From Flavobacteriaceae bacterium (GTDB lineage Bacteria; Bacteroidota; Bacteroidia; Flavobacteriales; Flavobacteriaceae): DNA of 58,884 bases. Numbering within the stretch: the stretch's first letter is position 1; every line of letters starts with the position of its first letter. Shown piece by piece: positions 1-58,884 of the stretch. The notes beneath the pieces were generated by a model, which worked only from the letters and a program-made list of their open reading frames with translations, did not search any database and had not been told where the DNA came from. The translations under genes and the position numbers were made by a program. The stretch is from the NCBI GenBank assembly GCA_021647835.1, contig JAKITY010000003.1, positions 1-58,884 of the forward strand. The letters run 5' to 3'.

Positions 1-189
1 ACGTGTAGTTACGTGTCCAGAATCAGAAGTATCTAATCCAGCAATAATATTTAGGATTGATGTTTTTCCTTTTCCGTTTTTAGCAACAAAGGCAATTTTT
101 TGATTTTTATTTATTCCAAACGAAATGTCTTGAAACAAGACACGTTCGCCATAACTTTTTGAGATATTTTCTACTGTAAGATAATTCAC
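1..189 (-). CDS. ABC-F family ATP-binding protein, N-terminal part
   Basis: Only the first 63 codons are inside the window; the gene runs off the left edge. The translation opens with VNYLTVENISKSYGERVLF and contains a Walker A region AKNGKGKTS (about residues 40-48), in which the first glycine of the usual GxxGxGKT is alanine, a form I associate with ABC-F proteins of Flavobacteria. ABC-F proteins are soluble ATPases with two nucleotide-binding domains that act on ribosomes, not transporters. A GTG at 189 is the best start because the family normally begins at this point (MNYL). It is divergent from the nucleotidyltransferase at 305. The rest of the protein cannot be checked here. Confidence 0.85.
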   Translation of the reverse strand, partial: MNYLTVENISKSYGERVLFQDISFGINKNQKIAFVAKNGKGKTSILNIIAGLDTSDSGHVTTR

Positions 190-264
190 TAAATTGATTT
201 TGTGCAAAGAAACAAAAAAGCCAATGAAATAGTAATATTTTAAAAAATTAAATGTTTAGAGTTG

Positions 265-272
265 TATATTTG
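265..272 (+). promoter_or_regulatory. -7 promoter box TATATTTG
   Basis: TATATTTG matches the Bacteroidota -7 consensus TAnnTTTG and ends 32 nt before the start codon at 305. No convincing TTTG -33 element is seen. It probably drives the envelope gene cluster 305-4283. Confidence 0.55.
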
Positions 273-304
273 CAATCAACCAAATTTTAGAAAAAGAAAT
301 TTAT

Positions 305-1321
305 ATGAAAATTATTGTACCAATGGCTGGAATCGGATCTCGATTACGCCCACACACACTTACAACACCAAAACCATTAACATTAATTGCAGGAAAACCA
401 ATTGTGCAACGATTAGTAGAAGATATTGCACAGGTAGTAAATCAAAAGATTGACGAAATTGCATTTATTATTGGTCCTGTTGCAAAAGGGTTTCCTGGTG
501 ATACAGAAGAGAGATTATTAAAAATAGCAAAAGATTTAAATGCAAAAGGAAGTGTTTTTGTACAAGAGCAAGCCTTAGGAACTGCACATGCAATTCAATG
601 TGCGAAAGCAGCACTTGATGGACCTTGTGTTGTGGCATTTGCGGATACTCTTTTTAAAGCAGATTTCACATTAGATGCAAATACTGACGGTGCAATTTGG
701 GTAAAACAAGTAGAAGACCCAAAAGCATTTGGAGTCGTAAAATTGAAAGACGGAATTATTACTGATTTTGTTGAAAAGCCAGAAGAGTTTGTTTCTGATT
801 TAGCCATTATTGGTATTTATTATTTCAAGGAAGGAAGTATTCTTAGAGATGAGATTCAATATTTGTTAGATAACGATATTAAAGATAAAGGAGAATATCA
901 ATTGACAAATGCTTTAGAAAACATGAAGCAAAAAGGCTTGAAATTTGTTCCGGGAACGGTAAATGAATGGATGGATTGTGGCAATAAAAATGTAACTGTT
1001 GCTACAAATTCTAAGGTTTTAGAATTACTTGAAAAAGACGGAATCAACTTAACTTCGGATGATGTTACTCTTGAAAATTCAACAATTATTCAACCTTGTT
1101 TTATTGGTCAAAATGTAGTTTTAAAAAATACAACTATTGGACCTTTTGTATCATTAGGAGAAAATAGCGTTGTTGAGAATTCAACAATCAAAAACTCTTT
1201 AATCCAATCAAACGTAAAAATTACGAATGCTAATTTAGATAACGCAATGATTGGTCACAATGCAAAATATAATGGCAAATACACTTCTGTAAGTATAGGA
1301 GATTATACAGAATTATTATAA
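305..1321 (+). CDS. sugar-phosphate nucleotidyltransferase
   Basis: This 338-residue enzyme belongs to the sugar-1-phosphate nucleotidyltransferase family (glucose-1-phosphate thymidylyl/uridylyl- or mannose-1-phosphate guanylyltransferase-like), which makes NDP-sugars for surface polysaccharides. The N-terminal signature runs from residue 5 (VPMAGIGSRLRPHT) through the TPKPL motif near residue 23, a pyrophosphorylase nucleotide-binding loop. The C-terminal 80 residues show hexapeptide-like repeats rich in I/V/N (left-handed beta-helix). The substrate cannot be decided from sequence. Only 3 nt separate it from the TPR gene downstream, so it heads a four-gene cluster with envelope functions. 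Confidence 0.88.
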   Translation: MKIIVPMAGIGSRLRPHTLTTPKPLTLIAGKPIVQRLVEDIAQVVNQKIDEIAFIIGPVAKGFPGDTEERLLKIAKDLNAKGSVFVQEQALGTAHAIQCAKAALDGPCVVAFADTLFKADFTLDANTDGAIWVKQVEDPKAFGVVKLKDGIITDFVEKPEEFVSDLAIIGIYYFKEGSILRDEIQYLLDNDIKDKGEYQLTNALENMKQKGLKFVPGTVNEWMDCGNKNVTVATNSKVLELLEKDGINLTSDDVTLENSTIIQPCFIGQNVVLKNTTIGPFVSLGENSVVENSTIKNSLIQSNVKITNANLDNAMIGHNAKYNGKYTSVSIGDYTELL

Positions 1322-1324
1322 AAC

Positions 1325-2311
1325 ATGTTAAAGCGAAGCACAAATTTTTACTTTTTTTTAGTACTTTTTTGTGCTTCTTTTTTGTCGTTCTCTCAAGACG
1401 ATGATGGCATGACCTTGTTAAAAGATGCTGATGATAAGCAAATCAAGTTTGAGAATTATTATTTTGAAGCATTGAAGTATAAGGCAATTGGAAATTATTC
1501 ACGCGCAATTACCGAATTAGAAAAGTGTCAACAATTATTTCCTGATGATAAATCAGTTGTGTTTGAACTTTCTAAAAATTATTTTCACATTAACAAAACT
1601 GATGAAGCGGCATTATATATTGAAAATGCTTTAGAAAATGATTCAAAAAATTATTGGTTTTTAGAACATGCTAAGAAAGTTTATTTAAAGCAATATAATT
1701 ATCCTAAGGCAATAGAAACGCAAGAAAAAATAGTAGCGCAGAATCCTAAAAAAACAGAAGACTTAGTACTTATATATTTACAAGCGAAAGAATATAAAAA
1801 CGCAAAAAAAACAATTGAATTGTTAGAGTCTAAACATCAATTTTCTTCAAGGCTTGAGCGTTTTAAGCAGATGCTTTCTAATTATTATGGTAAAAAATCA
1901 GTCGTTGTAAAGCAAGCGCCAACAAGTAATACCAGTTCATTGTCATTAGAAAATTTAAAAAAATCATTTAAAAAAAACCAAGAATATAAGGTTTTAAAAG
2001 AAATATTATCGTCTGAATTTACAAACAAAAATTTCGATAACTTATTGATATACAGCAATAAAGGTTTAGATTTATTTCCGGCACAACCAATGATATATTT
2101 AATGAACGCCAAATCATTGGTTCAAAATAAAAAATATAATGAGGCAATAGACGTTCTAAATAATGGCATCGATTTTGTAGTTGATGATACAAATTTAGAA
2201 ATTGATTTTTACGAGCAATTTGCTCAATGTTATGAGGCTCTAAATCAAGTAAAAGAAGCAAAGAAGTATCTTGATAAAGTTAATCGATTGAAAAACAACA
2301 TCAATAAATGA
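1325..2311 (+). CDS. tetratricopeptide repeat protein, exported
   Basis: The 328-residue product starts with a signal peptide (about residues 1-24, hydrophobic core FYFFLVLFCASFLSF, cleavage near SFSQ). The remainder is helical with several TPR-like units (for example residues 52-85, 87-120 and 255-290), typical of a scaffold for protein-protein contacts in the periplasm. It sits between the nucleotidyltransferase and the DUF4292 lipoprotein, overlapping the latter by an ATGA junction, so co-translation is likely. The partner is not known; a role in envelope biogenesis is inferred from the neighbours. Confidence 0.8.
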   Translation: MLKRSTNFYFFLVLFCASFLSFSQDDDGMTLLKDADDKQIKFENYYFEALKYKAIGNYSRAITELEKCQQLFPDDKSVVFELSKNYFHINKTDEAALYIENALENDSKNYWFLEHAKKVYLKQYNYPKAIETQEKIVAQNPKKTEDLVLIYLQAKEYKNAKKTIELLESKHQFSSRLERFKQMLSNYYGKKSVVVKQAPTSNTSSLSLENLKKSFKKNQEYKVLKEILSSEFTNKNFDNLLIYSNKGLDLFPAQPMIYLMNAKSLVQNKKYNEAIDVLNNGIDFVVDDTNLEIDFYEQFAQCYEALNQVKEAKKYLDKVNRLKNNINK

Positions 2312-3081
2312 TAAAATATTTAAAATACATTCTTGTTCTTAGCGTATTTTTAACTTCATGTAAGTCAAAGAAAGCCACTACAAACACTACTGTTATGTCA
2401 ATGTCTGCCAAAAAAATCATCAAGAACCATTATAGCAATAGTTTTGATAAAAAGACAATAAAAGCAAGACTTAAGGCAAAGTATCAAGATAATAAAAACT
2501 CTCAAAGTATTACTATAAAACTTCGATTAGAAAAAGATAAAGCGATATGGATGAGTGGAACAATTTTAGGGATTCCATTAGCAAAAGTTTTGATTACACC
2601 AACTCGTGTTGTGTATTATGAAAAGATAAAAAAGACTTATTTTGATGGAGATTTTAGACTACTAAGCGATTTTTTGGGCACTAAAGTTGATTTTGAAAAA
2701 TTACAAAATCTGTTGATTGGTCAAGCAATATTAAACTTAAAGAATAAACGCTACAGATCTGAAACGGACGACTATTCGTATTTGTTAGAACCAAAAAAAC
2801 AAGAAGAGTTATTTGACATATTGTTTTGGTTAAACCCTTTGACTTTTAAAGTAAATAAGCAAGAAGTTCGTCAACCAATAGAGCAGAAGAAACTAACGGT
2901 TTCATATATTGAATATCAAAATATTTCTGGTGAAGTTTTTCCTAAGAAAATCAATATTATTGCGATAGACAAGACAAAAAGAACATTATTAGATTTAGAA
3001 TATCGTTCAGTTGAGTTTGATAGGAAATTAAGTTTTCCGTTTAAAATTCCTTCAGGATATAAAGAAATTAAGTTAAAATAA
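2308..3081 (+). CDS. DUF4292 family lipoprotein
   Basis: The 257-residue product has a lipoprotein signal ending in LTSCKS, with the lipidated cysteine at residue 18. The body is beta-rich and resembles the DUF4292 family of Bacteroidota outer-membrane-associated lipoproteins (LolA/LolB-like in fold, as I understand it; function untested). Both ends overlap the neighbours: ATGA with the TPR gene and a one-base overlap (taATG) with the EnvC-like gene. This strict coupling supports a common role at the envelope. Confidence 0.8.
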   Translation: MIKYLKYILVLSVFLTSCKSKKATTNTTVMSMSAKKIIKNHYSNSFDKKTIKARLKAKYQDNKNSQSITIKLRLEKDKAIWMSGTILGIPLAKVLITPTRVVYYEKIKKTYFDGDFRLLSDFLGTKVDFEKLQNLLIGQAILNLKNKRYRSETDDYSYLLEPKKQEELFDILFWLNPLTFKVNKQEVRQPIEQKKLTVSYIEYQNISGEVFPKKINIIAIDKTKRTLLDLEYRSVEFDRKLSFPFKIPSGYKEIKLK

Positions 3082-4283
3082 TGAGTTTTAAACATTTCAT
3101 ATGTATAGTTTTCTTTTTATTTAGTTTGAATGCTGTTTCTCAAACTAGAAAAGAGTTAGAGGCGCAACGAAAAGAGTTACAAGAACAAGTAAATCAGATT
3201 CAAAGATTACTTTCTCAAACAAGGTCTGTTGAAAAAACAGAATTGGAAGAGTTGAGTGAATTGAATTTACAGATAAATGTTCAAGTAAAATTGATTAAGG
3301 CTTTTAATGCCGAATCTAAAGCGTTAAACAAAGAAATAAAATCAAACGAGAAAAAAATAAAATCACTTGCCGATGAATTAAAAGCGTTAAAAAAAGATTA
3401 TGGAGAGATGATTTATAAGTCTTATAAAAGCAAATCTCAAAATAGTAGGATTATGTTTTTATTGTCTTCTGCTAACTTTCATCAAGCATATAAAAGGTTA
3501 CAGTATATGAAGCAATATACTGATTTTAGAAAAGCGCAAGGCGTTCAAATAGGTAAAAAATCTGATAATCTGTTAGTTTTAAATGATACGTTGAACATCA
3601 GAAAAAAAGAAAAGGAACTATTAACAAAAGAAAGTAAAATAGCGCAAAAAGAAATTGAAAAAAGAAAAGAGGAGCAACAAGAAGTTGTTGCAAAAGTAAA
3701 AAAACAAGAGAAAAAATATATCTCTCAAATTAAGAAAAAGCAGCGTGAAGAGCGCAAAATTAACAAGAAGATTGACAAGATTATTCGCGATGCTATTGCT
3801 AAATCTAATAAAAAGACAGGGAAAAAATCATCAAAGTTTGTAATGACTTCCGAAGCAAAATTACTTGCTAAAAACTTTGAAGGAAATAAAGGAAGGCTTC
3901 CTTATCCTGTAAAAAAAGGTGTTGTTGTAAGGCGATTTGGAACTCAAAAACACCCAACAATTCCAGGAATTACAGTAGAAAGTGCAGGCGTTTATATTTT
4001 AACAGAAAAGGATTCAAATGCTCGTGCGATATTTGAAGGGGAAGTTATAGAAGTTCAAGTAACTCCAGGAAATAAAAAAATGGTTTTAATACTTCACGGA
4101 AATTATATTACAGCGTATGGAAACCTAGAAAATGTATCGGTAAAGGCTGGAGAAAAGATATCTATTAAACAAAAAATAGGGAAAATTTATACAGATAAAA
4201 TTTCTAAAAAAACAATTCTTAAATTTTATATAAGGAAAAATTTAACCCGCTTAAATCCTGCTAGTTGGGTTTATAGAATGTAA
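3081..4283 (+). CDS. EnvC-like murein hydrolase activator (degenerate M23/LytM domain)
   Basis: The 400-residue protein has a signal peptide (residues 1-21), long coiled-coil segments (about 22-115 and 165-245) and a C-terminal LytM-like domain (about 265-400). This is the architecture of EnvC, which activates N-acetylmuramyl-L-alanine amidases during daughter-cell separation. The M23 zinc ligands appear absent: where HxxxD is expected the sequence reads VESAGVYI, and the HxH position is not present (KFYIRKN). It is therefore likely a non-catalytic activator. Its stop abuts the stop of the convergent thioesterase with no gap. Confidence 0.85.
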   Translation: MSFKHFICIVFFLFSLNAVSQTRKELEAQRKELQEQVNQIQRLLSQTRSVEKTELEELSELNLQINVQVKLIKAFNAESKALNKEIKSNEKKIKSLADELKALKKDYGEMIYKSYKSKSQNSRIMFLLSSANFHQAYKRLQYMKQYTDFRKAQGVQIGKKSDNLLVLNDTLNIRKKEKELLTKESKIAQKEIEKRKEEQQEVVAKVKKQEKKYISQIKKKQREERKINKKIDKIIRDAIAKSNKKTGKKSSKFVMTSEAKLLAKNFEGNKGRLPYPVKKGVVVRRFGTQKHPTIPGITVESAGVYILTEKDSNARAIFEGEVIEVQVTPGNKKMVLILHGNYITAYGNLENVSVKAGEKISIKQKIGKIYTDKISKKTILKFYIRKNLTRLNPASWVYRM

Positions 4284-4793
4284 TTATTGGCCAAACAATG
4301 CTTTTAACTCTGTTGCTTGTTCTGGCAATATTTTTCCTGCCAATAGCAAACTAAGTTGTTTACGCCTAAGTGCTCCTTCAAAACGTTCTTTTTCGAGTTT
4401 GGTTTCAGGAATTATTTCAGGGACTTTTACAGGAGTTCCAGTTCTATCAACTGCCACAAATGTGTAAATTCCTTCGTTGACTTTTGTCTTTTCGCCAGTT
4501 TCACGGTCTTCAATCCACACATCTACATAAATTTCCATAGAAGATTTAAAAGCACGAGACACTTTAGACTCAACGGTTACAACACTTCCAACAGGAACGG
4601 CTTTGTTAAAAGCCACATGATTTACAGATGCCGTTACAACAATTCTACGCGAATGTCTTTGCGCAGAGATACTACACGCCCTATCCATTCTTGCTAATAA
4701 TTCACCACCAAAAAGGTTGTTTAATGCGTTGGTTTCTCCTGGAAGCACCATATCTGTAAGTATCGTTAAAGAATCTTTAGGGTTTTTTGCCAT
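4284..4793 (-). CDS. acyl-CoA thioesterase (hotdog fold)
   Basis: This 169-residue protein has the YciA/BACH-type hotdog motif NNLFGGELLARMDRACS near residues 25-41, with the typical N..GG.LL..MD pattern, and is expected to hydrolyse acyl-CoA thioesters in the cytoplasm. An in-frame start at 4838 exists, but I chose the ATG at 4793 because the family begins MAxxPxxSLT and because a clean -7 promoter box lies at 4809-4816, inside the longer reading frame. It is convergent with the EnvC-like gene. Confidence 0.87.
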   Translation of the reverse strand: MAKNPKDSLTILTDMVLPGETNALNNLFGGELLARMDRACSISAQRHSRRIVVTASVNHVAFNKAVPVGSVVTVESKVSRAFKSSMEIYVDVWIEDRETGEKTKVNEGIYTFVAVDRTGTPVKVPEIIPETKLEKERFEGALRRKQLSLLLAGKILPEQATELKALFGQ

Positions 4794-4808
4794 CGTTTGT
4801 TTTTTTGA

Positions 4809-4816
4809 CAAAGATA
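4809..4816 (-). promoter_or_regulatory. -7 promoter box TATCTTTG of the thioesterase
   Basis: Read on the minus strand this is TATCTTTG, ending 15 nt before the ATG at 4793. It implies a leader of about ten bases and excludes the upstream in-frame start. Confidence 0.6.
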
Positions 4817-4827
4817 GTAGAAAGGGA

Positions 4828-4948
4828 CAAAGAATCAAAGATGCAAAGTCGCAAAGTTTTGTGAAAGGGATAAAGTTTTTTAGGAAATAAAAATATTTAT
4901 AAGGTTTATTTATTTGCGCCTCTTTACCTCTGCTACCTTGTGCCTTTT
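4828..4948. repeat. period-8 caaag repeat with imperfect inverted right arm
   Basis: CAAAG occurs at 4828, 4836, 4844 and 4852, an exact 8-base period with variable spacer triplets. The right end (about 4914-4948) has the complementary character (cctctttacctctgctaccttg), so the whole may form a long imperfect hairpin. It fills the gap between the thioesterase and the SPOR gene. Similar caaagNcgcaaag arrays are familiar from intergenic DNA of Flavobacteria. Confidence 0.5.
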
Positions 4949-4955
4949 AAAAAAA

Positions 4956-5891
4956 CTAAAATTCTTGAACAAGTAGCCAAGCATCAGAAGAAACGGTACG
5001 CTTGATAATTCGTAGGTTTTTTAAAGCGTCATATTTATCAGCAAAACTACCATAAGAAACTTGCGTTAAATTCCATTTATTAATACCGAGAATTTGAGCA
5101 TCATATCCTTTTTTGATAAGTTGCGCAACCTTCTTTTCAGCATTTTGAGGCTCTCTAAAAGCACCAGCAATTACGTGATAATTTTTAACTTCTTTTGCTA
5201 TATTTAATGTGATTGCAGGCAACGGATTTGTAATTACAAAAGTTGCTTGTTGAATTTTTTGCTCAACATCATCTTGTTGCTGTTGCTCTGCCAAAAGTTG
5301 GCTTTGATATTGATTTTTATTGTATTCATTCCAACCAAAACTTCCAACGGCAAAAAGTATCGCTGCAGTTGCTGCATATTTTAAGAATAACGGTGTTTTT
5401 CTACGTTCTCTTTCTGATGAAATAACCTCAGGAGAGACGACTTCTAATTGACGAACTTTTTCGGCATATTCTAAGCGTTTTATAGCAGGAGAAGAAAAAG
5501 AATTCAATCCAAATGACGATGTTAAATAATTAACGGAAGAAGATGGCTCAAAAATAATTTTTTTATCATTATTTAATGATAATGAACCAATTTTTGAAAT
5601 TTCAACAGACTCATTGTTAAGTAATTGATTCCAGTTTTGAACTTCTTTTTCTATTTTAGAAACAGCATCCGAAAAAGGTATTTTCTCAACAGAAGCAATA
5701 TAATTTGCCAACAATCCATCATTATTTTTTAAATGACTATTAAAAGTAATCTGTTTTTTAGGCGGATAAAAAGTATAAGTGAAATGATTTACTTTGGCTG
5801 AAGTTTCATTGGTAATAAAACCTCCAAAATCAGGCACAATCACACATTCGTACCTGTATAATAAATCACTTATATAATTGTCTAATTTCAT
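4956..5891 (-). CDS. HU-like (CCDC81-type) and SPOR domain membrane protein
   Basis: The 311-residue protein has an N-terminal HU/IHF-like domain of the CCDC81 type (about residues 1-130, opening MKLDNYISDLLYRYECVIVP), one transmembrane segment (about 166-186, AATAAILFAVGSFGW) and a C-terminal SPOR domain (about 235-311) that should bind denuded peptidoglycan glycans in the periplasm. The ATG at 5891 is preferred over the GTG at 5897 because the GTG lies in the -7 box. It is divergent from dprA, a pairing commonly seen in this group. Role in division or envelope attachment is inferred. Confidence 0.85.
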   Translation of the reverse strand: MKLDNYISDLLYRYECVIVPDFGGFITNETSAKVNHFTYTFYPPKKQITFNSHLKNNDGLLANYIASVEKIPFSDAVSKIEKEVQNWNQLLNNESVEISKIGSLSLNNDKKIIFEPSSSVNYLTSSFGLNSFSSPAIKRLEYAEKVRQLEVVSPEVISSERERRKTPLFLKYAATAAILFAVGSFGWNEYNKNQYQSQLLAEQQQQDDVEQKIQQATFVITNPLPAITLNIAKEVKNYHVIAGAFREPQNAEKKVAQLIKKGYDAQILGINKWNLTQVSYGSFADKYDALKNLRIIKRTVSSDAWLLVQEF

Positions 5892-5896
5892 TGTCA

Positions 5897-5904
5897 CAAA
5901 TATA
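5897..5904 (-). promoter_or_regulatory. -7 promoter box TATATTTG, probable leaderless start
   Basis: Minus-strand TATATTTG ends only 5 nt before the ATG at 5891. Transcription would start at or next to the A of the start codon. Confidence 0.6.
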
Positions 5905-5989
5905 AAAAAATAGCCTTTTAATTTGCTAATAAAATAGATGAGTTATTAACAAACTTAGAAACAATTGAAGGTCAAGGAAGTAAAAGTAT

Positions 5990-6057
5990 TGTCAGTTCGA
6001 ACGCAGTCGAGAACTATATCAAATAAAAGAGAGGCTTCGACTCCAATCGACCAGACA
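5990..6057. repeat. REP-like palindromic element
   Basis: The left arm tgtcagttcgaacgcagtcg and right arm cgactccaatcgaccagaca are imperfect inverted repeats. The TTCGA/AGTCGAG core is shared with copies at 52446-52498 and 54052-54101. It lies between the SPOR gene and dprA. Confidence 0.65.
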
Positions 6058-6152
6058 TTATAAGATGAAAACAATAATAAAGTGTAATATTTTTTACGGG
6101 ATTAATGCAAATTAGCAATTATTTTATATCTTTCAATTTCAAATTGTTATCA

Positions 6153-7256
6153 ATGCTCGAAAAAGAACTAATCGCAGTTTTGGCACTTCAAAAAGTCAAA
6201 GGAATAGGCAATATTATTGCTAAGAAATTAATTGCTCATTGTGGTAGTGCAAAAAATGTATTTGCTGAAAAACGAGCACTTCTTGAAAAAATAAACGGAA
6301 TAGGAAGTTTTACGATTAAAAACCTGAATGATAAGCAGTATTTTATTCGTGCTGAAAAAGAATATAAATATATCACCAAAAATAAGATTAAGACAACCTA
6401 TTTTCAAGATGACGCTTTCCCAAATCGATTAAAACATTGCGCTGATGGACCAATTTTGTTATTTCAAGATGGTAATATAAACCTACAAAATAATCGAATC
6501 ATTAGTATTGTTGGCGCTCGAAAAATGACCAATTACGGTCGTGATTTCATCAATCAATTTATAGAAGAATTAACACCTTACAATCCAATAATTGTAAGTG
6601 GTTTTGCTTATGGAGTTGATATTACAGCGCAAAAAGAAGCGATGAAAAACAAGTTACAAACCATTGCTGTTCTCGCTCATGGATTGGAGCAAATTTATCC
6701 AAAAACACACAAGAAATATATCAATCAAGTAAATGAAAATGGTGGTTTTTATACTGAATTTTGGCATGACGAAGATCCACTTCGCGAACATTTTTTAAAA
6801 CGAAACCGTATTGTTGCAGGAATTTCAGAAGCAACAATTATTATAGAATCTGCTGAAAAAGGAGGCTCGTTGGTTACGGCTGATATTGCCAATTCTTATA
6901 GTAGAGATGTCTTTGCAGTTCCTGGAAAAACAACAGATAGTTTGAGTAAAGGCTGTAACAACTTGATAAAATGGAACAAAGCAGGAATTTTAACTTCTGC
7001 ACAAGATTTGATTGATGCACTTAATTGGGAAATTACTTCTAAATCACAAGTTGCTGTACAAAAACAATTATTTGTTGAAATGACTGAAGAAGAACAAAAA
7101 ATTTACGACTACCTACTTAAAAATGGTAAAAAATATCTCGATACCATTGCATTGGATTGCCAAATTCCAGTCTATAAAATGGCAAGCCTCCTTTTTAACC
7201 TTGAAATGAAAGGTGTTTTGAGACCTTTGCAAGGTAAGTTGTTTGAGGTTGTTTAG
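6153..7256 (+). CDS. dprA: DNA-processing protein DprA
   Basis: DprA loads RecA on incoming single-stranded DNA during natural transformation. The 367-residue product has an N-terminal helix-hairpin-helix-like segment (KGIGNIIAKKLI), the Rossmann-fold core with VGARKMTNYGRDF and SGFAYGVDITAQ motifs, the GLEQIYPKTHKK loop, and a C-terminal winged-helix (DML1-like) segment. I chose the ATG at 6153; an in-frame ATG at 6105 would add 16 residues without family support. It is convergent with the thioredoxin-like gene. Confidence 0.93.
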   Translation: MLEKELIAVLALQKVKGIGNIIAKKLIAHCGSAKNVFAEKRALLEKINGIGSFTIKNLNDKQYFIRAEKEYKYITKNKIKTTYFQDDAFPNRLKHCADGPILLFQDGNINLQNNRIISIVGARKMTNYGRDFINQFIEELTPYNPIIVSGFAYGVDITAQKEAMKNKLQTIAVLAHGLEQIYPKTHKKYINQVNENGGFYTEFWHDEDPLREHFLKRNRIVAGISEATIIIESAEKGGSLVTADIANSYSRDVFAVPGKTTDSLSKGCNNLIKWNKAGILTSAQDLIDALNWEITSKSQVAVQKQLFVEMTEEEQKIYDYLLKNGKKYLDTIALDCQIPVYKMASLLFNLEMKGVLRPLQGKLFEVV

Positions 7257-7272
7257 TTTAGAGTGGTGGAAA

Positions 7273-7857
7273 TTATTTTTTCTTTTTTATGCTGAATAAG
7301 ACTTTTTCATATTGTGTCAAATCACAATCTAAATGATCGTATTTTCCACCTCTATTAATTTTTACTTTCTCTCCTCTTTCTCCATTCTTTTTTATTCGAA
7401 ACCCAAAATTTGGCTTTGAACCTCTAAACTTCTCTACCAATTGAAGATTACCATCGTAAATAAATGTTTGAGGAACTACATTTACTTGGGTTAACTTATT
7501 AAATAATGTTTTATTATAATCAAAATAAAACTCAAAAGGCCATTTGTTTTCTTTTATCATTTTTAGCGCCTTTTTCCTTTTAGATTTTGGCTCTGTAGAA
7601 ATAACTATAATTTTTACTCCTGTTTCTTTTTGCCATTCTTTATATACAGGTTTAAATGAGTTTAACAAATCTATACACGGCACACAATATGTACCCCAAA
7701 ATTCTATAATAATTGGCTTGCCAGAATTATAAAATGACCTTGTTAGTACCGTTTTATTATCAACATCTCTAACACTAACCGTTGTTGGGAGCCTTTCTTG
7801 TGAATTGCTTATACTTGTAAACAATACAATCAGTAAAAATGTGTATACTTTTTTCAT
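7273..7857 (-). CDS. exported thioredoxin-like (TlpA-type) protein
   Basis: The 194-residue protein has a signal peptide (residues 1-19) and a thioredoxin fold with active site FWGTYCVPC near residue 55 and a cis-proline loop VVPQTF near residue 130. It should act as a periplasmic thiol oxidoreductase. The C-terminal 50 residues are basic and extended beyond the core fold. It is the last gene of a three-gene minus-strand operon; its ATG directly follows the stop of the membrane protein gene. Confidence 0.75.
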   Translation of the reverse strand: MKKVYTFLLIVLFTSISNSQERLPTTVSVRDVDNKTVLTRSFYNSGKPIIIEFWGTYCVPCIDLLNSFKPVYKEWQKETGVKIIVISTEPKSKRKKALKMIKENKWPFEFYFDYNKTLFNKLTQVNVVPQTFIYDGNLQLVEKFRGSKPNFGFRIKKNGERGEKVKINRGGKYDHLDCDLTQYEKVLFSIKKKK

Positions 7858-8475
7858 TTATTTATTATTGGCGAATAACATTTTAAGGTCATTCTGATAA
7901 AGTATTAATTGTAAGGCTAATGCCATAATTATTTGCCATAAAATATATGGCAACATTCTATTAGAATCATTTACACCTATATTATCCCAAAAAAACATGG
8001 AACATAAAACCAATAGAATAATATTACTAATAATTACATATAAACTAAACTTAGTTTTAGGTATGTTAAATATAAGTCTATATATACATATAAATGTTAG
8101 AGGAGCAACCAAACATACGCTAAAGATTATGATTAAAAATTTTACGCTATCCTCTCCTAAAGTTGTTTGTAATAAATTCTCTAAAATACTATACAAACCT
8201 AAACTAAAAATTCCTAAAAAAAATGATATTATACTAATTAGAATACTTGTGAATATAGCTAAAAACGGTTTATAAACATTAATTTTGAACTTAGATAGTT
8301 TCCAATTTGAGATACCAATAATTAAACCAAATGAGATAGGTAAATATAACAGGCCAAATTCTTTTAAAAAGTTCAAAGTTGTTAGAATATAAAATGCCAA
8401 TAGTAAAAAAACAGATGGCAGTAAAATTTTAATCCAAATTTTATAATTACTTATAGTTTCAAATTTTAATCGCAT
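7858..8475 (-). CDS. hypothetical membrane protein
   Basis: I do not recognise this 205-residue protein. It has about six hydrophobic segments (starting around residues 14, 38, 65, 98, 125 and 170) with short polar loops, so it is an integral inner-membrane protein. Its start overlaps the lipoprotein gene upstream by 10 nt and its stop touches the thioredoxin-like gene, so the three are almost certainly co-transcribed. The hydrophobic profile is all the sequence offers about function. Confidence 0.65.
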   Translation of the reverse strand: MRLKFETISNYKIWIKILLPSVFLLLAFYILTTLNFLKEFGLLYLPISFGLIIGISNWKLSKFKINVYKPFLAIFTSILISIISFFLGIFSLGLYSILENLLQTTLGEDSVKFLIIIFSVCLVAPLTFICIYRLIFNIPKTKFSLYVIISNIILLVLCSMFFWDNIGVNDSNRMLPYILWQIIMALALQLILYQNDLKMLFANNK

Positions 8476-10436
8476 AATATTTGGTCAATTGTTTCATTAC
8501 TTTCCAATAATTCTTTTATCTTTTCTTTGTCAACTCTAACTGCTTTTTTTGGCACTATGGCTGCTTGACCTCCATTATCATTTATCCATTGAGTTATTTC
8601 TTGTTGCATATTTAACCACGTAGCCTCTGCAATATTATAATAATCATCTTGCTGACATTCTTCATCATTCCCTGTTATAAGTGAAGGGTCTTTACTCATA
8701 ATATCACTAAGTCTTGCTACATCTACAGCTCTTGTAAACAACTCTAAATTTCCATTTTGATTGATAATCCATCCCCATTGACGATTACCAGAAAAAGGTT
8801 GAGTTCCTGTATCAGGTGTAAAAATTGTTGAGATAGTCCAATCATTCACAGTATAATCAGAGACTATAATAGCACCTTCATCTGCTGCTAAACTAGTAAA
8901 TAACCCATCTGCACTAGCTTCAATTAAAAATATTGCAGTTAATGGATTGTCGGATATAAATAGATTACCATCATTTATTGTGAAAGGCACAAAGTCCCAA
9001 TTAATATCTGCCGTATTAGAAAGATTGAGAGGAATATTACAAGTAAATTGAAAGTTATCCATTTCACCACTTGCTAAATTCACAAAATTAGACCTATATT
9101 GATTGTAAATTTCTTCCTCTGTATCTGGATTCCCATCATTATCAAAATCAGGATAAGTTGTTATTTCTACAGCATAATAATCAATATTAGCAAGAGGTAC
9201 ATTACCATCAGTAATTGGTTGATTATAATAACCACTACCTAGTGCATTTAATCTATCTATACATGCTGTTGGCAATGTATGGTCGTATAACATTTGATAG
9301 TTTGCAATATCTAAACCATTTTGTTGTGCGCAATTTTGAATTAAAGCCCAAGGGTTGGTTTGTATTATACTGTCTAATTCTTGATATCTTTTAAATTTTG
9401 CGTTAGGAATTTCAACTCCAATGTTTGAAAAATCTATTGAGAAACTTTGCGCATCAGCTGAGCAATTATTGGCTTGTAAATAACTATTTAACTCAAATAC
9501 AACTGTACTTTGTGGTATTTGTGATTGCTCATATAAATACGTTCCTAAAACTGGATTCAAATTTGTTAAACAATCTAAAACACTATTTAATGCTATTGCG
9601 CTTGGTGATAAAACAACAGCAACAGGAGTTGGAGGAGGTGGAAGACCTACATAGCCTCCTCCATTTCCTGTAGTTCCATTTGTGTTATTCGTATTATTTG
9701 AATTGTTGTTGTTATTTGTGTTATTATTGTTAGGGTTTGGATCTGGATTTCCAGATGGATTACCATCATCATCTTCACTTGTATAACCATTACACCCTAT
9801 AACATGTGCCATATAATATACAGTCACACCATCTGCCGCAATGAGTTCTTCAAACTCAATCAAACAATCATCTACAATTGCTAAATAAGAACTTTTATTT
9901 AAATAATCTGAGAAATCACCTAAATTAATCTGACTTTCATTTACATATTCTTTAAGTAAAAATAAATCAAGCGAACTATTATCATTAACGGTATATTTAT
10001 ATTTATAAATAAAAAAATCATAATTGAGGCTATCATTTTTAATGATAACAAAGTTTTCAAAATGTGATTCTTCTGAAGTAGGTGTTTCTATTCTAAAAGA
10101 ATATGATTCAATAGAATCTCTTGTTACTTGAAAAATATTATCCGTCAAAATTGTAAAACTCCCATCATTAGAATCTATTTTAGATACTTCTTCACCTTTT
10201 TCTTTGGTCTTATTTACATCAAGTGACTTTGAAATTTTTTCTATTGCGTTTCGCAAACTTTCTTTTTGTTGTAATTGCTCTAAAGAAATTCGCTTTACCT
10301 GTATTCCTTCATTTACAGATTGCTCTTCAACCATTGAAGTTTTTTCAAAATTGTCTTTCTCACAGTTCACAAGCAACAAAGAAATTCCAAAGAGAAAAAT
10401 AAAAAGTTTAAAATAAGTTTTAATAATACGTTTCAT
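8466..10436 (-). CDS. large hypothetical lipoprotein with Asn/Gly-rich linker
   Basis: This 656-residue product carries a lipoprotein signal ending in LLLVNCEK (cysteine at residue 26). An N-terminal domain (about 30-220) is followed by a low-complexity Asn/Thr/Gly/Pro linker (about 225-270) and a C-terminal domain (275-656) with several polar Gly/Asp/Asn-rich loops. I recognise no named domain. It is probably a surface or periplasmic lipoprotein and heads the operon with the membrane and thioredoxin-like genes. Its two-domain layout could mean a binding or enzymatic head on a flexible tether, but this is inference. Confidence 0.7.
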   Translation of the reverse strand: MKRIIKTYFKLFIFLFGISLLLVNCEKDNFEKTSMVEEQSVNEGIQVKRISLEQLQQKESLRNAIEKISKSLDVNKTKEKGEEVSKIDSNDGSFTILTDNIFQVTRDSIESYSFRIETPTSEESHFENFVIIKNDSLNYDFFIYKYKYTVNDNSSLDLFLLKEYVNESQINLGDFSDYLNKSSYLAIVDDCLIEFEELIAADGVTVYYMAHVIGCNGYTSEDDDGNPSGNPDPNPNNNNTNNNNNSNNTNNTNGTTGNGGGYVGLPPPPTPVAVVLSPSAIALNSVLDCLTNLNPVLGTYLYEQSQIPQSTVVFELNSYLQANNCSADAQSFSIDFSNIGVEIPNAKFKRYQELDSIIQTNPWALIQNCAQQNGLDIANYQMLYDHTLPTACIDRLNALGSGYYNQPITDGNVPLANIDYYAVEITTYPDFDNDGNPDTEEEIYNQYRSNFVNLASGEMDNFQFTCNIPLNLSNTADINWDFVPFTINDGNLFISDNPLTAIFLIEASADGLFTSLAADEGAIIVSDYTVNDWTISTIFTPDTGTQPFSGNRQWGWIINQNGNLELFTRAVDVARLSDIMSKDPSLITGNDEECQQDDYYNIAEATWLNMQQEITQWINDNGGQAAIVPKKAVRVDKEKIKELLESNETIDQILCD

Positions 10437-10497
10437 AGCGTTTATGTGGTTTTAAAATTAGTAAATATTATTGAATTAAGTGATATACAAAAATAAA

Positions 10498-10505
10498 TCT
10501 CCAAC
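10498..10505 (-). promoter_or_regulatory. -7 promoter box TATTTTTG of the lipoprotein operon
   Basis: Minus-strand TATTTTTG fits TAnnTTTG and lies 61 nt before the ATG at 10436. Confidence 0.4.
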
Positions 10506-10567
10506 AATTTTTTCCAAATATAGAAATAAAACTTAAACCCAACAAATATGTTGGTCTAATAATTTCT

Positions 10568-10608
10568 CATTACTGCTACTTTCGATTTTAAGTAATGTAA
10601 GAGCAGTA
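10568..10608 (+). promoter_or_regulatory. nested inverted repeats at the XRE regulator promoter
   Basis: CATTACT (10568-10574) pairs with AGTAATG (10591-10597), and TACTGCT (10571-10577) pairs with AGCAGTA (10602-10608). Both overlap the near-consensus -7 box TACTTTCG (10577-10584) and the start codon region. This is a possible autoregulatory operator. Confidence 0.35.
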
Positions 10609-10853
10609 TGGGGTTTTCTAAAGATGTACTATTCATTAAAAAAATAGGGCATCAGATAAAGAATTTTCGAAAATTACAAGGAATGACTCAGTTTGATTTA
10701 GCAATTAAATCTGAAATGGAAGAAAATGCCTTGCAGCGAATAGAAACAGGTCGTACAAATCCAACTATAAAAACACTACTTAAAATAACTGAAGCATTGG
10801 ATATTGAACTGTTTGAGTTGTTTGTTTTTAAAGATGTTAAAAAAGTAGAGTAG
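10608..10853 (+). CDS. small XRE-family HTH regulator
   Basis: The 81-residue protein is a single Cro/C1-type helix-turn-helix domain (about residues 12-66, with MTQFDLAIKS as helix 2 and the conserved ETGRTNPTIKTLLKI stretch). It lacks a sensor or partner domain. Its stop is one base from the stop of the convergent mfd, so nothing can be co-transcribed downstream on the same strand. Inverted repeats at its own promoter suggest autoregulation. Small stand-alone XRE proteins of this type are common in Flavobacteria; targets are not known. Confidence 0.85.
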   Translation: MGFSKDVLFIKKIGHQIKNFRKLQGMTQFDLAIKSEMEENALQRIETGRTNPTIKTLLKITEALDIELFELFVFKDVKKVE

Positions 10854-10854
10854 C

Positions 10855-13800
10855 CTATATCCTCATCAAAACCTCCAAAGCCTTTTCTACCGAATCTATA
10901 CGAATAAAGGTAATCAAAAGTCGCAACCCTTTTTTGGTTTCCTTTTCTTTCATCACACAAGATGTTGGGTTTTTTTGAACGTAGTTTAAAACGCGTGTAA
11001 AATTTTCGGTTTGATAAAAACCACTTTGTTGGTCGGCAATAAAATAGCCAATCAATCGCTTTTTCTTCAAAATAATGCGTTCCAAACCAATTTCTTTGGC
11101 AATCCATTTGATACGAACGCTGTTAAATAAATCTACAACTTGCGTAGGAATTTCACCAAAACGGTCAATCATATCAATTTCAAATTGCTGAAGTTCTTCT
11201 TCGGTTTTTAGTTCACCTAATTTGTTATACAAACTCAATCTTTCAGAAATTACAGAAATATAATCATCGGGAATTAAAACTTCAAAATCAGTGTCAATTT
11301 GTACTTCTTTGACGTACTCTTTTACCTTTTTATTCTTTTTATACAATTCTTTAAACTCATTTTCTTTGAGTTCTTCAATGGCTTCATTCAATATTTTTTG
11401 ATAGGTATCGAAGCCAATATCATTGATAAATCCACTCTGTTCTCCGCCCAATAAATCTCCTGAACCACGAATTTCTAAATCTTTCATTGCAATGTTAATT
11501 CCGCTTCCTAATTCAGAAAATAAAACTAAGGCTTCAATGCGTTTTCGAGCATCGTCCGTCATTGAATGATATGGAGGCGTAATGAAATAACAGAATGCTT
11601 TTTTGTTGGAACGACCAACACGTCCACGCATTTGATGTAAGTCTGAAAGTCCAAAATTATTGGCATTATTAATGAAAATAGTGTTGGCATTTGGAACGTC
11701 CAATCCGTTTTCGACAATGGTTGTAGAAACTAATATATCAAATTCATTATTCATAAAAGAAAGTATCAAATCTTCCAGTTTTTCACCTTTCATTTGACCA
11801 TGACCAACCGCAATTTTTGCATCAGGAAGCAAGCGTTGCAACATTCCTGCAACCTCTTTGATGTTTTCTATTCTATTGTGAATAAAAAAGACTTGTCCGC
11901 CACGAGAAATTTCATATTGAATGGCATCTCTTATAATTTCTTCCGAAAACCGAATGACTTGCGTCTCAATAGGATGGCGATTTGGAGGTGCTGTATTAAT
12001 GACTGATAAATCTCTTGCAGCCATCAAACTAAACTGTAATGTTCTCGGAATTGGTGTTGCGGTTAAGGTTAAAGTGTCCACATTTTCTTTAATCGTTTTC
12101 AATTTATCTTTTACCGATACGCCAAATTTTTGCTCTTCATCAACAATTAACAACCCTAAATCTTTAAATTTTATGGCTTTATTGGTTAGTTGATGCGTTC
12201 CAATAACGATGTCTATACTTCCGTTTTCCAATCCTTTTAAAACTTCATTTCGTTGTTTTGCAGTTCTAAATCGGTTTAAATAATCAACCGTTACAGGAAA
12301 ATTTTTCAAACGTTCTGTAAATGTTTTATAATGTTGAAAAGCAAGAATGGTTGTTGGCACTAAAATAGCGACTTGTTTTCCATTATCAACCGCCTTAAAA
12401 GCGGCACGAACAGCAATTTCTGTTTTTCCAAAACCTACGTCTCCACACACCAATCTATCCATTGGTTGCTCTTTTTCCATATCGGTTTTTACATCTTGTG
12501 TTGTCGTAAATTGGTCTGGCGTATCTTGATACATAAAACTCGCTTCCAATTCGTGTTGCATAGAAGTATCTGTACCAAATTGAAACCCTTTTTGCGTTTT
12601 TCGTTTTGCGTATAATTGAATTAAATCATAGGCTATTTTTTTAACGCTTTTTTTCGTTTTTTGCTTTAATTTTTTCCACGCACCAGAACCTAATTTATAC
12701 ATTTTTGGTGCTTTGCCATCTTTGCCGTTGTATTTAGAAATTTTATGCAACGAATGAATGCTGATATACAATATATCTCTATCGCCATACATCAATTTAA
12801 TGGCTTCTTGTTGGTTACCTTCAACGTCTATTTTTTGAAGTCCGCCAAATTTTCCAATTCCATGATCGATATGCGTAACGTAGTCGCCAACTTCAAGATT
12901 GCTCAATTCTTTGAGCGTTATGGCTTGCTTTTTAGCATATCCATTTTTTAATCTGAATTTATGAAAACGCTCAAAAATCTGATGATCTGTATAGCAAACT
13001 ATCTTTATGTCATTGTCAATAAAACCTTGATATAAAGGAAGAACAACGGTTTTGTAAGTAACCTTTTGTTCGGCATCTGTAAATATATCATCAAAACGTT
13101 TGGCTTGTTTTTCCGAGTCGCACAAAAGGTAATTTATATATCCTTTTTCGGTGTTTTTCTGCAAATCTTCAATCAATAAATTAAATTGTTTATTGAATGA
13201 TGGTTGCGGTGTTGTGTTAAATTTTATATGTTGGTTGTTGAGCGTAGTCTGTTGGTTGCTGAGCGTAGTCGAAGCATCAACCAAAGAAAACGCTTTCAAT
13301 TGATTTTCAATCAAATTCCCACTACAAAACAATGTTTCGGGTGTTGCCCGTTTTGTTTCTCCTGGTATTTCTGAAAAAATAGTTTTTGATTTTTCAAATA
13401 ACGTATCTAACCGAGTAGAAATCAGTTCTGTATTTTTTGAAAAAATGATGGTATCTGAATGAATATATTTCAAGAAACTTTCTCTTTGCTTGTACTGATC
13501 GGAGTCGAAGTGTTCGTCTAGAAATTTCTTTTCAATCGTTGGTATAATGCTAATTTTTGTTACCTTTTCAGAAGATAATTGTGTTGCGATATCAAAGGTT
13601 CTGATGCTTTCTACTTCGTCTCCAAAAAATTCAATTCTATAAGGTGTATCGTTAGAAAAAGAAAAAACATCAATAATTCCACCACGAACAGAAAATTCTC
13701 CAGGTTCTGTAACAAAATCGGAGCGTTTAAAGTTGTATTCAAAAAGCATTTCGTTTATAAAATCTAAGGAAACCGTTTCGCCAACAGCCAATTTTAAGGT

Positions 13801-14223
13801 GCTTTTTTCAAGCACTTTTTTAGTGATAACTTTCTCAAACAATGCGTTGGGATACGTAACAATGATTGCCGCTTTTTTGCGAGAATTAATGCGATTCAAA
13901 ACCTCAGAACGCAATAAAACATTGGCATTATTAGTTTCTTCAATTTGATACGGTCTGCGATACGATTCTGGATAAAAAAGTACGTTTTTATCGCCAACCA
14001 ATTGCTCTAAATCATTGAGATAATAGGCTGCTTCTTCTTTATCATTAAAAATTAAAAGAAAGGGTTTTTCTGCCTTTTTGAAAGTTGCTGCAATAACAAA
14101 AGACAACGCCGAACCTGCCAAATTCGTAATTTGAAAATGGTTTTTTTCGTGTTGTAATTGCTGCACAATCTCTTTAATTTTTGATGATTGTTCGTAAGCA
14201 GCAACGATATTCTGTTTACTCAA
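10855..14223 (-). CDS. mfd: transcription-repair coupling factor Mfd
   Basis: Mfd displaces RNA polymerase stalled at lesions and recruits UvrA. The 1122-residue product has the UvrB-homology N-terminal region, the RNA-polymerase-interaction segment (around GDYVTHIDHGIGKFGGL), a RecG-like helicase core with Walker A GDVGFGKTE and DEEQ box, motif VI MRGRVGRSNKK, and the C-terminal TRCF domain. The start is TTG at 14223; no upstream ATG in frame is usable and a -7 box lies 16 nt upstream. Residues about 318-332 contain a duplicated seven-residue unit derived from a 21-bp REP-like tandem repeat (13229-13270). Confidence 0.96.
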   Translation of the reverse strand: MSKQNIVAAYEQSSKIKEIVQQLQHEKNHFQITNLAGSALSFVIAATFKKAEKPFLLIFNDKEEAAYYLNDLEQLVGDKNVLFYPESYRRPYQIEETNNANVLLRSEVLNRINSRKKAAIIVTYPNALFEKVITKKVLEKSTLKLAVGETVSLDFINEMLFEYNFKRSDFVTEPGEFSVRGGIIDVFSFSNDTPYRIEFFGDEVESIRTFDIATQLSSEKVTKISIIPTIEKKFLDEHFDSDQYKQRESFLKYIHSDTIIFSKNTELISTRLDTLFEKSKTIFSEIPGETKRATPETLFCSGNLIENQLKAFSLVDASTTLSNQQTTLNNQHIKFNTTPQPSFNKQFNLLIEDLQKNTEKGYINYLLCDSEKQAKRFDDIFTDAEQKVTYKTVVLPLYQGFIDNDIKIVCYTDHQIFERFHKFRLKNGYAKKQAITLKELSNLEVGDYVTHIDHGIGKFGGLQKIDVEGNQQEAIKLMYGDRDILYISIHSLHKISKYNGKDGKAPKMYKLGSGAWKKLKQKTKKSVKKIAYDLIQLYAKRKTQKGFQFGTDTSMQHELEASFMYQDTPDQFTTTQDVKTDMEKEQPMDRLVCGDVGFGKTEIAVRAAFKAVDNGKQVAILVPTTILAFQHYKTFTERLKNFPVTVDYLNRFRTAKQRNEVLKGLENGSIDIVIGTHQLTNKAIKFKDLGLLIVDEEQKFGVSVKDKLKTIKENVDTLTLTATPIPRTLQFSLMAARDLSVINTAPPNRHPIETQVIRFSEEIIRDAIQYEISRGGQVFFIHNRIENIKEVAGMLQRLLPDAKIAVGHGQMKGEKLEDLILSFMNNEFDILVSTTIVENGLDVPNANTIFINNANNFGLSDLHQMRGRVGRSNKKAFCYFITPPYHSMTDDARKRIEALVLFSELGSGINIAMKDLEIRGSGDLLGGEQSGFINDIGFDTYQKILNEAIEELKENEFKELYKKNKKVKEYVKEVQIDTDFEVLIPDDYISVISERLSLYNKLGELKTEEELQQFEIDMIDRFGEIPTQVVDLFNSVRIKWIAKEIGLERIILKKKRLIGYFIADQQSGFYQTENFTRVLNYVQKNPTSCVMKEKETKKGLRLLITFIRIDSVEKALEVLMRI
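13229..13280. repeat. 21-bp tandem duplication with REP-like core inside mfd
   Basis: Two copies of tgttggttg(t/c)tgagcgtagtc lie at 13229-13249 and 13250-13270, differing at one base. The second continues into gaagcatcaacc, which pairs with ggttg of the repeat. GAGCGTAGTCGAAG matches the core of the REP-like family seen elsewhere in the window. The unit length keeps mfd in frame. Confidence 0.65.
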
Positions 14224-14239
14224 TTAGTAGCATTTTGTG

Positions 14240-14247
14240 CAAAGATA
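14240..14247 (-). promoter_or_regulatory. mfd: -7 promoter box TATCTTTG of mfd
   Basis: Minus-strand TATCTTTG ends 16 nt before the TTG start of mfd, implying a leader of about ten bases and supporting the TTG. Confidence 0.6.
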
Positions 14248-14266
14248 TGCTTTCGTTAGAAAAATT

Positions 14267-14376
14267 ACGTCAATTCGAGTGGTTTTTGTGAATGAAATGA
14301 AGAAAAATTGTATCGAGAATAGTAAATTTAAGTTCTCGATACAAAATTCTTGTCAGAATTTCACTCGAACAGACGT
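14267..14376. repeat. REP-like palindromic element (long hairpin)
   Basis: Outer arms acgtcaattcgagtg and cactcgaacagacgt and inner arms ttgtatcgagaa and ttctcgatacaa form nested inverted repeats. The left half (ttcgagtggttttt, then gaaaaattgtatcgagaa) recurs at 36315-36362. It lies between mfd and the TerB-like gene. Confidence 0.7.
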
Positions 14377-14423
14377 GAATTTAAAAATATCTATAAATAA
14401 TTAAGAAATTTAGTATGTTTAAG

Positions 14424-14431
14424 TATCTTTG
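14424..14431 (+). promoter_or_regulatory. -7 promoter box TATCTTTG of the TerB-like gene
   Basis: TATCTTTG ends 20 nt before the ATG at 14452. Confidence 0.6.
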
Positions 14432-14451
14432 CAATATTAAAATAAAAAAAC

Positions 14452-14886
14452 ATGTCAATTTCAGATTTATATTCAAGTGGCGCTCATAAAAGAGACTTAG
14501 GTCACTTTGCAAATATTGTTAAACTTGCTTTAGCAGATGATATTATTACCGAAGGAGAGCAACGATTATTGGATAGAATGGCAAGGCGTTTAGAAATTTC
14601 GGAAGACGAATACAAGAATATCCTTAAGAATCCAGAAAAATACCCAACAAATCCGCCTGTTGATTATGACAAGCGAATTGAACGTTTGTATAACTTAACG
14701 AAGATGATTTTTGTAGATAACGAAGTTGTAGGAAATGAAGCAAGTGTTATGAGAAAGATTGCAATTGGATTAGGGTTTCCTACCGATAATGCAGAGAAAG
14801 TTGTGGACGAAGCAATTCATTTGACAATGAATGATAATGATTTAGAAGGTTTTACAAAAGCAGTGAAACGTGTAAATAAAATCTAA
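14452..14886 (+). CDS. TerB-family protein
   Basis: The 144-residue all-helical protein resembles the TerB (tellurite resistance B-like) domain: two acidic helical repeats with the signature LALADDIITEGEQRLLDRMA (residues 26-45) and a second copy around FVDNEVVGNEASVMRKIA (86-103), the Asp/Glu positions being a metal-binding pattern in the family. TerB-like proteins of this kind are small cytoplasmic proteins of uncertain role; there are no other ter genes here, so tellurite resistance should not be inferred. It is monocistronic, ending in a hairpin terminator at 14911. Confidence 0.8.
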   Translation: MSISDLYSSGAHKRDLGHFANIVKLALADDIITEGEQRLLDRMARRLEISEDEYKNILKNPEKYPTNPPVDYDKRIERLYNLTKMIFVDNEVVGNEASVMRKIAIGLGFPTDNAEKVVDEAIHLTMNDNDLEGFTKAVKRVNKI

Positions 14887-14910
14887 GTATAGGAATAAAA
14901 CTTATAAATT

Positions 14911-14939
14911 AAACCGTTCACTTTGTGAACGGTTTTTTT
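14911..14939 (+). terminator. Rho-independent terminator after the TerB-like gene
   Basis: The stem aaaccgttca/tgaacggttt with a short loop is followed directly by a T-run. It ends the TerB-like transcript 25 bases after the stop codon. Confidence 0.85.
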
Positions 14940-14942
14940 GTT

Positions 14943-14950
14943 TATATTTG
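14943..14950 (+). promoter_or_regulatory. -7 promoter box TATATTTG of the carboxypeptidase gene
   Basis: TATATTTG ends 21 nt before the ATG at 14972 and overlaps the in-frame TTG at 14948, ruling that codon out as start. Confidence 0.55.
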
Positions 14951-14971
14951 AAAAGAAACAAAGTATCTATA

Positions 14972-16225
14972 ATGTTTAAAAAAATAATTTTACTATTTTT
15001 GACTATTATCGTAACTTCTTGTAGTACAGCGTATAATATCAAAAAAAAACTAAAAAGGGAGCATATAGAAAACACGTTTTTTAAAGGGTTTGTACTGTAC
15101 AATCCAGCGACAAAAAAGGAACTTATAAACCATAATGGTAATAAGTATTTTACGCCTGCATCTAACACAAAACTCTACACTTTTTATACGGCATACAGGA
15201 TTTTAGGAGATTCTATAAAAGGATTGGAATATTATAAAACCAAAGATTCACTTATTATCAAAGGAGCTGCAAATTCTTCTTTATTATATGGTTTTGACGA
15301 TTCTAAAGTGCTAAATTTTTTAAAAAAAGCGATAACTCCTATTTATTTAATCGATGCTCATATTGATGACACTAAATATGGAAATGGTTGGGCTTGGGAT
15401 GATTATCAGTATTATTATATGCCAGAAAAAAGTTTGTTTCCTACGCATAGCAATATGTTAACGTACATTGTTAAAAACGATAGTATTTCGAGTGAAATTT
15501 CGGCATTAAAAGATAACATTTATCTTTCTGATGGCCCCTTGAGACGAGAAATATCAGAAAATAAGTTTTATGCAAAACGAGGAAAAAACAAGAAATATGA
15601 AGTGCCGTTTGTTACTTCAAATGAATTGACTGCAAAAATTTTAAGTAATAAAATTGATAAAAAAATCACTTTAATTCCAAATAGAAAATATGATTTCAAA
15701 CCGTTATATAGCGAAAAAAAGGATTCACTTTTAATCAAATTATTGGTTGATAGCGATAATTTTATTGCCGAGCAACTAATGTTACAAGTAGGAAAAGAAG
15801 TTTCAGATAAGTATAACGTTAAAGAAGCGATAGAGTATTCGTTAGAAAATTATTTAAGTAACTTACCACAAACTCCTCGTTGGGTTGACGGTTCGGGATT
15901 GTCTCGCTATAATTTATTTACGCCAAGTGATATGGTGTATTTGTTAGAAAAAATGTATCGTGAGATTTCGCAAGAAAAACTGTTTACTTACTTTCCTGTT
16001 GGCGGAAAGTCTGGGACTTTAAAAAAATGGTATGGAAATGAAAAACCGTATATTTTTGCTAAAACAGGTTCACTATCTAATAATTATAATTTAAGTGGTT
16101 ATCTCGTCACCAAAAAAGGAACAGTACTTATTTTTAGTTATATGAATAATCACTTTAAAGAGTCCTCATCAGAAATAAAAAAGACGATGGAAATAACCCT
16201 TAAAGAAATTTATAATAAATATTAA
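14972..16225 (+). CDS. D-alanyl-D-alanine carboxypeptidase, PBP4 (S13) family lipoprotein
   Basis: PBP4-type enzymes trim or hydrolyse peptidoglycan cross-links in the periplasm. The 417-residue protein has a lipobox (VTSCS) near residue 18, the SxxK motif SNTK at residues 64-67, an SDN motif (in LLVDSDNFIAEQ) and the KSGT triad motif (in GGKSGTLKKW). It is anchored as a lipoprotein and is a little shorter than E. coli DacB, with a reduced inter-motif domain. The ATG at 14972 is chosen because the upstream TTG lies in the promoter. Confidence 0.9.
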   Translation: MFKKIILLFLTIIVTSCSTAYNIKKKLKREHIENTFFKGFVLYNPATKKELINHNGNKYFTPASNTKLYTFYTAYRILGDSIKGLEYYKTKDSLIIKGAANSSLLYGFDDSKVLNFLKKAITPIYLIDAHIDDTKYGNGWAWDDYQYYYMPEKSLFPTHSNMLTYIVKNDSISSEISALKDNIYLSDGPLRREISENKFYAKRGKNKKYEVPFVTSNELTAKILSNKIDKKITLIPNRKYDFKPLYSEKKDSLLIKLLVDSDNFIAEQLMLQVGKEVSDKYNVKEAIEYSLENYLSNLPQTPRWVDGSGLSRYNLFTPSDMVYLLEKMYREISQEKLFTYFPVGGKSGTLKKWYGNEKPYIFAKTGSLSNNYNLSGYLVTKKGTVLIFSYMNNHFKESSSEIKKTMEITLKEIYNKY

Positions 16226-16277
16226 ATACTTTTTTAGAAATTTTAACGTTTATTTGCAAAACCCCAAACCTCAAATA

Positions 16278-16910
16278 ATGAAATTCTATCCTCACAAAAC
16301 AGTAATAATTATTACTTTCTTATTGTTATCAACAATTCAATATTCTTATTCTCAAGACCAAGACAATAAATGGGTTATAGGAGTTGGTATAAATGTTGTA
16401 GATTTTTACCCAACAAATGAATCAAGTGCTGCAACGGGAAATTCTGGTGGTTTTTTTAGTGGAATTACGAACGCCAAAGATCATTGGAATGTTTTTTTAC
16501 CAACAATAAATATTTCACGACATATAAAAAATAGATTTTCTGCGGATGCTTCATTATCAATTAATAAAATATCTAAAATTGGAGATTTTGAGGTAGGTAA
16601 CCTTTCTTATTTTGCTGTAGATATTGCCGCTCAATATGATATTTTAGACAGTAATAAAAAATTAAGACCTTATTTGTATGCAGGAACTGGCTATACTTGG
16701 GTTGACTCAAAAGGTTGGGGAACAATAAACGTAGGTTTAGGCTCAAACTATTGGTTTAATGATAAGTTAGGCGCAAAAATTAATGCGATGTATAAACATT
16801 CTGGCGAAGATAAGGTGATTAAATTATTATCTCATTTTCAGTATTCATTAAGTGTTGTCTTAAAATTGAATGGAAGAAAAGGAGGAATCGGTACAAATTG
16901 TCCAGAATAA
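16278..16910 (+). CDS. OmpA-like beta-barrel protein lacking the peptidoglycan-binding domain
   Basis: The 210-residue product has a signal peptide (to about residue 26, YSYSQ) and an outer-membrane barrel. It is a clear paralogue of the full-length OmpA at 20301: shared blocks include VDFYP, NAKDH, GYTWVDSKG versus GYTWIDSKG, and YKH near the end. The paralogue continues into thrombospondin type 3 repeats and an OmpA C-terminal domain, whereas this one stops just after a short GGIGTNCPE tail whose CPE echoes the first repeat. It is either a barrel-only variant or a 3'-truncated copy. The ATG at 16278 is preferred to the TTG at 16254. Confidence 0.8.
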   Translation: MKFYPHKTVIIITFLLLSTIQYSYSQDQDNKWVIGVGINVVDFYPTNESSAATGNSGGFFSGITNAKDHWNVFLPTINISRHIKNRFSADASLSINKISKIGDFEVGNLSYFAVDIAAQYDILDSNKKLRPYLYAGTGYTWVDSKGWGTINVGLGSNYWFNDKLGAKINAMYKHSGEDKVIKLLSHFQYSLSVVLKLNGRKGGIGTNCPE

Positions 16911-16935
16911 AAATTATAATTTAATCAAGTTGCAT

Positions 16936-16943
16936 TATATTTG
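16936..16943 (+). promoter_or_regulatory. -7 promoter box TATATTTG of the AddA-like gene
   Basis: TATATTTG ends 9 nt before the ATG at 16953 and overlaps the in-frame TTG at 16941, which therefore cannot be the start. The leader would be five bases or fewer. Confidence 0.55.
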
Positions 16944-16952
16944 GTCTTAATA

Positions 16953-19900
16953 ATGCAAGTTACATCACAATTTCAAGTTTATAATGCATCTGCAGGAAGT
17001 GGAAAAACTTTTACGTTAGTAAAAGAATATCTTAAAATACTTCTTTCTACGGATGATATTTTTCGTTTTCAGAATATTTTAGCGATTACGTTTACCAATA
17101 AAGCTGCTGCTGAAATGAAAGAACGTGTACTCAATAATTTGAAAGAATTTTCAGAAGGGAAAGCAAATGATATGTTTGCAAAAATAAGCGAAGAAATTTC
17201 TACTTCTGATAAAGTTTTACAGCAACGTTCAAAACGCGTTTTAAATAGTATTCTTCAAAATTATTCTGCTTTCAATATTACTACTATTGATGCTTTTACA
17301 TACCGAATTATAAGAAACTTCTCTTTTGATTTAGGACTTTCTCTTAATTTTGAGGTAGAAATGGACGCAAATTCATTATTAGAAGAAGCCGTTGATTTAC
17401 TGATTTCTAAAATTGGTTTTGATAAAGATTTAACGAAGGTTTTAATTGATTATTCATTAGAAAAAGCAGATGATGATAAGTCATGGGATATTTCACATGA
17501 TTTAAGAGAATTTGCAAGAGTTTTATTGAATGAAAATGATATAAAACAACTAAAGAAACTCGAAAATAAAACAGTTCAAGATTTTACAGGTTTAAAAAAG
17601 CACTTACGAAAGAATAATAAAATAATTGAGAATCGATTTTCAGAGATTGGGAATAAAGGCTTGGAAATAATCAATTCAATGAATTTGGAGCACAATGATT
17701 TTTATAGGTCAATGTTGCCAAATCATTTTAAAAATTTGGCACAAAATTTTGAAAAAGTAAAGTTTTTTGACGAGAGTAAATTACGTGAGCGTATTGAAGA
17801 GAATACGTTTTATTCTAAGTCAAAATCAGAAGATATAAAAACGGCAATTGAAGAGGTTTTACCTCAGTTATTAGGTTTGTATTCAGAATCAGAAAAGTTA
17901 TATCAACAATATACGCAGAACAATTTGGTGTTAAAAAGTTTAATTCCCTTGGCGGTTTTAAAGCATATTAATTTTTCATTAAACGAGATAAAAGAACAAA
18001 ATAATATCAGATTAAATGCAGAGTTTAACCAATTAATTTCCGATAAAATAAAGGATGAACCTGCGCCATTTATTTATGAGCGACTTGGAGAAAAATTCCG
18101 TTATTATTTTATTGATGAAATGCAAGACACATCACAATTGCAATGGCAAAATTTGATTCCGTTGATAGAAAACGCATTGACTTCAGAAACAATAAAAGGC
18201 AACAAAGGGAATTTGATGTTAGTTGGTGATGCTAAACAAGCAATTTATCGTTGGCGAGGAGGAAAAGCAGAACAATTTATTGATTTGACAGAGAAAAAAA
18301 ATCCTTTCCCTGTAACAAAAGAGTCAAAAAATTTAGAAATAAATTATAGAAGTTATTCTGAAATAATTGACTTTAATAATCAGTTTTATTCACATATTTC
18401 AGGGTTTTTGACAAATGAAAAATATCAAAAATTATATGTTAATGGAAATCAGCAAGAAAAGACTGCCAAAAAGGGTGGTTTTGTACAAATTTCATTTGTT
18501 GAAAAAGATAAAGACGATGAAGAAAAAGAATTGATATTTCCTAAAAAAGTATTGAATATTATTCAGAATTTAGATTCCAATTTTGCGTTGAGTGATGTGT
18601 GTGTTTTAGTTCGAAAAAAGAAAGAAGGATTTGCTGTGGCAAACTATTTGTCCGAAAATGATATTAATATTATTTCATCGGAAACACTTCTGTTAAAAAA
18701 CAATAAAACAGTTGGTTTTATTATTGATTTATTAACGTTTTTAAACAATAACGAAGATCGAGAAGCATTAGCAAACGCATTGTATTTTTTGAATAAAAAA
18801 ATTGATATTCAAGAAAACACGCATGATTTTATTGCTAAATTAATTAACAAATCAAGTCAAGAAATTTTCGAAATACTTAAAGGCTATGGATTTATTTTTA
18901 ACGAAGTTGAGTTTGTTTCACTTCCATTTTATGACAGTATAGAATATGTAATTCGATGTTTTAATTTAGTGTCAACTCCAAATGCTTTTGTGTTAGAATT
19001 TTTAGATTTTGTATTAGAATATCAACAAAAAAGAGGAAGTGATTTGAGTGGTTTTTTGGAATTTTGGGAGCAAAAGAAAGAAAGTCTTTGTATTACAACT
19101 CCAGAAGGTCAAAATGCAGTCAAAATCATGACGATTCACAAATCAAAAGGATTAGAATTTCCTGTAGTAATTTATCCGTATGATTTGGATATGTATAGAG
19201 AAATAAAGCCGAAAGTTTGGCTTGATAACTTAGATAAAACAGCATTTTTGAATTTTGAAACTTCATTAGTTGATTATTCAAAAAAATTAAATTATACAGG
19301 GAAATTTGGAGAGAATTTATATAATGAAAGACGTGAAGAAATAGAATTAGACAGCCTTAATTTGTTGTATGTTGCAACGACCAGAGCCGTTGAGCAACTG
19401 TATATTGTTACTGAGAAAAAGACAAAAATAAACGATTTAGAAAATGCTCGTTTCTATTCAGATTTATTTGTTGATTTTTTAAAGAGTCAGTCAAATAAGA
19501 ATTCATGGGAAGCAGACAAGAGTGAATATAATTTCGGTAATTCAGAAAGGGTACTTTCAGAAAAGAAGCAAAAAGATACAGATGACTTTATAAGTCAAGA
19601 AGTATTTATTTCTTCTCCGTGGAAAAATCATGACATTTCTATTGTTGCAAATTCTTCAAAATTATGGGATACAGATCAAGGACAGGCTATTAAGTACGGA
19701 AACTTAATTCATGAGGTTCTTTCTAAAGTTAAAACTACTGAAGATGTAGAAAGTGTTATTCAGCAATATATTTTTGAAGGTGTTTTGAATAGTGAAGAGG
19801 CGAAATCAATTAAAGAAAAAGTTTTTGAAGTTGTAGAGCACCCATTAATGAAAGATTATTTTGAGACTAATGTATTGGTGTTTAATGAACAGGAATTAAT

Positions 19901-20111
19901 ATCTAAAGATAAGAAAAGACAAATTCCAGATAGAATTGTTGTGAAAGGCAATAATGTAGTGGTTATTGATTATAAAACAGGAAGTCAGAATAAAAAACAT
20001 TACCTACAAGTCAAAGAATATAGTAATACACTTAATGAAATGGGTTATGAAGTGTTAGAAAAATTATTAGTTTATATTGATTCTAATCTCATTGTTGAGA
20101 GAGTATTGTGA
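16953..20111 (+). CDS. AddA-like UvrD-type helicase/nuclease (exodeoxyribonuclease V beta-like)
   Basis: The 1052-residue protein should be the helicase-nuclease subunit of an AddAB-type end-resection complex for recombinational repair. It has Walker A SAGSGKT at residues 13-19, Walker B FIDEMQDTSQLQW, the UvrD motif RWRGGKAEQF, motif V IMTIHKSKGLEF and, at the C-terminus, a RecB-like nuclease with GNLIHEVL, an upstream D/R (IPDRI), catalytic DYKTG and QVKEYSN. The AddB-like partner is at 21771, separated by the OmpA gene. The start is ATG 16953. Confidence 0.92.
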   Translation: MQVTSQFQVYNASAGSGKTFTLVKEYLKILLSTDDIFRFQNILAITFTNKAAAEMKERVLNNLKEFSEGKANDMFAKISEEISTSDKVLQQRSKRVLNSILQNYSAFNITTIDAFTYRIIRNFSFDLGLSLNFEVEMDANSLLEEAVDLLISKIGFDKDLTKVLIDYSLEKADDDKSWDISHDLREFARVLLNENDIKQLKKLENKTVQDFTGLKKHLRKNNKIIENRFSEIGNKGLEIINSMNLEHNDFYRSMLPNHFKNLAQNFEKVKFFDESKLRERIEENTFYSKSKSEDIKTAIEEVLPQLLGLYSESEKLYQQYTQNNLVLKSLIPLAVLKHINFSLNEIKEQNNIRLNAEFNQLISDKIKDEPAPFIYERLGEKFRYYFIDEMQDTSQLQWQNLIPLIENALTSETIKGNKGNLMLVGDAKQAIYRWRGGKAEQFIDLTEKKNPFPVTKESKNLEINYRSYSEIIDFNNQFYSHISGFLTNEKYQKLYVNGNQQEKTAKKGGFVQISFVEKDKDDEEKELIFPKKVLNIIQNLDSNFALSDVCVLVRKKKEGFAVANYLSENDINIISSETLLLKNNKTVGFIIDLLTFLNNNEDREALANALYFLNKKIDIQENTHDFIAKLINKSSQEIFEILKGYGFIFNEVEFVSLPFYDSIEYVIRCFNLVSTPNAFVLEFLDFVLEYQQKRGSDLSGFLEFWEQKKESLCITTPEGQNAVKIMTIHKSKGLEFPVVIYPYDLDMYREIKPKVWLDNLDKTAFLNFETSLVDYSKKLNYTGKFGENLYNERREEIELDSLNLLYVATTRAVEQLYIVTEKKTKINDLENARFYSDLFVDFLKSQSNKNSWEADKSEYNFGNSERVLSEKKQKDTDDFISQEVFISSPWKNHDISIVANSSKLWDTDQGQAIKYGNLIHEVLSKVKTTEDVESVIQQYIFEGVLNSEEAKSIKEKVFEVVEHPLMKDYFETNVLVFNEQELISKDKKRQIPDRIVVKGNNVVVIDYKTGSQNKKHYLQVKEYSNTLNEMGYEVLEKLLVYIDSNLIVERVL

Positions 20112-20229
20112 AAAACAAAAATGAATCGCAATTAACTGATTTTAATTGGTTTAAATGCCACTATGAAGAAATGATTTTACAATTAAGGCGAAATTTTTAG
20201 GATAATTCATAATATTTTGTAGATTTGTC

Positions 20230-20259
20230 TTTGATTTAAGCAATTACGGCTTATCTTTG
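20230..20259 (+). promoter_or_regulatory. complete Bacteroidota promoter of the OmpA gene
   Basis: TTTG at 20230-20233, an 18-nt spacer and TATCTTTG at 20252-20259 match the -33/-7 consensus. The leader to the ATG at 20301 would be about 35 nt. This is the best promoter in the window, as expected for an abundant porin-like protein. Confidence 0.8.
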
Positions 20260-20300
20260 CATTAAAAATAGGAAAACAAATTAAATTTAAAATTTTAAAA

Positions 20301-21689
20301 ATGAAACATTTAAGAATAGCTTTATTAGCTTTACTTGTAGTTGCTGGATATAGCAACGTAAACGCTCAGGATGAGAATAATCCATGGGCAATAAACATCG
20401 GTGTAAATGCCGTTGATTTTTACCCAGTTAATCATCCATCAATTGTAGATGAGTCAGGAGATTCAACAGGATGGTATGATGAATTTTTTAACGCTAAAGA
20501 TCATTATAATATTATTCCTTCAATTTCAAGAGTTTCTGTAGGAAGGTATTTAGATGCAGGTTTCGCTTTTGAGTTAGCAGGAACGATAAATAAAATCACT
20601 GATATTGGAGATACAGCGGCACCAGATTTAAGTTATTACGGTGTTGATGGAGCAATTAAATATGACTTAAACAATCTCATGTTTAAGAATTCTAAATGGT
20701 TTGACCCTTACGCTTCAGTTGGAGGTGGTTATACTTGGATTGATTCTAAAGGAGTAGGTACTGTTAATGGAGGACTAGGAACTAACCTTTGGGTAAGTGA
20801 CAATTTCGGATTTAATATTCAAACTACATATAAACATGCTTTTGATGATAATAATATACTTCCTCACTTTCAACATGCTGCTGGTATAACAGTAAGATTT
20901 GGTGGAACTGATACAGATGGTGATGGCATATACGATAAAGATGATGCTTGTCCTGAAGTATTTGGATTAGAAGAATTTAATGGTTGTCCAGATTCAGATG
21001 GTGATGGTGTTATTGATTCAGAAGATGCATGTCCAGATGTTGCTGGTTTAGCAGAATTAAACGGTTGTCCAGATGCTGATGGTGATGGAATTGCTGATGG
21101 CGAAGATAATTGTCCAAACGAAAAAGGATCTAAGGCAAATAATGGATGTCCAGATGCTGACGGTGATGGTATCGTTGATGGAAAAGATAATTGCCCTAAT
21201 GAGGCAGGTCCTGCGGCAAACAATGGATGTCCTTGGGCTGATAAAGATGGAGATAAAATCTTAGATAAAGATGATAAATGTCCAGAAATTCCTGGTGTAG
21301 CTGAGTACAATGGATGTCCTCCTCCAGCAAGATTGACTGTAGAACAAATTTCTGTATTAGATAACTTAGCAAGAACAGTATATTTCAAAACAGGAAAAGA
21401 TTCGTTTACTACTGAAACGTATGCTATTTTAGATAAAATTGTTGATTTAATTAAAGATTTTCCAGCAGAGAATTTCCACGTTGGTGGTCATACAGATAGC
21501 GTTGGTTCTAAATCATTAAATCAAAGTTTATCTGAAAGCAGAGCTGCTGCGGTAAAAAGTTACTTAGCCTCTAAAGTAGGTAATTCATTTACTTCTGCAG
21601 GTTATGGAGAAGATTCTCCTATTGCATCTAATAGAACAAGAGACGGTAGGTCACAAAACAGAAGAGTTGAAATTAAATTAGTTAGATAA
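20301..21689 (+). CDS. OmpA family outer membrane protein with thrombospondin type 3 repeats
   Basis: The 462-residue protein anchors the outer membrane to peptidoglycan. It has a signal peptide (to NVNAQ, residue 22), a beta-barrel (about 25-205), five calcium-binding DxDGDGI-type thrombospondin type 3 repeats (about 209-340, each with a CP pair and NGCP) and a C-terminal OmpA domain (about 350-462) with GGHTDSVGS and the NRRVEI end, carrying the Asp and Arg that bind diaminopimelate. A strong promoter and a terminator frame it as a single-gene transcript between the two AddAB-like genes. Confidence 0.94.
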   Translation: MKHLRIALLALLVVAGYSNVNAQDENNPWAINIGVNAVDFYPVNHPSIVDESGDSTGWYDEFFNAKDHYNIIPSISRVSVGRYLDAGFAFELAGTINKITDIGDTAAPDLSYYGVDGAIKYDLNNLMFKNSKWFDPYASVGGGYTWIDSKGVGTVNGGLGTNLWVSDNFGFNIQTTYKHAFDDNNILPHFQHAAGITVRFGGTDTDGDGIYDKDDACPEVFGLEEFNGCPDSDGDGVIDSEDACPDVAGLAELNGCPDADGDGIADGEDNCPNEKGSKANNGCPDADGDGIVDGKDNCPNEAGPAANNGCPWADKDGDKILDKDDKCPEIPGVAEYNGCPPPARLTVEQISVLDNLARTVYFKTGKDSFTTETYAILDKIVDLIKDFPAENFHVGGHTDSVGSKSLNQSLSESRAAAVKSYLASKVGNSFTSAGYGEDSPIASNRTRDGRSQNRRVEIKLVR

Positions 21690-21712
21690 TTTATTTCTAA
21701 AATATATTTTAA

Positions 21713-21744
21713 AAACGTCTCGATTTTATCGAGACGTTTTTTAT
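21713..21744 (+). terminator. Rho-independent terminator after ompA-type gene
   Basis: The stem aaaacgtctcg/cgagacgtttt with loop attttat is followed by a T-rich tract. It lies 24 nt after the stop codon and isolates the OmpA transcript from the AddB-like gene. Confidence 0.85.
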
Positions 21745-21770
21745 TTTTATAGAATATATTATAAGTCTTT

Positions 21771-24506
21771 ATGAAATCGTTTCTTTCTAATGTTGTTACA
21801 GATATTCTTCTTCAAAAGAAGGTGGCAATACATAACTTAACCTTTGTTTTACCAAGCCAACGAGCATGTGTGTTTTTAAGAGAAGAAATTATTCAGCAAT
21901 TAACTACAGCAACCTTCTTACCTCAGATTATAAGTATTGAAAATTACATTCAAGAACTTGCAGAAGTCAAACAAGTAGATACGATTCAACTCCTGTTTGA
22001 GTTTTATTCTATTTACAAGAAAAACACTTCAAAAGATAAGTTAGACTCTTTTGACACCTTCTCTCAATGGGCAACAATTGTTTTACAAGATTTTAATGAA
22101 GTAGATAGACATCTGTTAGATTCTAAGGATTTGTTTACTTACCTAAGAGACATTAATAGATTAGAAAATTGGAATCCAACAACAGAAATTACCAAGAACT
22201 ACTTTTCTTTTTTTGAAAAATTGCATTTGTATTATGATGAGTTCTATCAATATTTGATTTCCAAAAAAATAGGGTATCAAGGCTTGATTTATCGAGAAGC
22301 AGAAAGTAACATTCAACACTATATAAGTAATAATTCTGATAAGCATATTGTTTTAGTCGGGTTTAATGCGCTTAATAAAGCGGAAGAGCAAATCTTTCAG
22401 GAATTATTACAAAGTGGTAGTGCATCTATTTATTGGGATGTAGATGAGAGTTACTTAAAGACCTCTAAGGAATCAGGAATGTTTCTAAGAAAATATAAAA
22501 AAGAGTGGAACTATTTTCATAAAAACCCATTTAACTGGATTGAAAACTATCTTAATTCAGACAAGAAAAATATAGAATTTATAAGTACAACTAAAAATGT
22601 AAGTCAACTAAAATATGTAGGTGAATTGTTACAAAGAAATAAAAATCATAATAATATGGCACTTGTCTTAGCGGATGAGTCCTTACTTTCATTAACATTA
22701 AATTCATTGCCAAACACTGTAGAAAAGATTAATATAACAATGGGTTTTCCGTTGTCAGATATACCTTTAGCAGGATTTTTTAATAGCATTTTTAAACTGT
22801 ATCTGAATCAGGAGAAGTTAGGCGTTATAGAAAAAAACTTGTTTTACCATAAAGACGTTTCAAATATATTTAGCCATTCTTATTTTAAGAAATTATTAAA
22901 TAACGAAATGGCAAATAGTTCTTCTCAAATTGGTAAAACTAATCGTATTTTTTTGTCAAAAAACCATATTTCAACAATTTTTAAGGAAATAAAACCTACT
23001 AATTTTATTGAATTTATTTTTAAAAAAGGAAATTCATCAATAGAAAAAGTATTGCAGAACTGTATTACTATTTGTAAAGAATTAAAGGATGTGACTAAAG
23101 GCATTGAAAAAGAATATGTGTACCGATTTTTCACAGTTTTTCAGCAGTTGGAAACTTTAAATAGTAAGTACGGGCATATAACAAATTTAAAAACCTTACA
23201 TCAATTCTTCACACAACTTTCTAAAAATGAAAAACTCTCTTTTCAAGGAGAACCATTAGAAGGTTTACAATTAATGGGAATGTTAGAAACTCGTGTTATT
23301 GATTTTGAAACTGTCATAATAACATCAGTAAATGAAGGCATTTTGCCTACATCTAAATCTGAAAAATCTTTTATTCCGTTTGACGTTAAAAAACATTTTG
23401 GTTTGCCAACATATCAAGAAAAAGATGCTATTTTTTCGTATCATTTCTATAGATTATTACATAGGGCAAAGAACATTTATATACTTTATAATACCGAAGG
23501 TGATGCTTACGGAATAGGTGAGAAAAGTCGATTTTTGGAGCAAATGCAAATCGATAGAAATGATATAAAACATACGACTGTAATCCCAAAAGTAATGATT
23601 AACACTTCTGAATTACAAGAAATACCTAAGGCAGATTCAGTCATAAAAAAACTAAAAGAACTTGCAAAAAACGGACTGTCTCCTTCTGCATTGTCAACGT
23701 ATATTTATAACCCAATAGATTTTTATTATCAGAAAATATTAAATATTAAAGATATTAATGAAGTTGAAGAAACTGTTGCTGTAAATACTATGGGAACTGT
23801 AATTCACGAAACATTAGAGCAATTATATACGCCTTATATTGGTGAGTTTTTAACTGAAGATTCTTTAAAAAAAATGTTTTTAAAGGTTGATGATTTAGTT
23901 GCAAAGATTTTCAAAAAAGAATATAAAAACGGAGATATATCAAAAGGTAAAAACAAACTAATTTTTGAAGTTTCTAAAAAGCATGTCAATCGTTTTTTAA
24001 AGCAAGAATTGCAAGAGACAAAAGAAGGAAAACAACTAAAAATAATTTCTTTAGAAAAAAGATATTCAACTAATATTGAAATAGAGAATGTAGATTTTCC
24101 AATAAAATTACACGGAATTATTGATAGAATAGATCAAGTTGATGGAGTTACTCGAATTGTAGATTACAAAACTGGAATGGTGCAATCAAGTCAATTGCGT
24201 ATGACTGATTTTAGTAAAATGAGCGATGATTATAAGTACACAAAGGCGTTGCAAGTGATGCTATACGCACATTTGTATATTGAAGAAACAAATTTTGATA
24301 TGTCTCAACCAATTGAAGCAGGAATTATCTCATTTAAAAACTTGAATAACGGATTTTTAAAAATGAATTTTGCCGAAGGTCGAGGAAAAAATTATACAGT
24401 TTCAGAAGAAAAAATAAACGAATTTTTGATTGAATTAAGACGAATTATCGCCGAGATTTTTAATCCTGAAATTCCTTTTCTTGAAAACCCAGATAAGGCC
24501 TTTTAA
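21771..24506 (+). CDS. AddB-like PD-(D/E)XK nuclease/inactivated helicase
   Basis: The 911-residue protein resembles the AddB/RexB class: a helicase-like N-terminal body without an intact Walker A (NLTFVLPSQRACVFLREEI) and a C-terminal RecB-like nuclease with MGTVIHETLEQL, IIDRIDQV, catalytic VDYKTG and QVMLYAHLY. The cysteines that coordinate the AddB iron-sulphur cluster in Firmicutes are not evident: the position before the nuclease reads STYIYNPIDFYY, with Asn where Cas4/AddB have Cys. It should partner the AddA-like protein at 16953. Confidence 0.9.
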   Translation: MKSFLSNVVTDILLQKKVAIHNLTFVLPSQRACVFLREEIIQQLTTATFLPQIISIENYIQELAEVKQVDTIQLLFEFYSIYKKNTSKDKLDSFDTFSQWATIVLQDFNEVDRHLLDSKDLFTYLRDINRLENWNPTTEITKNYFSFFEKLHLYYDEFYQYLISKKIGYQGLIYREAESNIQHYISNNSDKHIVLVGFNALNKAEEQIFQELLQSGSASIYWDVDESYLKTSKESGMFLRKYKKEWNYFHKNPFNWIENYLNSDKKNIEFISTTKNVSQLKYVGELLQRNKNHNNMALVLADESLLSLTLNSLPNTVEKINITMGFPLSDIPLAGFFNSIFKLYLNQEKLGVIEKNLFYHKDVSNIFSHSYFKKLLNNEMANSSSQIGKTNRIFLSKNHISTIFKEIKPTNFIEFIFKKGNSSIEKVLQNCITICKELKDVTKGIEKEYVYRFFTVFQQLETLNSKYGHITNLKTLHQFFTQLSKNEKLSFQGEPLEGLQLMGMLETRVIDFETVIITSVNEGILPTSKSEKSFIPFDVKKHFGLPTYQEKDAIFSYHFYRLLHRAKNIYILYNTEGDAYGIGEKSRFLEQMQIDRNDIKHTTVIPKVMINTSELQEIPKADSVIKKLKELAKNGLSPSALSTYIYNPIDFYYQKILNIKDINEVEETVAVNTMGTVIHETLEQLYTPYIGEFLTEDSLKKMFLKVDDLVAKIFKKEYKNGDISKGKNKLIFEVSKKHVNRFLKQELQETKEGKQLKIISLEKRYSTNIEIENVDFPIKLHGIIDRIDQVDGVTRIVDYKTGMVQSSQLRMTDFSKMSDDYKYTKALQVMLYAHLYIEETNFDMSQPIEAGIISFKNLNNGFLKMNFAEGRGKNYTVSEEKINEFLIELRRIIAEIFNPEIPFLENPDKAF

Positions 24507-24517
24507 ATTTTAAAAGT

Positions 24518-25363
24518 ATGCAGATAGAATCAAATATAGTTGTAAAAAGCAGTTATCATAACAAACCAATTGTTACAGATATATTTTATAATGTAGATAA
24601 TACTAAAAAACCAATTGTGATATTCTGTCACGGTTATAAAGGTTTCAAGGATTGGGGTTCTTGGGATTTGGTTGCTAAAATGTTTGCAGAAACCAATCAC
24701 TTTTTTATAAAATTTAACTTTTCTCACAATGGAGAAACACTTGAAAACCCAATTGATTTTCCTGATTTGGAAGCTTTTGGAGAGAATAATATAACAACAG
24801 AATTAAATGATTTAGAAGACGTTATTAATTGGATAATAACCAATGAAAAGTATAAATCTGAAGTTGACATTACTGACATTATTTTGATAGGACATTCTCG
24901 TGGAGGCGGAATTGTAACTATAAAGGCATCAGAAAACAAGAAAGTTTCGAGAGTTATTTCGTGGAATGGAGTTTCAGATTATGCCTTAAGGTTTCCAAAA
25001 GGAAAAGATTTAGAAGAGTGGGAAAAAGAAGGAGTTTTATATGTTTTAAACGGAAGAACAAAACAACAAATGCCTCATAAATATCAATTCTATCAAGATT
25101 TTAAGGATAATGAAGAGCGATTGAGTATTAAAACGGCAGTTGAAAACCTTAACAAACCACAGTTAATAATCTCAGGAACTCATGATGAAGTTGTGAAACC
25201 GATTGAGGCAAAAAATATGCATTTATGGAATCCAAAAAGCAAACTGCTACTTATTGAAGGGATGAATCATACGCTTGGTGGAATGCATCCTTGGAATGAA
25301 GAAAAATTGCCAATACATCTTGAAAAAGCAGTTCAAATGAGTATAGATTTTATCAATAAATAA
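24518..25363 (+). CDS. alpha/beta hydrolase (dienelactone/prolyl-oligopeptidase-like)
   Basis: The 281-residue cytoplasmic hydrolase has an oxyanion segment FCHGYKGFKDWG near residue 31, the nucleophile elbow GHSRGGG near residue 124, an Asp in SGTHDEVV and the catalytic His in GMNHTLGG near residue 250. The substrate is unknown. It starts 11 nt after the AddB-like stop and only one base precedes the TTG start of the MATE transporter gene, so these genes are likely translationally coupled. Confidence 0.85.
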   Translation: MQIESNIVVKSSYHNKPIVTDIFYNVDNTKKPIVIFCHGYKGFKDWGSWDLVAKMFAETNHFFIKFNFSHNGETLENPIDFPDLEAFGENNITTELNDLEDVINWIITNEKYKSEVDITDIILIGHSRGGGIVTIKASENKKVSRVISWNGVSDYALRFPKGKDLEEWEKEGVLYVLNGRTKQQMPHKYQFYQDFKDNEERLSIKTAVENLNKPQLIISGTHDEVVKPIEAKNMHLWNPKSKLLLIEGMNHTLGGMHPWNEEKLPIHLEKAVQMSIDFINK

Positions 25364-25364
25364 T

Positions 25365-26702
25365 TTGAATGTACAAAAATCCAATATTACTTTTAAAGGA
25401 ATAAACAGACTCGCAATTCCCGCAATTATTACAGGAATTGCAGAACCTTTATTGTCAATTACAGATACAGCAATTGTAGGAAATATAGATATAAATCCAG
25501 TAGAATCTCTTGCGGCAGTCGGGATTGCTGGTTCTTTTATTTCTGCACTTATTTGGATTTTAGCGCAAACTCGATCTGCAATTTCCGCTATTGTCGGTAA
25601 GTATTTAGGTGCCAAAAAGTTAAACGAAATAGCAACATTACCTTCACAAATTATTGCGATTAATCTTTTGCTAAGCGTTGTTATTTATTTGGTTTCAAAT
25701 TATTTTGCAACTGAAATATTTCAATTATATAATGCTAAAGGCCTTATTTTAAACTATTCTGTTGAATATTATAAAATTCGTGTTTTTGGATTTCCTTTAA
25801 CGCTTTTTACCTTTGGTGTTTTTGGTGTTTTCAGAGGTTTACAAAACACATTTTGGCCAATGATTATCAGTATTGTTGGTGTGAGTATAAATGTAGTGTT
25901 GGATTTTGCTTTGGTTTTCGGAATTGAAGGTTTGATTGAACCAATGAATATTCGAGGCGCTGCTTGGGCAAGTGTTATTTCCCAAGCAATAATGGCATTG
26001 TTGGCATTGATTTTGTTTTTAAAGAAAACACCTTTTAATTTTAAATTTTCATTCACGTTCAATAAAGAAATTAAGAACATACTATCTATTAGCTTTAATC
26101 TGATTATCAGAGCAATATCTCTAAATATAGCCTTGTTTATGGCAAATGCTTACGCAACAAAATATGGTGATAATTATATTGCAGCACAGACAATAGCCTT
26201 TCAGATTTGGATATTTTTCGCCTTTTTTATTGATGGTTATGCAAGTGTGGGAAACATCGTTTCAGGAAAATTATTGGGAGAACGAGATTTTAAAACAATG
26301 CGAATTTTGAGTGTAAAATTGAGTAAATATTCTGTTGTAATTTCAATAATTTTAGCAGTAATATGTGCTGTTTTATACATTCCAATAGGAAGGCTGTTTT
26401 CACAAGAACCGCTGGTTTTACAATCGTTTTATAGTGTTTTTTGGATAGTACTCATCATGCAGCCAATCAATGCAATAGCATTTGTTTTTGATGGAATTTA
26501 CAAAGGGTTGGCAGAAGCCGTAACACTTCGAAATCTATTATTAATTGCCACTTTTTTAGGATTTGTTCCAGCACTTTTAATAGGAGATTATTACGGTTTA
26601 AAATTACATGGAATCTGGATAGTCTTTACCGTTTGGATGCTTCTAAGAGCAGGAATCTTAGTCATAAAATTTAGAAAAAGTTATTTAACCAAAAACACGT
26701 AA
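25365..26702 (+). CDS. MATE family efflux transporter
   Basis: The 445-residue protein has about 12 transmembrane segments and the DinF-type N-terminal signature RLAIPAIITGIAEPLL followed by DTAIVGN. MATE proteins export cationic drugs or metabolites using a sodium or proton gradient. The start is TTG at 25365, one base after the hydrolase stop; no in-frame ATG fits the family's N-terminus. The substrate is not predictable. An operon with the hydrolase is supported by spacing. Confidence 0.9.
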   Translation: MNVQKSNITFKGINRLAIPAIITGIAEPLLSITDTAIVGNIDINPVESLAAVGIAGSFISALIWILAQTRSAISAIVGKYLGAKKLNEIATLPSQIIAINLLLSVVIYLVSNYFATEIFQLYNAKGLILNYSVEYYKIRVFGFPLTLFTFGVFGVFRGLQNTFWPMIISIVGVSINVVLDFALVFGIEGLIEPMNIRGAAWASVISQAIMALLALILFLKKTPFNFKFSFTFNKEIKNILSISFNLIIRAISLNIALFMANAYATKYGDNYIAAQTIAFQIWIFFAFFIDGYASVGNIVSGKLLGERDFKTMRILSVKLSKYSVVISIILAVICAVLYIPIGRLFSQEPLVLQSFYSVFWIVLIMQPINAIAFVFDGIYKGLAEAVTLRNLLLIATFLGFVPALLIGDYYGLKLHGIWIVFTVWMLLRAGILVIKFRKSYLTKNT

Positions 26703-26707
26703 CTTTG
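26700..26707 (+). promoter_or_regulatory. -7 promoter box TAACTTTG
   Basis: TAACTTTG overlaps the stop of the MATE gene and lies 20 nt before the ATG at 26728. It suggests the enoyl-CoA hydratase gene has its own promoter. Confidence 0.5.
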
Positions 26708-26727
26708 ACCTATCCAAAAATAAATAA

Positions 26728-27483
26728 ATGAGCAACGGAAGTTTATATACACATATTCAAAATAATATTGCTACAATTCAATTTTTTCATCCTGCAAGTA
26801 ATTCTTTTCCAAGTGAATTACTAGCAAGACTTACTAAAGCATTTAATGAATTGAGTGAAAACGACCAAGCGCATGTAATCATTTTAAAAAGCGAAGGAGA
26901 TCGCGCATTTTGTGCAGGAGCATCATTTGATGAGTTGGTAGCAATTGATAATTTTAAAGATGGAAAGCAATTTTTCTTAGGATTTGCAAACGTAATTAAT
27001 ACAATGAGAAAATGTAAAAAACCAATTATTGGTAGAGTTCAAGGCAGAGTTGTTGGTGGCGGAGTTGGACTCGTTTCGGCATGTGATTATGTATATGCAA
27101 CTGACAAAGCAGCCATAAAGTTGTCAGAATTAACCATAGGAATCGGTCCATTTGTGATTGCACCTGTAGTGAAACATAAAATGGGAAATACAGCCTTGAG
27201 AGAGTTGACATTGAACGCTACAAAATGGCACAACGCATATTGGGCAAAAGAAAAAGGTTTATTTGCTGATGTTTTTGACAGCACAAAACAGTTAGACGAA
27301 TCGGTAGATGATTTGGCGTATAAATTGGCGAGTTACAGTCCTGATGCAGTACAGAAAATGAAAAGTATTTTATGGGGCGGAACAGATAATTGGGACAAAT
27401 TATTAGAAGAACGAGCAGAAATAAGCGGAAAATTGGTTTTATCAGAATTCACAAAAAAAGCACTTGAAAAGTTTAAGAAGTAA
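26728..27483 (+). CDS. enoyl-CoA hydratase/isomerase family protein
   Basis: The 251-residue crotonase-fold protein has the CoA-binding and oxyanion motifs FCAGASFDEL (near residue 70) and GRVQGRVVGGGVGLVSACDY (near 101-120) and the ELTIGIGPF loop. The catalytic glutamates of true hydratases are hard to place: the first Glu position after the GGG block appears as VSACDY, and the second region reads LSELTIGIGPF. It acts in acyl-CoA metabolism, but whether as hydratase, isomerase or methylglutaconyl-CoA hydratase cannot be decided here. Confidence 0.85.
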   Translation: MSNGSLYTHIQNNIATIQFFHPASNSFPSELLARLTKAFNELSENDQAHVIILKSEGDRAFCAGASFDELVAIDNFKDGKQFFLGFANVINTMRKCKKPIIGRVQGRVVGGGVGLVSACDYVYATDKAAIKLSELTIGIGPFVIAPVVKHKMGNTALRELTLNATKWHNAYWAKEKGLFADVFDSTKQLDESVDDLAYKLASYSPDAVQKMKSILWGGTDNWDKLLEERAEISGKLVLSEFTKKALEKFKK

Positions 27484-27531
27484 GTCATTTCGAACGAGGA
27501 ACGAGGAGAAACTTGTAGGTTCAGCGAAACC
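27484..27531. repeat. REP-like half element
   Basis: GTCATTTCGAACGAGGAACGAGGAGAAA follows the stop of the enoyl-CoA hydratase gene directly. The GTCATTTCGA start resembles the arms of the other palindromic elements here. No second arm is seen, so it is probably a partial copy. Confidence 0.4.
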
Positions 27532-27587
27532 TTAAAAAAAATAAGAAAAGAAAGAGTTAAATCGCATCACAAGTAAGAACTATTAAT

Positions 27588-28037
27588 ATGAGTAAAATTA
27601 GAATAACAAAACAATTTAATTTTGAAACTGGTCACGCATTATACGGTTACGACGGTAAATGCAGAAACGTTCACGGTCATAGTTACAAACTTTCGGTCAC
27701 AGTTATTGGTACGCCAATTTATGATAGTAATAATGTAAAACTTGGGATGGTTATTGATTTTTCTGACTTAAAAAAAATTGTAAAAGAAGATATTGTAGAT
27801 GTTTTTGATCACGCAACGGTTTTTAATAAAAATACGCCTCACGTAGAATTGGCAAAAGAATTGTCAGATAGAGGACATCATGTTATTTTGGTAGATTATC
27901 AACCAACAAGTGAGATGATGATTATTGATTTTTCAGAAAAAATTAAAAGTAGATTACCTAAAAACATCAAATTACACTCATTAAAATTACAAGAAACAGA
28001 AACTTCGTTTGCCGAGTGGTTTGCGAGTGATAATTAA
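27588..28037 (+). CDS. queD: 6-carboxytetrahydropterin synthase / 6-pyruvoyl-tetrahydropterin synthase family (QueD)
   Basis: The 149-residue enzyme converts dihydroneopterin triphosphate to a tetrahydropterin in queuosine or pterin synthesis. It shows the zinc histidines in ETGHAL (near residue 15) and NVHGHSY (near 28-34), the catalytic Cys in GKCRNVHGH, the catalytic DHATVF motif near residue 74, and the substrate-binding Glu near the end (LQETETSFAEW). No other queuosine genes are close. A broken gene follows in the next 250 bases. Confidence 0.88.
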   Translation: MSKIRITKQFNFETGHALYGYDGKCRNVHGHSYKLSVTVIGTPIYDSNNVKLGMVIDFSDLKKIVKEDIVDVFDHATVFNKNTPHVELAKELSDRGHHVILVDYQPTSEMMIIDFSEKIKSRLPKNIKLHSLKLQETETSFAEWFASDN

Positions 28038-28287
28038 AAAATAGACAAATGCCTATCATTTATTACGTTTAAAGATGCTCCAGAACAATTAGAAATTATT
28101 GGGGATGAAAAAGGGTTGCAAGAATTAATTGATTACTTGGAAGAAACTAAAAGATCATATGCACCTTGTGGTTGAAACGGAATTAGATGAATATCCAATT
28201 TACGGAGATAGAAAAGAAAAAACAATTAGCGCCAAGCATGTAAGATTAGAATATTCAGAAACAGACTCTTGGAAGATAAAAGAATAG
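28038..28287 (+). pseudogene. remnant of an Imm32-like immunity protein gene
   Basis: Two frames together encode a coherent small protein. Frame one (28038 on) reads FITFKDAPEQLEIIGDEKG then LQELIDYLEETK; after a shift at about 28149-28154 in an A-rich stretch, another frame continues KDHMHLVVETELDEYPIYG and ends in a beta-strand-like tail KHVRLEYSETDSWKIKE followed by a stop at 28285-28287. The GDEKGLQELIDYL and DHMHL blocks resemble the Imm32 family of polymorphic-toxin immunity proteins. No clear start codon remains in frame one. A toxin gene is not present in the window. Confidence 0.5.
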
Positions 28288-28301
28288 TTTTAAAATAACC
28301 T

Positions 28302-28925
28302 TCACTTCCCATTAAAATTACTCATTGTGTTGTTCAATCCAGCAGTGCCAAAAGAAGTAATTAGTTTGGCAGCAACAGGCAAACGCTCAATCAATACACT
28401 TTTTTCTTCTTTAGACCATTCGCTCAATACAAAATCAACCTGTCTTCCTTTTGAGTAGTTTGCACCAACACCAAATCTAAATCTTGGGTATTTTGTAGTA
28501 TTCAATTTCTCTTGGATGTCTTTGAGTCCATTATGTCCGCCGTCACTACCTTTTGATTTCAGTCTTATTGTTCCAAAATCGATATTCAAATCATCAGTAA
28601 TTACTAAAACATTATCAACACCAATTTTTTCTTTTGTCATCCAATATTTCACTGCTTTTCCACTCAAATTCATATAAGTAGATGGCTTTAAGAGGATAAA
28701 TGTTCGTCCTTTAAATCGAAATTTAGCAATATCTCCTAACTTATCAGTTTCAAAAGAAGCGTTATGTTCTTTTGCCAATTCGTCTAAAATTCTAAAACCG
28801 ATATTATGGCGTGTATTTTCATACTTTTCGCCAATATTTCCCAAACCGATGATTAAAAATTTCTTCATAAGGTCTTCTTTTGCTTCTTTTTTGAATAGAT
28901 TTTTTAAAGACGAACAACAACTCAT
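28302..28925 (-). CDS. pth: peptidyl-tRNA hydrolase
   Basis: Pth releases peptides from prematurely dissociated peptidyl-tRNAs. Motifs include FLIIGLGNIGEKYENTRHNIG with the conserved Asn and His, the KPSTYMNLSG block, DDLNIDFG and GGHNGLK. The annotated start gives 207 residues with an N-terminal extension (MSCCSSLKNLFKKEAKEDL) before the family start at the ATG at 28868; such short extensions are seen in Flavobacteria, so either start is possible. It lies downstream of rplY, separated by a terminator hairpin. Confidence 0.93.
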   Translation of the reverse strand: MSCCSSLKNLFKKEAKEDLMKKFLIIGLGNIGEKYENTRHNIGFRILDELAKEHNASFETDKLGDIAKFRFKGRTFILLKPSTYMNLSGKAVKYWMTKEKIGVDNVLVITDDLNIDFGTIRLKSKGSDGGHNGLKDIQEKLNTTKYPRFRFGVGANYSKGRQVDFVLSEWSKEEKSVLIERLPVAAKLITSFGTAGLNNTMSNFNGK

Positions 28926-28947
28926 TTTACAAAAGTATTAAAAATAA

Positions 28948-28978
28948 AAAAAGCGTCCCGATTTTCGGAACGCTTTTA
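28948..28978 (-). terminator. hairpin terminator between rplY and pth
   Basis: On the minus strand the stem aaaagcgttccg/cgggacgcttt is followed by a T-run. It lies 18 nt after the rplY stop and probably attenuates readthrough into pth. Confidence 0.75.
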
Positions 28979-28995
28979 AAATATTTATGTTAAAT

Positions 28996-29634
28996 TTATT
29001 CTGCAGCAGCCCCTTCAGTTGCTCCTTCTTCGCCTTCAGTTGCTCCTTCTTCACCTTCTTCGCCTTCTTCTTCCTCAACAACAACAGCAGCACGAGCCAT
29101 TGCAACTCTAACTACAGCCATGTTATCTGGATGTAAGAATTCTAATTTTTCATCTAAAATATCAGAAATTGAAACGTTGTCTCCAATTTTAAGTGGAGTA
29201 ATATCTACACCGATAAAGTCTGGAAAATCTTTTGGTAATGCACGAACTCTTAATTTACGGTTGGTAAATAAAAGGCGGCCTCCATTTAATACACCTACAG
29301 AGTTTCCTGATAATTTAACAGGAATATTCATAGTTACATGTTTCCCTTCAAATAATTGATAGAAGTCAATGTGTAAAATTCTGTCAGATACAGGATGAAA
29401 CTGAATGTCTTGTAAGATTGCAGCGAATACTTCACCACTTTCAAGTTCAATCGTTGCAGTATATACATTTGGAGTATATACCAACTTTTTAAATGCTTTT
29501 TCATCTGCTGAAAAATGTATGGCTTGCTCTCCTCCGTATAAAACGCAAGGTACCTTTCCAGCATTACGTAAGGCTTTGGTTGCTACTTTACCTACGCTTT
29601 CTCTTTTGGATCCTTTGATCGTAATTGATTTCAT
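28996..29634 (-). CDS. rplY: 50S ribosomal protein L25 (CTC form)
   Basis: L25 binds 5S rRNA. The 212-residue product is the long Ctc/TL5 form with an N-terminal L25 domain ([20 protein letters not shown] at residues 8-27; HFSADEKAF), a C-terminal beta domain and an acidic Glu/Gly/Ala tail (residues about 185-212). Acidic tails are usual for this protein in Bacteroidota. It lies directly downstream of prs (15 nt), a conserved pairing, and is followed by a terminator and pth. Confidence 0.95.
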
Positions 29635-29649
29635 TGTCTGTTATTTTAA

Positions 29650-30591
29650 TTACATTATAAATTTATCACTGATGGATTTGTTGTTTTGCACATTCTGCAT
29701 AACATCAGCAAATAAAGGGGCGCAAGTTACAACTTTTATTTTAGAAGATTCTCTTTTTAAAGGAATTGTATCAGAAATAATTAATTCAGTTAATTTAGAG
29801 TTTTCGATGCGTTCAATTGCACCTCCAGAAAGAATACCATGAGTTGTAACTGCACGTACACTTGTTGCGCCTTTTCCCATCATAATTTCGGCTGCTTTTG
29901 CCAATGTTCCTGCGGTGTCAACCATATCATCAACCAAGATAACATCTTTACCTTTTACATCACCAATTAGTTCCATGTGCGAAATTACATTGGCTTTCAA
30001 GCGTTGTTTATAACAGATAACAACATCACATTTAAGGTGTTTAGAATATGCATACGCACGCTTTGAACCTCCCATATCTGGAGAAGCAATCATTAAGTTA
30101 GGAAGGTTTAGACTTTTTATATATGGCATAAATATGGTGGATGCGTATAAATGATCAACAGGTTTTTCAAAGAACCCTTGAATTTGATCTGCATGTAAAT
30201 CCATTGTAATGATTCGAGTTGCTCCAGCAACTTCAAGCATTTTAGCAACTAATTTTGCGGTAATCGGCACTCTTGGTTTGTCTTTTCTGTCTTGTCTTGC
30301 CCAACCAAAATACGGAATGACAGCCGTAATATGTCTTGCTGATGCTCTTTTTGCAGCATCTATAATCATCAGCAATTCCATTAGATTATCTGCATTTGGA
30401 AATGTAGAGCCAATAATAAAAATCCGACGACCTCTAACGGATTCTTCGAGTGCTGGTTGAAATTCACCATCGCTATATTCAGAAAAATTAACATTACCGA
30501 GTTTTGCTCCATACGCTGAAACGATATCTGTGGCAAGTTCAGGACTTTGCCTACAAGCAAAAAACTTAGGTTCAATAGTTGAAAAAGACAT
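29650..30591 (-). CDS. prs: ribose-phosphate pyrophosphokinase
   Basis: Prs makes PRPP from ribose-5-phosphate and ATP for nucleotide, histidine and tryptophan synthesis. The 313-residue enzyme contains the catalytic flexible-loop region YFGWARQDRKDKPRVPITAK, the DLHADQIQGFF motif and the PRPP-binding loop VILVDDMVDTAGTL. The frame is open upstream to 30783 through the tRNA gene, but the family starts at MSFSTIEPKFF, the ATG at 30591, and a -7 box lies at 30620-30627. It is the first gene of a prs-rplY unit. Confidence 0.95.
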   Translation of the reverse strand: MSFSTIEPKFFACRQSPELATDIVSAYGAKLGNVNFSEYSDGEFQPALEESVRGRRIFIIGSTFPNADNLMELLMIIDAAKRASARHITAVIPYFGWARQDRKDKPRVPITAKLVAKMLEVAGATRIITMDLHADQIQGFFEKPVDHLYASTIFMPYIKSLNLPNLMIASPDMGGSKRAYAYSKHLKCDVVICYKQRLKANVISHMELIGDVKGKDVILVDDMVDTAGTLAKAAEIMMGKGATSVRAVTTHGILSGGAIERIENSKLTELIISDTIPLKRESSKIKVVTCAPLFADVMQNVQNNKSISDKFIM

Positions 30592-30619
30592 AATTTTAAT
30601 GTGGTTTTGTGTTGTTGCA

Positions 30620-30627
30620 CAAAAGTA
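30620..30627 (-). promoter_or_regulatory. prs: -7 promoter box TACTTTTG of prs
   Basis: Minus-strand TACTTTTG ends 28 nt before the prs ATG at 30591. It excludes the longer reading frame. Confidence 0.55.
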
Positions 30628-30671
30628 AAAATAAAAGACTGGTTTATCAGATAAAAAATAATTATATTTTA

Positions 30672-30679
30672 TAAATTTG
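30672..30679 (+). promoter_or_regulatory. -7 promoter box TAAATTTG of tRNA-Leu
   Basis: TAAATTTG lies 19 nt before the first base of the mature tRNA and is divergent from the prs promoter. Confidence 0.5.
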
Positions 30680-30698
30680 CACACACAACTTCTAAGAA

Positions 30699-30780
30699 GC
30701 TCAAGTGGCGGAATTGGTAGACGCGCTGGATTCAAAATCCAGTTTCTTCGGAAGTGTGGGTTCGATTCCCACCTTGAGTA
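30699..30780 (+). tRNA. tRNA-Leu (anticodon CAA)
   Basis: The 82-nt cloverleaf has acceptor arms GCTCAAG/CTTGAGT with a G-U first pair and discriminator A, a D arm with GGTAGACGC, an anticodon stem CTGGA/TCCAG around loop TTCAAAA (anticodon CAA, reading UUG), a long variable arm typical of class II tRNAs, and the T arm GTGGGTTCGATTCCCAC. CCA is not encoded. A terminator follows at once, so it is transcribed alone. Confidence 0.95.
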
Positions 30781-30784
30781 CAAG

Positions 30785-30818
30785 AAACCTCAACTTTTAT
30801 TAGTTGAGGTTTTTGTTT
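30785..30818 (+). terminator. Rho-independent terminator after tRNA-Leu
   Basis: The stem aaacctcaact/agttgaggttt is followed by TTGTTTT. It begins five bases after the tRNA. Confidence 0.85.
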
Positions 30819-30865
30819 TATTTATATTTGGAAGACTTAATTTAATCCCCAAACCTCAATAACAA

Positions 30866-31399
30866 ATGGATAGTTTCTTCTACTTTTTTAAACAAGGCTT
30901 TTTTTTTACATTTTAGATTGGAAAGCCTATGATCAGATTTTATTTTTAATAGTCTTGACAGTGGTTTGCACCTTCAATAATTGGAAAAGAACATTATGGT
31001 TAGTTACCCTTTTTACATTTGCACAAATGCTAGTGTTACTGCTGACTACTTACAATATTAATAATTGCTATTTTTAATGTTTTTACCACAGGAAAAGTAT
31101 CGAAAAGAAAAAATGACACATTATATTTAATATTTTCCTTTTTCTTCGGGTTAATTCACGGTCTTGGTTTTTCAAGCGTATTTGAAAGAATGGTTGGAAG
31201 TAATAATAAATTTATTTCTTTGTTAGAGTTTAGTTTAGGAATTGAAGTTTCACAAATAGTAGTAGTTGCTATTATTCTAATTTTAGGATACGTTTTTCAA
31301 ACTATTTTCAGGTTTTCGAAACGTAATTGGACATTAATAATATCATCAATTGTTATTGGTTTTATTATTCCAATATTGATAGTAAATAAAATTTGGTAA
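30866..31399 (+). pseudogene. HupE/UreJ family membrane protein, broken by frameshifts and a deletion
   Basis: The DNA encodes, in pieces, a protein of the HupE/UreJ metal-transporter-like family. MDSFFYFFKQGFF starts at 30866; a 9-T run at 30899-30907 shifts the frame into ILDWKAYDQILFLIVL followed by FNNWKRTLWLVTLFTFAQM; this stops near 31075 at NINNCYF; the reading then resumes as NVFTTGKVSKRKNDTLYLIF and FFFGLIHGLGFSS to the stop at 31397. The histidine-containing block expected after LVTLFT (GHT in intact relatives) is also lost. Loss of nickel or related metal handling is a possible consequence. Confidence 0.8.
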
Positions 31400-31453
31400 A
31401 ACTTTAACCAAAAAATAATTATTTCTTTCTATCTTCGTACGATTAAAAAATTG

Positions 31454-31879
31454 ATGAAAGAAAAGCAAGAAAAATATGATAAGGCATATATACGAATGGC
31501 TCAAGAATGGGCTAAGTTATCATATTGCAAGAGAAAACAAGTAGGAGCACTTATAGTCAAAGGCAGAATGATTATCTCTGACGGGTTTAATGGAGCACCA
31601 ACAGGATTTGATAATTGCTGTGAAGATAAAGATGGAAATACAAATTGGTATGTTTTACATGCCGAAGCCAATGCCATTTTAAAAGTTGCAAGTTCAACAC
31701 AATCTTGTAAAAATTCAACGCTATATATTACACTATCTCCATGTAAGGAATGTAGTAAACTTATCCATCAGTCAGGAATAAAAAGAGTGGTTTATTCTCG
31801 AGCTTATAAAGACACCTCAGGATTACAATTTTTAGAAAAAGCAGGCGTTGAAACAACATATTTAAAAATAGAAGAGTAG
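31454..31879 (+). CDS. deoxycytidylate (dCMP) deaminase family protein
   Basis: dCMP deaminases make dUMP for dTTP synthesis. The 141-residue enzyme carries the zinc site HAEAN with its catalytic Glu (near residue 71) and SPCKECSK (near 98-105). The TTG at 31451 directly precedes the ATG at 31454; I use the ATG. It is two bases from the S41 protease gene, an arrangement I believe is conserved in Flavobacteriaceae, with a HupE-type gene upstream as here. ComEB, a dCMP deaminase relative linked to competence operons, has the same fold. Confidence 0.9.
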   Translation: MKEKQEKYDKAYIRMAQEWAKLSYCKRKQVGALIVKGRMIISDGFNGAPTGFDNCCEDKDGNTNWYVLHAEANAILKVASSTQSCKNSTLYITLSPCKECSKLIHQSGIKRVVYSRAYKDTSGLQFLEKAGVETTYLKIEE

Positions 31880-31881
31880 GG

Positions 31882-33456
31882 ATGAATCAAAAATCACAAT
31901 TACCAATTTATTTAGGAATAGCAATTGCTATTGGTATATTGATAGGAAGTTTTTTTAATTTTAAAAATAGAGCAAATTCTATTTTTAAAGCAAATAATGA
32001 AGAAGCAAAAATAAAAAAATTAATAGACTATATTCAATATGATTATGTAGATAATGTTAATACAGAGAAGTTATTGGATGGCGCAATAGAACAAATAGTA
32101 AACAAACTAGATCCTCATTCTGTATATTTTAATAAACAAGAATTTGCAAGCAGCAATGAACAAATGCAAGGGAATTTTCATGGTATAGGAGTTCAGTTTA
32201 GAATAAATAAAGATTCTGTTGTTGTAGTTAAAGTGCTAGATGGAGGACCAAGTAGAAAAGCAGGAATAAAGGCAGGAGATAGAATTTTGATGGCAAATAA
32301 GGATTCACTTTCAGGAGTTAAATTAGAGGAAGAAGGCGTGATGAAAATCCTGAAAGGAGAACCAGGTACAAAAGTAAAGTTATCGATTTATAGAAAATCA
32401 GAAGATAAAATAATTGAGATTAATTTAAAACGAGGAGACGTTCCAATTACAAGTGTATCAACATATTACATGTTAAATAACGATACAGGGTTTATTAAAG
32501 TTGACAGATTTGCAAGAACAACTTATGACGAATTTAAAATTGCTTTAGATAATTTACTTGACAAAGGAATGACAAAATTGGTGTTAGATTTACGTGACAA
32601 TCCAGGAGGATATATGGATATTGCCAATCAAATTGCAGATGAATTTTTAGGAGATAACAAATTAATAGTGTTTACTAAAAACAAGAAAGGGGAAGTTGAT
32701 AAGGATTTTGCAACAGAAAAAGGCGTTTTTGAAAACGGAAAAGTATATATTTTAATTAATGAAAACTCGGCATCAGCGTCTGAAATTGTTGCAGGAGCTT
32801 TACAAGACAACGATAAAGGAACTATTATTGGTCGCCGTTCTTTTGGAAAAGGGCTAGTGCAACAAACTATGGGACTTGGAGATGGATCGGCAATTAGATT
32901 AACAACAGCAAGATATTACACACCAACAGGGCGCTCAATACAAAAACCATATAATTTAAATCATAGTAAAGAGTATTATGAAGATTTTAATAAACGTTAT
33001 GAAAGTGGAGAATTAGTTTCTGCAGATAGTATTAAAGTGAATGACTCATTAAGATATACAACGCCAAAAGGAAGAATACTTTATGGAGGCGGAGGAATCG
33101 TTCCAGATATTTTTGTTGCTATTGATACAACTCAATTTATTGAAGGAAAATATGCCAACGCAGCAATTTTAAATCAATTTGCGTTCGATTATGTAGATAA
33201 TAATAGAAGTGCACTTCAAAAAATATCTTTAAACGATTTTATTTCTTCTTTTGATGAAGATGGTGAAATACTGAATGATTATTTAAAAAGTATAGATGCA
33301 AAAATGCTGATTTCTGACTATAAAAGAAACATTATCAAGCGATATTTAAAGGCAAATATTGCACAAAACTTATTTGATGACATTGAGTTTGCTAAAGTAC
33401 TTCAGCAAGAAGATAAAATGATAGATAAGATTTTTGAATTGGAAAACATCGAATAA
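31882..33456 (+). CDS. S41 family C-terminal processing peptidase (CtpA-like)
   Basis: The 524-residue protease has an N-terminal membrane segment (about residues 7-25), a PDZ domain (about 90-175, core DGGPSRKAGIKAGDRILM) and the S41 catalytic domain with the Ser-Lys dyad in NENSASASEIVAGAL and GRRSFGKGLVQ. It cleaves C-termini of periplasmic proteins. It follows the dCMP deaminase gene by two bases. The C-terminal 90 residues are a helical extension typical for the group. Confidence 0.93.
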   Translation: MNQKSQLPIYLGIAIAIGILIGSFFNFKNRANSIFKANNEEAKIKKLIDYIQYDYVDNVNTEKLLDGAIEQIVNKLDPHSVYFNKQEFASSNEQMQGNFHGIGVQFRINKDSVVVVKVLDGGPSRKAGIKAGDRILMANKDSLSGVKLEEEGVMKILKGEPGTKVKLSIYRKSEDKIIEINLKRGDVPITSVSTYYMLNNDTGFIKVDRFARTTYDEFKIALDNLLDKGMTKLVLDLRDNPGGYMDIANQIADEFLGDNKLIVFTKNKKGEVDKDFATEKGVFENGKVYILINENSASASEIVAGALQDNDKGTIIGRRSFGKGLVQQTMGLGDGSAIRLTTARYYTPTGRSIQKPYNLNHSKEYYEDFNKRYESGELVSADSIKVNDSLRYTTPKGRILYGGGGIVPDIFVAIDTTQFIEGKYANAAILNQFAFDYVDNNRSALQKISLNDFISSFDEDGEILNDYLKSIDAKMLISDYKRNIIKRYLKANIAQNLFDDIEFAKVLQQEDKMIDKIFELENIE

Positions 33457-33477
33457 TCTTCGTATTTTGCATAAAAT

Positions 33478-34227
33478 ATGAATCCAAAAAAAATATACTT
33501 TGCTTCTGATCAACATTTAGGAGCGCCAACTGCTAAAGAAAGTTTTGTGAGAGAGCAGAAATTTGTGCGTTGGCTAGATATTGTCAAAAAAGATGCCGAA
33601 GTTATATTTTTATTAGGCGATTTATTTGATTTTTGGTTTGAATACAAAACCGTTGTTCCAAAAGGATTCGTCCGTGTACTTGGCAAGCTTGCCGAAATTA
33701 AAGACAGTGGAATTCCAATATACTTTTTTGTAGGGAATCATGATTTATGGATGAATGATTATTTTGAAAAAGAATTAAATATTCCTATATATCACAAACC
33801 AAAAGAATTTACGTTTCACAACAAAATCTTCTTAATTGGTCATGGTGATGGTTTAGGTCCTGGAGATAAAGGATATAAAAGAATGAAAAAAGTCTTTACC
33901 AATCCGTTTTCAAAATGGCTGTATCGTTGGTTACATCCAGATATTGGTATGAAGTTAGCACAATATTTATCAGTAAAAAACAGATTGATTTCAGGGGACG
34001 AAGATGTTACTTTTTTGGGTGAAGAAAAAGAATGGCTAGTTCAATACGCAAAGAGAAAACTACAAGAAAAACACTACGATTACTTCCTATTTGGTCATCG
34101 TCATTTACCGATGGAAATAAAAGTTGGTGACAACTCAAAATACATCAATACAGGAGACTGGATTACACACTTTACCTACGCAATTTTTGATTCACAAGAA
34201 TTATCGCTCAAAACCTTTAAAGAGTAA
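33478..34227 (+). CDS. lpxH: UDP-2,3-diacylglucosamine diphosphatase
   Basis: LpxH hydrolyses UDP-2,3-diacylglucosamine to lipid X in lipid A synthesis at the inner membrane. The 249-residue metallophosphoesterase has the five metal motifs: SDQHLG (near residue 10; Asp-x-His), GDLFDFWFE, GNHD, IGHGDG and GHRH. It follows the S41 protease gene by 21 nt. Bacteroidota have several LpxH-like metallophosphoesterases, so the precise substrate is inferred from the family. Confidence 0.85.
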   Translation: MNPKKIYFASDQHLGAPTAKESFVREQKFVRWLDIVKKDAEVIFLLGDLFDFWFEYKTVVPKGFVRVLGKLAEIKDSGIPIYFFVGNHDLWMNDYFEKELNIPIYHKPKEFTFHNKIFLIGHGDGLGPGDKGYKRMKKVFTNPFSKWLYRWLHPDIGMKLAQYLSVKNRLISGDEDVTFLGEEKEWLVQYAKRKLQEKHYDYFLFGHRHLPMEIKVGDNSKYINTGDWITHFTYAIFDSQELSLKTFKE

Positions 34228-34323
34228 GCGTTTTTTAACCAATTTTTAACAGCGAAAAATAAATATAATATGCTACTTGCAACCTCAAATAAAGCATAGT
34301 ATATTCACGCTTTAAAAATTTTA

Positions 34324-35334
34324 ATGATGATAGAAGAAAACAACGCAACAGTTGACATTAGAGCAATCAACGAAAAGATAGAAAAAGAAAGTGCTTTTGT
34401 TGATTTATTAGTAATGGAAATGAACAAAGTAATTATCGGTCAAAAGCACATGATTGAACGTTTACTTATCGGTTTGCTCGGAAACGGACATATTTTGTTA
34501 GAAGGAGTTCCTGGATTAGCAAAAACATTGGCAATTAATACACTTTCAAAAGCCGTTAAAGGAGAATTTAGTAGAGTTCAATTTACACCAGATTTATTAC
34601 CTGCGGATGTTGTTGGAACCATGATTTACAACATCAAAGACAATGAATTTTCAATCAAAAAAGGGCCTATTTTTGCAAATTTTGTATTGGCAGATGAAAT
34701 TAATAGAGCACCAGCAAAAGTACAATCTGCACTTTTAGAAGCCATGCAAGAACGTCAAATAACAATTGGTGATACTACATTTAAATTAGACGATCCGTTT
34801 TTAGTAATGGCAACGCAAAACCCTGTAGAACAAGAAGGAACATATCCTTTACCTGAAGCACAAATGGATAGGTTTATGCTAAAAGTTGTGATTGATTACC
34901 CGAAGATTACAGATGAACAGCTAATCATGCGTCAAAACTTATCAGGAGGTTTCGATAAAATAAATCCAGTTGTTTCTTTAAAGCAAATAAACAACGCACG
35001 TGAGGCTGTAAAAGAAGTTTATATGGATGAGAAAATCGAAAAATATATACTCGATATTGTTTTTGCAACACGTTATCCAGAAAAATATAACTTACCAGAT
35101 TTACAAAATTTAATCAGTTTTGGAGCATCTCCAAGAGGAAGTATCAACCTTGCAATGGCAGCAAAATGCTATGCGTTTATAAAACGTAGAGGTTATGTAA
35201 TTCCTGAAGATGTACGTGCAATTGTACATGATGTACTGCGTCACAGAATAGGAATTACCTATGAAGCAGAAGCAGAAAACATTACTTCAGAAGACATTAT
35301 CAATAAGATTGTAAACGAAGTAGAAGTACCATAG
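34324..35334 (+). CDS. MoxR-type AAA+ ATPase
   Basis: This 336-residue ATPase starts the Bat cluster. It shows Walker A EGVPGLAKT (near residue 60), Walker B VLADEINRAP, sensor region MATQNPVEQEGTYPLPEAQ and the helical lid. MoxR proteins act as chaperones that mature von Willebrand factor A (VWA) domain partners. The DUF58 gene follows 75 nt later and the batA/batB VWA genes lie further on. Confidence 0.94.
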   Translation: MMIEENNATVDIRAINEKIEKESAFVDLLVMEMNKVIIGQKHMIERLLIGLLGNGHILLEGVPGLAKTLAINTLSKAVKGEFSRVQFTPDLLPADVVGTMIYNIKDNEFSIKKGPIFANFVLADEINRAPAKVQSALLEAMQERQITIGDTTFKLDDPFLVMATQNPVEQEGTYPLPEAQMDRFMLKVVIDYPKITDEQLIMRQNLSGGFDKINPVVSLKQINNAREAVKEVYMDEKIEKYILDIVFATRYPEKYNLPDLQNLISFGASPRGSINLAMAAKCYAFIKRRGYVIPEDVRAIVHDVLRHRIGITYEAEAENITSEDIINKIVNEVEVP

Positions 35335-35409
35335 AAAATGTTTAATCGTTGATTTGTTTAGGATTTAAACGATTCAACAAATAAACAAATAAACAGTTCA
35401 ACAACAGAA

Positions 35410-36282
35410 ATGGATACCAAAGAAATACTCAAAAAAGTAAGGAAGATAGAGATTAAGACAAAACGCTTGTCTAATCACATCTTTTCTGGCGAATACCACA
35501 GTTCGTTCAAGGGTCGTGGCATGACGTTTTCTGAGGTGCGCCAATACCAATATGGTGATGATATTCGTTCTATAGATTGGAATGTTACGGCACGATATAA
35601 TGAAACTCACATCAAGGTTTTTGAAGAAGAACGAGAATTGACAATGCTTTTGATAGTTGATATTTCCGGTTCAGAATTTTTTGGAACTACACAACAATTT
35701 AAAAAAGATACAATTACCGAAATCGCTGCAACACTAGCATTTTCGGCAACTCAAAACAATGACAAAGTTGGATTGCTATTATTTTCTGATGAAATCGAAC
35801 TTTACATTCCGCCAAAAAAAGGGAAAAGTCATGTATTGAGAATTATCCGAGAATTGGTAGAATTTCATCCAAAAAGTAACAAAACGGATATTGGAAACGC
35901 ATTAAAATACCTTTCAAATGTGATGAAAAAAAAGGCAATTGTTTTTGTCTTGTCCGATTTTATGGATACAGATTATGACCAAACACTCAAAATAGTTGGT
36001 AATAAACATGATGTAACAGGAATTAGAGTCTATGATAGGCACGATGAAGAGATTCCAAATTTAGGAATGCTACCAGTTTTAGATGCTGAAAGTGGCAAAC
36101 GATTTTTGATAAATACGATGTCTAAAAAAGTAAGAAACACTTATAAAGCCAATTATTTACGCTCAGTAGATTATTACCAAACATCATTTAGCAGAAGCGG
36201 TGCAGGAACAATTAGCACACGAATTGATGAAAGTTATGTGAAAAAATTATTAGGATATTTTAAAAATAAAGGAGCAAGATAG
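35410..36282 (+). CDS. DUF58 domain protein (Bat cluster)
   Basis: The 290-residue protein has the DUF58 signature YQYGDDIRSIDWNVTARYNE (near residues 46-65) followed by a VWA-like fold with LIVDISGSEF, where the metal-ion-dependent adhesion site DxSxS is visible as DISGS. It is a cytoplasmic or membrane-associated partner of the MoxR ATPase. One base separates its stop from the TTG that opens the next reading frame. The family is universal in such clusters; the molecular role is not settled. Confidence 0.9.
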   Translation: MDTKEILKKVRKIEIKTKRLSNHIFSGEYHSSFKGRGMTFSEVRQYQYGDDIRSIDWNVTARYNETHIKVFEEERELTMLLIVDISGSEFFGTTQQFKKDTITEIAATLAFSATQNNDKVGLLLFSDEIELYIPPKKGKSHVLRIIRELVEFHPKSNKTDIGNALKYLSNVMKKKAIVFVLSDFMDTDYDQTLKIVGNKHDVTGIRVYDRHDEEIPNLGMLPVLDAESGKRFLINTMSKKVRNTYKANYLRSVDYYQTSFSRSGAGTISTRIDESYVKKLLGYFKNKGAR

Positions 36283-36314
36283 TTTGAAAGTTTTTAATTT
36301 AAATATATGCAACA

Positions 36315-36362
36315 TTAGTTCGAGTGGTTTTTCGACCAAAGGAGAAAAATTGTATCGAGAAC
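36315..36362. repeat. REP-like half element at the 5' end of the batD-like gene
   Basis: TTCGAGTGGTTTTT, an 18-nt interval and GAAAAATTGTATCGAGAA match the left half of the palindrome at 14267-14376 nearly exactly. It lies between the TTG at 36284 and the ATG at 36368 and is in frame with both. Confidence 0.65.
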
Positions 36363-36367
36363 TTTTT

Positions 36368-37273
36368 ATGTTCACGATGCTTTTCTTTTTCTTCGGATTT
36401 TCCTACGCTCAAAATCCCGTTGAAATGGTTGTTGACACAACCAATATCAGAATTGGAGAGCAAATAGAGTATAAAATAATTGTTGATAAGCAAGAAAACG
36501 TATTGTTTCCAAAACTTATTTTAGATAGTTTAAAGAAAGTTGAGGTTGTAAAAGAATTAAAAATTGATACAACAGAAACAAAATACATTAAAAAATATTT
36601 ATTAACGAGTTTCGATAGCGGACGCTATATGATTCCGAAGCAAAAAGTACTTATCAATAATAAAAAACATTTGATAGACTCTTTATTTATTGATGTTGCA
36701 ACTGTTAAAGTTGATACACTCAAGCAAAAATTATACGAAATAAAATCTATCAAGAACCAGCCAATTATTTTTGATGATTATAAAAATTATCTATGGATTG
36801 GATTGGCAATTTTAGCCTTAATTCTTCTATTAATTTGGTACTTCTTTATCAGAAATAAAAAAGAAAAAATACCATTAGAAGAGCGAATTCCTCCTTATGA
36901 ATTGGCAATGCAACGCTTGGGAGAATTAGACAAGAAACAATTATGGCAACACGATAAAGTTAAGCAATATTATGTTGAATTGACTGATATTGTTCGATCA
37001 TATATTGAGCGAGAATTAAAAATTCCTGCATTAGAATCTACAACAGACGAATTGATTGAATCAATCACAGATTTTAAGAAAATAGGAAGTTTAGATTTGC
37101 CAAAACAAACAATTAAAAACCTTCAAAAACTATTGCAAGAGGCTGATTTGGTAAAATTTGCCAAATTCAAACCAGTAAAAGAAGATATTGAAGGGCATAG
37201 AGTTGATACAGAGAACATAATCAATAATTTGAAACCAAAACAAACAGAGAAAGAAGATGAAGTTGTGGAATAA
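36368..37273 (+). CDS. Bat-cluster membrane protein (BatD/DUF4381-like)
   Basis: The product has a signal-like N-terminus (MFTMLFFFFGFSYAQ), a beta-sandwich extracytoplasmic domain (about 20-150), one transmembrane segment (ILALILLLIWYFFI) and a cytoplasmic helical tail. From the upstream TTG at 36284 it would be 329 residues; I prefer the ATG at 36368 (301 residues) because the intervening codons are a REP-like repeat. The original start may have been destroyed or displaced by that repeat. It lies between DUF58 and batA, where flavobacterial clusters carry such a protein. Confidence 0.75.
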   Translation: MFTMLFFFFGFSYAQNPVEMVVDTTNIRIGEQIEYKIIVDKQENVLFPKLILDSLKKVEVVKELKIDTTETKYIKKYLLTSFDSGRYMIPKQKVLINNKKHLIDSLFIDVATVKVDTLKQKLYEIKSIKNQPIIFDDYKNYLWIGLAILALILLLIWYFFIRNKKEKIPLEERIPPYELAMQRLGELDKKQLWQHDKVKQYYVELTDIVRSYIERELKIPALESTTDELIESITDFKKIGSLDLPKQTIKNLQKLLQEADLVKFAKFKPVKEDIEGHRVDTENIINNLKPKQTEKEDEVVE

Positions 37274-37274
37274 C

Positions 37275-38258
37275 ATGGAGTTTACAAACCCAGAGTTTTT
37301 GTGGTTATTAGGAGTCGTTCCTTTACTCGCAATTTGGTATTTCTTGATGCGTAGAAAAGACAGCGCAACATTGACTTTGTCGAGTACAATATCGTTTAAA
37401 CCATCAATTTTATCACGTTTAAAACCATTATTAAATATTTTAAGATTATTGACGATTTCGGCATTAATAATTGCATTAGCAAGACCTAGAAATATTGAAG
37501 TTAGCACCAAAACAAACACAAATAGAGGAATTGATATCGTTATGGCAATAGATGTTTCGGCAAGTATGTTGGCAAAAGATTTAAAGCCAAATCGATTAGA
37601 AGCATTAAAAAAAGTAGCAATAGATTTTGTAAGCAAACGTCCGAATGACAGAATAGGAATTGTTGTTTATGCAGGTGAAAGTTTTACACAAACACCAATC
37701 ACAAGTGACAAGCGAATTGTAAAAAACACGATTCGTAAGATTACTTGGGGTCAAATGGATGGCGGAACAGCCATTGGAATGGGACTTGGATCAGCAGTAA
37801 ATAGATTGAAAGACAGTAAAGCAAAAAGTAAAATCATTATTTTATTGACTGATGGTGTGAACAATACAGGATTTGTAGATCCAAAAACAGCAACAGAACT
37901 TGCTAAAGAATTAGGAATTAAAACCTATACAATCGGAATTGGAACAAATGGAATGGCGCCTTTTCCTGTAGCGAAAGATATGAGCGGAAAGTTGATTTTC
38001 CAAAATTCAAAAGTTGAAATTGATGAAGAACTGCTAAAATATATCGCCAAAGAAACAGGCGGAAAATATTTTAGAGCGACTAACAATACAAGCTTAAAAG
38101 CAATTTATGCTGAAATAAATAAATTAGAAAAAACAGAAATAGAAGAATATAAATATTATAATTACGAAGAAAAATACCGTTCATTAGTCTTTCTCGCAGG
38201 GTTTTTATTACTGCTCGAAATGTTATTGAAGTTTACGGTGTTTAGGAGTTTTGTGTAA
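37275..38258 (+). CDS. batA: BatA, von Willebrand factor A domain membrane protein
   Basis: The product has an N-terminal pair of hydrophobic segments (about residues 5-25 and 50-70), a VWA domain with MIDAS motif DVSASMLA (near residue 90) and the later Thr and Asp metal positions (TDGVNNTGF), and a C-terminal transmembrane helix. I use the ATG at 37275, one base after the previous stop; an in-frame ATG at 37257 would overlap it. Bat proteins were linked to aerotolerance in Bacteroides fragilis; the mechanism is not clear. Confidence 0.92.
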   Translation: MEFTNPEFLWLLGVVPLLAIWYFLMRRKDSATLTLSSTISFKPSILSRLKPLLNILRLLTISALIIALARPRNIEVSTKTNTNRGIDIVMAIDVSASMLAKDLKPNRLEALKKVAIDFVSKRPNDRIGIVVYAGESFTQTPITSDKRIVKNTIRKITWGQMDGGTAIGMGLGSAVNRLKDSKAKSKIIILLTDGVNNTGFVDPKTATELAKELGIKTYTIGIGTNGMAPFPVAKDMSGKLIFQNSKVEIDEELLKYIAKETGGKYFRATNNTSLKAIYAEINKLEKTEIEEYKYYNYEEKYRSLVFLAGFLLLLEMLLKFTVFRSFV

Positions 38259-38280
38259 AAGGATATTAAAAAAACGTAAT

Positions 38281-38334
38281 GTTATTCCTGCAAAGGCAGG
38301 AATCTATATAGATTTCTGCCTTTGCAGGAATAAC
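38281..38334. repeat. long near-perfect palindrome between batA and batB
   Basis: The arms gttattcctgcaaaggcagg (continuing aatctata) and their reverse complement run head to head with no real loop; I find one mismatch in 27 pairs. The sequence resembles an AT-rich form of the widespread gtcattcccgcgaaagcggg palindrome. Nothing else is in the 136-nt batA-batB gap. Confidence 0.8.
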
Positions 38335-38394
38335 AAAAAGGAAATAATTTAAAAACAAATAAACACCTAAGAGATTAAACAATTCCGCAACCTT

Positions 38395-39429
38395 ATGTAC
38401 CAAATAGAAGAACCGACATACTTTATTTATTTACTACTGATTCCAGTGTTATTTACTGTATTTCTATTGGTTTTTTGGTGGAAAAAGAGAACTCAAAAGA
38501 AGTTTGCAACAGAAGAATTATTAAAGAAATTAAGCCCAGAAAAATCAATATTTAAACCGATTTTAAAAATGATTATTTTTTTAATAGGACTTGCATTTTT
38601 AATAGTTTCACTTGCCAATCCTAAAATGGGAACAAAGATAGAAACTGTAAAGCGTCAAGGAGTTGATATTGTTTTTGCATTAGACGTTTCTAAGAGCATG
38701 CTGGCTGAAGATATTGCACCAAATAGATTGGAAAAAGCCAAACAAATCATCTCCAAAATTATTGACAAACTAGGAAGTGATAGAATAGGAATTATAATTT
38801 ATGCAGGAAACGCGTATCCATTATTGCCAATAACAACAGATCATGGAGCCGCAAAAATGTTTCTACAATCTGCAAATCCGAATATGGTTTCGAGTCAAGG
38901 AACAGCCATCAATGAAGCCATAAAACTAGCAAGTACTTATTATGACAATGATGAGCAAACAAATCGTTTTTTGTTTATTATTTCTGATGGTGAAGATCAC
39001 CAAGAAGATGCTTCAAGTGCCATATCACAAGCAGCAAATGATGGAATCAAAACTTTTACGATTGGAATTGGAACCGAAAAAGGAGGTCCTATTCCATTAA
39101 AAGACAGGCGTGGCGTTTTGCAAGGCTACAAAAAAGATAGTAAGGGCGAAGTTGTAATTACCAAAATGAATGTAAACACACTTAAAAATATTGCTGACGG
39201 CGGAAAAGGAAAATATATTTTAGGAAATAAAACTCAGCAAACAGTTGATTTTGTTGAAAAATTATTAGTAAAAGCAGAAAAAAGTGAGTTTGAAAGCACA
39301 CAATTATCAGATTATAAAGATCAGTTTCAATGGTTTGTAGGATTCGGATTGTTATTTTTAATTATTGATGCTTTCATGTTTGAAAAGAAAACCAAATGGA
39401 TTCAAAAATTAAATCTGTTTAATAAATGA
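38395..39429 (+). CDS. batB: BatB, von Willebrand factor A domain membrane protein
   Basis: This 344-residue paralogue of BatA has the same plan: hydrophobic segments at about 12-30 and 60-78, a VWA domain with DVSKSMLAEDIAPNRLEKAK (MIDAS) and SDGEDHQED metal motif, and a C-terminal membrane helix. Its last four bases overlap the batC start (ATGA). It should form a complex with BatA and BatC at the inner membrane. Confidence 0.93.
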   Translation: MYQIEEPTYFIYLLLIPVLFTVFLLVFWWKKRTQKKFATEELLKKLSPEKSIFKPILKMIIFLIGLAFLIVSLANPKMGTKIETVKRQGVDIVFALDVSKSMLAEDIAPNRLEKAKQIISKIIDKLGSDRIGIIIYAGNAYPLLPITTDHGAAKMFLQSANPNMVSSQGTAINEAIKLASTYYDNDEQTNRFLFIISDGEDHQEDASSAISQAANDGIKTFTIGIGTEKGGPIPLKDRRGVLQGYKKDSKGEVVITKMNVNTLKNIADGGKGKYILGNKTQQTVDFVEKLLVKAEKSEFESTQLSDYKDQFQWFVGFGLLFLIIDAFMFEKKTKWIQKLNLFNK

Positions 39430-40193
39430 GAAAAATAGTATTCATATTATTCTTTTTACCGTTGAGTCTTTTTGCTCAGCAAGATAAGGTTGCACTCGAA
39501 AAAGAGGCAAGACAATTAGTGCGTGAAGGAAATGAACTTTACAATCAATTAAAATTTGCTGATGCAGAGGTAAAATATAAAAAAGCATTAGAAAAAAATC
39601 CTGATTATGAAATTGCAAAATACAATTTAGGAAATGCATTATCACAACAAAATAGAACAAAGGAAGCGATAAAAGAATATGAATTGGTTGCCAAGACAAC
39701 TAAAGATAATTTTACAAGAGCATCATCAATGCATAATATTGGGAATGCACATTATCAAGATAAAGACTATCAAAAAGCTGTTGATTCTTATAAACATTCG
39801 TTGAGAGCAAATCCAGAAGATGATGAAACGCGTTACAATTTAGCATTGGCACAAGAAATGTTAAAAAACCAAGAGCAAAACGAAGATAAAGATAAGGACA
39901 AAAAAGATAATAAAGACGACAAGAATAAGGATAAAGATAAGAAGGACGATAAAAAAGAAGGAGACGACAAGAAAGATGAGGATAAAAAGAATGATAAAAA
40001 GAATGATAAAAGTGATCCCAACAAAGATAAAAAAGACGACAAGAAAGAACAAAAACCCCAACAAGGAAAATTATCTCCTCAACAGGTTAAGCAGTTGTTA
40101 GATGCAATGAATAATGAAGAGCAAAAGACTCAGAAAAAGATGAATGCGAAGAAAGAGAGAGGCAAAAAAATAAAACAAGAAAAAGATTGGTAA
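39426..40193 (+). CDS. batC: BatC, tetratricopeptide protein with Lys/Asp-rich tail
   Basis: The 255-residue protein has a signal peptide (to LFAQ, residue 17), TPR units (about 24-145) and a very unusual low-complexity tail (about 150-225) built of DKDKK/DDKK/NDKK units. The tail is a polyampholyte and probably disordered. It overlaps batB by four bases and is followed nine bases later by batD. BatC is thought to organise the Bat complex in the periplasm. Confidence 0.9.
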   Translation: MRKIVFILFFLPLSLFAQQDKVALEKEARQLVREGNELYNQLKFADAEVKYKKALEKNPDYEIAKYNLGNALSQQNRTKEAIKEYELVAKTTKDNFTRASSMHNIGNAHYQDKDYQKAVDSYKHSLRANPEDDETRYNLALAQEMLKNQEQNEDKDKDKKDNKDDKNKDKDKKDDKKEGDDKKDEDKKNDKKNDKSDPNKDKKDDKKEQKPQQGKLSPQQVKQLLDAMNNEEQKTQKKMNAKKERGKKIKQEKDW

Positions 40194-40202
40194 ATTTGTA
40201 AT

Positions 40203-41963
40203 ATGAGTTTTAAAAACACTTATATATTATTTTTTATACTGTTTACAGTAGTTTCAATATCAGCACAAGACGCTAAATTGACAACGACTGTGAGCAAAGA
40301 TAAGTTAGGCGTAAATCAGAGACTTCGCATTGAATTTTCAGTAAACAAACAAGGTGCAGATAATTTTGAACCGCCAAGTTTTAAGAATTTTGACATCGTT
40401 GGTGGTCCAAGTTCTTCAATCAATCAATCTTGGGTAAACGGCAAGGTTTCATATTCTCAAGCCTATATTTATATCATTAAGCCAAAAAAAGTTGGAATCT
40501 TTACAATTCCCTCAGCATCAATAGAATATAATGGTAATAAATTGCATTCTAATGTTTTGCAAGTTACCGTAGTTAAGGCATCAGAAGTGCCAAAAGACCC
40601 AAACGACCCATCATATATTGCGAGTCAAAATGTATTATTAACTACTGAAATTTCAAAAACGAGTCCGTATGTTGGTGAAGGAATATATGTAGTTTACAAG
40701 TTATTATTTAGTAAAAAAATAGGGTTGAGCGATTGGCGGATGAATGAGATTCCGCAATACAATGGTTTTTGGAATCAAGATATAAAGGTAAAAAGAGTAG
40801 ATGTAAAAAACATAACTTATAAAGGTGAAAAATACCGTTCTATCATCTTAAAAAAAGCTTTATTGATTCCTCAAAAATCAGGAAAATTGACTATTGATCC
40901 AATTGATATGAGTATTTCGGTAAATGTTCCTACGGGAAGAGGAGATTTTTTTGGAAATGCCATTACACGAAGAGTAAACTATTCAACTTCATCAGCAAGA
41001 AGAACTGTACAAGTCAAAAATTTACCAATTGATGATAAACCTGAAGGTTTTACAGGTGCAGTTGGAGAGTTTGACTTTATAGTAACAACATCAAAAGATA
41101 TTTTACGCGCCAATGAAACAACTCAAATAAATGTTGAGGTAAATGGTCAAGGAAATTTGAAATTATTTGAAATTCCGAAGTTAACAACACCAAGTGAATT
41201 GGAAGTTTATACACCAGAACATACAGAAAATGTGCGAACAAATTCGAGAGGTTTGTCAGGAAAAATTTCAGACAATTATACCGTTGTTCCAGAATATAAA
41301 GGAAAGTACAAAATCCCGGAAGTTTCGTTTTCTTATTTCAACCCGAAGGAGGAAAAATATGTTACGATAGTTTCTGATGCTTTAATTATTGATGTGATTG
41401 GCGGCAAGACCTTACCAAATCAAAAAAATACAACGTCAAAACAAACAGTTGTATCGGCAACAAATAACTTTAGATATATAGAGCATAAAACAACTTTTGA
41501 ACCAATAAAAAAGGATGATTTTTTCAAATCAAATTTGTTTTATATATTGTTGTTTTTACCGTTTTTAGCCATTCCTTTAGGAATATTTATTGGAAAGAAA
41601 AAAGCCAAAAGAGATGGAGATATTGTTGGTAATAGATTGCGAAAAGCTGATAGATTGGCAAAGAAATACTTATCACAAGCCAAGAAACAATTAGGTAAGA
41701 AAGAAGCGTTTTATATCGCTTTAGAAAAAGCATTGCATAACTTCTTAAAAGCCAAATTGAATATAGAAACGAGTGACATCAGTAAAGAAAAAATTACCAG
41801 TATTTTAGAAGACAGAAAGGTTGATGTTACTACAATTAAAGAGTTTATAGAGGTGTTAAATGATTGTGATTTTGCGCGTTATACACCAGCGACCAATGTG
41901 ATGATGCAACAAGAATTTGACAAAGCAAAAATGGTAATTACTAAAATTGATAAGCAGATTTAG
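40203..41963 (+). CDS. batD: BatD, large exported membrane protein
   Basis: The 586-residue protein has a signal peptide (to SISAQ), several Ig-like beta domains (about 25-430), one transmembrane segment (LFYILLFLPFLAIPLGIFI, about 446-464) and a cytoplasmic helical tail. This is the BatD (oxygen tolerance) family. Its stop is immediately followed by the batE ATG. Confidence 0.92.
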   Translation: MSFKNTYILFFILFTVVSISAQDAKLTTTVSKDKLGVNQRLRIEFSVNKQGADNFEPPSFKNFDIVGGPSSSINQSWVNGKVSYSQAYIYIIKPKKVGIFTIPSASIEYNGNKLHSNVLQVTVVKASEVPKDPNDPSYIASQNVLLTTEISKTSPYVGEGIYVVYKLLFSKKIGLSDWRMNEIPQYNGFWNQDIKVKRVDVKNITYKGEKYRSIILKKALLIPQKSGKLTIDPIDMSISVNVPTGRGDFFGNAITRRVNYSTSSARRTVQVKNLPIDDKPEGFTGAVGEFDFIVTTSKDILRANETTQINVEVNGQGNLKLFEIPKLTTPSELEVYTPEHTENVRTNSRGLSGKISDNYTVVPEYKGKYKIPEVSFSYFNPKEEKYVTIVSDALIIDVIGGKTLPNQKNTTSKQTVVSATNNFRYIEHKTTFEPIKKDDFFKSNLFYILLFLPFLAIPLGIFIGKKKAKRDGDIVGNRLRKADRLAKKYLSQAKKQLGKKEAFYIALEKALHNFLKAKLNIETSDISKEKITSILEDRKVDVTTIKEFIEVLNDCDFARYTPATNVMMQQEFDKAKMVITKIDKQI

Positions 41964-42716
41964 ATGAAAAAAATAGTTGTCATATTTGTATTGATTTTTT
42001 CTACCTTCGGATATTCTCAAACTGCCGATAATTTATTTACAGATGCTAATGAATTATATAAAAACGGAAAATATATTGAAGCCATTGAAGTCTATAAAAA
42101 AATTGAAGATTTAGGCGTACATTCTGATGAATTATACTTTAACTTAGGAAACAGTTACTATAAGTTAAACAAGGTTGCGCCATCAATTCTTAATTACGAA
42201 AAAGCATTGAAAATAAACCCTTCAAATGCTGATGTGTTGATGAATTTAACCTTTGCAAAACGTATGAAAATAGATGCAATTGAAGTAATGCCAAAGACTA
42301 TTTTTCAGAAATTCTCAGAGAATTTTATTTACAAACTCACCTATAATTCTTGGGCTTGGATTGCTGTAATCTTATCTTTTTTAGGAGCAATTTTATTTTT
42401 GTTATATCATTTTTCGTATTCATCTGGAAAGAAACTATTATATTTCAATACAAGTATTTTAAGTGCTTTATTACTAATTTTTGCAGTTGTTTTTGCGTAT
42501 AAATCATACAACTACAAAGTTAATACCAAAACAGCGATTATTTTTAAGCAATCTACCGAAATCAAGAATGCACCAACATTAAATAGTGATACTGTTTTTG
42601 AATTGCACGAAGGCACCAAAGTACAGGTTTTAGATGCTATTGATGATTGGAGAAAAATCAAACTTGCTGATGGAAAAATTGGTTGGATTGTTGCTGATGA
42701 TATGAAAGAGATTTAG
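41964..42716 (+). CDS. batE: BatE, TPR and SH3 domain protein
   Basis: The 250-residue protein has a signal peptide (to FGYSQ), two or three TPRs (about 25-95), two transmembrane segments (about 133-152 and 165-182) and a C-terminal bacterial SH3 domain (about 190-250, ending WRKIKLADGKIGWI). It ends the Bat operon; the stop overlaps the stop of the convergent DHH-like gene by four bases. Confidence 0.92.
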   Translation: MKKIVVIFVLIFSTFGYSQTADNLFTDANELYKNGKYIEAIEVYKKIEDLGVHSDELYFNLGNSYYKLNKVAPSILNYEKALKINPSNADVLMNLTFAKRMKIDAIEVMPKTIFQKFSENFIYKLTYNSWAWIAVILSFLGAILFLLYHFSYSSGKKLLYFNTSILSALLLIFAVVFAYKSYNYKVNTKTAIIFKQSTEIKNAPTLNSDTVFELHEGTKVQVLDAIDDWRKIKLADGKIGWIVADDMKEI

Positions 42717-43705
42717 TCTTTTTGATAAAAAGTACAACTAAAACTGTCTTCTCTACTTTCCGTTCTTACAAAAGCGTACGAAAACACTTTTCTACTATCA
42801 ATAGTATTAAATTCAATCAATTCTTGTTGTTGTTTTTTATTTAAAGATAACCTTTTGGTAATGCCTTTATAAGTTTTAAACTCACAATCAATATTAAAGA
42901 TTTCAATGTTTGAGAGTTGTGATATAAACTTAAAATAACGTTTAGCGTGTACTTTTAAGAAACCATTTACAGAAGTTAATTCTGTAATTCCTCCATCAGA
43001 ACTATCACATAAAAATGGTTTGTGTTGTAACAAATCTTTAATGGTTTTTTTGATTTCAGATGCTTTTTTAGCATCCAAACTATCTAAATAATCTTTAAGT
43101 TTTAAGGTTGTTTTTCCATTATTTGAAAGTTCAATAAGCCATTTCCACCAATTTGTTGCATTGTCAACATAACGACTATCTACGGTTGTTTTCATCGTGT
43201 CATCAGCGCGTAAAATAAGGTCGATAAATGATAAGGTATTAGAAGATTTTTCTAAATCTAAGTCATCAAAATCAACAATGCCGTTGTTGGTGTTTTTTAC
43301 CAACAATTCACTCAAATCAAAACCTTCTTTTTCCAGCAAAGCAATAATAAAATGGACCGTTCCAAAAGGATATTTTGTTTTATACGAACTATTAGGCAAA
43401 TGAAAATGTGGACTTAACAAGTTCGGATTTATTTTATTCTGATTTTTTTTCAGAATAGCGTGATGCTTTTCGTTTACTGAAATAATATGTTGATCAATGC
43501 AAACAATCTTTGGATTTGCGACAAACATATCTACAAAACAAATTTCTTCAAAATTTGTAAAACCCTTTTGAATCCATATCGTTTCTGCACTATTTGTAAA
43601 ACCAACAACAGTGCAGTTCAAGTATTTTTTGAGCAGTAAACCACTAATAATTCCGTCTAAATCAGAATTGATAAGAATAGGTTTGTTTTTTAGTTTTTCT
43701 AGCAT
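42713..43705 (-). CDS. DHH-superfamily phosphoesterase-like protein
   Basis: I recognise DHH-family features in this 330-residue protein. Motif I is NSDLDGIISGLLL (D15, D17, G18, S21), comparable to DxDG of RecJ/NrnA. Motif II is probably FVDMF (D59). Motif III, normally DHH, is CIDQHI (D71-Q-H73). An FGTVHFIIALL helix and an Asp-rich DLILRADD follow. The C-terminal 100 residues do not resemble DHHA1. It is 44 nt downstream of a cytosine methyltransferase on the same strand, so it may be its partner effector, perhaps a nuclease or nucleotide phosphodiesterase. Function is not established. Confidence 0.6.
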   Translation of the reverse strand: MLEKLKNKPILINSDLDGIISGLLLKKYLNCTVVGFTNSAETIWIQKGFTNFEEICFVDMFVANPKIVCIDQHIISVNEKHHAILKKNQNKINPNLLSPHFHLPNSSYKTKYPFGTVHFIIALLEKEGFDLSELLVKNTNNGIVDFDDLDLEKSSNTLSFIDLILRADDTMKTTVDSRYVDNATNWWKWLIELSNNGKTTLKLKDYLDSLDAKKASEIKKTIKDLLQHKPFLCDSSDGGITELTSVNGFLKVHAKRYFKFISQLSNIEIFNIDCEFKTYKGITKRLSLNKKQQQELIEFNTIDSRKVFSYAFVRTESREDSFSCTFYQKD

Positions 43706-43749
43706 TTATTAAAATTTAAGTGATTGTATGACTCAAAGTCATACTATCA

Positions 43750-44958
43750 CTAAGAAAATTTTCTTAAAATAATTTCAAAAATTCTCTCTAAAACAGTTAT
43801 ATTTACTGAGTTTCCAAGTTGTTTCATTGCAATTGCATTTGTTTTTGGAAGTTTATATGTTTCAGGAAAAGATTGCAGTCGTTTTGCCTCGTTAATAGTT
43901 AATTTTCGTTTGTATTTCCCTATTATTTGCTGATGATTCATAGCAACTAATGTAGAAAACTTTGTAGGTCTTTTTACACGAACTCCAGATGGTCGAAATT
44001 GAATAATACAGTCAAAAACACTTTTATAATCTGCTCCTGCTTGCCACTCCATTTTTCGATGCGTTTTAACACACCAATCTAAATTATCGTGTTTTTTGAG
44101 CCATCTATCTATAAATTTCTTGTTTCGAGTATATAAATCTATATTTTTTTGAATGAATTTTGCTTTCCAAAGCGGAAAATTATCCAAATTTCCATCGTAT
44201 TTAAAAAACTCCATCCAAATAGGAAAACCAATTACTTTTAAATCTATTCCTTTATAAAATTCATCCCACATTTTTAGAATTTTCAGCTCGTAAGATGAAA
44301 TTTTATTTTCCGAAGTTTTGTCTAAAACACTATCAATCGAATTAATATCATTTGTAAATTGTTTTTCGAGTTCAGCAATAATATTTTTGATTTTCGATAC
44401 GTTTTTTTTAGCAATATCTTTCCGAACACAAGGAATATAAACTCTTGGTCTAAGAATCGGAATTCCAAACTTATCAGGAGAAATTACCAACGGTTCAACA
44501 GGAAAATAATAGCCTAGCTTATCGAGGTTTTTAAGAATTGTTTTATAGGTATTCCCTTTGTCGTGCGACACTAAATTCGCTACATTTTCTAAAAACAAAT
44601 ATTTTGGTTTGTGCTTTTCTATTATCTGACAAATATCAAAAAAAAGTGTTCCTCTAGTATCTTCAAATCCATTTCTAAAACCACTTTTTGAGAAAGGTTG
44701 ACAAGGAAACCCTGCACATAAAACATCAAAATCAGTTGGAATAGCATTTTTGATTTCGGGTTTAGTAATATCTCCAAATGGCTGTTCGTTAAAATTAATT
44801 TTATAGGTTTCTTGTGCATTTTTATCCCATTCAGAAGTAAAAACACATTTTCCACCTAAGTTTTGTAAAGCAATACGAAATCCGCCAATTCCAGCAAATA
44901 AATCTATAAATTTAAATTTACCAGAATTAATAAAGAGAATTTGTTTTTTTTGAGTCAT
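43750..44958 (-). CDS. DNA (cytosine-5) methyltransferase
   Basis: The 402-residue enzyme has all C5-methyltransferase motifs: I FIDLFAGIGGFRIAL (17-31), IV GFPCQPFSKSG with catalytic Cys86, VI FLENV (122-126), VIII RPRVYIPCVR, IX RLQSFPETY and X KQLGNSVNITVLERI. A long variable region (about 190-335) must hold the target recognition domain; the target is unknown. The closest downstream neighbour on the strand is the DHH-like protein; the FkbM gene lies upstream in the same direction. This could be a restriction-modification methyltransferase or an orphan. Confidence 0.95.
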   Translation of the reverse strand: MTQKKQILFINSGKFKFIDLFAGIGGFRIALQNLGGKCVFTSEWDKNAQETYKINFNEQPFGDITKPEIKNAIPTDFDVLCAGFPCQPFSKSGFRNGFEDTRGTLFFDICQIIEKHKPKYLFLENVANLVSHDKGNTYKTILKNLDKLGYYFPVEPLVISPDKFGIPILRPRVYIPCVRKDIAKKNVSKIKNIIAELEKQFTNDINSIDSVLDKTSENKISSYELKILKMWDEFYKGIDLKVIGFPIWMEFFKYDGNLDNFPLWKAKFIQKNIDLYTRNKKFIDRWLKKHDNLDWCVKTHRKMEWQAGADYKSVFDCIIQFRPSGVRVKRPTKFSTLVAMNHQQIIGKYKRKLTINEAKRLQSFPETYKLPKTNAIAMKQLGNSVNITVLERIFEIILRKFS

Positions 44959-45055
44959 AAAAAATTGTTGCCATCAGTTTAAGCAAGATTTATAATGGTT
45001 AACTTCATGAGGGTTTTCTGATAGAAAAATCGATTGATTTTATACGTTGTTTGTA

Positions 45056-45772
45056 TTATTTATTAAACTCTGTGTTAATAAATAAGGCATCAGATTTTGA
45101 AGCATAACCTTTTTCTGTTCTACTAAAATCTGAAAAATTCACTAACAAGAATTTATTTTTTTCTAAAAAGTTAAAAATTTCACCAACGCTCGATTGCCCA
45201 ATAAAATTTAAATCAAAAAACAATTCAATATGAATAAACTGAATTTTATTATTACACATCATTTTTTCAGCACCTTTAAGTACTTTTAATTCAAACCCTT
45301 CAGTATCACTCTTTAAAACATCTATTTGTTTAATATTATTTTTAAGACAATAAGTATCAATTGTTATAACTTTAACATTGTATGTATCTATTATTTTTGA
45401 GTTTCCATATGCTCTTTTTAAAAATGAATTCATGGCATCCCAAGAATATTCATTAAACTTTAATATTCCGTTTTCACTACCAACAGCCAAATTGTTAAGA
45501 GTAATATTTTTGGAATTACCAAAATTTTCATTGAGTTGTTTGAAGCAATATTTTGAAGCTTCAAAACCGTGAATTATTGAATTTGGCATTGCTTTTTTGA
45601 TTTTTTTTAAAGTTTGTCCATGGTTCATTCCAATATCAAAAACAACAGGTCTTTTTCTTTTTATTTCATGTTTTACGGCTAGAAAAGGGTTTGGATTTAA
45701 TAATTTATTATTATTAATTTTTTTGATTTTATAACCTAACTTGAATAATATAGTTTTTAATATTTTTTTCAT
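45056..45772 (-). CDS. FkbM family methyltransferase
   Basis: The 238-residue protein has a SAM-binding motif VVFDIGMNHGQTLKKI (near residue 43), an acidic second strand IIHGFEASKYC and the FkbM signature QIDVLKSDTEGFELKVLKGA. These enzymes O-methylate sugars or small molecules. It stands alone, with the methyltransferase gene downstream. It begins with a basic N-terminus but no signal. The coding region is AT-rich, poly-K/N-rich and unlinked to polysaccharide genes, which hints at transfer. Confidence 0.9.
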   Translation of the reverse strand: MKKILKTILFKLGYKIKKINNNKLLNPNPFLAVKHEIKRKRPVVFDIGMNHGQTLKKIKKAMPNSIIHGFEASKYCFKQLNENFGNSKNITLNNLAVGSENGILKFNEYSWDAMNSFLKRAYGNSKIIDTYNVKVITIDTYCLKNNIKQIDVLKSDTEGFELKVLKGAEKMMCNNKIQFIHIELFFDLNFIGQSSVGEIFNFLEKNKFLLVNFSDFSRTEKGYASKSDALFINTEFNK

Positions 45773-45854
45773 TTTTTTAATGAGCAGGATTGTGATTTAT
45801 ATTTGCTTATACCATTGATTTTGCTAAAGTAATTTATTTTTGATAAACTCTCAC

Positions 45855-45862
45855 TACATTTG
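45855..45862 (+). promoter_or_regulatory. -7 promoter box TACATTTG, probable leaderless start
   Basis: TACATTTG ends only 4 nt before the ATG at 45867. Transcription should begin at about the start codon. Confidence 0.6.
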
Positions 45863-45866
45863 CCAC

Positions 45867-46478
45867 ATGAGTCCATTCGAGTTATTAGATTATATTGGTA
45901 CGGCAGTTTTTGCCATTTCAGGAGCATTAGCGGCAATGCGTAGAAAATTTGATCCGTTTGGTGTATTAATTTTGGCATCAGTTACAGCAATTGGCGGAGG
46001 TAGTTTACGAGATATATTGGTAGGAAATACGCCTGTAGGTTGGATGATACACTGGAATTATTTGATTATTATTTTTTGTGCAACGCTAGTTGCGATGTTG
46101 TTTAGAACCTATTTATCTTATTTTAGAAAAACCATGTTTTTGTTTGATGCCATTGGTTTGGGAATCTTTACAATTATTGGTGTTGAAATTGGTTTAAATG
46201 CCGATTTACATCCAATTATTTGTATAATACTTGGAACTTTGAGCGCTTCTTTTGGAGGAGTTTTACGAGATATTTTGTGTAACGAAGTACCACTTATTTT
46301 TCACAAAGAAGTATATGCCTCGTTGAGTATTATTGGCGGAATTGTTTTTTATGGTTTGCTACAAACGTCTTTGTCAATCAATATCAATTATGTTATTACA
46401 AGTTGTTTGGTGGTAACTCTACGAGTTTTGGCTGTTCGTTTCCGTTGGATTTTGCCAAAAATTTATAAAGAGATTTAA
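45867..46478 (+). CDS. trimeric intracellular cation channel-like (UPF0126/YicG) membrane protein
   Basis: The 203-residue protein has seven hydrophobic segments and two internal repeats, each with the signature GGGSLRDILVG (near residue 51) and SFGGVLRDIL (near 131). The family includes bacterial TRIC channels and glycine-related transporters. The ATG at 45867 is chosen because the longer frame (from 45840) overlaps the -7 box. Its stop overlaps the stop of the convergent CvpA gene by 4 nt. Confidence 0.9.
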   Translation: MSPFELLDYIGTAVFAISGALAAMRRKFDPFGVLILASVTAIGGGSLRDILVGNTPVGWMIHWNYLIIIFCATLVAMLFRTYLSYFRKTMFLFDAIGLGIFTIIGVEIGLNADLHPIICIILGTLSASFGGVLRDILCNEVPLIFHKEVYASLSIIGGIVFYGLLQTSLSININYVITSCLVVTLRVLAVRFRWILPKIYKEI

Positions 46479-46969
46479 CTATCTTCCTCAACTTCCAAAA
46501 AATCAGTAAAAATCATTGGAGCCAATCCTTTTACAGGCTTATAAAGTATAGAATCTTCAGCCGCTTCTTTGTTTACAAATGGTATTGTACTATTCAATTT
46601 ATCAAAAACAATTAATAAAACACTTAGAATTAAGCCAATTTTTAATGCGCCAAAAACGCCTCCAAGAAGTTTGTTTAGAATACCCAAAGAAGCAAAATCT
46701 GCAATTTTGGTAAAGAGTTTTCCGAGTAAAGAAATCACAATCACAATCACGATAAAAGTAATAGCAAAAGCAACAATAGCAATATACTTTTCATCCCAAT
46801 CAACACTATTCTTTAAGAAATCCCCAACAAAATAGGAAAAATGAATTGCACCGTAAACTCCTGAAACAAGGGAAACTAAAGATGCTAGCTCTACAAAAAG
46901 ACCTTTCATCAAACCTCTAACAAAACCGAAAAGTAGCAATGCTGCAAGAATAATATCAATTACTGCCAT
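46475..46969 (-). CDS. CvpA family membrane protein
   Basis: The 164-residue protein has four hydrophobic segments and the CvpA-type opening AVIDIILAALLLFGFVRGLM. CvpA-like proteins are inner-membrane proteins first linked to colicin V production; in Bacteroidota the role is unknown. The ATG at 46969 is preferred to the upstream frame start at 47017, because the family begins MAVIDII. It is divergent from the hypothetical gene at 47044. Confidence 0.87.
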   Translation of the reverse strand: MAVIDIILAALLLFGFVRGLMKGLFVELASLVSLVSGVYGAIHFSYFVGDFLKNSVDWDEKYIAIVAFAITFIVIVIVISLLGKLFTKIADFASLGILNKLLGGVFGALKIGLILSVLLIVFDKLNSTIPFVNKEAAEDSILYKPVKGLAPMIFTDFLEVEEDS

Positions 46970-47031
46970 AAAATATTTTTTGGTAAATATAAAGAATCCA
47001 AATAAACAATTCAACAAATAAACGAATACAC

Positions 47032-47039
47032 TATCTTTG
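47032..47039 (+). promoter_or_regulatory. -7 promoter box TATCTTTG, probable leaderless start
   Basis: TATCTTTG ends 4 nt before the ATG at 47044, the same spacing as at 45855-45867. Confidence 0.65.
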
Positions 47040-47043
47040 TAAA

Positions 47044-47400
47044 ATGATAGGAGAACAAAATTTAAAAGAGTGCTGGGAACAAGTCGTACAAATCATTTCA
47101 GATAGATTTGCCGATGGAGAACGTTTAGACTTAGACGCAATTATTTATTTGATTGGCGTGCAAGAATTGGGAATTGGCGCAAAAAAGTTTAAAAAAGACG
47201 AAAAACTAAATTTGATGCATATTGCTATTTGCAGATTGTTAGAACCATATGGTTACTACGAATTTGAATTTTTTGATAATGATGGTTGGCCTCATTATAA
47301 AACAAAAGATGAATTGCCAACCTTAAAAGCAGGCGAGCAATCAGTTTTGATGAAAGAGGCTGTTGTGCAGTATTTTACTGAGAAGGAGTTGATAAAATAG
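47044..47400 (+). CDS. conserved hypothetical protein
   Basis: I do not recognise a named domain in this 118-residue cytoplasmic protein. It is acidic and mixed helix/strand, with a notable LDLDAIIYLIGVQELGIG core (28-45) and a FEFFDNDGWPHY stretch (74-85). There is no signal peptide or membrane segment. A promoter at 47032 suggests it is transcribed alone and probably without a leader; the broken DUF2971 gene starts 17 nt after it. Such proteins recur in Flavobacteriaceae next to cvpA in my recollection. Confidence 0.75.
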   Translation: MIGEQNLKECWEQVVQIISDRFADGERLDLDAIIYLIGVQELGIGAKKFKKDEKLNLMHIAICRLLEPYGYYEFEFFDNDGWPHYKTKDELPTLKAGEQSVLMKEAVVQYFTEKELIK

Positions 47401-47416
47401 TTAGAGAATACTTAGT

Positions 47417-48189
47417 ATGTATGAAGTTGAAAAAGCAGGGAAACCTTATTTATTTAGATACAGATTTAATAATGATAGAACTTTAGATGAAATTGAGAAT
47501 TCATATGTTTATTTCGCAAATAGGGAGTTATTAAATGACCCAATTGATTCAAGTCCTGATTTGATAAAATTTATTAAAGAAAGATCATCACTTGAAAGTT
47601 TTTATAGATTTATAAAAGAGCAATTTAAGTCTGAGAAGCATAAGCAATATATAGAAGAAAACTTTTCTGTCGACAAATTAGAAAATCTTATTTCAAATGC
47701 AATTCCAAAATATATCAATTCAAGAGGAGTCGCATGTTTCTCAATGATTCCATATATAAATATGCCTTTATGGACTAGTTATGCTAATAATCATAAAGGA
47801 ATATGTTTGCAATTTAATATGGAGTATGACAAGGCTTTTTTTGATGGTATTCGAATTGTTAAATACTTCAAAGAATTAAATAATATAGAGTTTACTCCAT
47901 TGATAGATGAATATAAAGTAATGGAAGTTTTTTTCAGAAAAGATATTAATTGGAGTTATGAAAAAGAACTAAGGTTATTAAAAAAGAACTAAGGTTATTA
48001 AAAGATAAAAAAGGGAAAATCAATTTTAATAAAAAACCATTAAGAAATATTGTTTGCGGTTATAAATGTGAAGATAGATATATTGAAGATGTTATTACAG
48101 TTGTGAATAATAATTATAATGAAGTAGGTGTTTATAAAATGGTTAAACCTGCGAAACAGAATAATGTTTCATTAATTCAAATGAATTAG
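47417..48189 (+). pseudogene. DUF2971 protein gene broken by a 20-bp tandem duplication
   Basis: The reading frame runs from ATG 47417 to residue 191 and stops. The cause is visible: aaaaagaactaaggttatta at 47961-47980 is exactly repeated at 47981-48000. Removing one copy restores one open frame of 250 codons that ends at the TAG at 48187-48189, with the restored join reading YEKELRLLKDKKGKINF. The protein has DUF2971 features: an N-terminal FRYRFNNDRTL segment, the CFSMIPYINMPLWTSYANNH block and the restored YEKELRLL followed by VCGYKC. The function of DUF2971 is unknown. Confidence 0.88.
47961..48000 (+). repeat. 20-bp direct tandem duplication
   Basis: Two identical, adjacent copies of aaaaagaactaaggttatta. 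The unit is not a multiple of three, so it frameshifts the DUF2971 gene. The flanking A-runs favour slipped-strand mispairing. Confidence 0.95.
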
Positions 48190-48191
48190 CC

Positions 48192-48986
48192 CTATGTCAC
48201 ATTAACCTTACGCACTAAATAAGCAGCAATCCTCGGAAAAAATCGAATTAAATACACAGAACCAGTTTCTTTAAAACCGCCAATTACCACTTCCTTTTTT
48301 CGATTTTTAATTGCTTTTATCATTTTTTTAGCAAATACATCTACAGGAATACCATTTTTGGTTGCAGTATCCATCGTGTTTTGTTTGGTTCCATCACCAG
48401 TAAGCGCATTCATAGAAACATCAGTTTGTACATAACCTGGAAGCACCAAAGTTACGTCAATATTGTGTTTGTAAACTTCGGCTCTTAGACTGTCAAAAAA
48501 ACCATGGAGTGCATGTTTTGATGCCGAATATGTTGAGCGAAGAGGCGTTGCAACTTTACCAACAACACTCGTGGTAACTACAAAATGACCAGAATCATTG
48601 GCAATAAAATGTGGCAAAAGGGCTTTTGACAAGGCAACAGTTCCCATATAATTGATGTCCATAATTCGTTTGTCAACGTCAATATTTGTGTCAATTGCCA
48701 AAGATCGCTGACTAATTCCGCCATTATTTATAAGGATGTCAATTTTCCCAAAAAATGAAATTGCAGTTGCAACGGTTTTGTCAAAATCATCATATTTTTC
48801 TAAATCAATTGGTAAAACGGCAATGTTTTGTGAATTTTCACATTCATTTTTTACTTTTGACAAAGATGCTTCATTACGTGACGAAAGAATTAATTTTGCA
48901 CCTAATTTAGAAAGTTCGATAGCGAGTGCTTTTCCAATTCCAGAAGAAGCGCCTGTTATCCAAATTATTTTATTTTTTAAATCCAT
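48192..48986 (-). CDS. short-chain dehydrogenase/reductase
   Basis: The 264-residue oxidoreductase has the cofactor motif TGASSGIGKALA (near residue 10), NNGGISQRS (NNxG), the catalytic Ser in TSVVG and YSASK (YxxxK), with a C-terminal extension typical of the DHRS7-like class. The ATG at 48986 is preferred over 48995. Its substrate is unknown. It is convergent with the DUF2971 remnant, with two bases between the stops. Confidence 0.9.
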   Translation of the reverse strand: MDLKNKIIWITGASSGIGKALAIELSKLGAKLILSSRNEASLSKVKNECENSQNIAVLPIDLEKYDDFDKTVATAISFFGKIDILINNGGISQRSLAIDTNIDVDKRIMDINYMGTVALSKALLPHFIANDSGHFVVTTSVVGKVATPLRSTYSASKHALHGFFDSLRAEVYKHNIDVTLVLPGYVQTDVSMNALTGDGTKQNTMDTATKNGIPVDVFAKKMIKAIKNRKKEVVIGGFKETGSVYLIRFFPRIAAYLVRKVNVT

Positions 48987-49023
48987 TTTGCACAAATTTT
49001 TAGCAAAATAATCAATTATAGCG

Positions 49024-49031
49024 TATTTTTG
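49024..49031 (+). promoter_or_regulatory. -7 promoter box TATTTTTG
   Basis: TATTTTTG lies 40 nt before the ATG at 49072 of the thioredoxin-like gene. Confidence 0.4.
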
Positions 49032-49071
49032 GTCTGATTTTTGAAAAGTAGGAGTTATAAAAGTTAATCAA

Positions 49072-50448
49072 ATGATAAAAAATTTATTCGTTGCCTTGAT
49101 GTTTTTAACATTTTCGGCAAACGCTCAAGATACAATTAGAGTAAAGATGGAGCCAAATAATGGTTATAAATGGATGATGCTCTATAAAATTAATGGAGCC
49201 AAACAGCAATATGTTTCCAATACCGATATTGAAGAAGGTGAGTATAAATTAACAATTCCTAAAAATTTTTCTGCAGGAATGTACCGTGCATTTTATGACA
49301 TGGACAATGGTGGCTATTTAGATTTCTTGTACAATAATGAGTCCTTTTCAGTAACATTTAATCCAAGTTTACCGGAGCAAACGGCACACTTTGAAAAATC
49401 AGAAGAGAATAAGGTTTATCAATCTTATTTGAACGCAATTTATCTTCAGCAATCAAAAATAGATTCGTTACAGATGACTTATTTTGATTCAGATAAAAAC
49501 CCATCAATTCAAAAAAATTACACGAAACAACTTAAAAAACTATATAACTTACAAGATTATTTTGAAAAGGAATCTGAAGGAAAACTTGCGCAAGAGTTCA
49601 TCAAAATTACTAAAAAGCATTACGATACTGAGTTGTTGGAAACTCCTGAAGCATTTTTAGAATCATTAGAAACTCACTTTTTTGATTATATAAATTTCGA
49701 CAACAAAATTTTATTAAATTCTACTGTTTTTATTGACAAAGCAATTGAATATATCTTTTATATAAATTCATCAGAAGACCCAAAAATTCAACGAGAGTTG
49801 AGAGAAAAATCAATTAATGATGTGATGGAAAAAGTTAGTGATAACTTTGTTAAAAGCGAAATCTTAAGTTCTCTATTGTATGCTTTTGCTGGTCAAGAAG
49901 CGCTGGAAATGGTTGACTTTATCAAAGAGAAACATTATAATTTACTTCCAACAGAGTATATAGATACAAAATTTATTGCAGATATTGATAGGATGTTAAG
50001 TGTTGCTATTGGTAGAGTTGCACCTGAAATTACTTGGAAAGAAGGTAACAAAACCATGAGATTATCTGATTTAAATGAAGATGAAAAATACATTGTAACT
50101 TTTTGGAGTACAACATGTTCACATTGTTTAAAAGAGATTCCAGAGTTGTATAAATTCACCCAAGAATTAAATAGCGTGAAAGTAATTGCTGTGGCGCTTG
50201 AAGAAGATAAATTTGGATTTAATCATCATACTGAAATGATGGATAAATGGATAAATGTGCTTGCGTTGAATAAGTGGGAAAACAAGATTGCACGTAGTTA
50301 TGAGATTCATTCTACACCAAGTTATTTTGTGTTAGATAGAGATAAAAAAATTACTGCGAAACCAGAGCAATTAGTTGATTTGCTACATTATTTAGGCGCA
50401 AAAGATGAATTGTTAAACGAAATTTCTGAACGTATAAGTAAGGAGTAG
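49072..50448 (+). CDS. exported TlpA-like thioredoxin with N-terminal extension
   Basis: The 458-residue protein has a signal peptide (to SANAQ, residue 19), an N-terminal beta domain similar to the DUF4369 region of Bacteroidota thioredoxins (about 20-110), a helical middle (about 115-310) and a C-terminal thioredoxin fold with FWSTTCSHCLKEIPELYKF (catalytic CSHC near residue 349) and cis-Pro STPSYF. It should be a periplasmic thiol oxidoreductase. It is followed 42 nt later by a second, minimal TlpA-like gene, suggesting a tandem pair. Confidence 0.85.
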   Translation: MIKNLFVALMFLTFSANAQDTIRVKMEPNNGYKWMMLYKINGAKQQYVSNTDIEEGEYKLTIPKNFSAGMYRAFYDMDNGGYLDFLYNNESFSVTFNPSLPEQTAHFEKSEENKVYQSYLNAIYLQQSKIDSLQMTYFDSDKNPSIQKNYTKQLKKLYNLQDYFEKESEGKLAQEFIKITKKHYDTELLETPEAFLESLETHFFDYINFDNKILLNSTVFIDKAIEYIFYINSSEDPKIQRELREKSINDVMEKVSDNFVKSEILSSLLYAFAGQEALEMVDFIKEKHYNLLPTEYIDTKFIADIDRMLSVAIGRVAPEITWKEGNKTMRLSDLNEDEKYIVTFWSTTCSHCLKEIPELYKFTQELNSVKVIAVALEEDKFGFNHHTEMMDKWINVLALNKWENKIARSYEIHSTPSYFVLDRDKKITAKPEQLVDLLHYLGAKDELLNEISERISKE

Positions 50449-50490
50449 TTTTAATTATCAACCAAATTCAAAATCTTTAATTTTAGTAAA

Positions 50491-50982
50491 ATGAAGTCGC
50501 TATTTTATTCTTTCATATTCTTTTTTGCGTTCCAATTTTCAGGGGCACAATCTTTTCAAGAAGGCTCAAAAGCCCTAAATTTCAAACTCTATGCTCTTGA
50601 TGGAACTATAAGTAATTTAGAAACGTATAAAGACAAAGTTATTGTCATAAAAATGTGGTTTAAAGAATGTACACCTTGTTTACAAGAGATTCCTACCGTA
50701 AATAAACTCGTAGAAAAGTATGAAAACCGTAATGATATTGTATTTATAGCACCATCACCAAATAGTAAAAGTACTTTAGAAAAATTTGTTGAAAAAGTAA
50801 ATTTCAAGTACATTGTGATGTCAAGCTCTTACGAAATGTTAAGAGATTATAATCCGTTGAGAAGATATCCAACACATGCAATTATCGACAAAAAAGGAGT
50901 CGTTTCTTTTTTATACGAAGGTACTTCTCAAAATATTGGTAAGATTCTTTCTTCAGAAATTGATAAGGCATTAGAAATATAA
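50491..50982 (+). CDS. exported TlpA-like redoxin, minimal form
   Basis: The 163-residue protein has a signal peptide (to FSGAQ, about residue 20) and a thioredoxin fold of the AhpC/TSA-Redoxin type, active site KECTPCLQEIP (near residue 57) and a YPTHAIIDK cis-Pro loop. It lies in the same direction as the larger thioredoxin gene. Its 3' end overlaps the 3' end of the convergent yraN-type gene by 12 nt. Confidence 0.85.
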   Translation: MKSLFYSFIFFFAFQFSGAQSFQEGSKALNFKLYALDGTISNLETYKDKVIVIKMWFKECTPCLQEIPTVNKLVEKYENRNDIVFIAPSPNSKSTLEKFVEKVNFKYIVMSSSYEMLRDYNPLRRYPTHAIIDKKGVVSFLYEGTSQNIGKILSSEIDKALEI

Positions 50983-51330
50983 AAAAGCATCTTCTAAATG
51001 CTCAATTTTAGTTTTTTTCCGTGTTTTTATAATTCCGATGATATCAAAACGTACTTCAACATCCAAATCTTTAGAAATTACATATTCATTAATTGCTGTT
51101 ACTAATAATTTTATTTTCTTCGGATTTACAAAATCTTGTGGATTCCCAAAATAATCAGTCGAACGTGTTTTGACTTCTACAACAGCAAGAAGACCTTCTT
51201 TTTGAGCAATAATATCTACTTCTGCCTTTTGATAACGCCAATTTTTATCTCTGATTGTGTATCCTTTTTTTATCAGATATTCGATTGCGAGTTGCTCTCC
51301 TTTTTTGCCTAATTCGTTGTGTTGCGCCAT
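50971..51330 (-). CDS. YraN family endonuclease-like protein (UPF0102)
   Basis: The 119-residue protein has the UPF0102 pattern: LGKKGEQLAIEYLIKKGYTI (residues 7-26), then the PD-(D/E)xK-like core with AEVDIIAQKEGLLAVVEVKT (Asp and the ExK). It is predicted to be a Holliday junction resolvase-like nuclease; its role in Bacteroidota is untested. The start is two bases after the stop of the LD-carboxypeptidase gene, so they are co-transcribed. Confidence 0.9.
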   Translation of the reverse strand: MAQHNELGKKGEQLAIEYLIKKGYTIRDKNWRYQKAEVDIIAQKEGLLAVVEVKTRSTDYFGNPQDFVNPKKIKLLVTAINEYVISKDLDVEVRFDIIGIIKTRKKTKIEHLEDAFLYF

Positions 51331-51332
51331 TA

Positions 51333-52337
51333 CTAATTAAAACTAATTTTTGTTTTGTTTTTGTTAACCTTTAACTGAATTTTATCGCCTAAAATTAACG
51401 CACGATTATCATCAACATGTCCTGAGGGAAAACCAAAAACAACAGGAAAATCAGTTCCTTCAACAGCTTCTAAAACAATATCTTTGAGTGTTTTTCCAAA
51501 TTTATTCCCTTCATTCTTTTTTAGTCTAAAATCACCAACAATTAAACCCTTACAATTCTTAAAATAACCTGCTCTTTTAAGGCTAATCATCATTCTATCA
51601 ATGTGATACAGTGCTTCGCCAACATCTTCAATAAACAAAATTTTTCCATTTATGTCGAGTGAAGTGTTTGAGCCCAACATACTGTATAAAATGGAGAGGT
51701 TTCCGCCAACAAGTTCGCCCTCACTTTTCCCTTTTCTATTTTTTTCTGAAGCAGGAAGTTTATATTTTAATTTTTCTCCAAATAAGGCTTTTTTTAATGT
51801 AATAATTGATTTTTCTTGAATAGAATCTTTTAAATTGAGTGTTAAAGGCATTTGACCATGAATAGATTGATAACCAAGATTGTGTAATTTATTATGCAGA
51901 ACTGTTACATCAGAATAGCCAATTATCCATTTCGGATGTTTTTTAAACTCCGTAAAGTCTAAATCGTCAATAATTCGAACCAAACCATAACCACCTCTTG
52001 CCGACCAAATTGCCTTTATATTCGGACTGTCAAGTGCGTTTTGTAAATCTTTTAAACGCTGTTCGTCAGTTCCAGCAAATGTACTGTTTATCGTATATAG
52101 ATGTTTTCCAAAAGTAACAACCAAGCCCCATTTTTTTGCCAATATTATACCACCTTCAATTGACTCTCTACTTTTAATTCTTCCAGCAGGAGCCAAAATG
52201 ATAATAGTATCTCCCTTTTTTAGAAAATCCGGCTTTATGTATTTACATGTTTTATTTTTGTTAATTGTTTCATTATTGTTTCCAAAAGAAAAAGTAGGCA
52301 ACAAGAAAAGAAGTATCAGGAAAGAAAATTTAGACAT
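51333..52337 (-). CDS. LD-carboxypeptidase (S66 family), exported
   Basis: S66 enzymes remove the terminal D-Ala from murein tetrapeptides, or in the MccF branch cleave nucleotide-antibiotic conjugates. The 334-residue protein has a signal peptide (to SFGNN), the N-terminal ILAPAGRI strand, the nucleophile Ser in GYSDVTVLHN and downstream GGNLSILYSMLG, DVGEALYHIDRMM and catalytic Glu/His regions (GHVDDNRAL). The ATG at 52337 is chosen; the longer frame to 52457 has no family support and crosses a promoter and a repeat. Confidence 0.9.
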   Translation of the reverse strand: MSKFSFLILLFLLPTFSFGNNNETINKNKTCKYIKPDFLKKGDTIIILAPAGRIKSRESIEGGIILAKKWGLVVTFGKHLYTINSTFAGTDEQRLKDLQNALDSPNIKAIWSARGGYGLVRIIDDLDFTEFKKHPKWIIGYSDVTVLHNKLHNLGYQSIHGQMPLTLNLKDSIQEKSIITLKKALFGEKLKYKLPASEKNRKGKSEGELVGGNLSILYSMLGSNTSLDINGKILFIEDVGEALYHIDRMMISLKRAGYFKNCKGLIVGDFRLKKNEGNKFGKTLKDIVLEAVEGTDFPVVFGFPSGHVDDNRALILGDKIQLKVNKNKTKISFN

Positions 52338-52420
52338 GATTTCAAGGTTATTTATGTAAAAATACGCTTTTATGACGAAATAAAAATGAAAGGCAATTAT
52401 AAACATCAAAAAGGAATGAG

Positions 52421-52428
52421 TATCTTTG
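52421..52428 (+). promoter_or_regulatory. metG: -7 promoter box TATCTTTG of metG
   Basis: TATCTTTG lies 94 nt before the metG start. The leader so defined contains a palindromic repeat (52446-52498). Confidence 0.5.
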
Positions 52429-52445
52429 TTGTATAAATTATTAGG

Positions 52446-52498
52446 TCTCGACTCCACTCAACCTGACAAGAACAATGTCTTTTCGAGCGGAGTCGAGA
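52446..52498. repeat. REP-like palindromic element in the metG leader
   Basis: tctcgactccactc ... tgaca and tgtct ... gagcggagtcgaga are inverted repeats. The arms share the cgactcc/gagtcgag core with the elements at 5990 and 54052. It ends 24 nt before the metG start codon and would fold in the mRNA leader. Confidence 0.7.
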
Positions 52499-52522
52499 AG
52501 TTGAATATAAAAAACACATTTT

Positions 52523-54607
52523 TTGAGCAGATATACAATTACAGCAGCCTTACCGTACACAAACGGTCCAGTTCACATAGGTCATTTGGCAGGAGTTTAC
52601 GTTCCATCCGATATTTATGCACGTTATTTACGTTTAACAGGCAACGATGTTGCTTTTGTTTGCGGTTCTGATGAACATGGAGTTCCGATTACAATGAGAG
52701 CTAAAAAAGAAGGAATTACACCGCAACAAATTGTTGATAAATACCATGCGATTATTAAAAATTCTTTTTCTGAATTCGGAATTACATTTGATAATTATTC
52801 ACGCACATCTGCAAAGATTCACCACGATACAGCATCAGAGTTTTTTAAAGATTTATATGCAAATGGTAAATTTATAGAAGAAGTTACAGAACAATTGTAT
52901 GACGAAGAGGCAAATCAATTTCTTGCAGATAGATTTGTTGTCGGTACTTGTCCAAAATGTGGAAATGAAGAAAGTTATGGTGATCAATGTGAAAAGTGTG
53001 GAACGAGCCATAATGCGACAGATTTAATCAATCCGAAATCGGCAATTACAGGAAATGTACCAACAACCAAAGAAACAAAACATTGGTTTTTACCTTTAGA
53101 TGAATATGAATCTTGGTTAAGAGAATGGATTGTAGAAGGTCATAAAAATGACTGGAAAGCCAATGTTTTAGGGCAGGTAAAGTCTTGGTTAGATGATGGT
53201 TTACGACCAAGAGCAGTAACTCGTGATTTAGATTGGGGAATTCCCGTACCTGTTGAAGGTGCTGACGGAAAAGTATTGTATGTTTGGTTTGATGCACCAA
53301 TTGGTTACATTTCTGCAACCAAAGAATGGGCAGAACGAGAAGGAAAAGATTGGAAACAATATTGGAAAGATGAAGACACAAAACTGATTCATTTTATAGG
53401 GAAAGACAACATCGTTTTTCACTGTATAATTTTTCCTGCGATGTTAAAAGCCGAAGGAAGTTATATTTTGCCAGAAAATGTTCCTGCAAATGAATTTTTA
53501 AATCTTGAAGATAATAAAATTTCAACTTCTAAAAATTGGGCAGTTTGGTTGCACGAATATTTAGAAGATTTTCCAGAAAAACAAGACGTATTGCGTTATG
53601 CCTTGACAGCAAATGCACCAGAAACAAAAGATAATAATTTCACTTGGAAAGATTTTCAAACAAGAAATAACAGCGAATTGGTTGGCATTTTTGGTAACTT
53701 CATCAATCGTGTAGTTGTTTTGACTAATAAATATTATAACGGACAAGTACCGACTCCAAATAGTTTTTCAGATGTTGATGAACAAACATTAGAAAAAATG
53801 CGAGAATTTCCACAGATAATTTCTAACTCTATTGAAAGGTATCGCTTTAGAGAAGCAATGAATAATTTAATGAATTTGGCGCGACTTGGAAATAAATATT
53901 TAGCAGATGAAGAGCCTTGGAAAGTTATAAAATTTGATGAAGAGCGAGTGCAAACAGTAATGTTTATAGCGTTACAAATTGCATCTGCTTTGGCAACATT
54001 GTCAGAGCCATTTTTACCTTTTACTTCTGATAAATTAAAAGGAATTCTGAATGTCACTTCGAGCCTTTCGACTGCGCTCAAGACAGGCTCTGTCGAGAAT
54101 TCGTGGAATGGCGTTTCAGAAAAAGAAGTATTACTTCCAGCAAATCATCGAATTCAAGAAGGAAAAGCAGAATTACTTTTTGCTAAAATTGAAGATAAAG
54201 AGATTCAGATACAGTTAGACAAATTAGAAGCAACAAAGCAAGCGAATGAACAAGCAAACAAAGTTGTAGAGCCTCAAAAAGAGACTGTCGAGTTTGATTA
54301 TTTTACAAAGTTAGATATTAGAATAGGAACAATTTTAGAGGCTGTTAAAGTACCAAAAACTAAGAAGTTGTTACAATTAAAAGTAGATGTTGGGCTTGAT
54401 ATACGCACAATTGTTTCTGGAATTGCAGAAAGTTTTAAACTAGAAGAAATTATTGGTCAACGCGTATGTGTTTTGGTAAATCTTGCTCCGAGAACACTAA
54501 GAGGAGTTGAGAGTCAAGGAATGATTTTAATGGCGGATACCAAAGACGGAAAACTAGCCTTTATAGAACCTGAACGTGATGTTGAGAATGGCGAGAGTGT
54601 GAGTTAG
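52523..54607 (+). CDS. metG: methionyl-tRNA synthetase
   Basis: The 694-residue enzyme charges tRNA-Met. It has the HIGH motif (HIGH at residues 18-21), a zinc knuckle CPKC...CEKC (near residues 145-161), KISTS in place of KMSKS (NKISTSKNW), the anticodon-binding helical domain and a C-terminal EMAP/Trbp tRNA-binding domain (about 590-694, [20 protein letters not shown]). The start is TTG at 52523. Codons for residues about 510-527 ([15 protein letters not shown] region) come from a REP-like repeat inserted in frame at 54052-54101. Confidence 0.96.
54052..54101. repeat. REP-like element inserted in frame inside metG
   Basis: tgtcacttcgagcctttcga, then ctgcgctcaagacaggctct, then gtcgagaa matches the REP-like repeats often seen between genes of Flavobacteria and, in core, those at 5990 and 52446. 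It lies wholly inside the metG coding sequence. Confidence 0.75.
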
Positions 54608-54678
54608 AAGTTTGCCATTATCAAATCATTAGGCTACAATTAGATTAAAAAGTATATTTATACTTTTAAAATCTAGAC

Positions 54679-56487
54679 ATGAACGAATACGTAGCAATAG
54701 ACACATTAAAATTCTTACTATATAATGTGCATCAAGTAGAAGAATTACTAACCAAAGAGCGTTTTGCAGATTATGATAAAACTTCTTTAGACATATTTAT
54801 TGACTCAGTTAAAACTTTTTCTGACACCAATTTATTTCCATTTATCAAAGAAATGGATGAAAAACCATCGTATTTTAAAGATGGTAAAATAAACATACAT
54901 CCACAATTTGAAAACATCATTAAAAACGGAGGAGATTTAGGAGTTGTAGGCGCTACTTTTGATTATGATGATGGCGGAATGCAATTACCTTCAATGTTTT
55001 TTCACGCTGCATATTATATTATGGAAGCGGCAAATAACCACGTTCCAGGATATTTTGGCTTAACAGCAGGTTCTGCTAATTTGATTCTTTCCTTTGGAAG
55101 TAAAAAATTAAAAGACACCTATGTTCCAAAAATGCTCGATTTAACTTGGGGAGGAACTATGTGTTTGACCGAGCCACAAGCAGGAAGTTCACTTTCTGAT
55201 GTTGCAACAACAGCAACACCAACAGATAAAGATTATCATTTAATCAAAGGACAAAAAATATTTATTTCTTCAGGCGATCATCAATTTTCAAGCAACTTTG
55301 TACATCTTGTTTTAGCAAGAATTGATGGCGCACCAAAAGGAATAAAAGGAGTTTCGTTGTTTGTAGTGCCAAAAAATCGTCTAACAGAGAATAATCAGTT
55401 TGAGTATAATGATGCTGCTATTGTTGGCGAATTTGAAAAAATGGGACAAAAAGGATATTGCACAACGCATATTGTTTTTGGTGATAATGCTGATTGTAAA
55501 GGTTGGCTTGTCGGCGAGCCAAATAAAGGTTTATCTTATATGTTTCAAATGATGAATGAAGCACGAATTGCTACAGGAAGAATGGGTGCGGCGATTGCTT
55601 CAGCAGCATATTATTCATCTTTAAAATATGCAAATGAGCGTCCGCAAGGAAGAAAATTAAATAATTCTGGTCAAAAAAACACAGACGAAGAGCAAACATT
55701 AATTATCAATCATCCTGATATAAAAAGGATGTTATTGACTCAAAAAGCAATTGTTGAAGGTTCTTTGAGTTTGGTTTTACAAACGTCAAATTATTTTGAT
55801 AAAGAAATTACAAGCACATCAGAAGAAGAGAAAGAAAAACACCATTTATTATTAGAATTACTAACGCCAATTGCGAAGACATATCCTGCAGAAAAAGGAA
55901 TAGAATCAACAAGTAATGCCGTTCAAATTTTAGGCGGATATGGGTTTTGTTTTGATTTTATGCCACAACAATATTATCGAGATATTAGAATTATTGCCTT
56001 ATACGAAGGAACAACAGGAATACAATCGTTAGATTTATTAGGACGAAAAATCATTGCAAAAAACGGAAAAGCAGTAGAATTATTGGCTATTGAAATTCAA
56101 AAAACAATAAAAAAGGCTTCTAATTTTGAAGAGTTGAAGCAGTACGCAAACACATTATTAGAAAATCTTGGGTTGGTGCAAAAAGTAATTGGCGCATTGA
56201 TGCCTCATGCACTAAAAGGAAATTACGAACGCTTTCTTGCTGATGCAACAGTATTTATGGATTTTTTCGGAACAATTGTTATTGGATGGCAATGGTTGAA
56301 AATGGCAACTGTAGCAAAGCAAACATTAGAAAATAAAAGCGGAAATCAATTGGATATATTTTATGAAAGTAAAATTCATACGATGAAGTTTTTCTATACT
56401 TATGAAATGACACGAACAAGAGGATTAGCCAAAACAATAATGAATACTGAAGAACTAACAATTTCGGTTTCTAAAGAGATATTTTAA
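54679..56487 (+). CDS. acyl-CoA dehydrogenase family protein
   Basis: The 602-residue flavoenzyme oxidises acyl-CoA to enoyl-CoA. It contains the FAD-binding CLTEPQAGSSLSDVATTATP block (near residues 165-184), catalytic-base region ILGGYGFCFDF and ACAD C-terminal DIRIIALYEGTTGIQSLDLL. Length fits the longer ACAD class with an extra C-terminal four-helix domain. Together with the two dehydrogenases downstream it forms a fatty-acid degradation cluster. Confidence 0.92.
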   Translation: MNEYVAIDTLKFLLYNVHQVEELLTKERFADYDKTSLDIFIDSVKTFSDTNLFPFIKEMDEKPSYFKDGKINIHPQFENIIKNGGDLGVVGATFDYDDGGMQLPSMFFHAAYYIMEAANNHVPGYFGLTAGSANLILSFGSKKLKDTYVPKMLDLTWGGTMCLTEPQAGSSLSDVATTATPTDKDYHLIKGQKIFISSGDHQFSSNFVHLVLARIDGAPKGIKGVSLFVVPKNRLTENNQFEYNDAAIVGEFEKMGQKGYCTTHIVFGDNADCKGWLVGEPNKGLSYMFQMMNEARIATGRMGAAIASAAYYSSLKYANERPQGRKLNNSGQKNTDEEQTLIINHPDIKRMLLTQKAIVEGSLSLVLQTSNYFDKEITSTSEEEKEKHHLLLELLTPIAKTYPAEKGIESTSNAVQILGGYGFCFDFMPQQYYRDIRIIALYEGTTGIQSLDLLGRKIIAKNGKAVELLAIEIQKTIKKASNFEELKQYANTLLENLGLVQKVIGALMPHALKGNYERFLADATVFMDFFGTIVIGWQWLKMATVAKQTLENKSGNQLDIFYESKIHTMKFFYTYEMTRTRGLAKTIMNTEELTISVSKEIF

Positions 56488-56493
56488 TGTTTT

Positions 56494-56514
56494 CAAGGGG
56501 GTTTAAACCCCTTG
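56494..56514. repeat. short hairpin caaggggg/ccccttg
   Basis: A near-perfect inverted repeat with a TTTAAA centre follows the acyl-CoA dehydrogenase stop by 6 nt. There is no T-run after it, so it is not a standard terminator. Confidence 0.4.
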
Positions 56515-56561
56515 TGTCAATAATAAAGATTATATCGAGAATACTTATTTAAAAAACAAAC

Positions 56562-57458
56562 ATGACTATAAAAAACGTAACAATTGCAGGAGCAGGAACA
56601 TTAGGCTCACAAATTGCTTGGCAAACGGCTTTTAAAGGATTTAACGTAACGGTTTATGACGCTTTTGAAAAAGGGTTGAAACGAGGAAAACAACTCCATC
56701 AACAATATGCATCCATATTTCTTAAAACTCGCAGCGTTTCTCAACAAGAAATAGATGGAACTTTCGCTCGATTGAGTTATACAACCAATTTAAAGGAAGC
56801 CGTAAAAGATGCAGATTTAATAAGCGAATCAATTCCTGAAAATTTGGAGATAAAAAAAGCATTTTATATTGAATTGTCAAAAGTAGCACCAGAAAAAACA
56901 ATCTTTACAACCAATTCTTCCACCTTATTACCAAGTCAATATTCAGAAGAAATTGGTCGTCCAGAAAAATTTTTGGCATTGCATTTTGCAAATTGGATTT
57001 GGGATGCAAATATTGGCGAAGTGATGGGACATCCGAAGACAAAACCTGAAAATTTTAATAGAGTCGTAGAGTTTTCAAAAGAAATAGGAATGGTTCCGAT
57101 ACCGATTCACAAAGAGCAACACAGTTACGTGATAAATTCTCTTTTAGGACCTTTATTATCAGCAGCAGGAAACTTATTAGTCAATGAAGTTGCAGATTTT
57201 GAAACGATTGATAAAACGTGGATGATTACATCAGGAACTAAAATGGGACCTTGTGCAATTATGGATATGGTTGGATTAGAAACCATTTATAATATCGAAA
57301 AATTGTGGAGCGACAGAACAGGAGAAGAAGATAGAAAAGCACGTGTAGATTATTACAAAAAATATTTTATAGACACCAATAAATTGGGGATGAAAACAGG
57401 AGAAGGGTTTTATAAATACCCGAAACCTGCGTATAGAAATCCAGATTTTTTATCATAA
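56562..57458 (+). CDS. 3-hydroxyacyl-CoA dehydrogenase (3-hydroxybutyryl-CoA dehydrogenase-like)
   Basis: The 298-residue enzyme oxidises 3-hydroxyacyl-CoA with NAD. It has the Rossmann motif IAGAGTLGSQIAW (residues 8-20), the NSSTLLPSQ segment, the catalytic His in ALHFANWIWD and a C-terminal dimerisation domain (residues 190-298). It lies between the acyl-CoA dehydrogenase and an SDR gene, fitting a beta-oxidation unit with the hydratase encoded elsewhere (for example 26728). Confidence 0.9.
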   Translation: MTIKNVTIAGAGTLGSQIAWQTAFKGFNVTVYDAFEKGLKRGKQLHQQYASIFLKTRSVSQQEIDGTFARLSYTTNLKEAVKDADLISESIPENLEIKKAFYIELSKVAPEKTIFTTNSSTLLPSQYSEEIGRPEKFLALHFANWIWDANIGEVMGHPKTKPENFNRVVEFSKEIGMVPIPIHKEQHSYVINSLLGPLLSAAGNLLVNEVADFETIDKTWMITSGTKMGPCAIMDMVGLETIYNIEKLWSDRTGEEDRKARVDYYKKYFIDTNKLGMKTGEGFYKYPKPAYRNPDFLS

Positions 57459-57473
57459 AAACAAATTGATCAG

Positions 57474-58250
57474 ATGAGTACAATAAAAGACAGATTTAAT
57501 TTAGATGGCAAAGTAGCCATCGTTACAGGTTCTTCAAAAGGAATAGGAAAAGCTATTGCCAAAGCATTTGCAGAGTGCGGAGCAACTGTAGTTATAAGCA
57601 GTAGAAAGCAAGACGCTTGTGAAGAGGTTGTTGCCGAATTTAAAGAATTAGGCTTAAAAGCAGTTGCTATTTCTTGTCATGTTGGTGATGTAGAAAGCAG
57701 AGCAGCATTGACAGAAAAAACGATTGCTCAATGTGGCGGAATAGATATTTTGGTGAATAACGCAGCAACAAATCCTGTGTATGGACCAATTGAAGATGCG
57801 CCTTTAGATGCGTTTGATAAAATTATGAATATCAATGTAAAAGCGCCTTGGGATTTGGCAAATAAATGTTTAGACAGCATCAAATCGAGAGGAGGCGGAA
57901 GTATTATCAACATCAGTTCTATTGAAGGAGAAATTCCAGGTTTTGGACTTGGATTGTACTCTACCAGTAAAGCAGCAATTTCTATGTTGACTAAAAACCA
58001 AGCAAAAGAATGGGGAAGACATAACATTCGTGTGAATGCTATTTGTCCTGGATTGATACAAACTAAGTTTTCTGCTGCACTATGGACAGATGATAAAGTG
58101 ATGGGACACATCAATAAAAAATTACCATTGAGCAGAATGGGACAAGCAGATGAAATAGCAAGTGTTGCGCTTTTATTGGCTTCTGATGCAGGAAGTTATA
58201 TTACAGGAAGTTTGCAAGTTGCTGATGGTGGTTATTTGATATCAGGATAA
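57474..58250 (+). CDS. short-chain dehydrogenase/reductase (FabG-like)
   Basis: The 258-residue SDR has the classical motifs TGSSKGIGKAIAKAF (18-32), NNAATNP, the catalytic ISSIEGE Ser and YSTSKAAIS (YxxxK), and the C-terminal VADGGYLISG. It starts 15 nt after the 3-hydroxyacyl-CoA dehydrogenase gene and should take part in the same acyl-CoA route; the precise substrate is not clear. Confidence 0.92.
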   Translation: MSTIKDRFNLDGKVAIVTGSSKGIGKAIAKAFAECGATVVISSRKQDACEEVVAEFKELGLKAVAISCHVGDVESRAALTEKTIAQCGGIDILVNNAATNPVYGPIEDAPLDAFDKIMNINVKAPWDLANKCLDSIKSRGGGSIINISSIEGEIPGFGLGLYSTSKAAISMLTKNQAKEWGRHNIRVNAICPGLIQTKFSAALWTDDKVMGHINKKLPLSRMGQADEIASVALLLASDAGSYITGSLQVADGGYLISG

Positions 58251-58324
58251 AAAGAGTTGTATATAATTAAAAAAAATGACATTACTACCAATACAATTTT
58301 GGACAAAGTTTAAAAAGGAAGAAT

Positions 58325-58714
58325 TTGGGGAACTTAATCCTTCCGAATCAAGACCTTATTGAAAATTACTTAAATGAGCAAGGTTTTAATTACATCAAAC
58401 GAAAAGATAATAAAATCGTTTTTCATAAATATAATTTTTGGACTTTGTTCGATGTAAAATCTTTTTTGGTTAGCGGAATTGTTAAAACAAAAATAAAAAA
58501 TGGAAATTTGATTGTGATAAATGGGAATTGGATGATTTTTCTATTAGCAATACCATTTTTAGTATTGATTTTAACTGCAAAATCAAAATTTTCAACACTT
58601 GAGAAAAGTGATGTAGATATGATTTGGGGAGTTTTCGCTTTCATTTTTGGAGGAAATCTTATATTCCGAGTAATAGCACATATAAGTTTTAGCGAAACAA
58701 TAAAAGATTTTTGA
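58325..58714 (+). CDS. small hypothetical membrane protein
   Basis: I do not recognise this 129-residue protein. It has a polar N-terminal half and two hydrophobic segments (about residues 70-85 and 98-113). The start is uncertain: TTG at 58325 gives the listed length, but an ATG at 58276 opens a different 28-codon frame that overlaps it, so a frameshift may have split an older gene. It lies between the beta-oxidation cluster and an IS element, an accessory setting. Confidence 0.5.
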   Translation: MGNLILPNQDLIENYLNEQGFNYIKRKDNKIVFHKYNFWTLFDVKSFLVSGIVKTKIKNGNLIVINGNWMIFLLAIPFLVLILTAKSKFSTLEKSDVDMIWGVFAFIFGGNLIFRVIAHISFSETIKDF

Positions 58715-58760
58715 GTTAGTCATTTAATTTCCGTATATTTAATCCTTAAAACACTAAGAT

Positions 58761-58884
58761 ATGGAACAGTTTGAAGGTCAAGATATACTAAACTTTATAA
58801 AAGAATTACCAAATGATACTGCTTGTAAAGCATATTTAGCCAAAATAAAGTGGCAAGATGGGTTTACCTGTATGAAATGTGGTC
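58761..58884 (+). mobile_element. IS1595-family transposase, 5' end
   Basis: The window ends 124 bases into this gene. The translation opens MEQFEGQDILNFIKELPND and continues with YLAKIKWQDGFTCMKCG, typical of the N-terminal zinc-ribbon region of IS1595-type transposases (CxxC). The catalytic DDE/N-type domain lies outside. The terminal inverted repeat should lie between 58714 and 58761, but I could not confirm it without the right end. Confidence 0.75.

Follow-up and report, generated by a model that had tools for sequence, protein, structure and literature searches.

How can a dispersed palindromic repeat come to lie in frame within an essential gene, and what allows it to persist there? 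This question is raised by the metG gene of a Flavobacteriaceae bacterium with a genome of 2.03 Mb, in which a repeat of this kind lies within the coding sequence for methionyl-tRNA synthetase (MetRS). The stretch of DNA analyzed, referred to here as the window, comprises 58,884 nucleotides, and the coordinates of its features are collected in Table 1. The reading regarded as probable is that the stretch in metG derives from a TGTC-tagged palindrome of the REP type, selfish and dispersed, which entered in frame and survived in a tolerant loop, and that different repeat families have refilled this loop over time.

Table 1. Positions of the metG gene, its insert and related repeats in the window, with the basis of each assignment
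Feature	Position	Strand	Basis
metG (methionyl-tRNA synthetase), 694 codons, TTG start	52523..54607	+	Open reading frame; Pfam tRNA-synt_1g, Anticodon_3 and tRNA_bind; NCBIfam methionine--tRNA ligase above cut-off; PDB MetRS matches
In-frame composite REP, imperfect double unit of the TGTC-tagged TCGAG palindrome	54052..54101	+	Copies in the genome; similar composite in the menE-like gene of G000 and G009
Codons of the length-variable loop N510-S527, flanked by conserved IL and W528	54050..54103	+	Alignments; AlphaFold2 low-confidence loop 514-524
Inverted pair of the same TGTC/TCGAG repeat, directly upstream of the metG start, between divergent genes	52446..52499	.	Sequence and core matches
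Intergenic inverted pair of the same TGTC/TCGAG repeat	5988..6058	.	Core matches
Decayed repeat copies in frame within mfd (10855-14223)	13240..13293	-	Core matches; mfd above NCBIfam cut-off

The insert in metG and its repeat family

By its Pfam domains, the gene product is a MetRS of the kind that carries a tRNA-binding domain at its C-terminus. The element within it runs from TGTCACTTCGAG, which begins at 54052, to CTGTCGAGAATT, has its 3' boundary at TCTGTCGAGAATT, whose last base is 54101, and is an imperfect doublet, read in frame, of a 26-bp palindromic repeat that is dispersed in the genome. An initial annotation of this DNA had described a REP-like palindrome inside metG and had taken it for a dispersed repeat read in frame. 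The palindrome is confirmed by the core TCGAGCGNAGTCGA, of which the own genome contains 57 copies when one mismatch is allowed, versus 0 for the reversed control, and the dispersal and the frame are borne out by the genome copies and the uninterrupted open reading frame, respectively. The same core, with at most two mismatches, has six matches in the window versus 0.18 expected in shuffles, and a comparison of the 76-bp metG region with the genome gives five additional matches, of which the best covers 54 bp at 89%.

The 34 copies with an exact core give the unit consensus TGTC-NNN-TCGAGCGNAGTCGAGA-N(C/G)T, in which the N of the core is mostly C or G. These copies are about 26 bp long, with sharp edges, a TGTC tag whose first letter is T in 33 of the 34, and no strong flanking motif, the best one reaching 0.51 bits at -14. 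With its 57 cores and 26-bp consensus, the repeat is a REP in the broad sense of a palindrome of 20-40 bp dispersed in many copies. The sequence TGTCANNTCGAGCGNAGTCGAG, with at most one mismatch, was found in 194 of 397 genomes of the family, and its control in 0. A search of the window with Rfam at gathering scores returned tRNA as the sole match.

Because repeats also precede metG in genomes G006 and G009, the inverted pair directly upstream of the gene may be old. Other repeated sequences in the window include a palindrome at 38280-38335, with 28-nt arms that are 96% complementary and have no spacer, which resembles another repeat family, a purine-rich direct-repeat stretch at 39864-40045, and direct repeats of 81 nt at 20900-21310.

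The initial annotation had placed the element between the anticodon-binding and the tRNA-binding domains, which proved to be incorrect: the insert lies inside Pfam Anticodon_3 (residues 409-562), 71 residues ahead of tRNA_bind (599-691). The tryptophan directly after the loop is invariant in 41 aligned sequences. The loop has 18 residues here versus 6 in three same-genus genes without a repeat (L090, L091 and L093). The annotated figure of about 17 added residues therefore describes what the element itself encodes (about 16-17), and not the net gain, which amounts to 12 relative to those three genes.

In an AlphaFold2 prediction from a 41-row alignment, the mean pLDDT is 79.6, the block means are 90-97 for residues 381-510 and 91 for residues 531-540, and residues 514-524 fall below 50. 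Because three other segments (326-340, 365-371 and 579-585, the first two in the catalytic domain) also fall below 50, the value at 514-524 is weak support for a permissive stretch and does not in itself demonstrate disorder. Among the PDB matches, the stretch matched by 1f4l, 1qqt and others stops at residue 511, where the insert begins, and the match to 1rqg runs through to residue 692; the chains 1f4l and 1qqt are presumably those of Escherichia coli MetRS.

Different repeat families in the MetG loop

The loop was compared in the best 80 of 586 named loci together with 14 same-genus genomes, the own genome included, which gave 93 readable loops (L094 being unreadable); L001 and L085 are identical, and the sampled rows are related by kinship. 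The named loci are mostly titled Flavobacteriaceae, Lutibacter, Polaribacter, Tenacibaculum, Maribacter or Flavobacterium, genera that we take to belong to Flavobacteriaceae throughout. Loop length ranges from 6 to 53 residues in these 93 relatives, in agreement with the permissive stretch proposed in the initial annotation. Relatives without a recognizable repeat, beyond the three short loops mentioned above, have loops of 6 to 33 residues. In six Flavobacterium loci (L034, L049, L050, L051, L063 and L066), loops of 32-33 residues without a recognizable repeat occupy the same site, and the loop peptide is alike in L049, L050, L051 and L063.

When scored against twelve repeat consensuses, 23 of the 93 loops reach at least 13, compared with 2 of 5580 control windows of the same genes; seven of the 23 (L001, L011, L042, L082, L083, L085 and L088) supplied a consensus or equal its supplier, and without them the fraction is 16 of 86. 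The core, with at most two mismatches, has 11 matches in the loop (in 10 of the 93 metG genes) and 2 elsewhere, the loop representing 2.6% of 194.6 kb. In these counts, the composite loop of L011 was ended at its first W, so that its second unit was scored outside the loop and its length was taken as 16. Because the rows are related, the loop counts are not independent events.

That the repeat in metG reflects chance similarity or an assembly artefact is a concern suggested by the state of the own genome, which is 69% complete and in 115 contigs. The shuffle, reversed-pattern and control-window tests speak against it, and the same kind of insert occupies the metG loop in isolates and in one complete chromosome (L044, L040), so it is not an artefact of metagenome assembly. 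This explanation is considered negligible.

The contents of the loop differ considerably among the same-genus genomes. The metG loop is of the CGTCATTCTGAAC..GAATC type in G001, of the TGTCATTCCGCAC..GGAATCC type in G005 and of the TGTCATGCTGAGC type in G007 (and L001); it holds a composite in G008, a single TCGAG unit in G009 and a decayed D-type unit in G012. G002, G003 and G006 have TCGAG units that are weak and look decayed, and no repeat is present in G010, G011 and G013. The peptides encoded by the different types differ strongly, and paired arm letters change together between species (CAT..ATG, GGT..ACC). Four composites (L013, L019, L043 and L083) keep the TGTC..TCGAG outer arms and differ in their inner sequences.

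These loop types often have further copies in the genomes that carry them. A joined query of four loops (E <= 1) gave at least 50 matches in G001, at least 43 in G005, at least 46 in G008, at least 15 in G007, at least 8 in the own genome (G000) and at least 4 in G009. Among the matches listed, nearly all in G001 are to its own metG type, and about half in G005 are to its own type and about half to that of G001. For G001, G005 and G008, the type present in the loop recurs elsewhere in the genome, and G007 has one further copy among the matches listed. For the named loci, 9 of 10 genomes were searched (L043 excluded), and repeat matches beyond metG were found in all nine. The loop's own type was found again in six of them (L004, L011, L036, L040, L042 and L044), and L013, L019 and L026 show few or no convincing further copies of the exact loop type among the matches listed.

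The initial annotation had pictured a single insertion event, a view with which the different repeat families in the same loop are at odds. Relatives without the repeat also lack the inserted residues, and in distant relatives, residues such as NVTSSAVE are accompanied by the repeat in the DNA, so that the refuting condition named in the initial annotation did not tell against it. Since different repeats fill the same spot in many relatives, selfish DNA seems to have settled in the MetG loop recurrently, and the occurrence of repeat-bearing beside repeat-free close relatives suggests that the repeat family may still be active.

On a tree of the 93 MetG proteins with the loop removed (a quick search with SH-aLRT support only), parsimony requires a minimum of 21 changes in repeat class and of 14 in presence over 84 scored rows, with 9 rows of intermediate score left out; such counts cannot tell gain from loss. 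The locus of Flavobacterium pokkalii (L044) carries a near-perfect unit, which has a 97% copy elsewhere in its genome, and the five other rows of its clade carry none. The sister Maribacter rows L036 and L046 hold different families. A near-perfect unit is also present in Maribacter halichondriae.

The position at which the units start is more uniform. A search for TGTC plus arm matched 21 genes; in 17 of them the tag starts 2 nt past the conserved IL codons, and this register is common to the TCGAG (T), CTGAG (G), A and D types in distant genera of both main clades. Tags off this register start at 6 (L020), 20 (L083) and 24 (L001 and L085), the CATTC types (L082, L088, L033; G001, G005) start at 0, and the CATGCTGAG type (G007/L001) starts at 24. 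When the 24 ten-residue loops were compared with the TCGAG unit in the 2-nt register alone, 9 agreed with it at 18-24 of 26 positions. For those without a recognizable repeat, codon shuffling gives p 0.0055 for L047 and p 0.011 for L035, and 11 such loops jointly give p 0.02.

The shared register fits common descent, conversion or target preference better than random landing, and each of target preference, conversion between copies and partial common descent could produce it. One rival explanation therefore deserves attention, namely that a single ancient insertion in the flavobacterial ancestor was inherited, decayed or was deleted by lineage and was refreshed by conversion, the site being an old resident. 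It would explain why tags of four repeat types share a start nucleotide in both main clades, why some repeat-free loops of ten residues resemble decayed units and why the composites keep their outer arms. It is challenged by the families that start at other offsets, by the near-perfect unit of F. pokkalii among repeat-free clade rows, and by the paired arm letters that differ together between species, which point to replacement of whole units. On balance, ancient inheritance is regarded as unlikely, and repeated gain of the repeats is favored. A related reading, doubtful but possible, is that the loops of the MetG anticodon domain, the MenE-like hinge and ValS are standing docking sites, whose content is swapped unit for unit, in a largely fixed register, with the dominant families by targeted insertion or conversion. 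Because of the shared register, the explanation by selfish units refilling a tolerant loop was rated slightly lower, and the docking-site and inheritance readings higher.

Copies in other genes and the persistence of inserts

Copies of the repeat occur within genes as well as between them, whereas the initial annotation had supposed that all but the one in metG were intergenic. Among the 57 cores of the own genome, 47 lie in no ORF of at least 80 aa with 25 residues on each side, 1 is doubtful, and 9 are in-frame copies, flanked on each side by at least 25 residues, in eight recognizable genes; intragenic copies can be recognized only if the frame is open, and these counts leave out frame-breaking insertions. 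The eight genes are metG, valS and rsmE (NCBIfam, above cut-off), genes for an E2 acyltransferase, a methyltransferase, an alpha-2-macroglobulin-like protein (two sites) and PRAI (trpF), identified by Pfam, and a menE-like gene (Pfam AMP-binding). The last name is tentative, since the NCBIfam menE models remain below cut-off, the best model for o-succinylbenzoate--CoA ligase reaching 85 bits versus a cut-off of 345. The doubtful core, C11:4507, was dropped as the tenth in an ORF because its 118-residue ORF is unconvincing. The decayed copy in mfd, also within the window, has two mismatches in its best core and is outside the 57. The repeat is thus found mostly outside genes, and since a rough count of ORFs puts the coding share of the window at about 92.5%, genes are strongly depleted of cores.

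Variety at one site is also found in two of the other genes. The alignment of the menE-like gene comprised 13 pieces from 12 genomes (L174-L187, with L185 and L187 from one genome and the G012 pieces left out), and G000 denotes the own genome in the row labels of both comparisons. Inspected by eye, the hinge contains a composite resembling that of metG in G000 and G009. Other repeat-like units are present in G002, G003, G005, G006, G007, G008 and G011, an uncertain one in G013 and nothing recognizable in G001 and G010. For valS, 11 of 13 rows (L188-L200) were readable, G009 and G013 being unreadable and G007 being left out; the loop holds TCGAG units in G000 and G004, a different unit in G008 and none in the other eight. 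A joined query of three menE-like and valS units (E <= 0.1) gave 8 to 46 matches in each of seven genomes, which identifies these units as dispersed repeats.

Under the preferred explanation, selfish units would land widely and last mainly between genes, and those within genes would last only if they leave the frame intact and fall in a permissive loop. The single-unit consensus, as read from its letters, is stop-free in five of six frames, so a unit can be translated. The unit in metG would sit at the C-terminal edge of the anticodon-binding domain, in a loop on the protein surface that can take up additional residues with little harm, and the copy would survive, presumably as a neutral passenger, because this loop tolerates them. 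Survivors would gather in a few permissive loops because purifying selection would remove insertions nearly everywhere else, and species would refill the same loop over time with the repeat families abundant in their own genomes.

The opposite view is that the metG repeat is kept for a function, which could be to pause translation at a domain end through an mRNA hairpin, to bind a protein on the DNA or to modify a contact with tRNA. This view draws on the site lying near the end of a domain and on the recurrence of repeats in three enzymes. The metG copy, a degenerate hairpin at the RNA level, folds no better than shuffles (z -0.21), and the mean folding profile over the metG relatives has no dip at the loop. 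These results, the strong differences among the encoded peptides and the many relatives without a repeat make a retained function very improbable. RNA folding was also considered as a general palindrome test for the loop and was rejected, as many repeat-rich loops rank high and so do the repeat-free loops L075 and L090.

One codon-level position in an essential gene, occupied by several repeat families in many genera, amounts to a natural experiment on loops that tolerate foreign peptides. The metG site can serve to date the activity of repeats and to study the movement of REPs for which no transposase is known, and the explanation proposed here would account for odd, non-conserved peptides in the MetG, ValS and MenE-like proteins of Flavobacteriaceae.

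Mobilization and comparison with known systems

If the units are mobile, as the preferred reading supposes, a RAYT would be a candidate mobilizer of the TGTC/TCGAG repeat, and this candidate was not supported. The core, with at most one mismatch, is absent from all 15 PF01797 loci of the 14 same-genus genomes, of which the own genome is 69% complete, and the RAYT-like Y1 transposase genes L145 (G008), L146 (G001) and L148 (G005) each lie beside a different palindrome of their own. The arrangement of RAYT-linked REPs (REPtrons), in which the RAYT gene is flanked by the same palindrome, was therefore not found. The likeness to REPIN/RAYT systems consists in short palindromes, often in inverted pairs, and the difference in that none of the 15 PF01797 loci has a Y1 transposase gene flanked by the TGTC/TCGAG repeat.

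According to the available part of a 2013 study (PMC3733652), GTAG- and CGTC-tagged REPs are tagged palindromes of 20-40 bp, often arranged as dimers, and some lie wholly within ORFs, including those of tRNA synthetases. The same part reports two Xanthomonas whose recB genes carry different REPs at roughly corresponding positions, and CGTC-type REPs seem to be without a dedicated transposase. The main flavobacterial family differs in its tag, which is TGTC rather than an unpaired CGTC; the metG type of G001 does begin with CGTC. Words beginning with 'Flavobacteri' occur 0 times in the main text of PMC3733652, and its available part contains no description of turnover over many genera at one loop. 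A literature search, from whose scope subscription papers were mostly absent, found no paper on the flavobacterial TGTC family or on same-site turnover in metG over many lineages. REPs inside ORFs are accordingly a known kind of element, and what was not found in the literature searched is this TGTC family together with its many-lineage variety at one loop.

Other elements read within genes are covered in the available part of a 2007 review (PMC2229807). ERIC/RU-1 and Correia-type MITEs are described there as miniature repeats fused in frame to genes; they are longer than the flavobacterial units and have terminal inverted repeats. Rickettsia palindromic elements (RPEs), as presented in the same part, are palindromic repeats of 105-146 bp that lie in frame in conserved protein genes, 19 reading frames being covered, and a guanylate kinase (gmk) with an RPE insert remains active. 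The flavobacterial repeats resemble RPEs, so described, in being palindromes inserted in frame in conserved genes, and they differ from them in that their units measure about 26 bp in the Flavobacteriaceae relatives and in that several repeat types occupy the same site.
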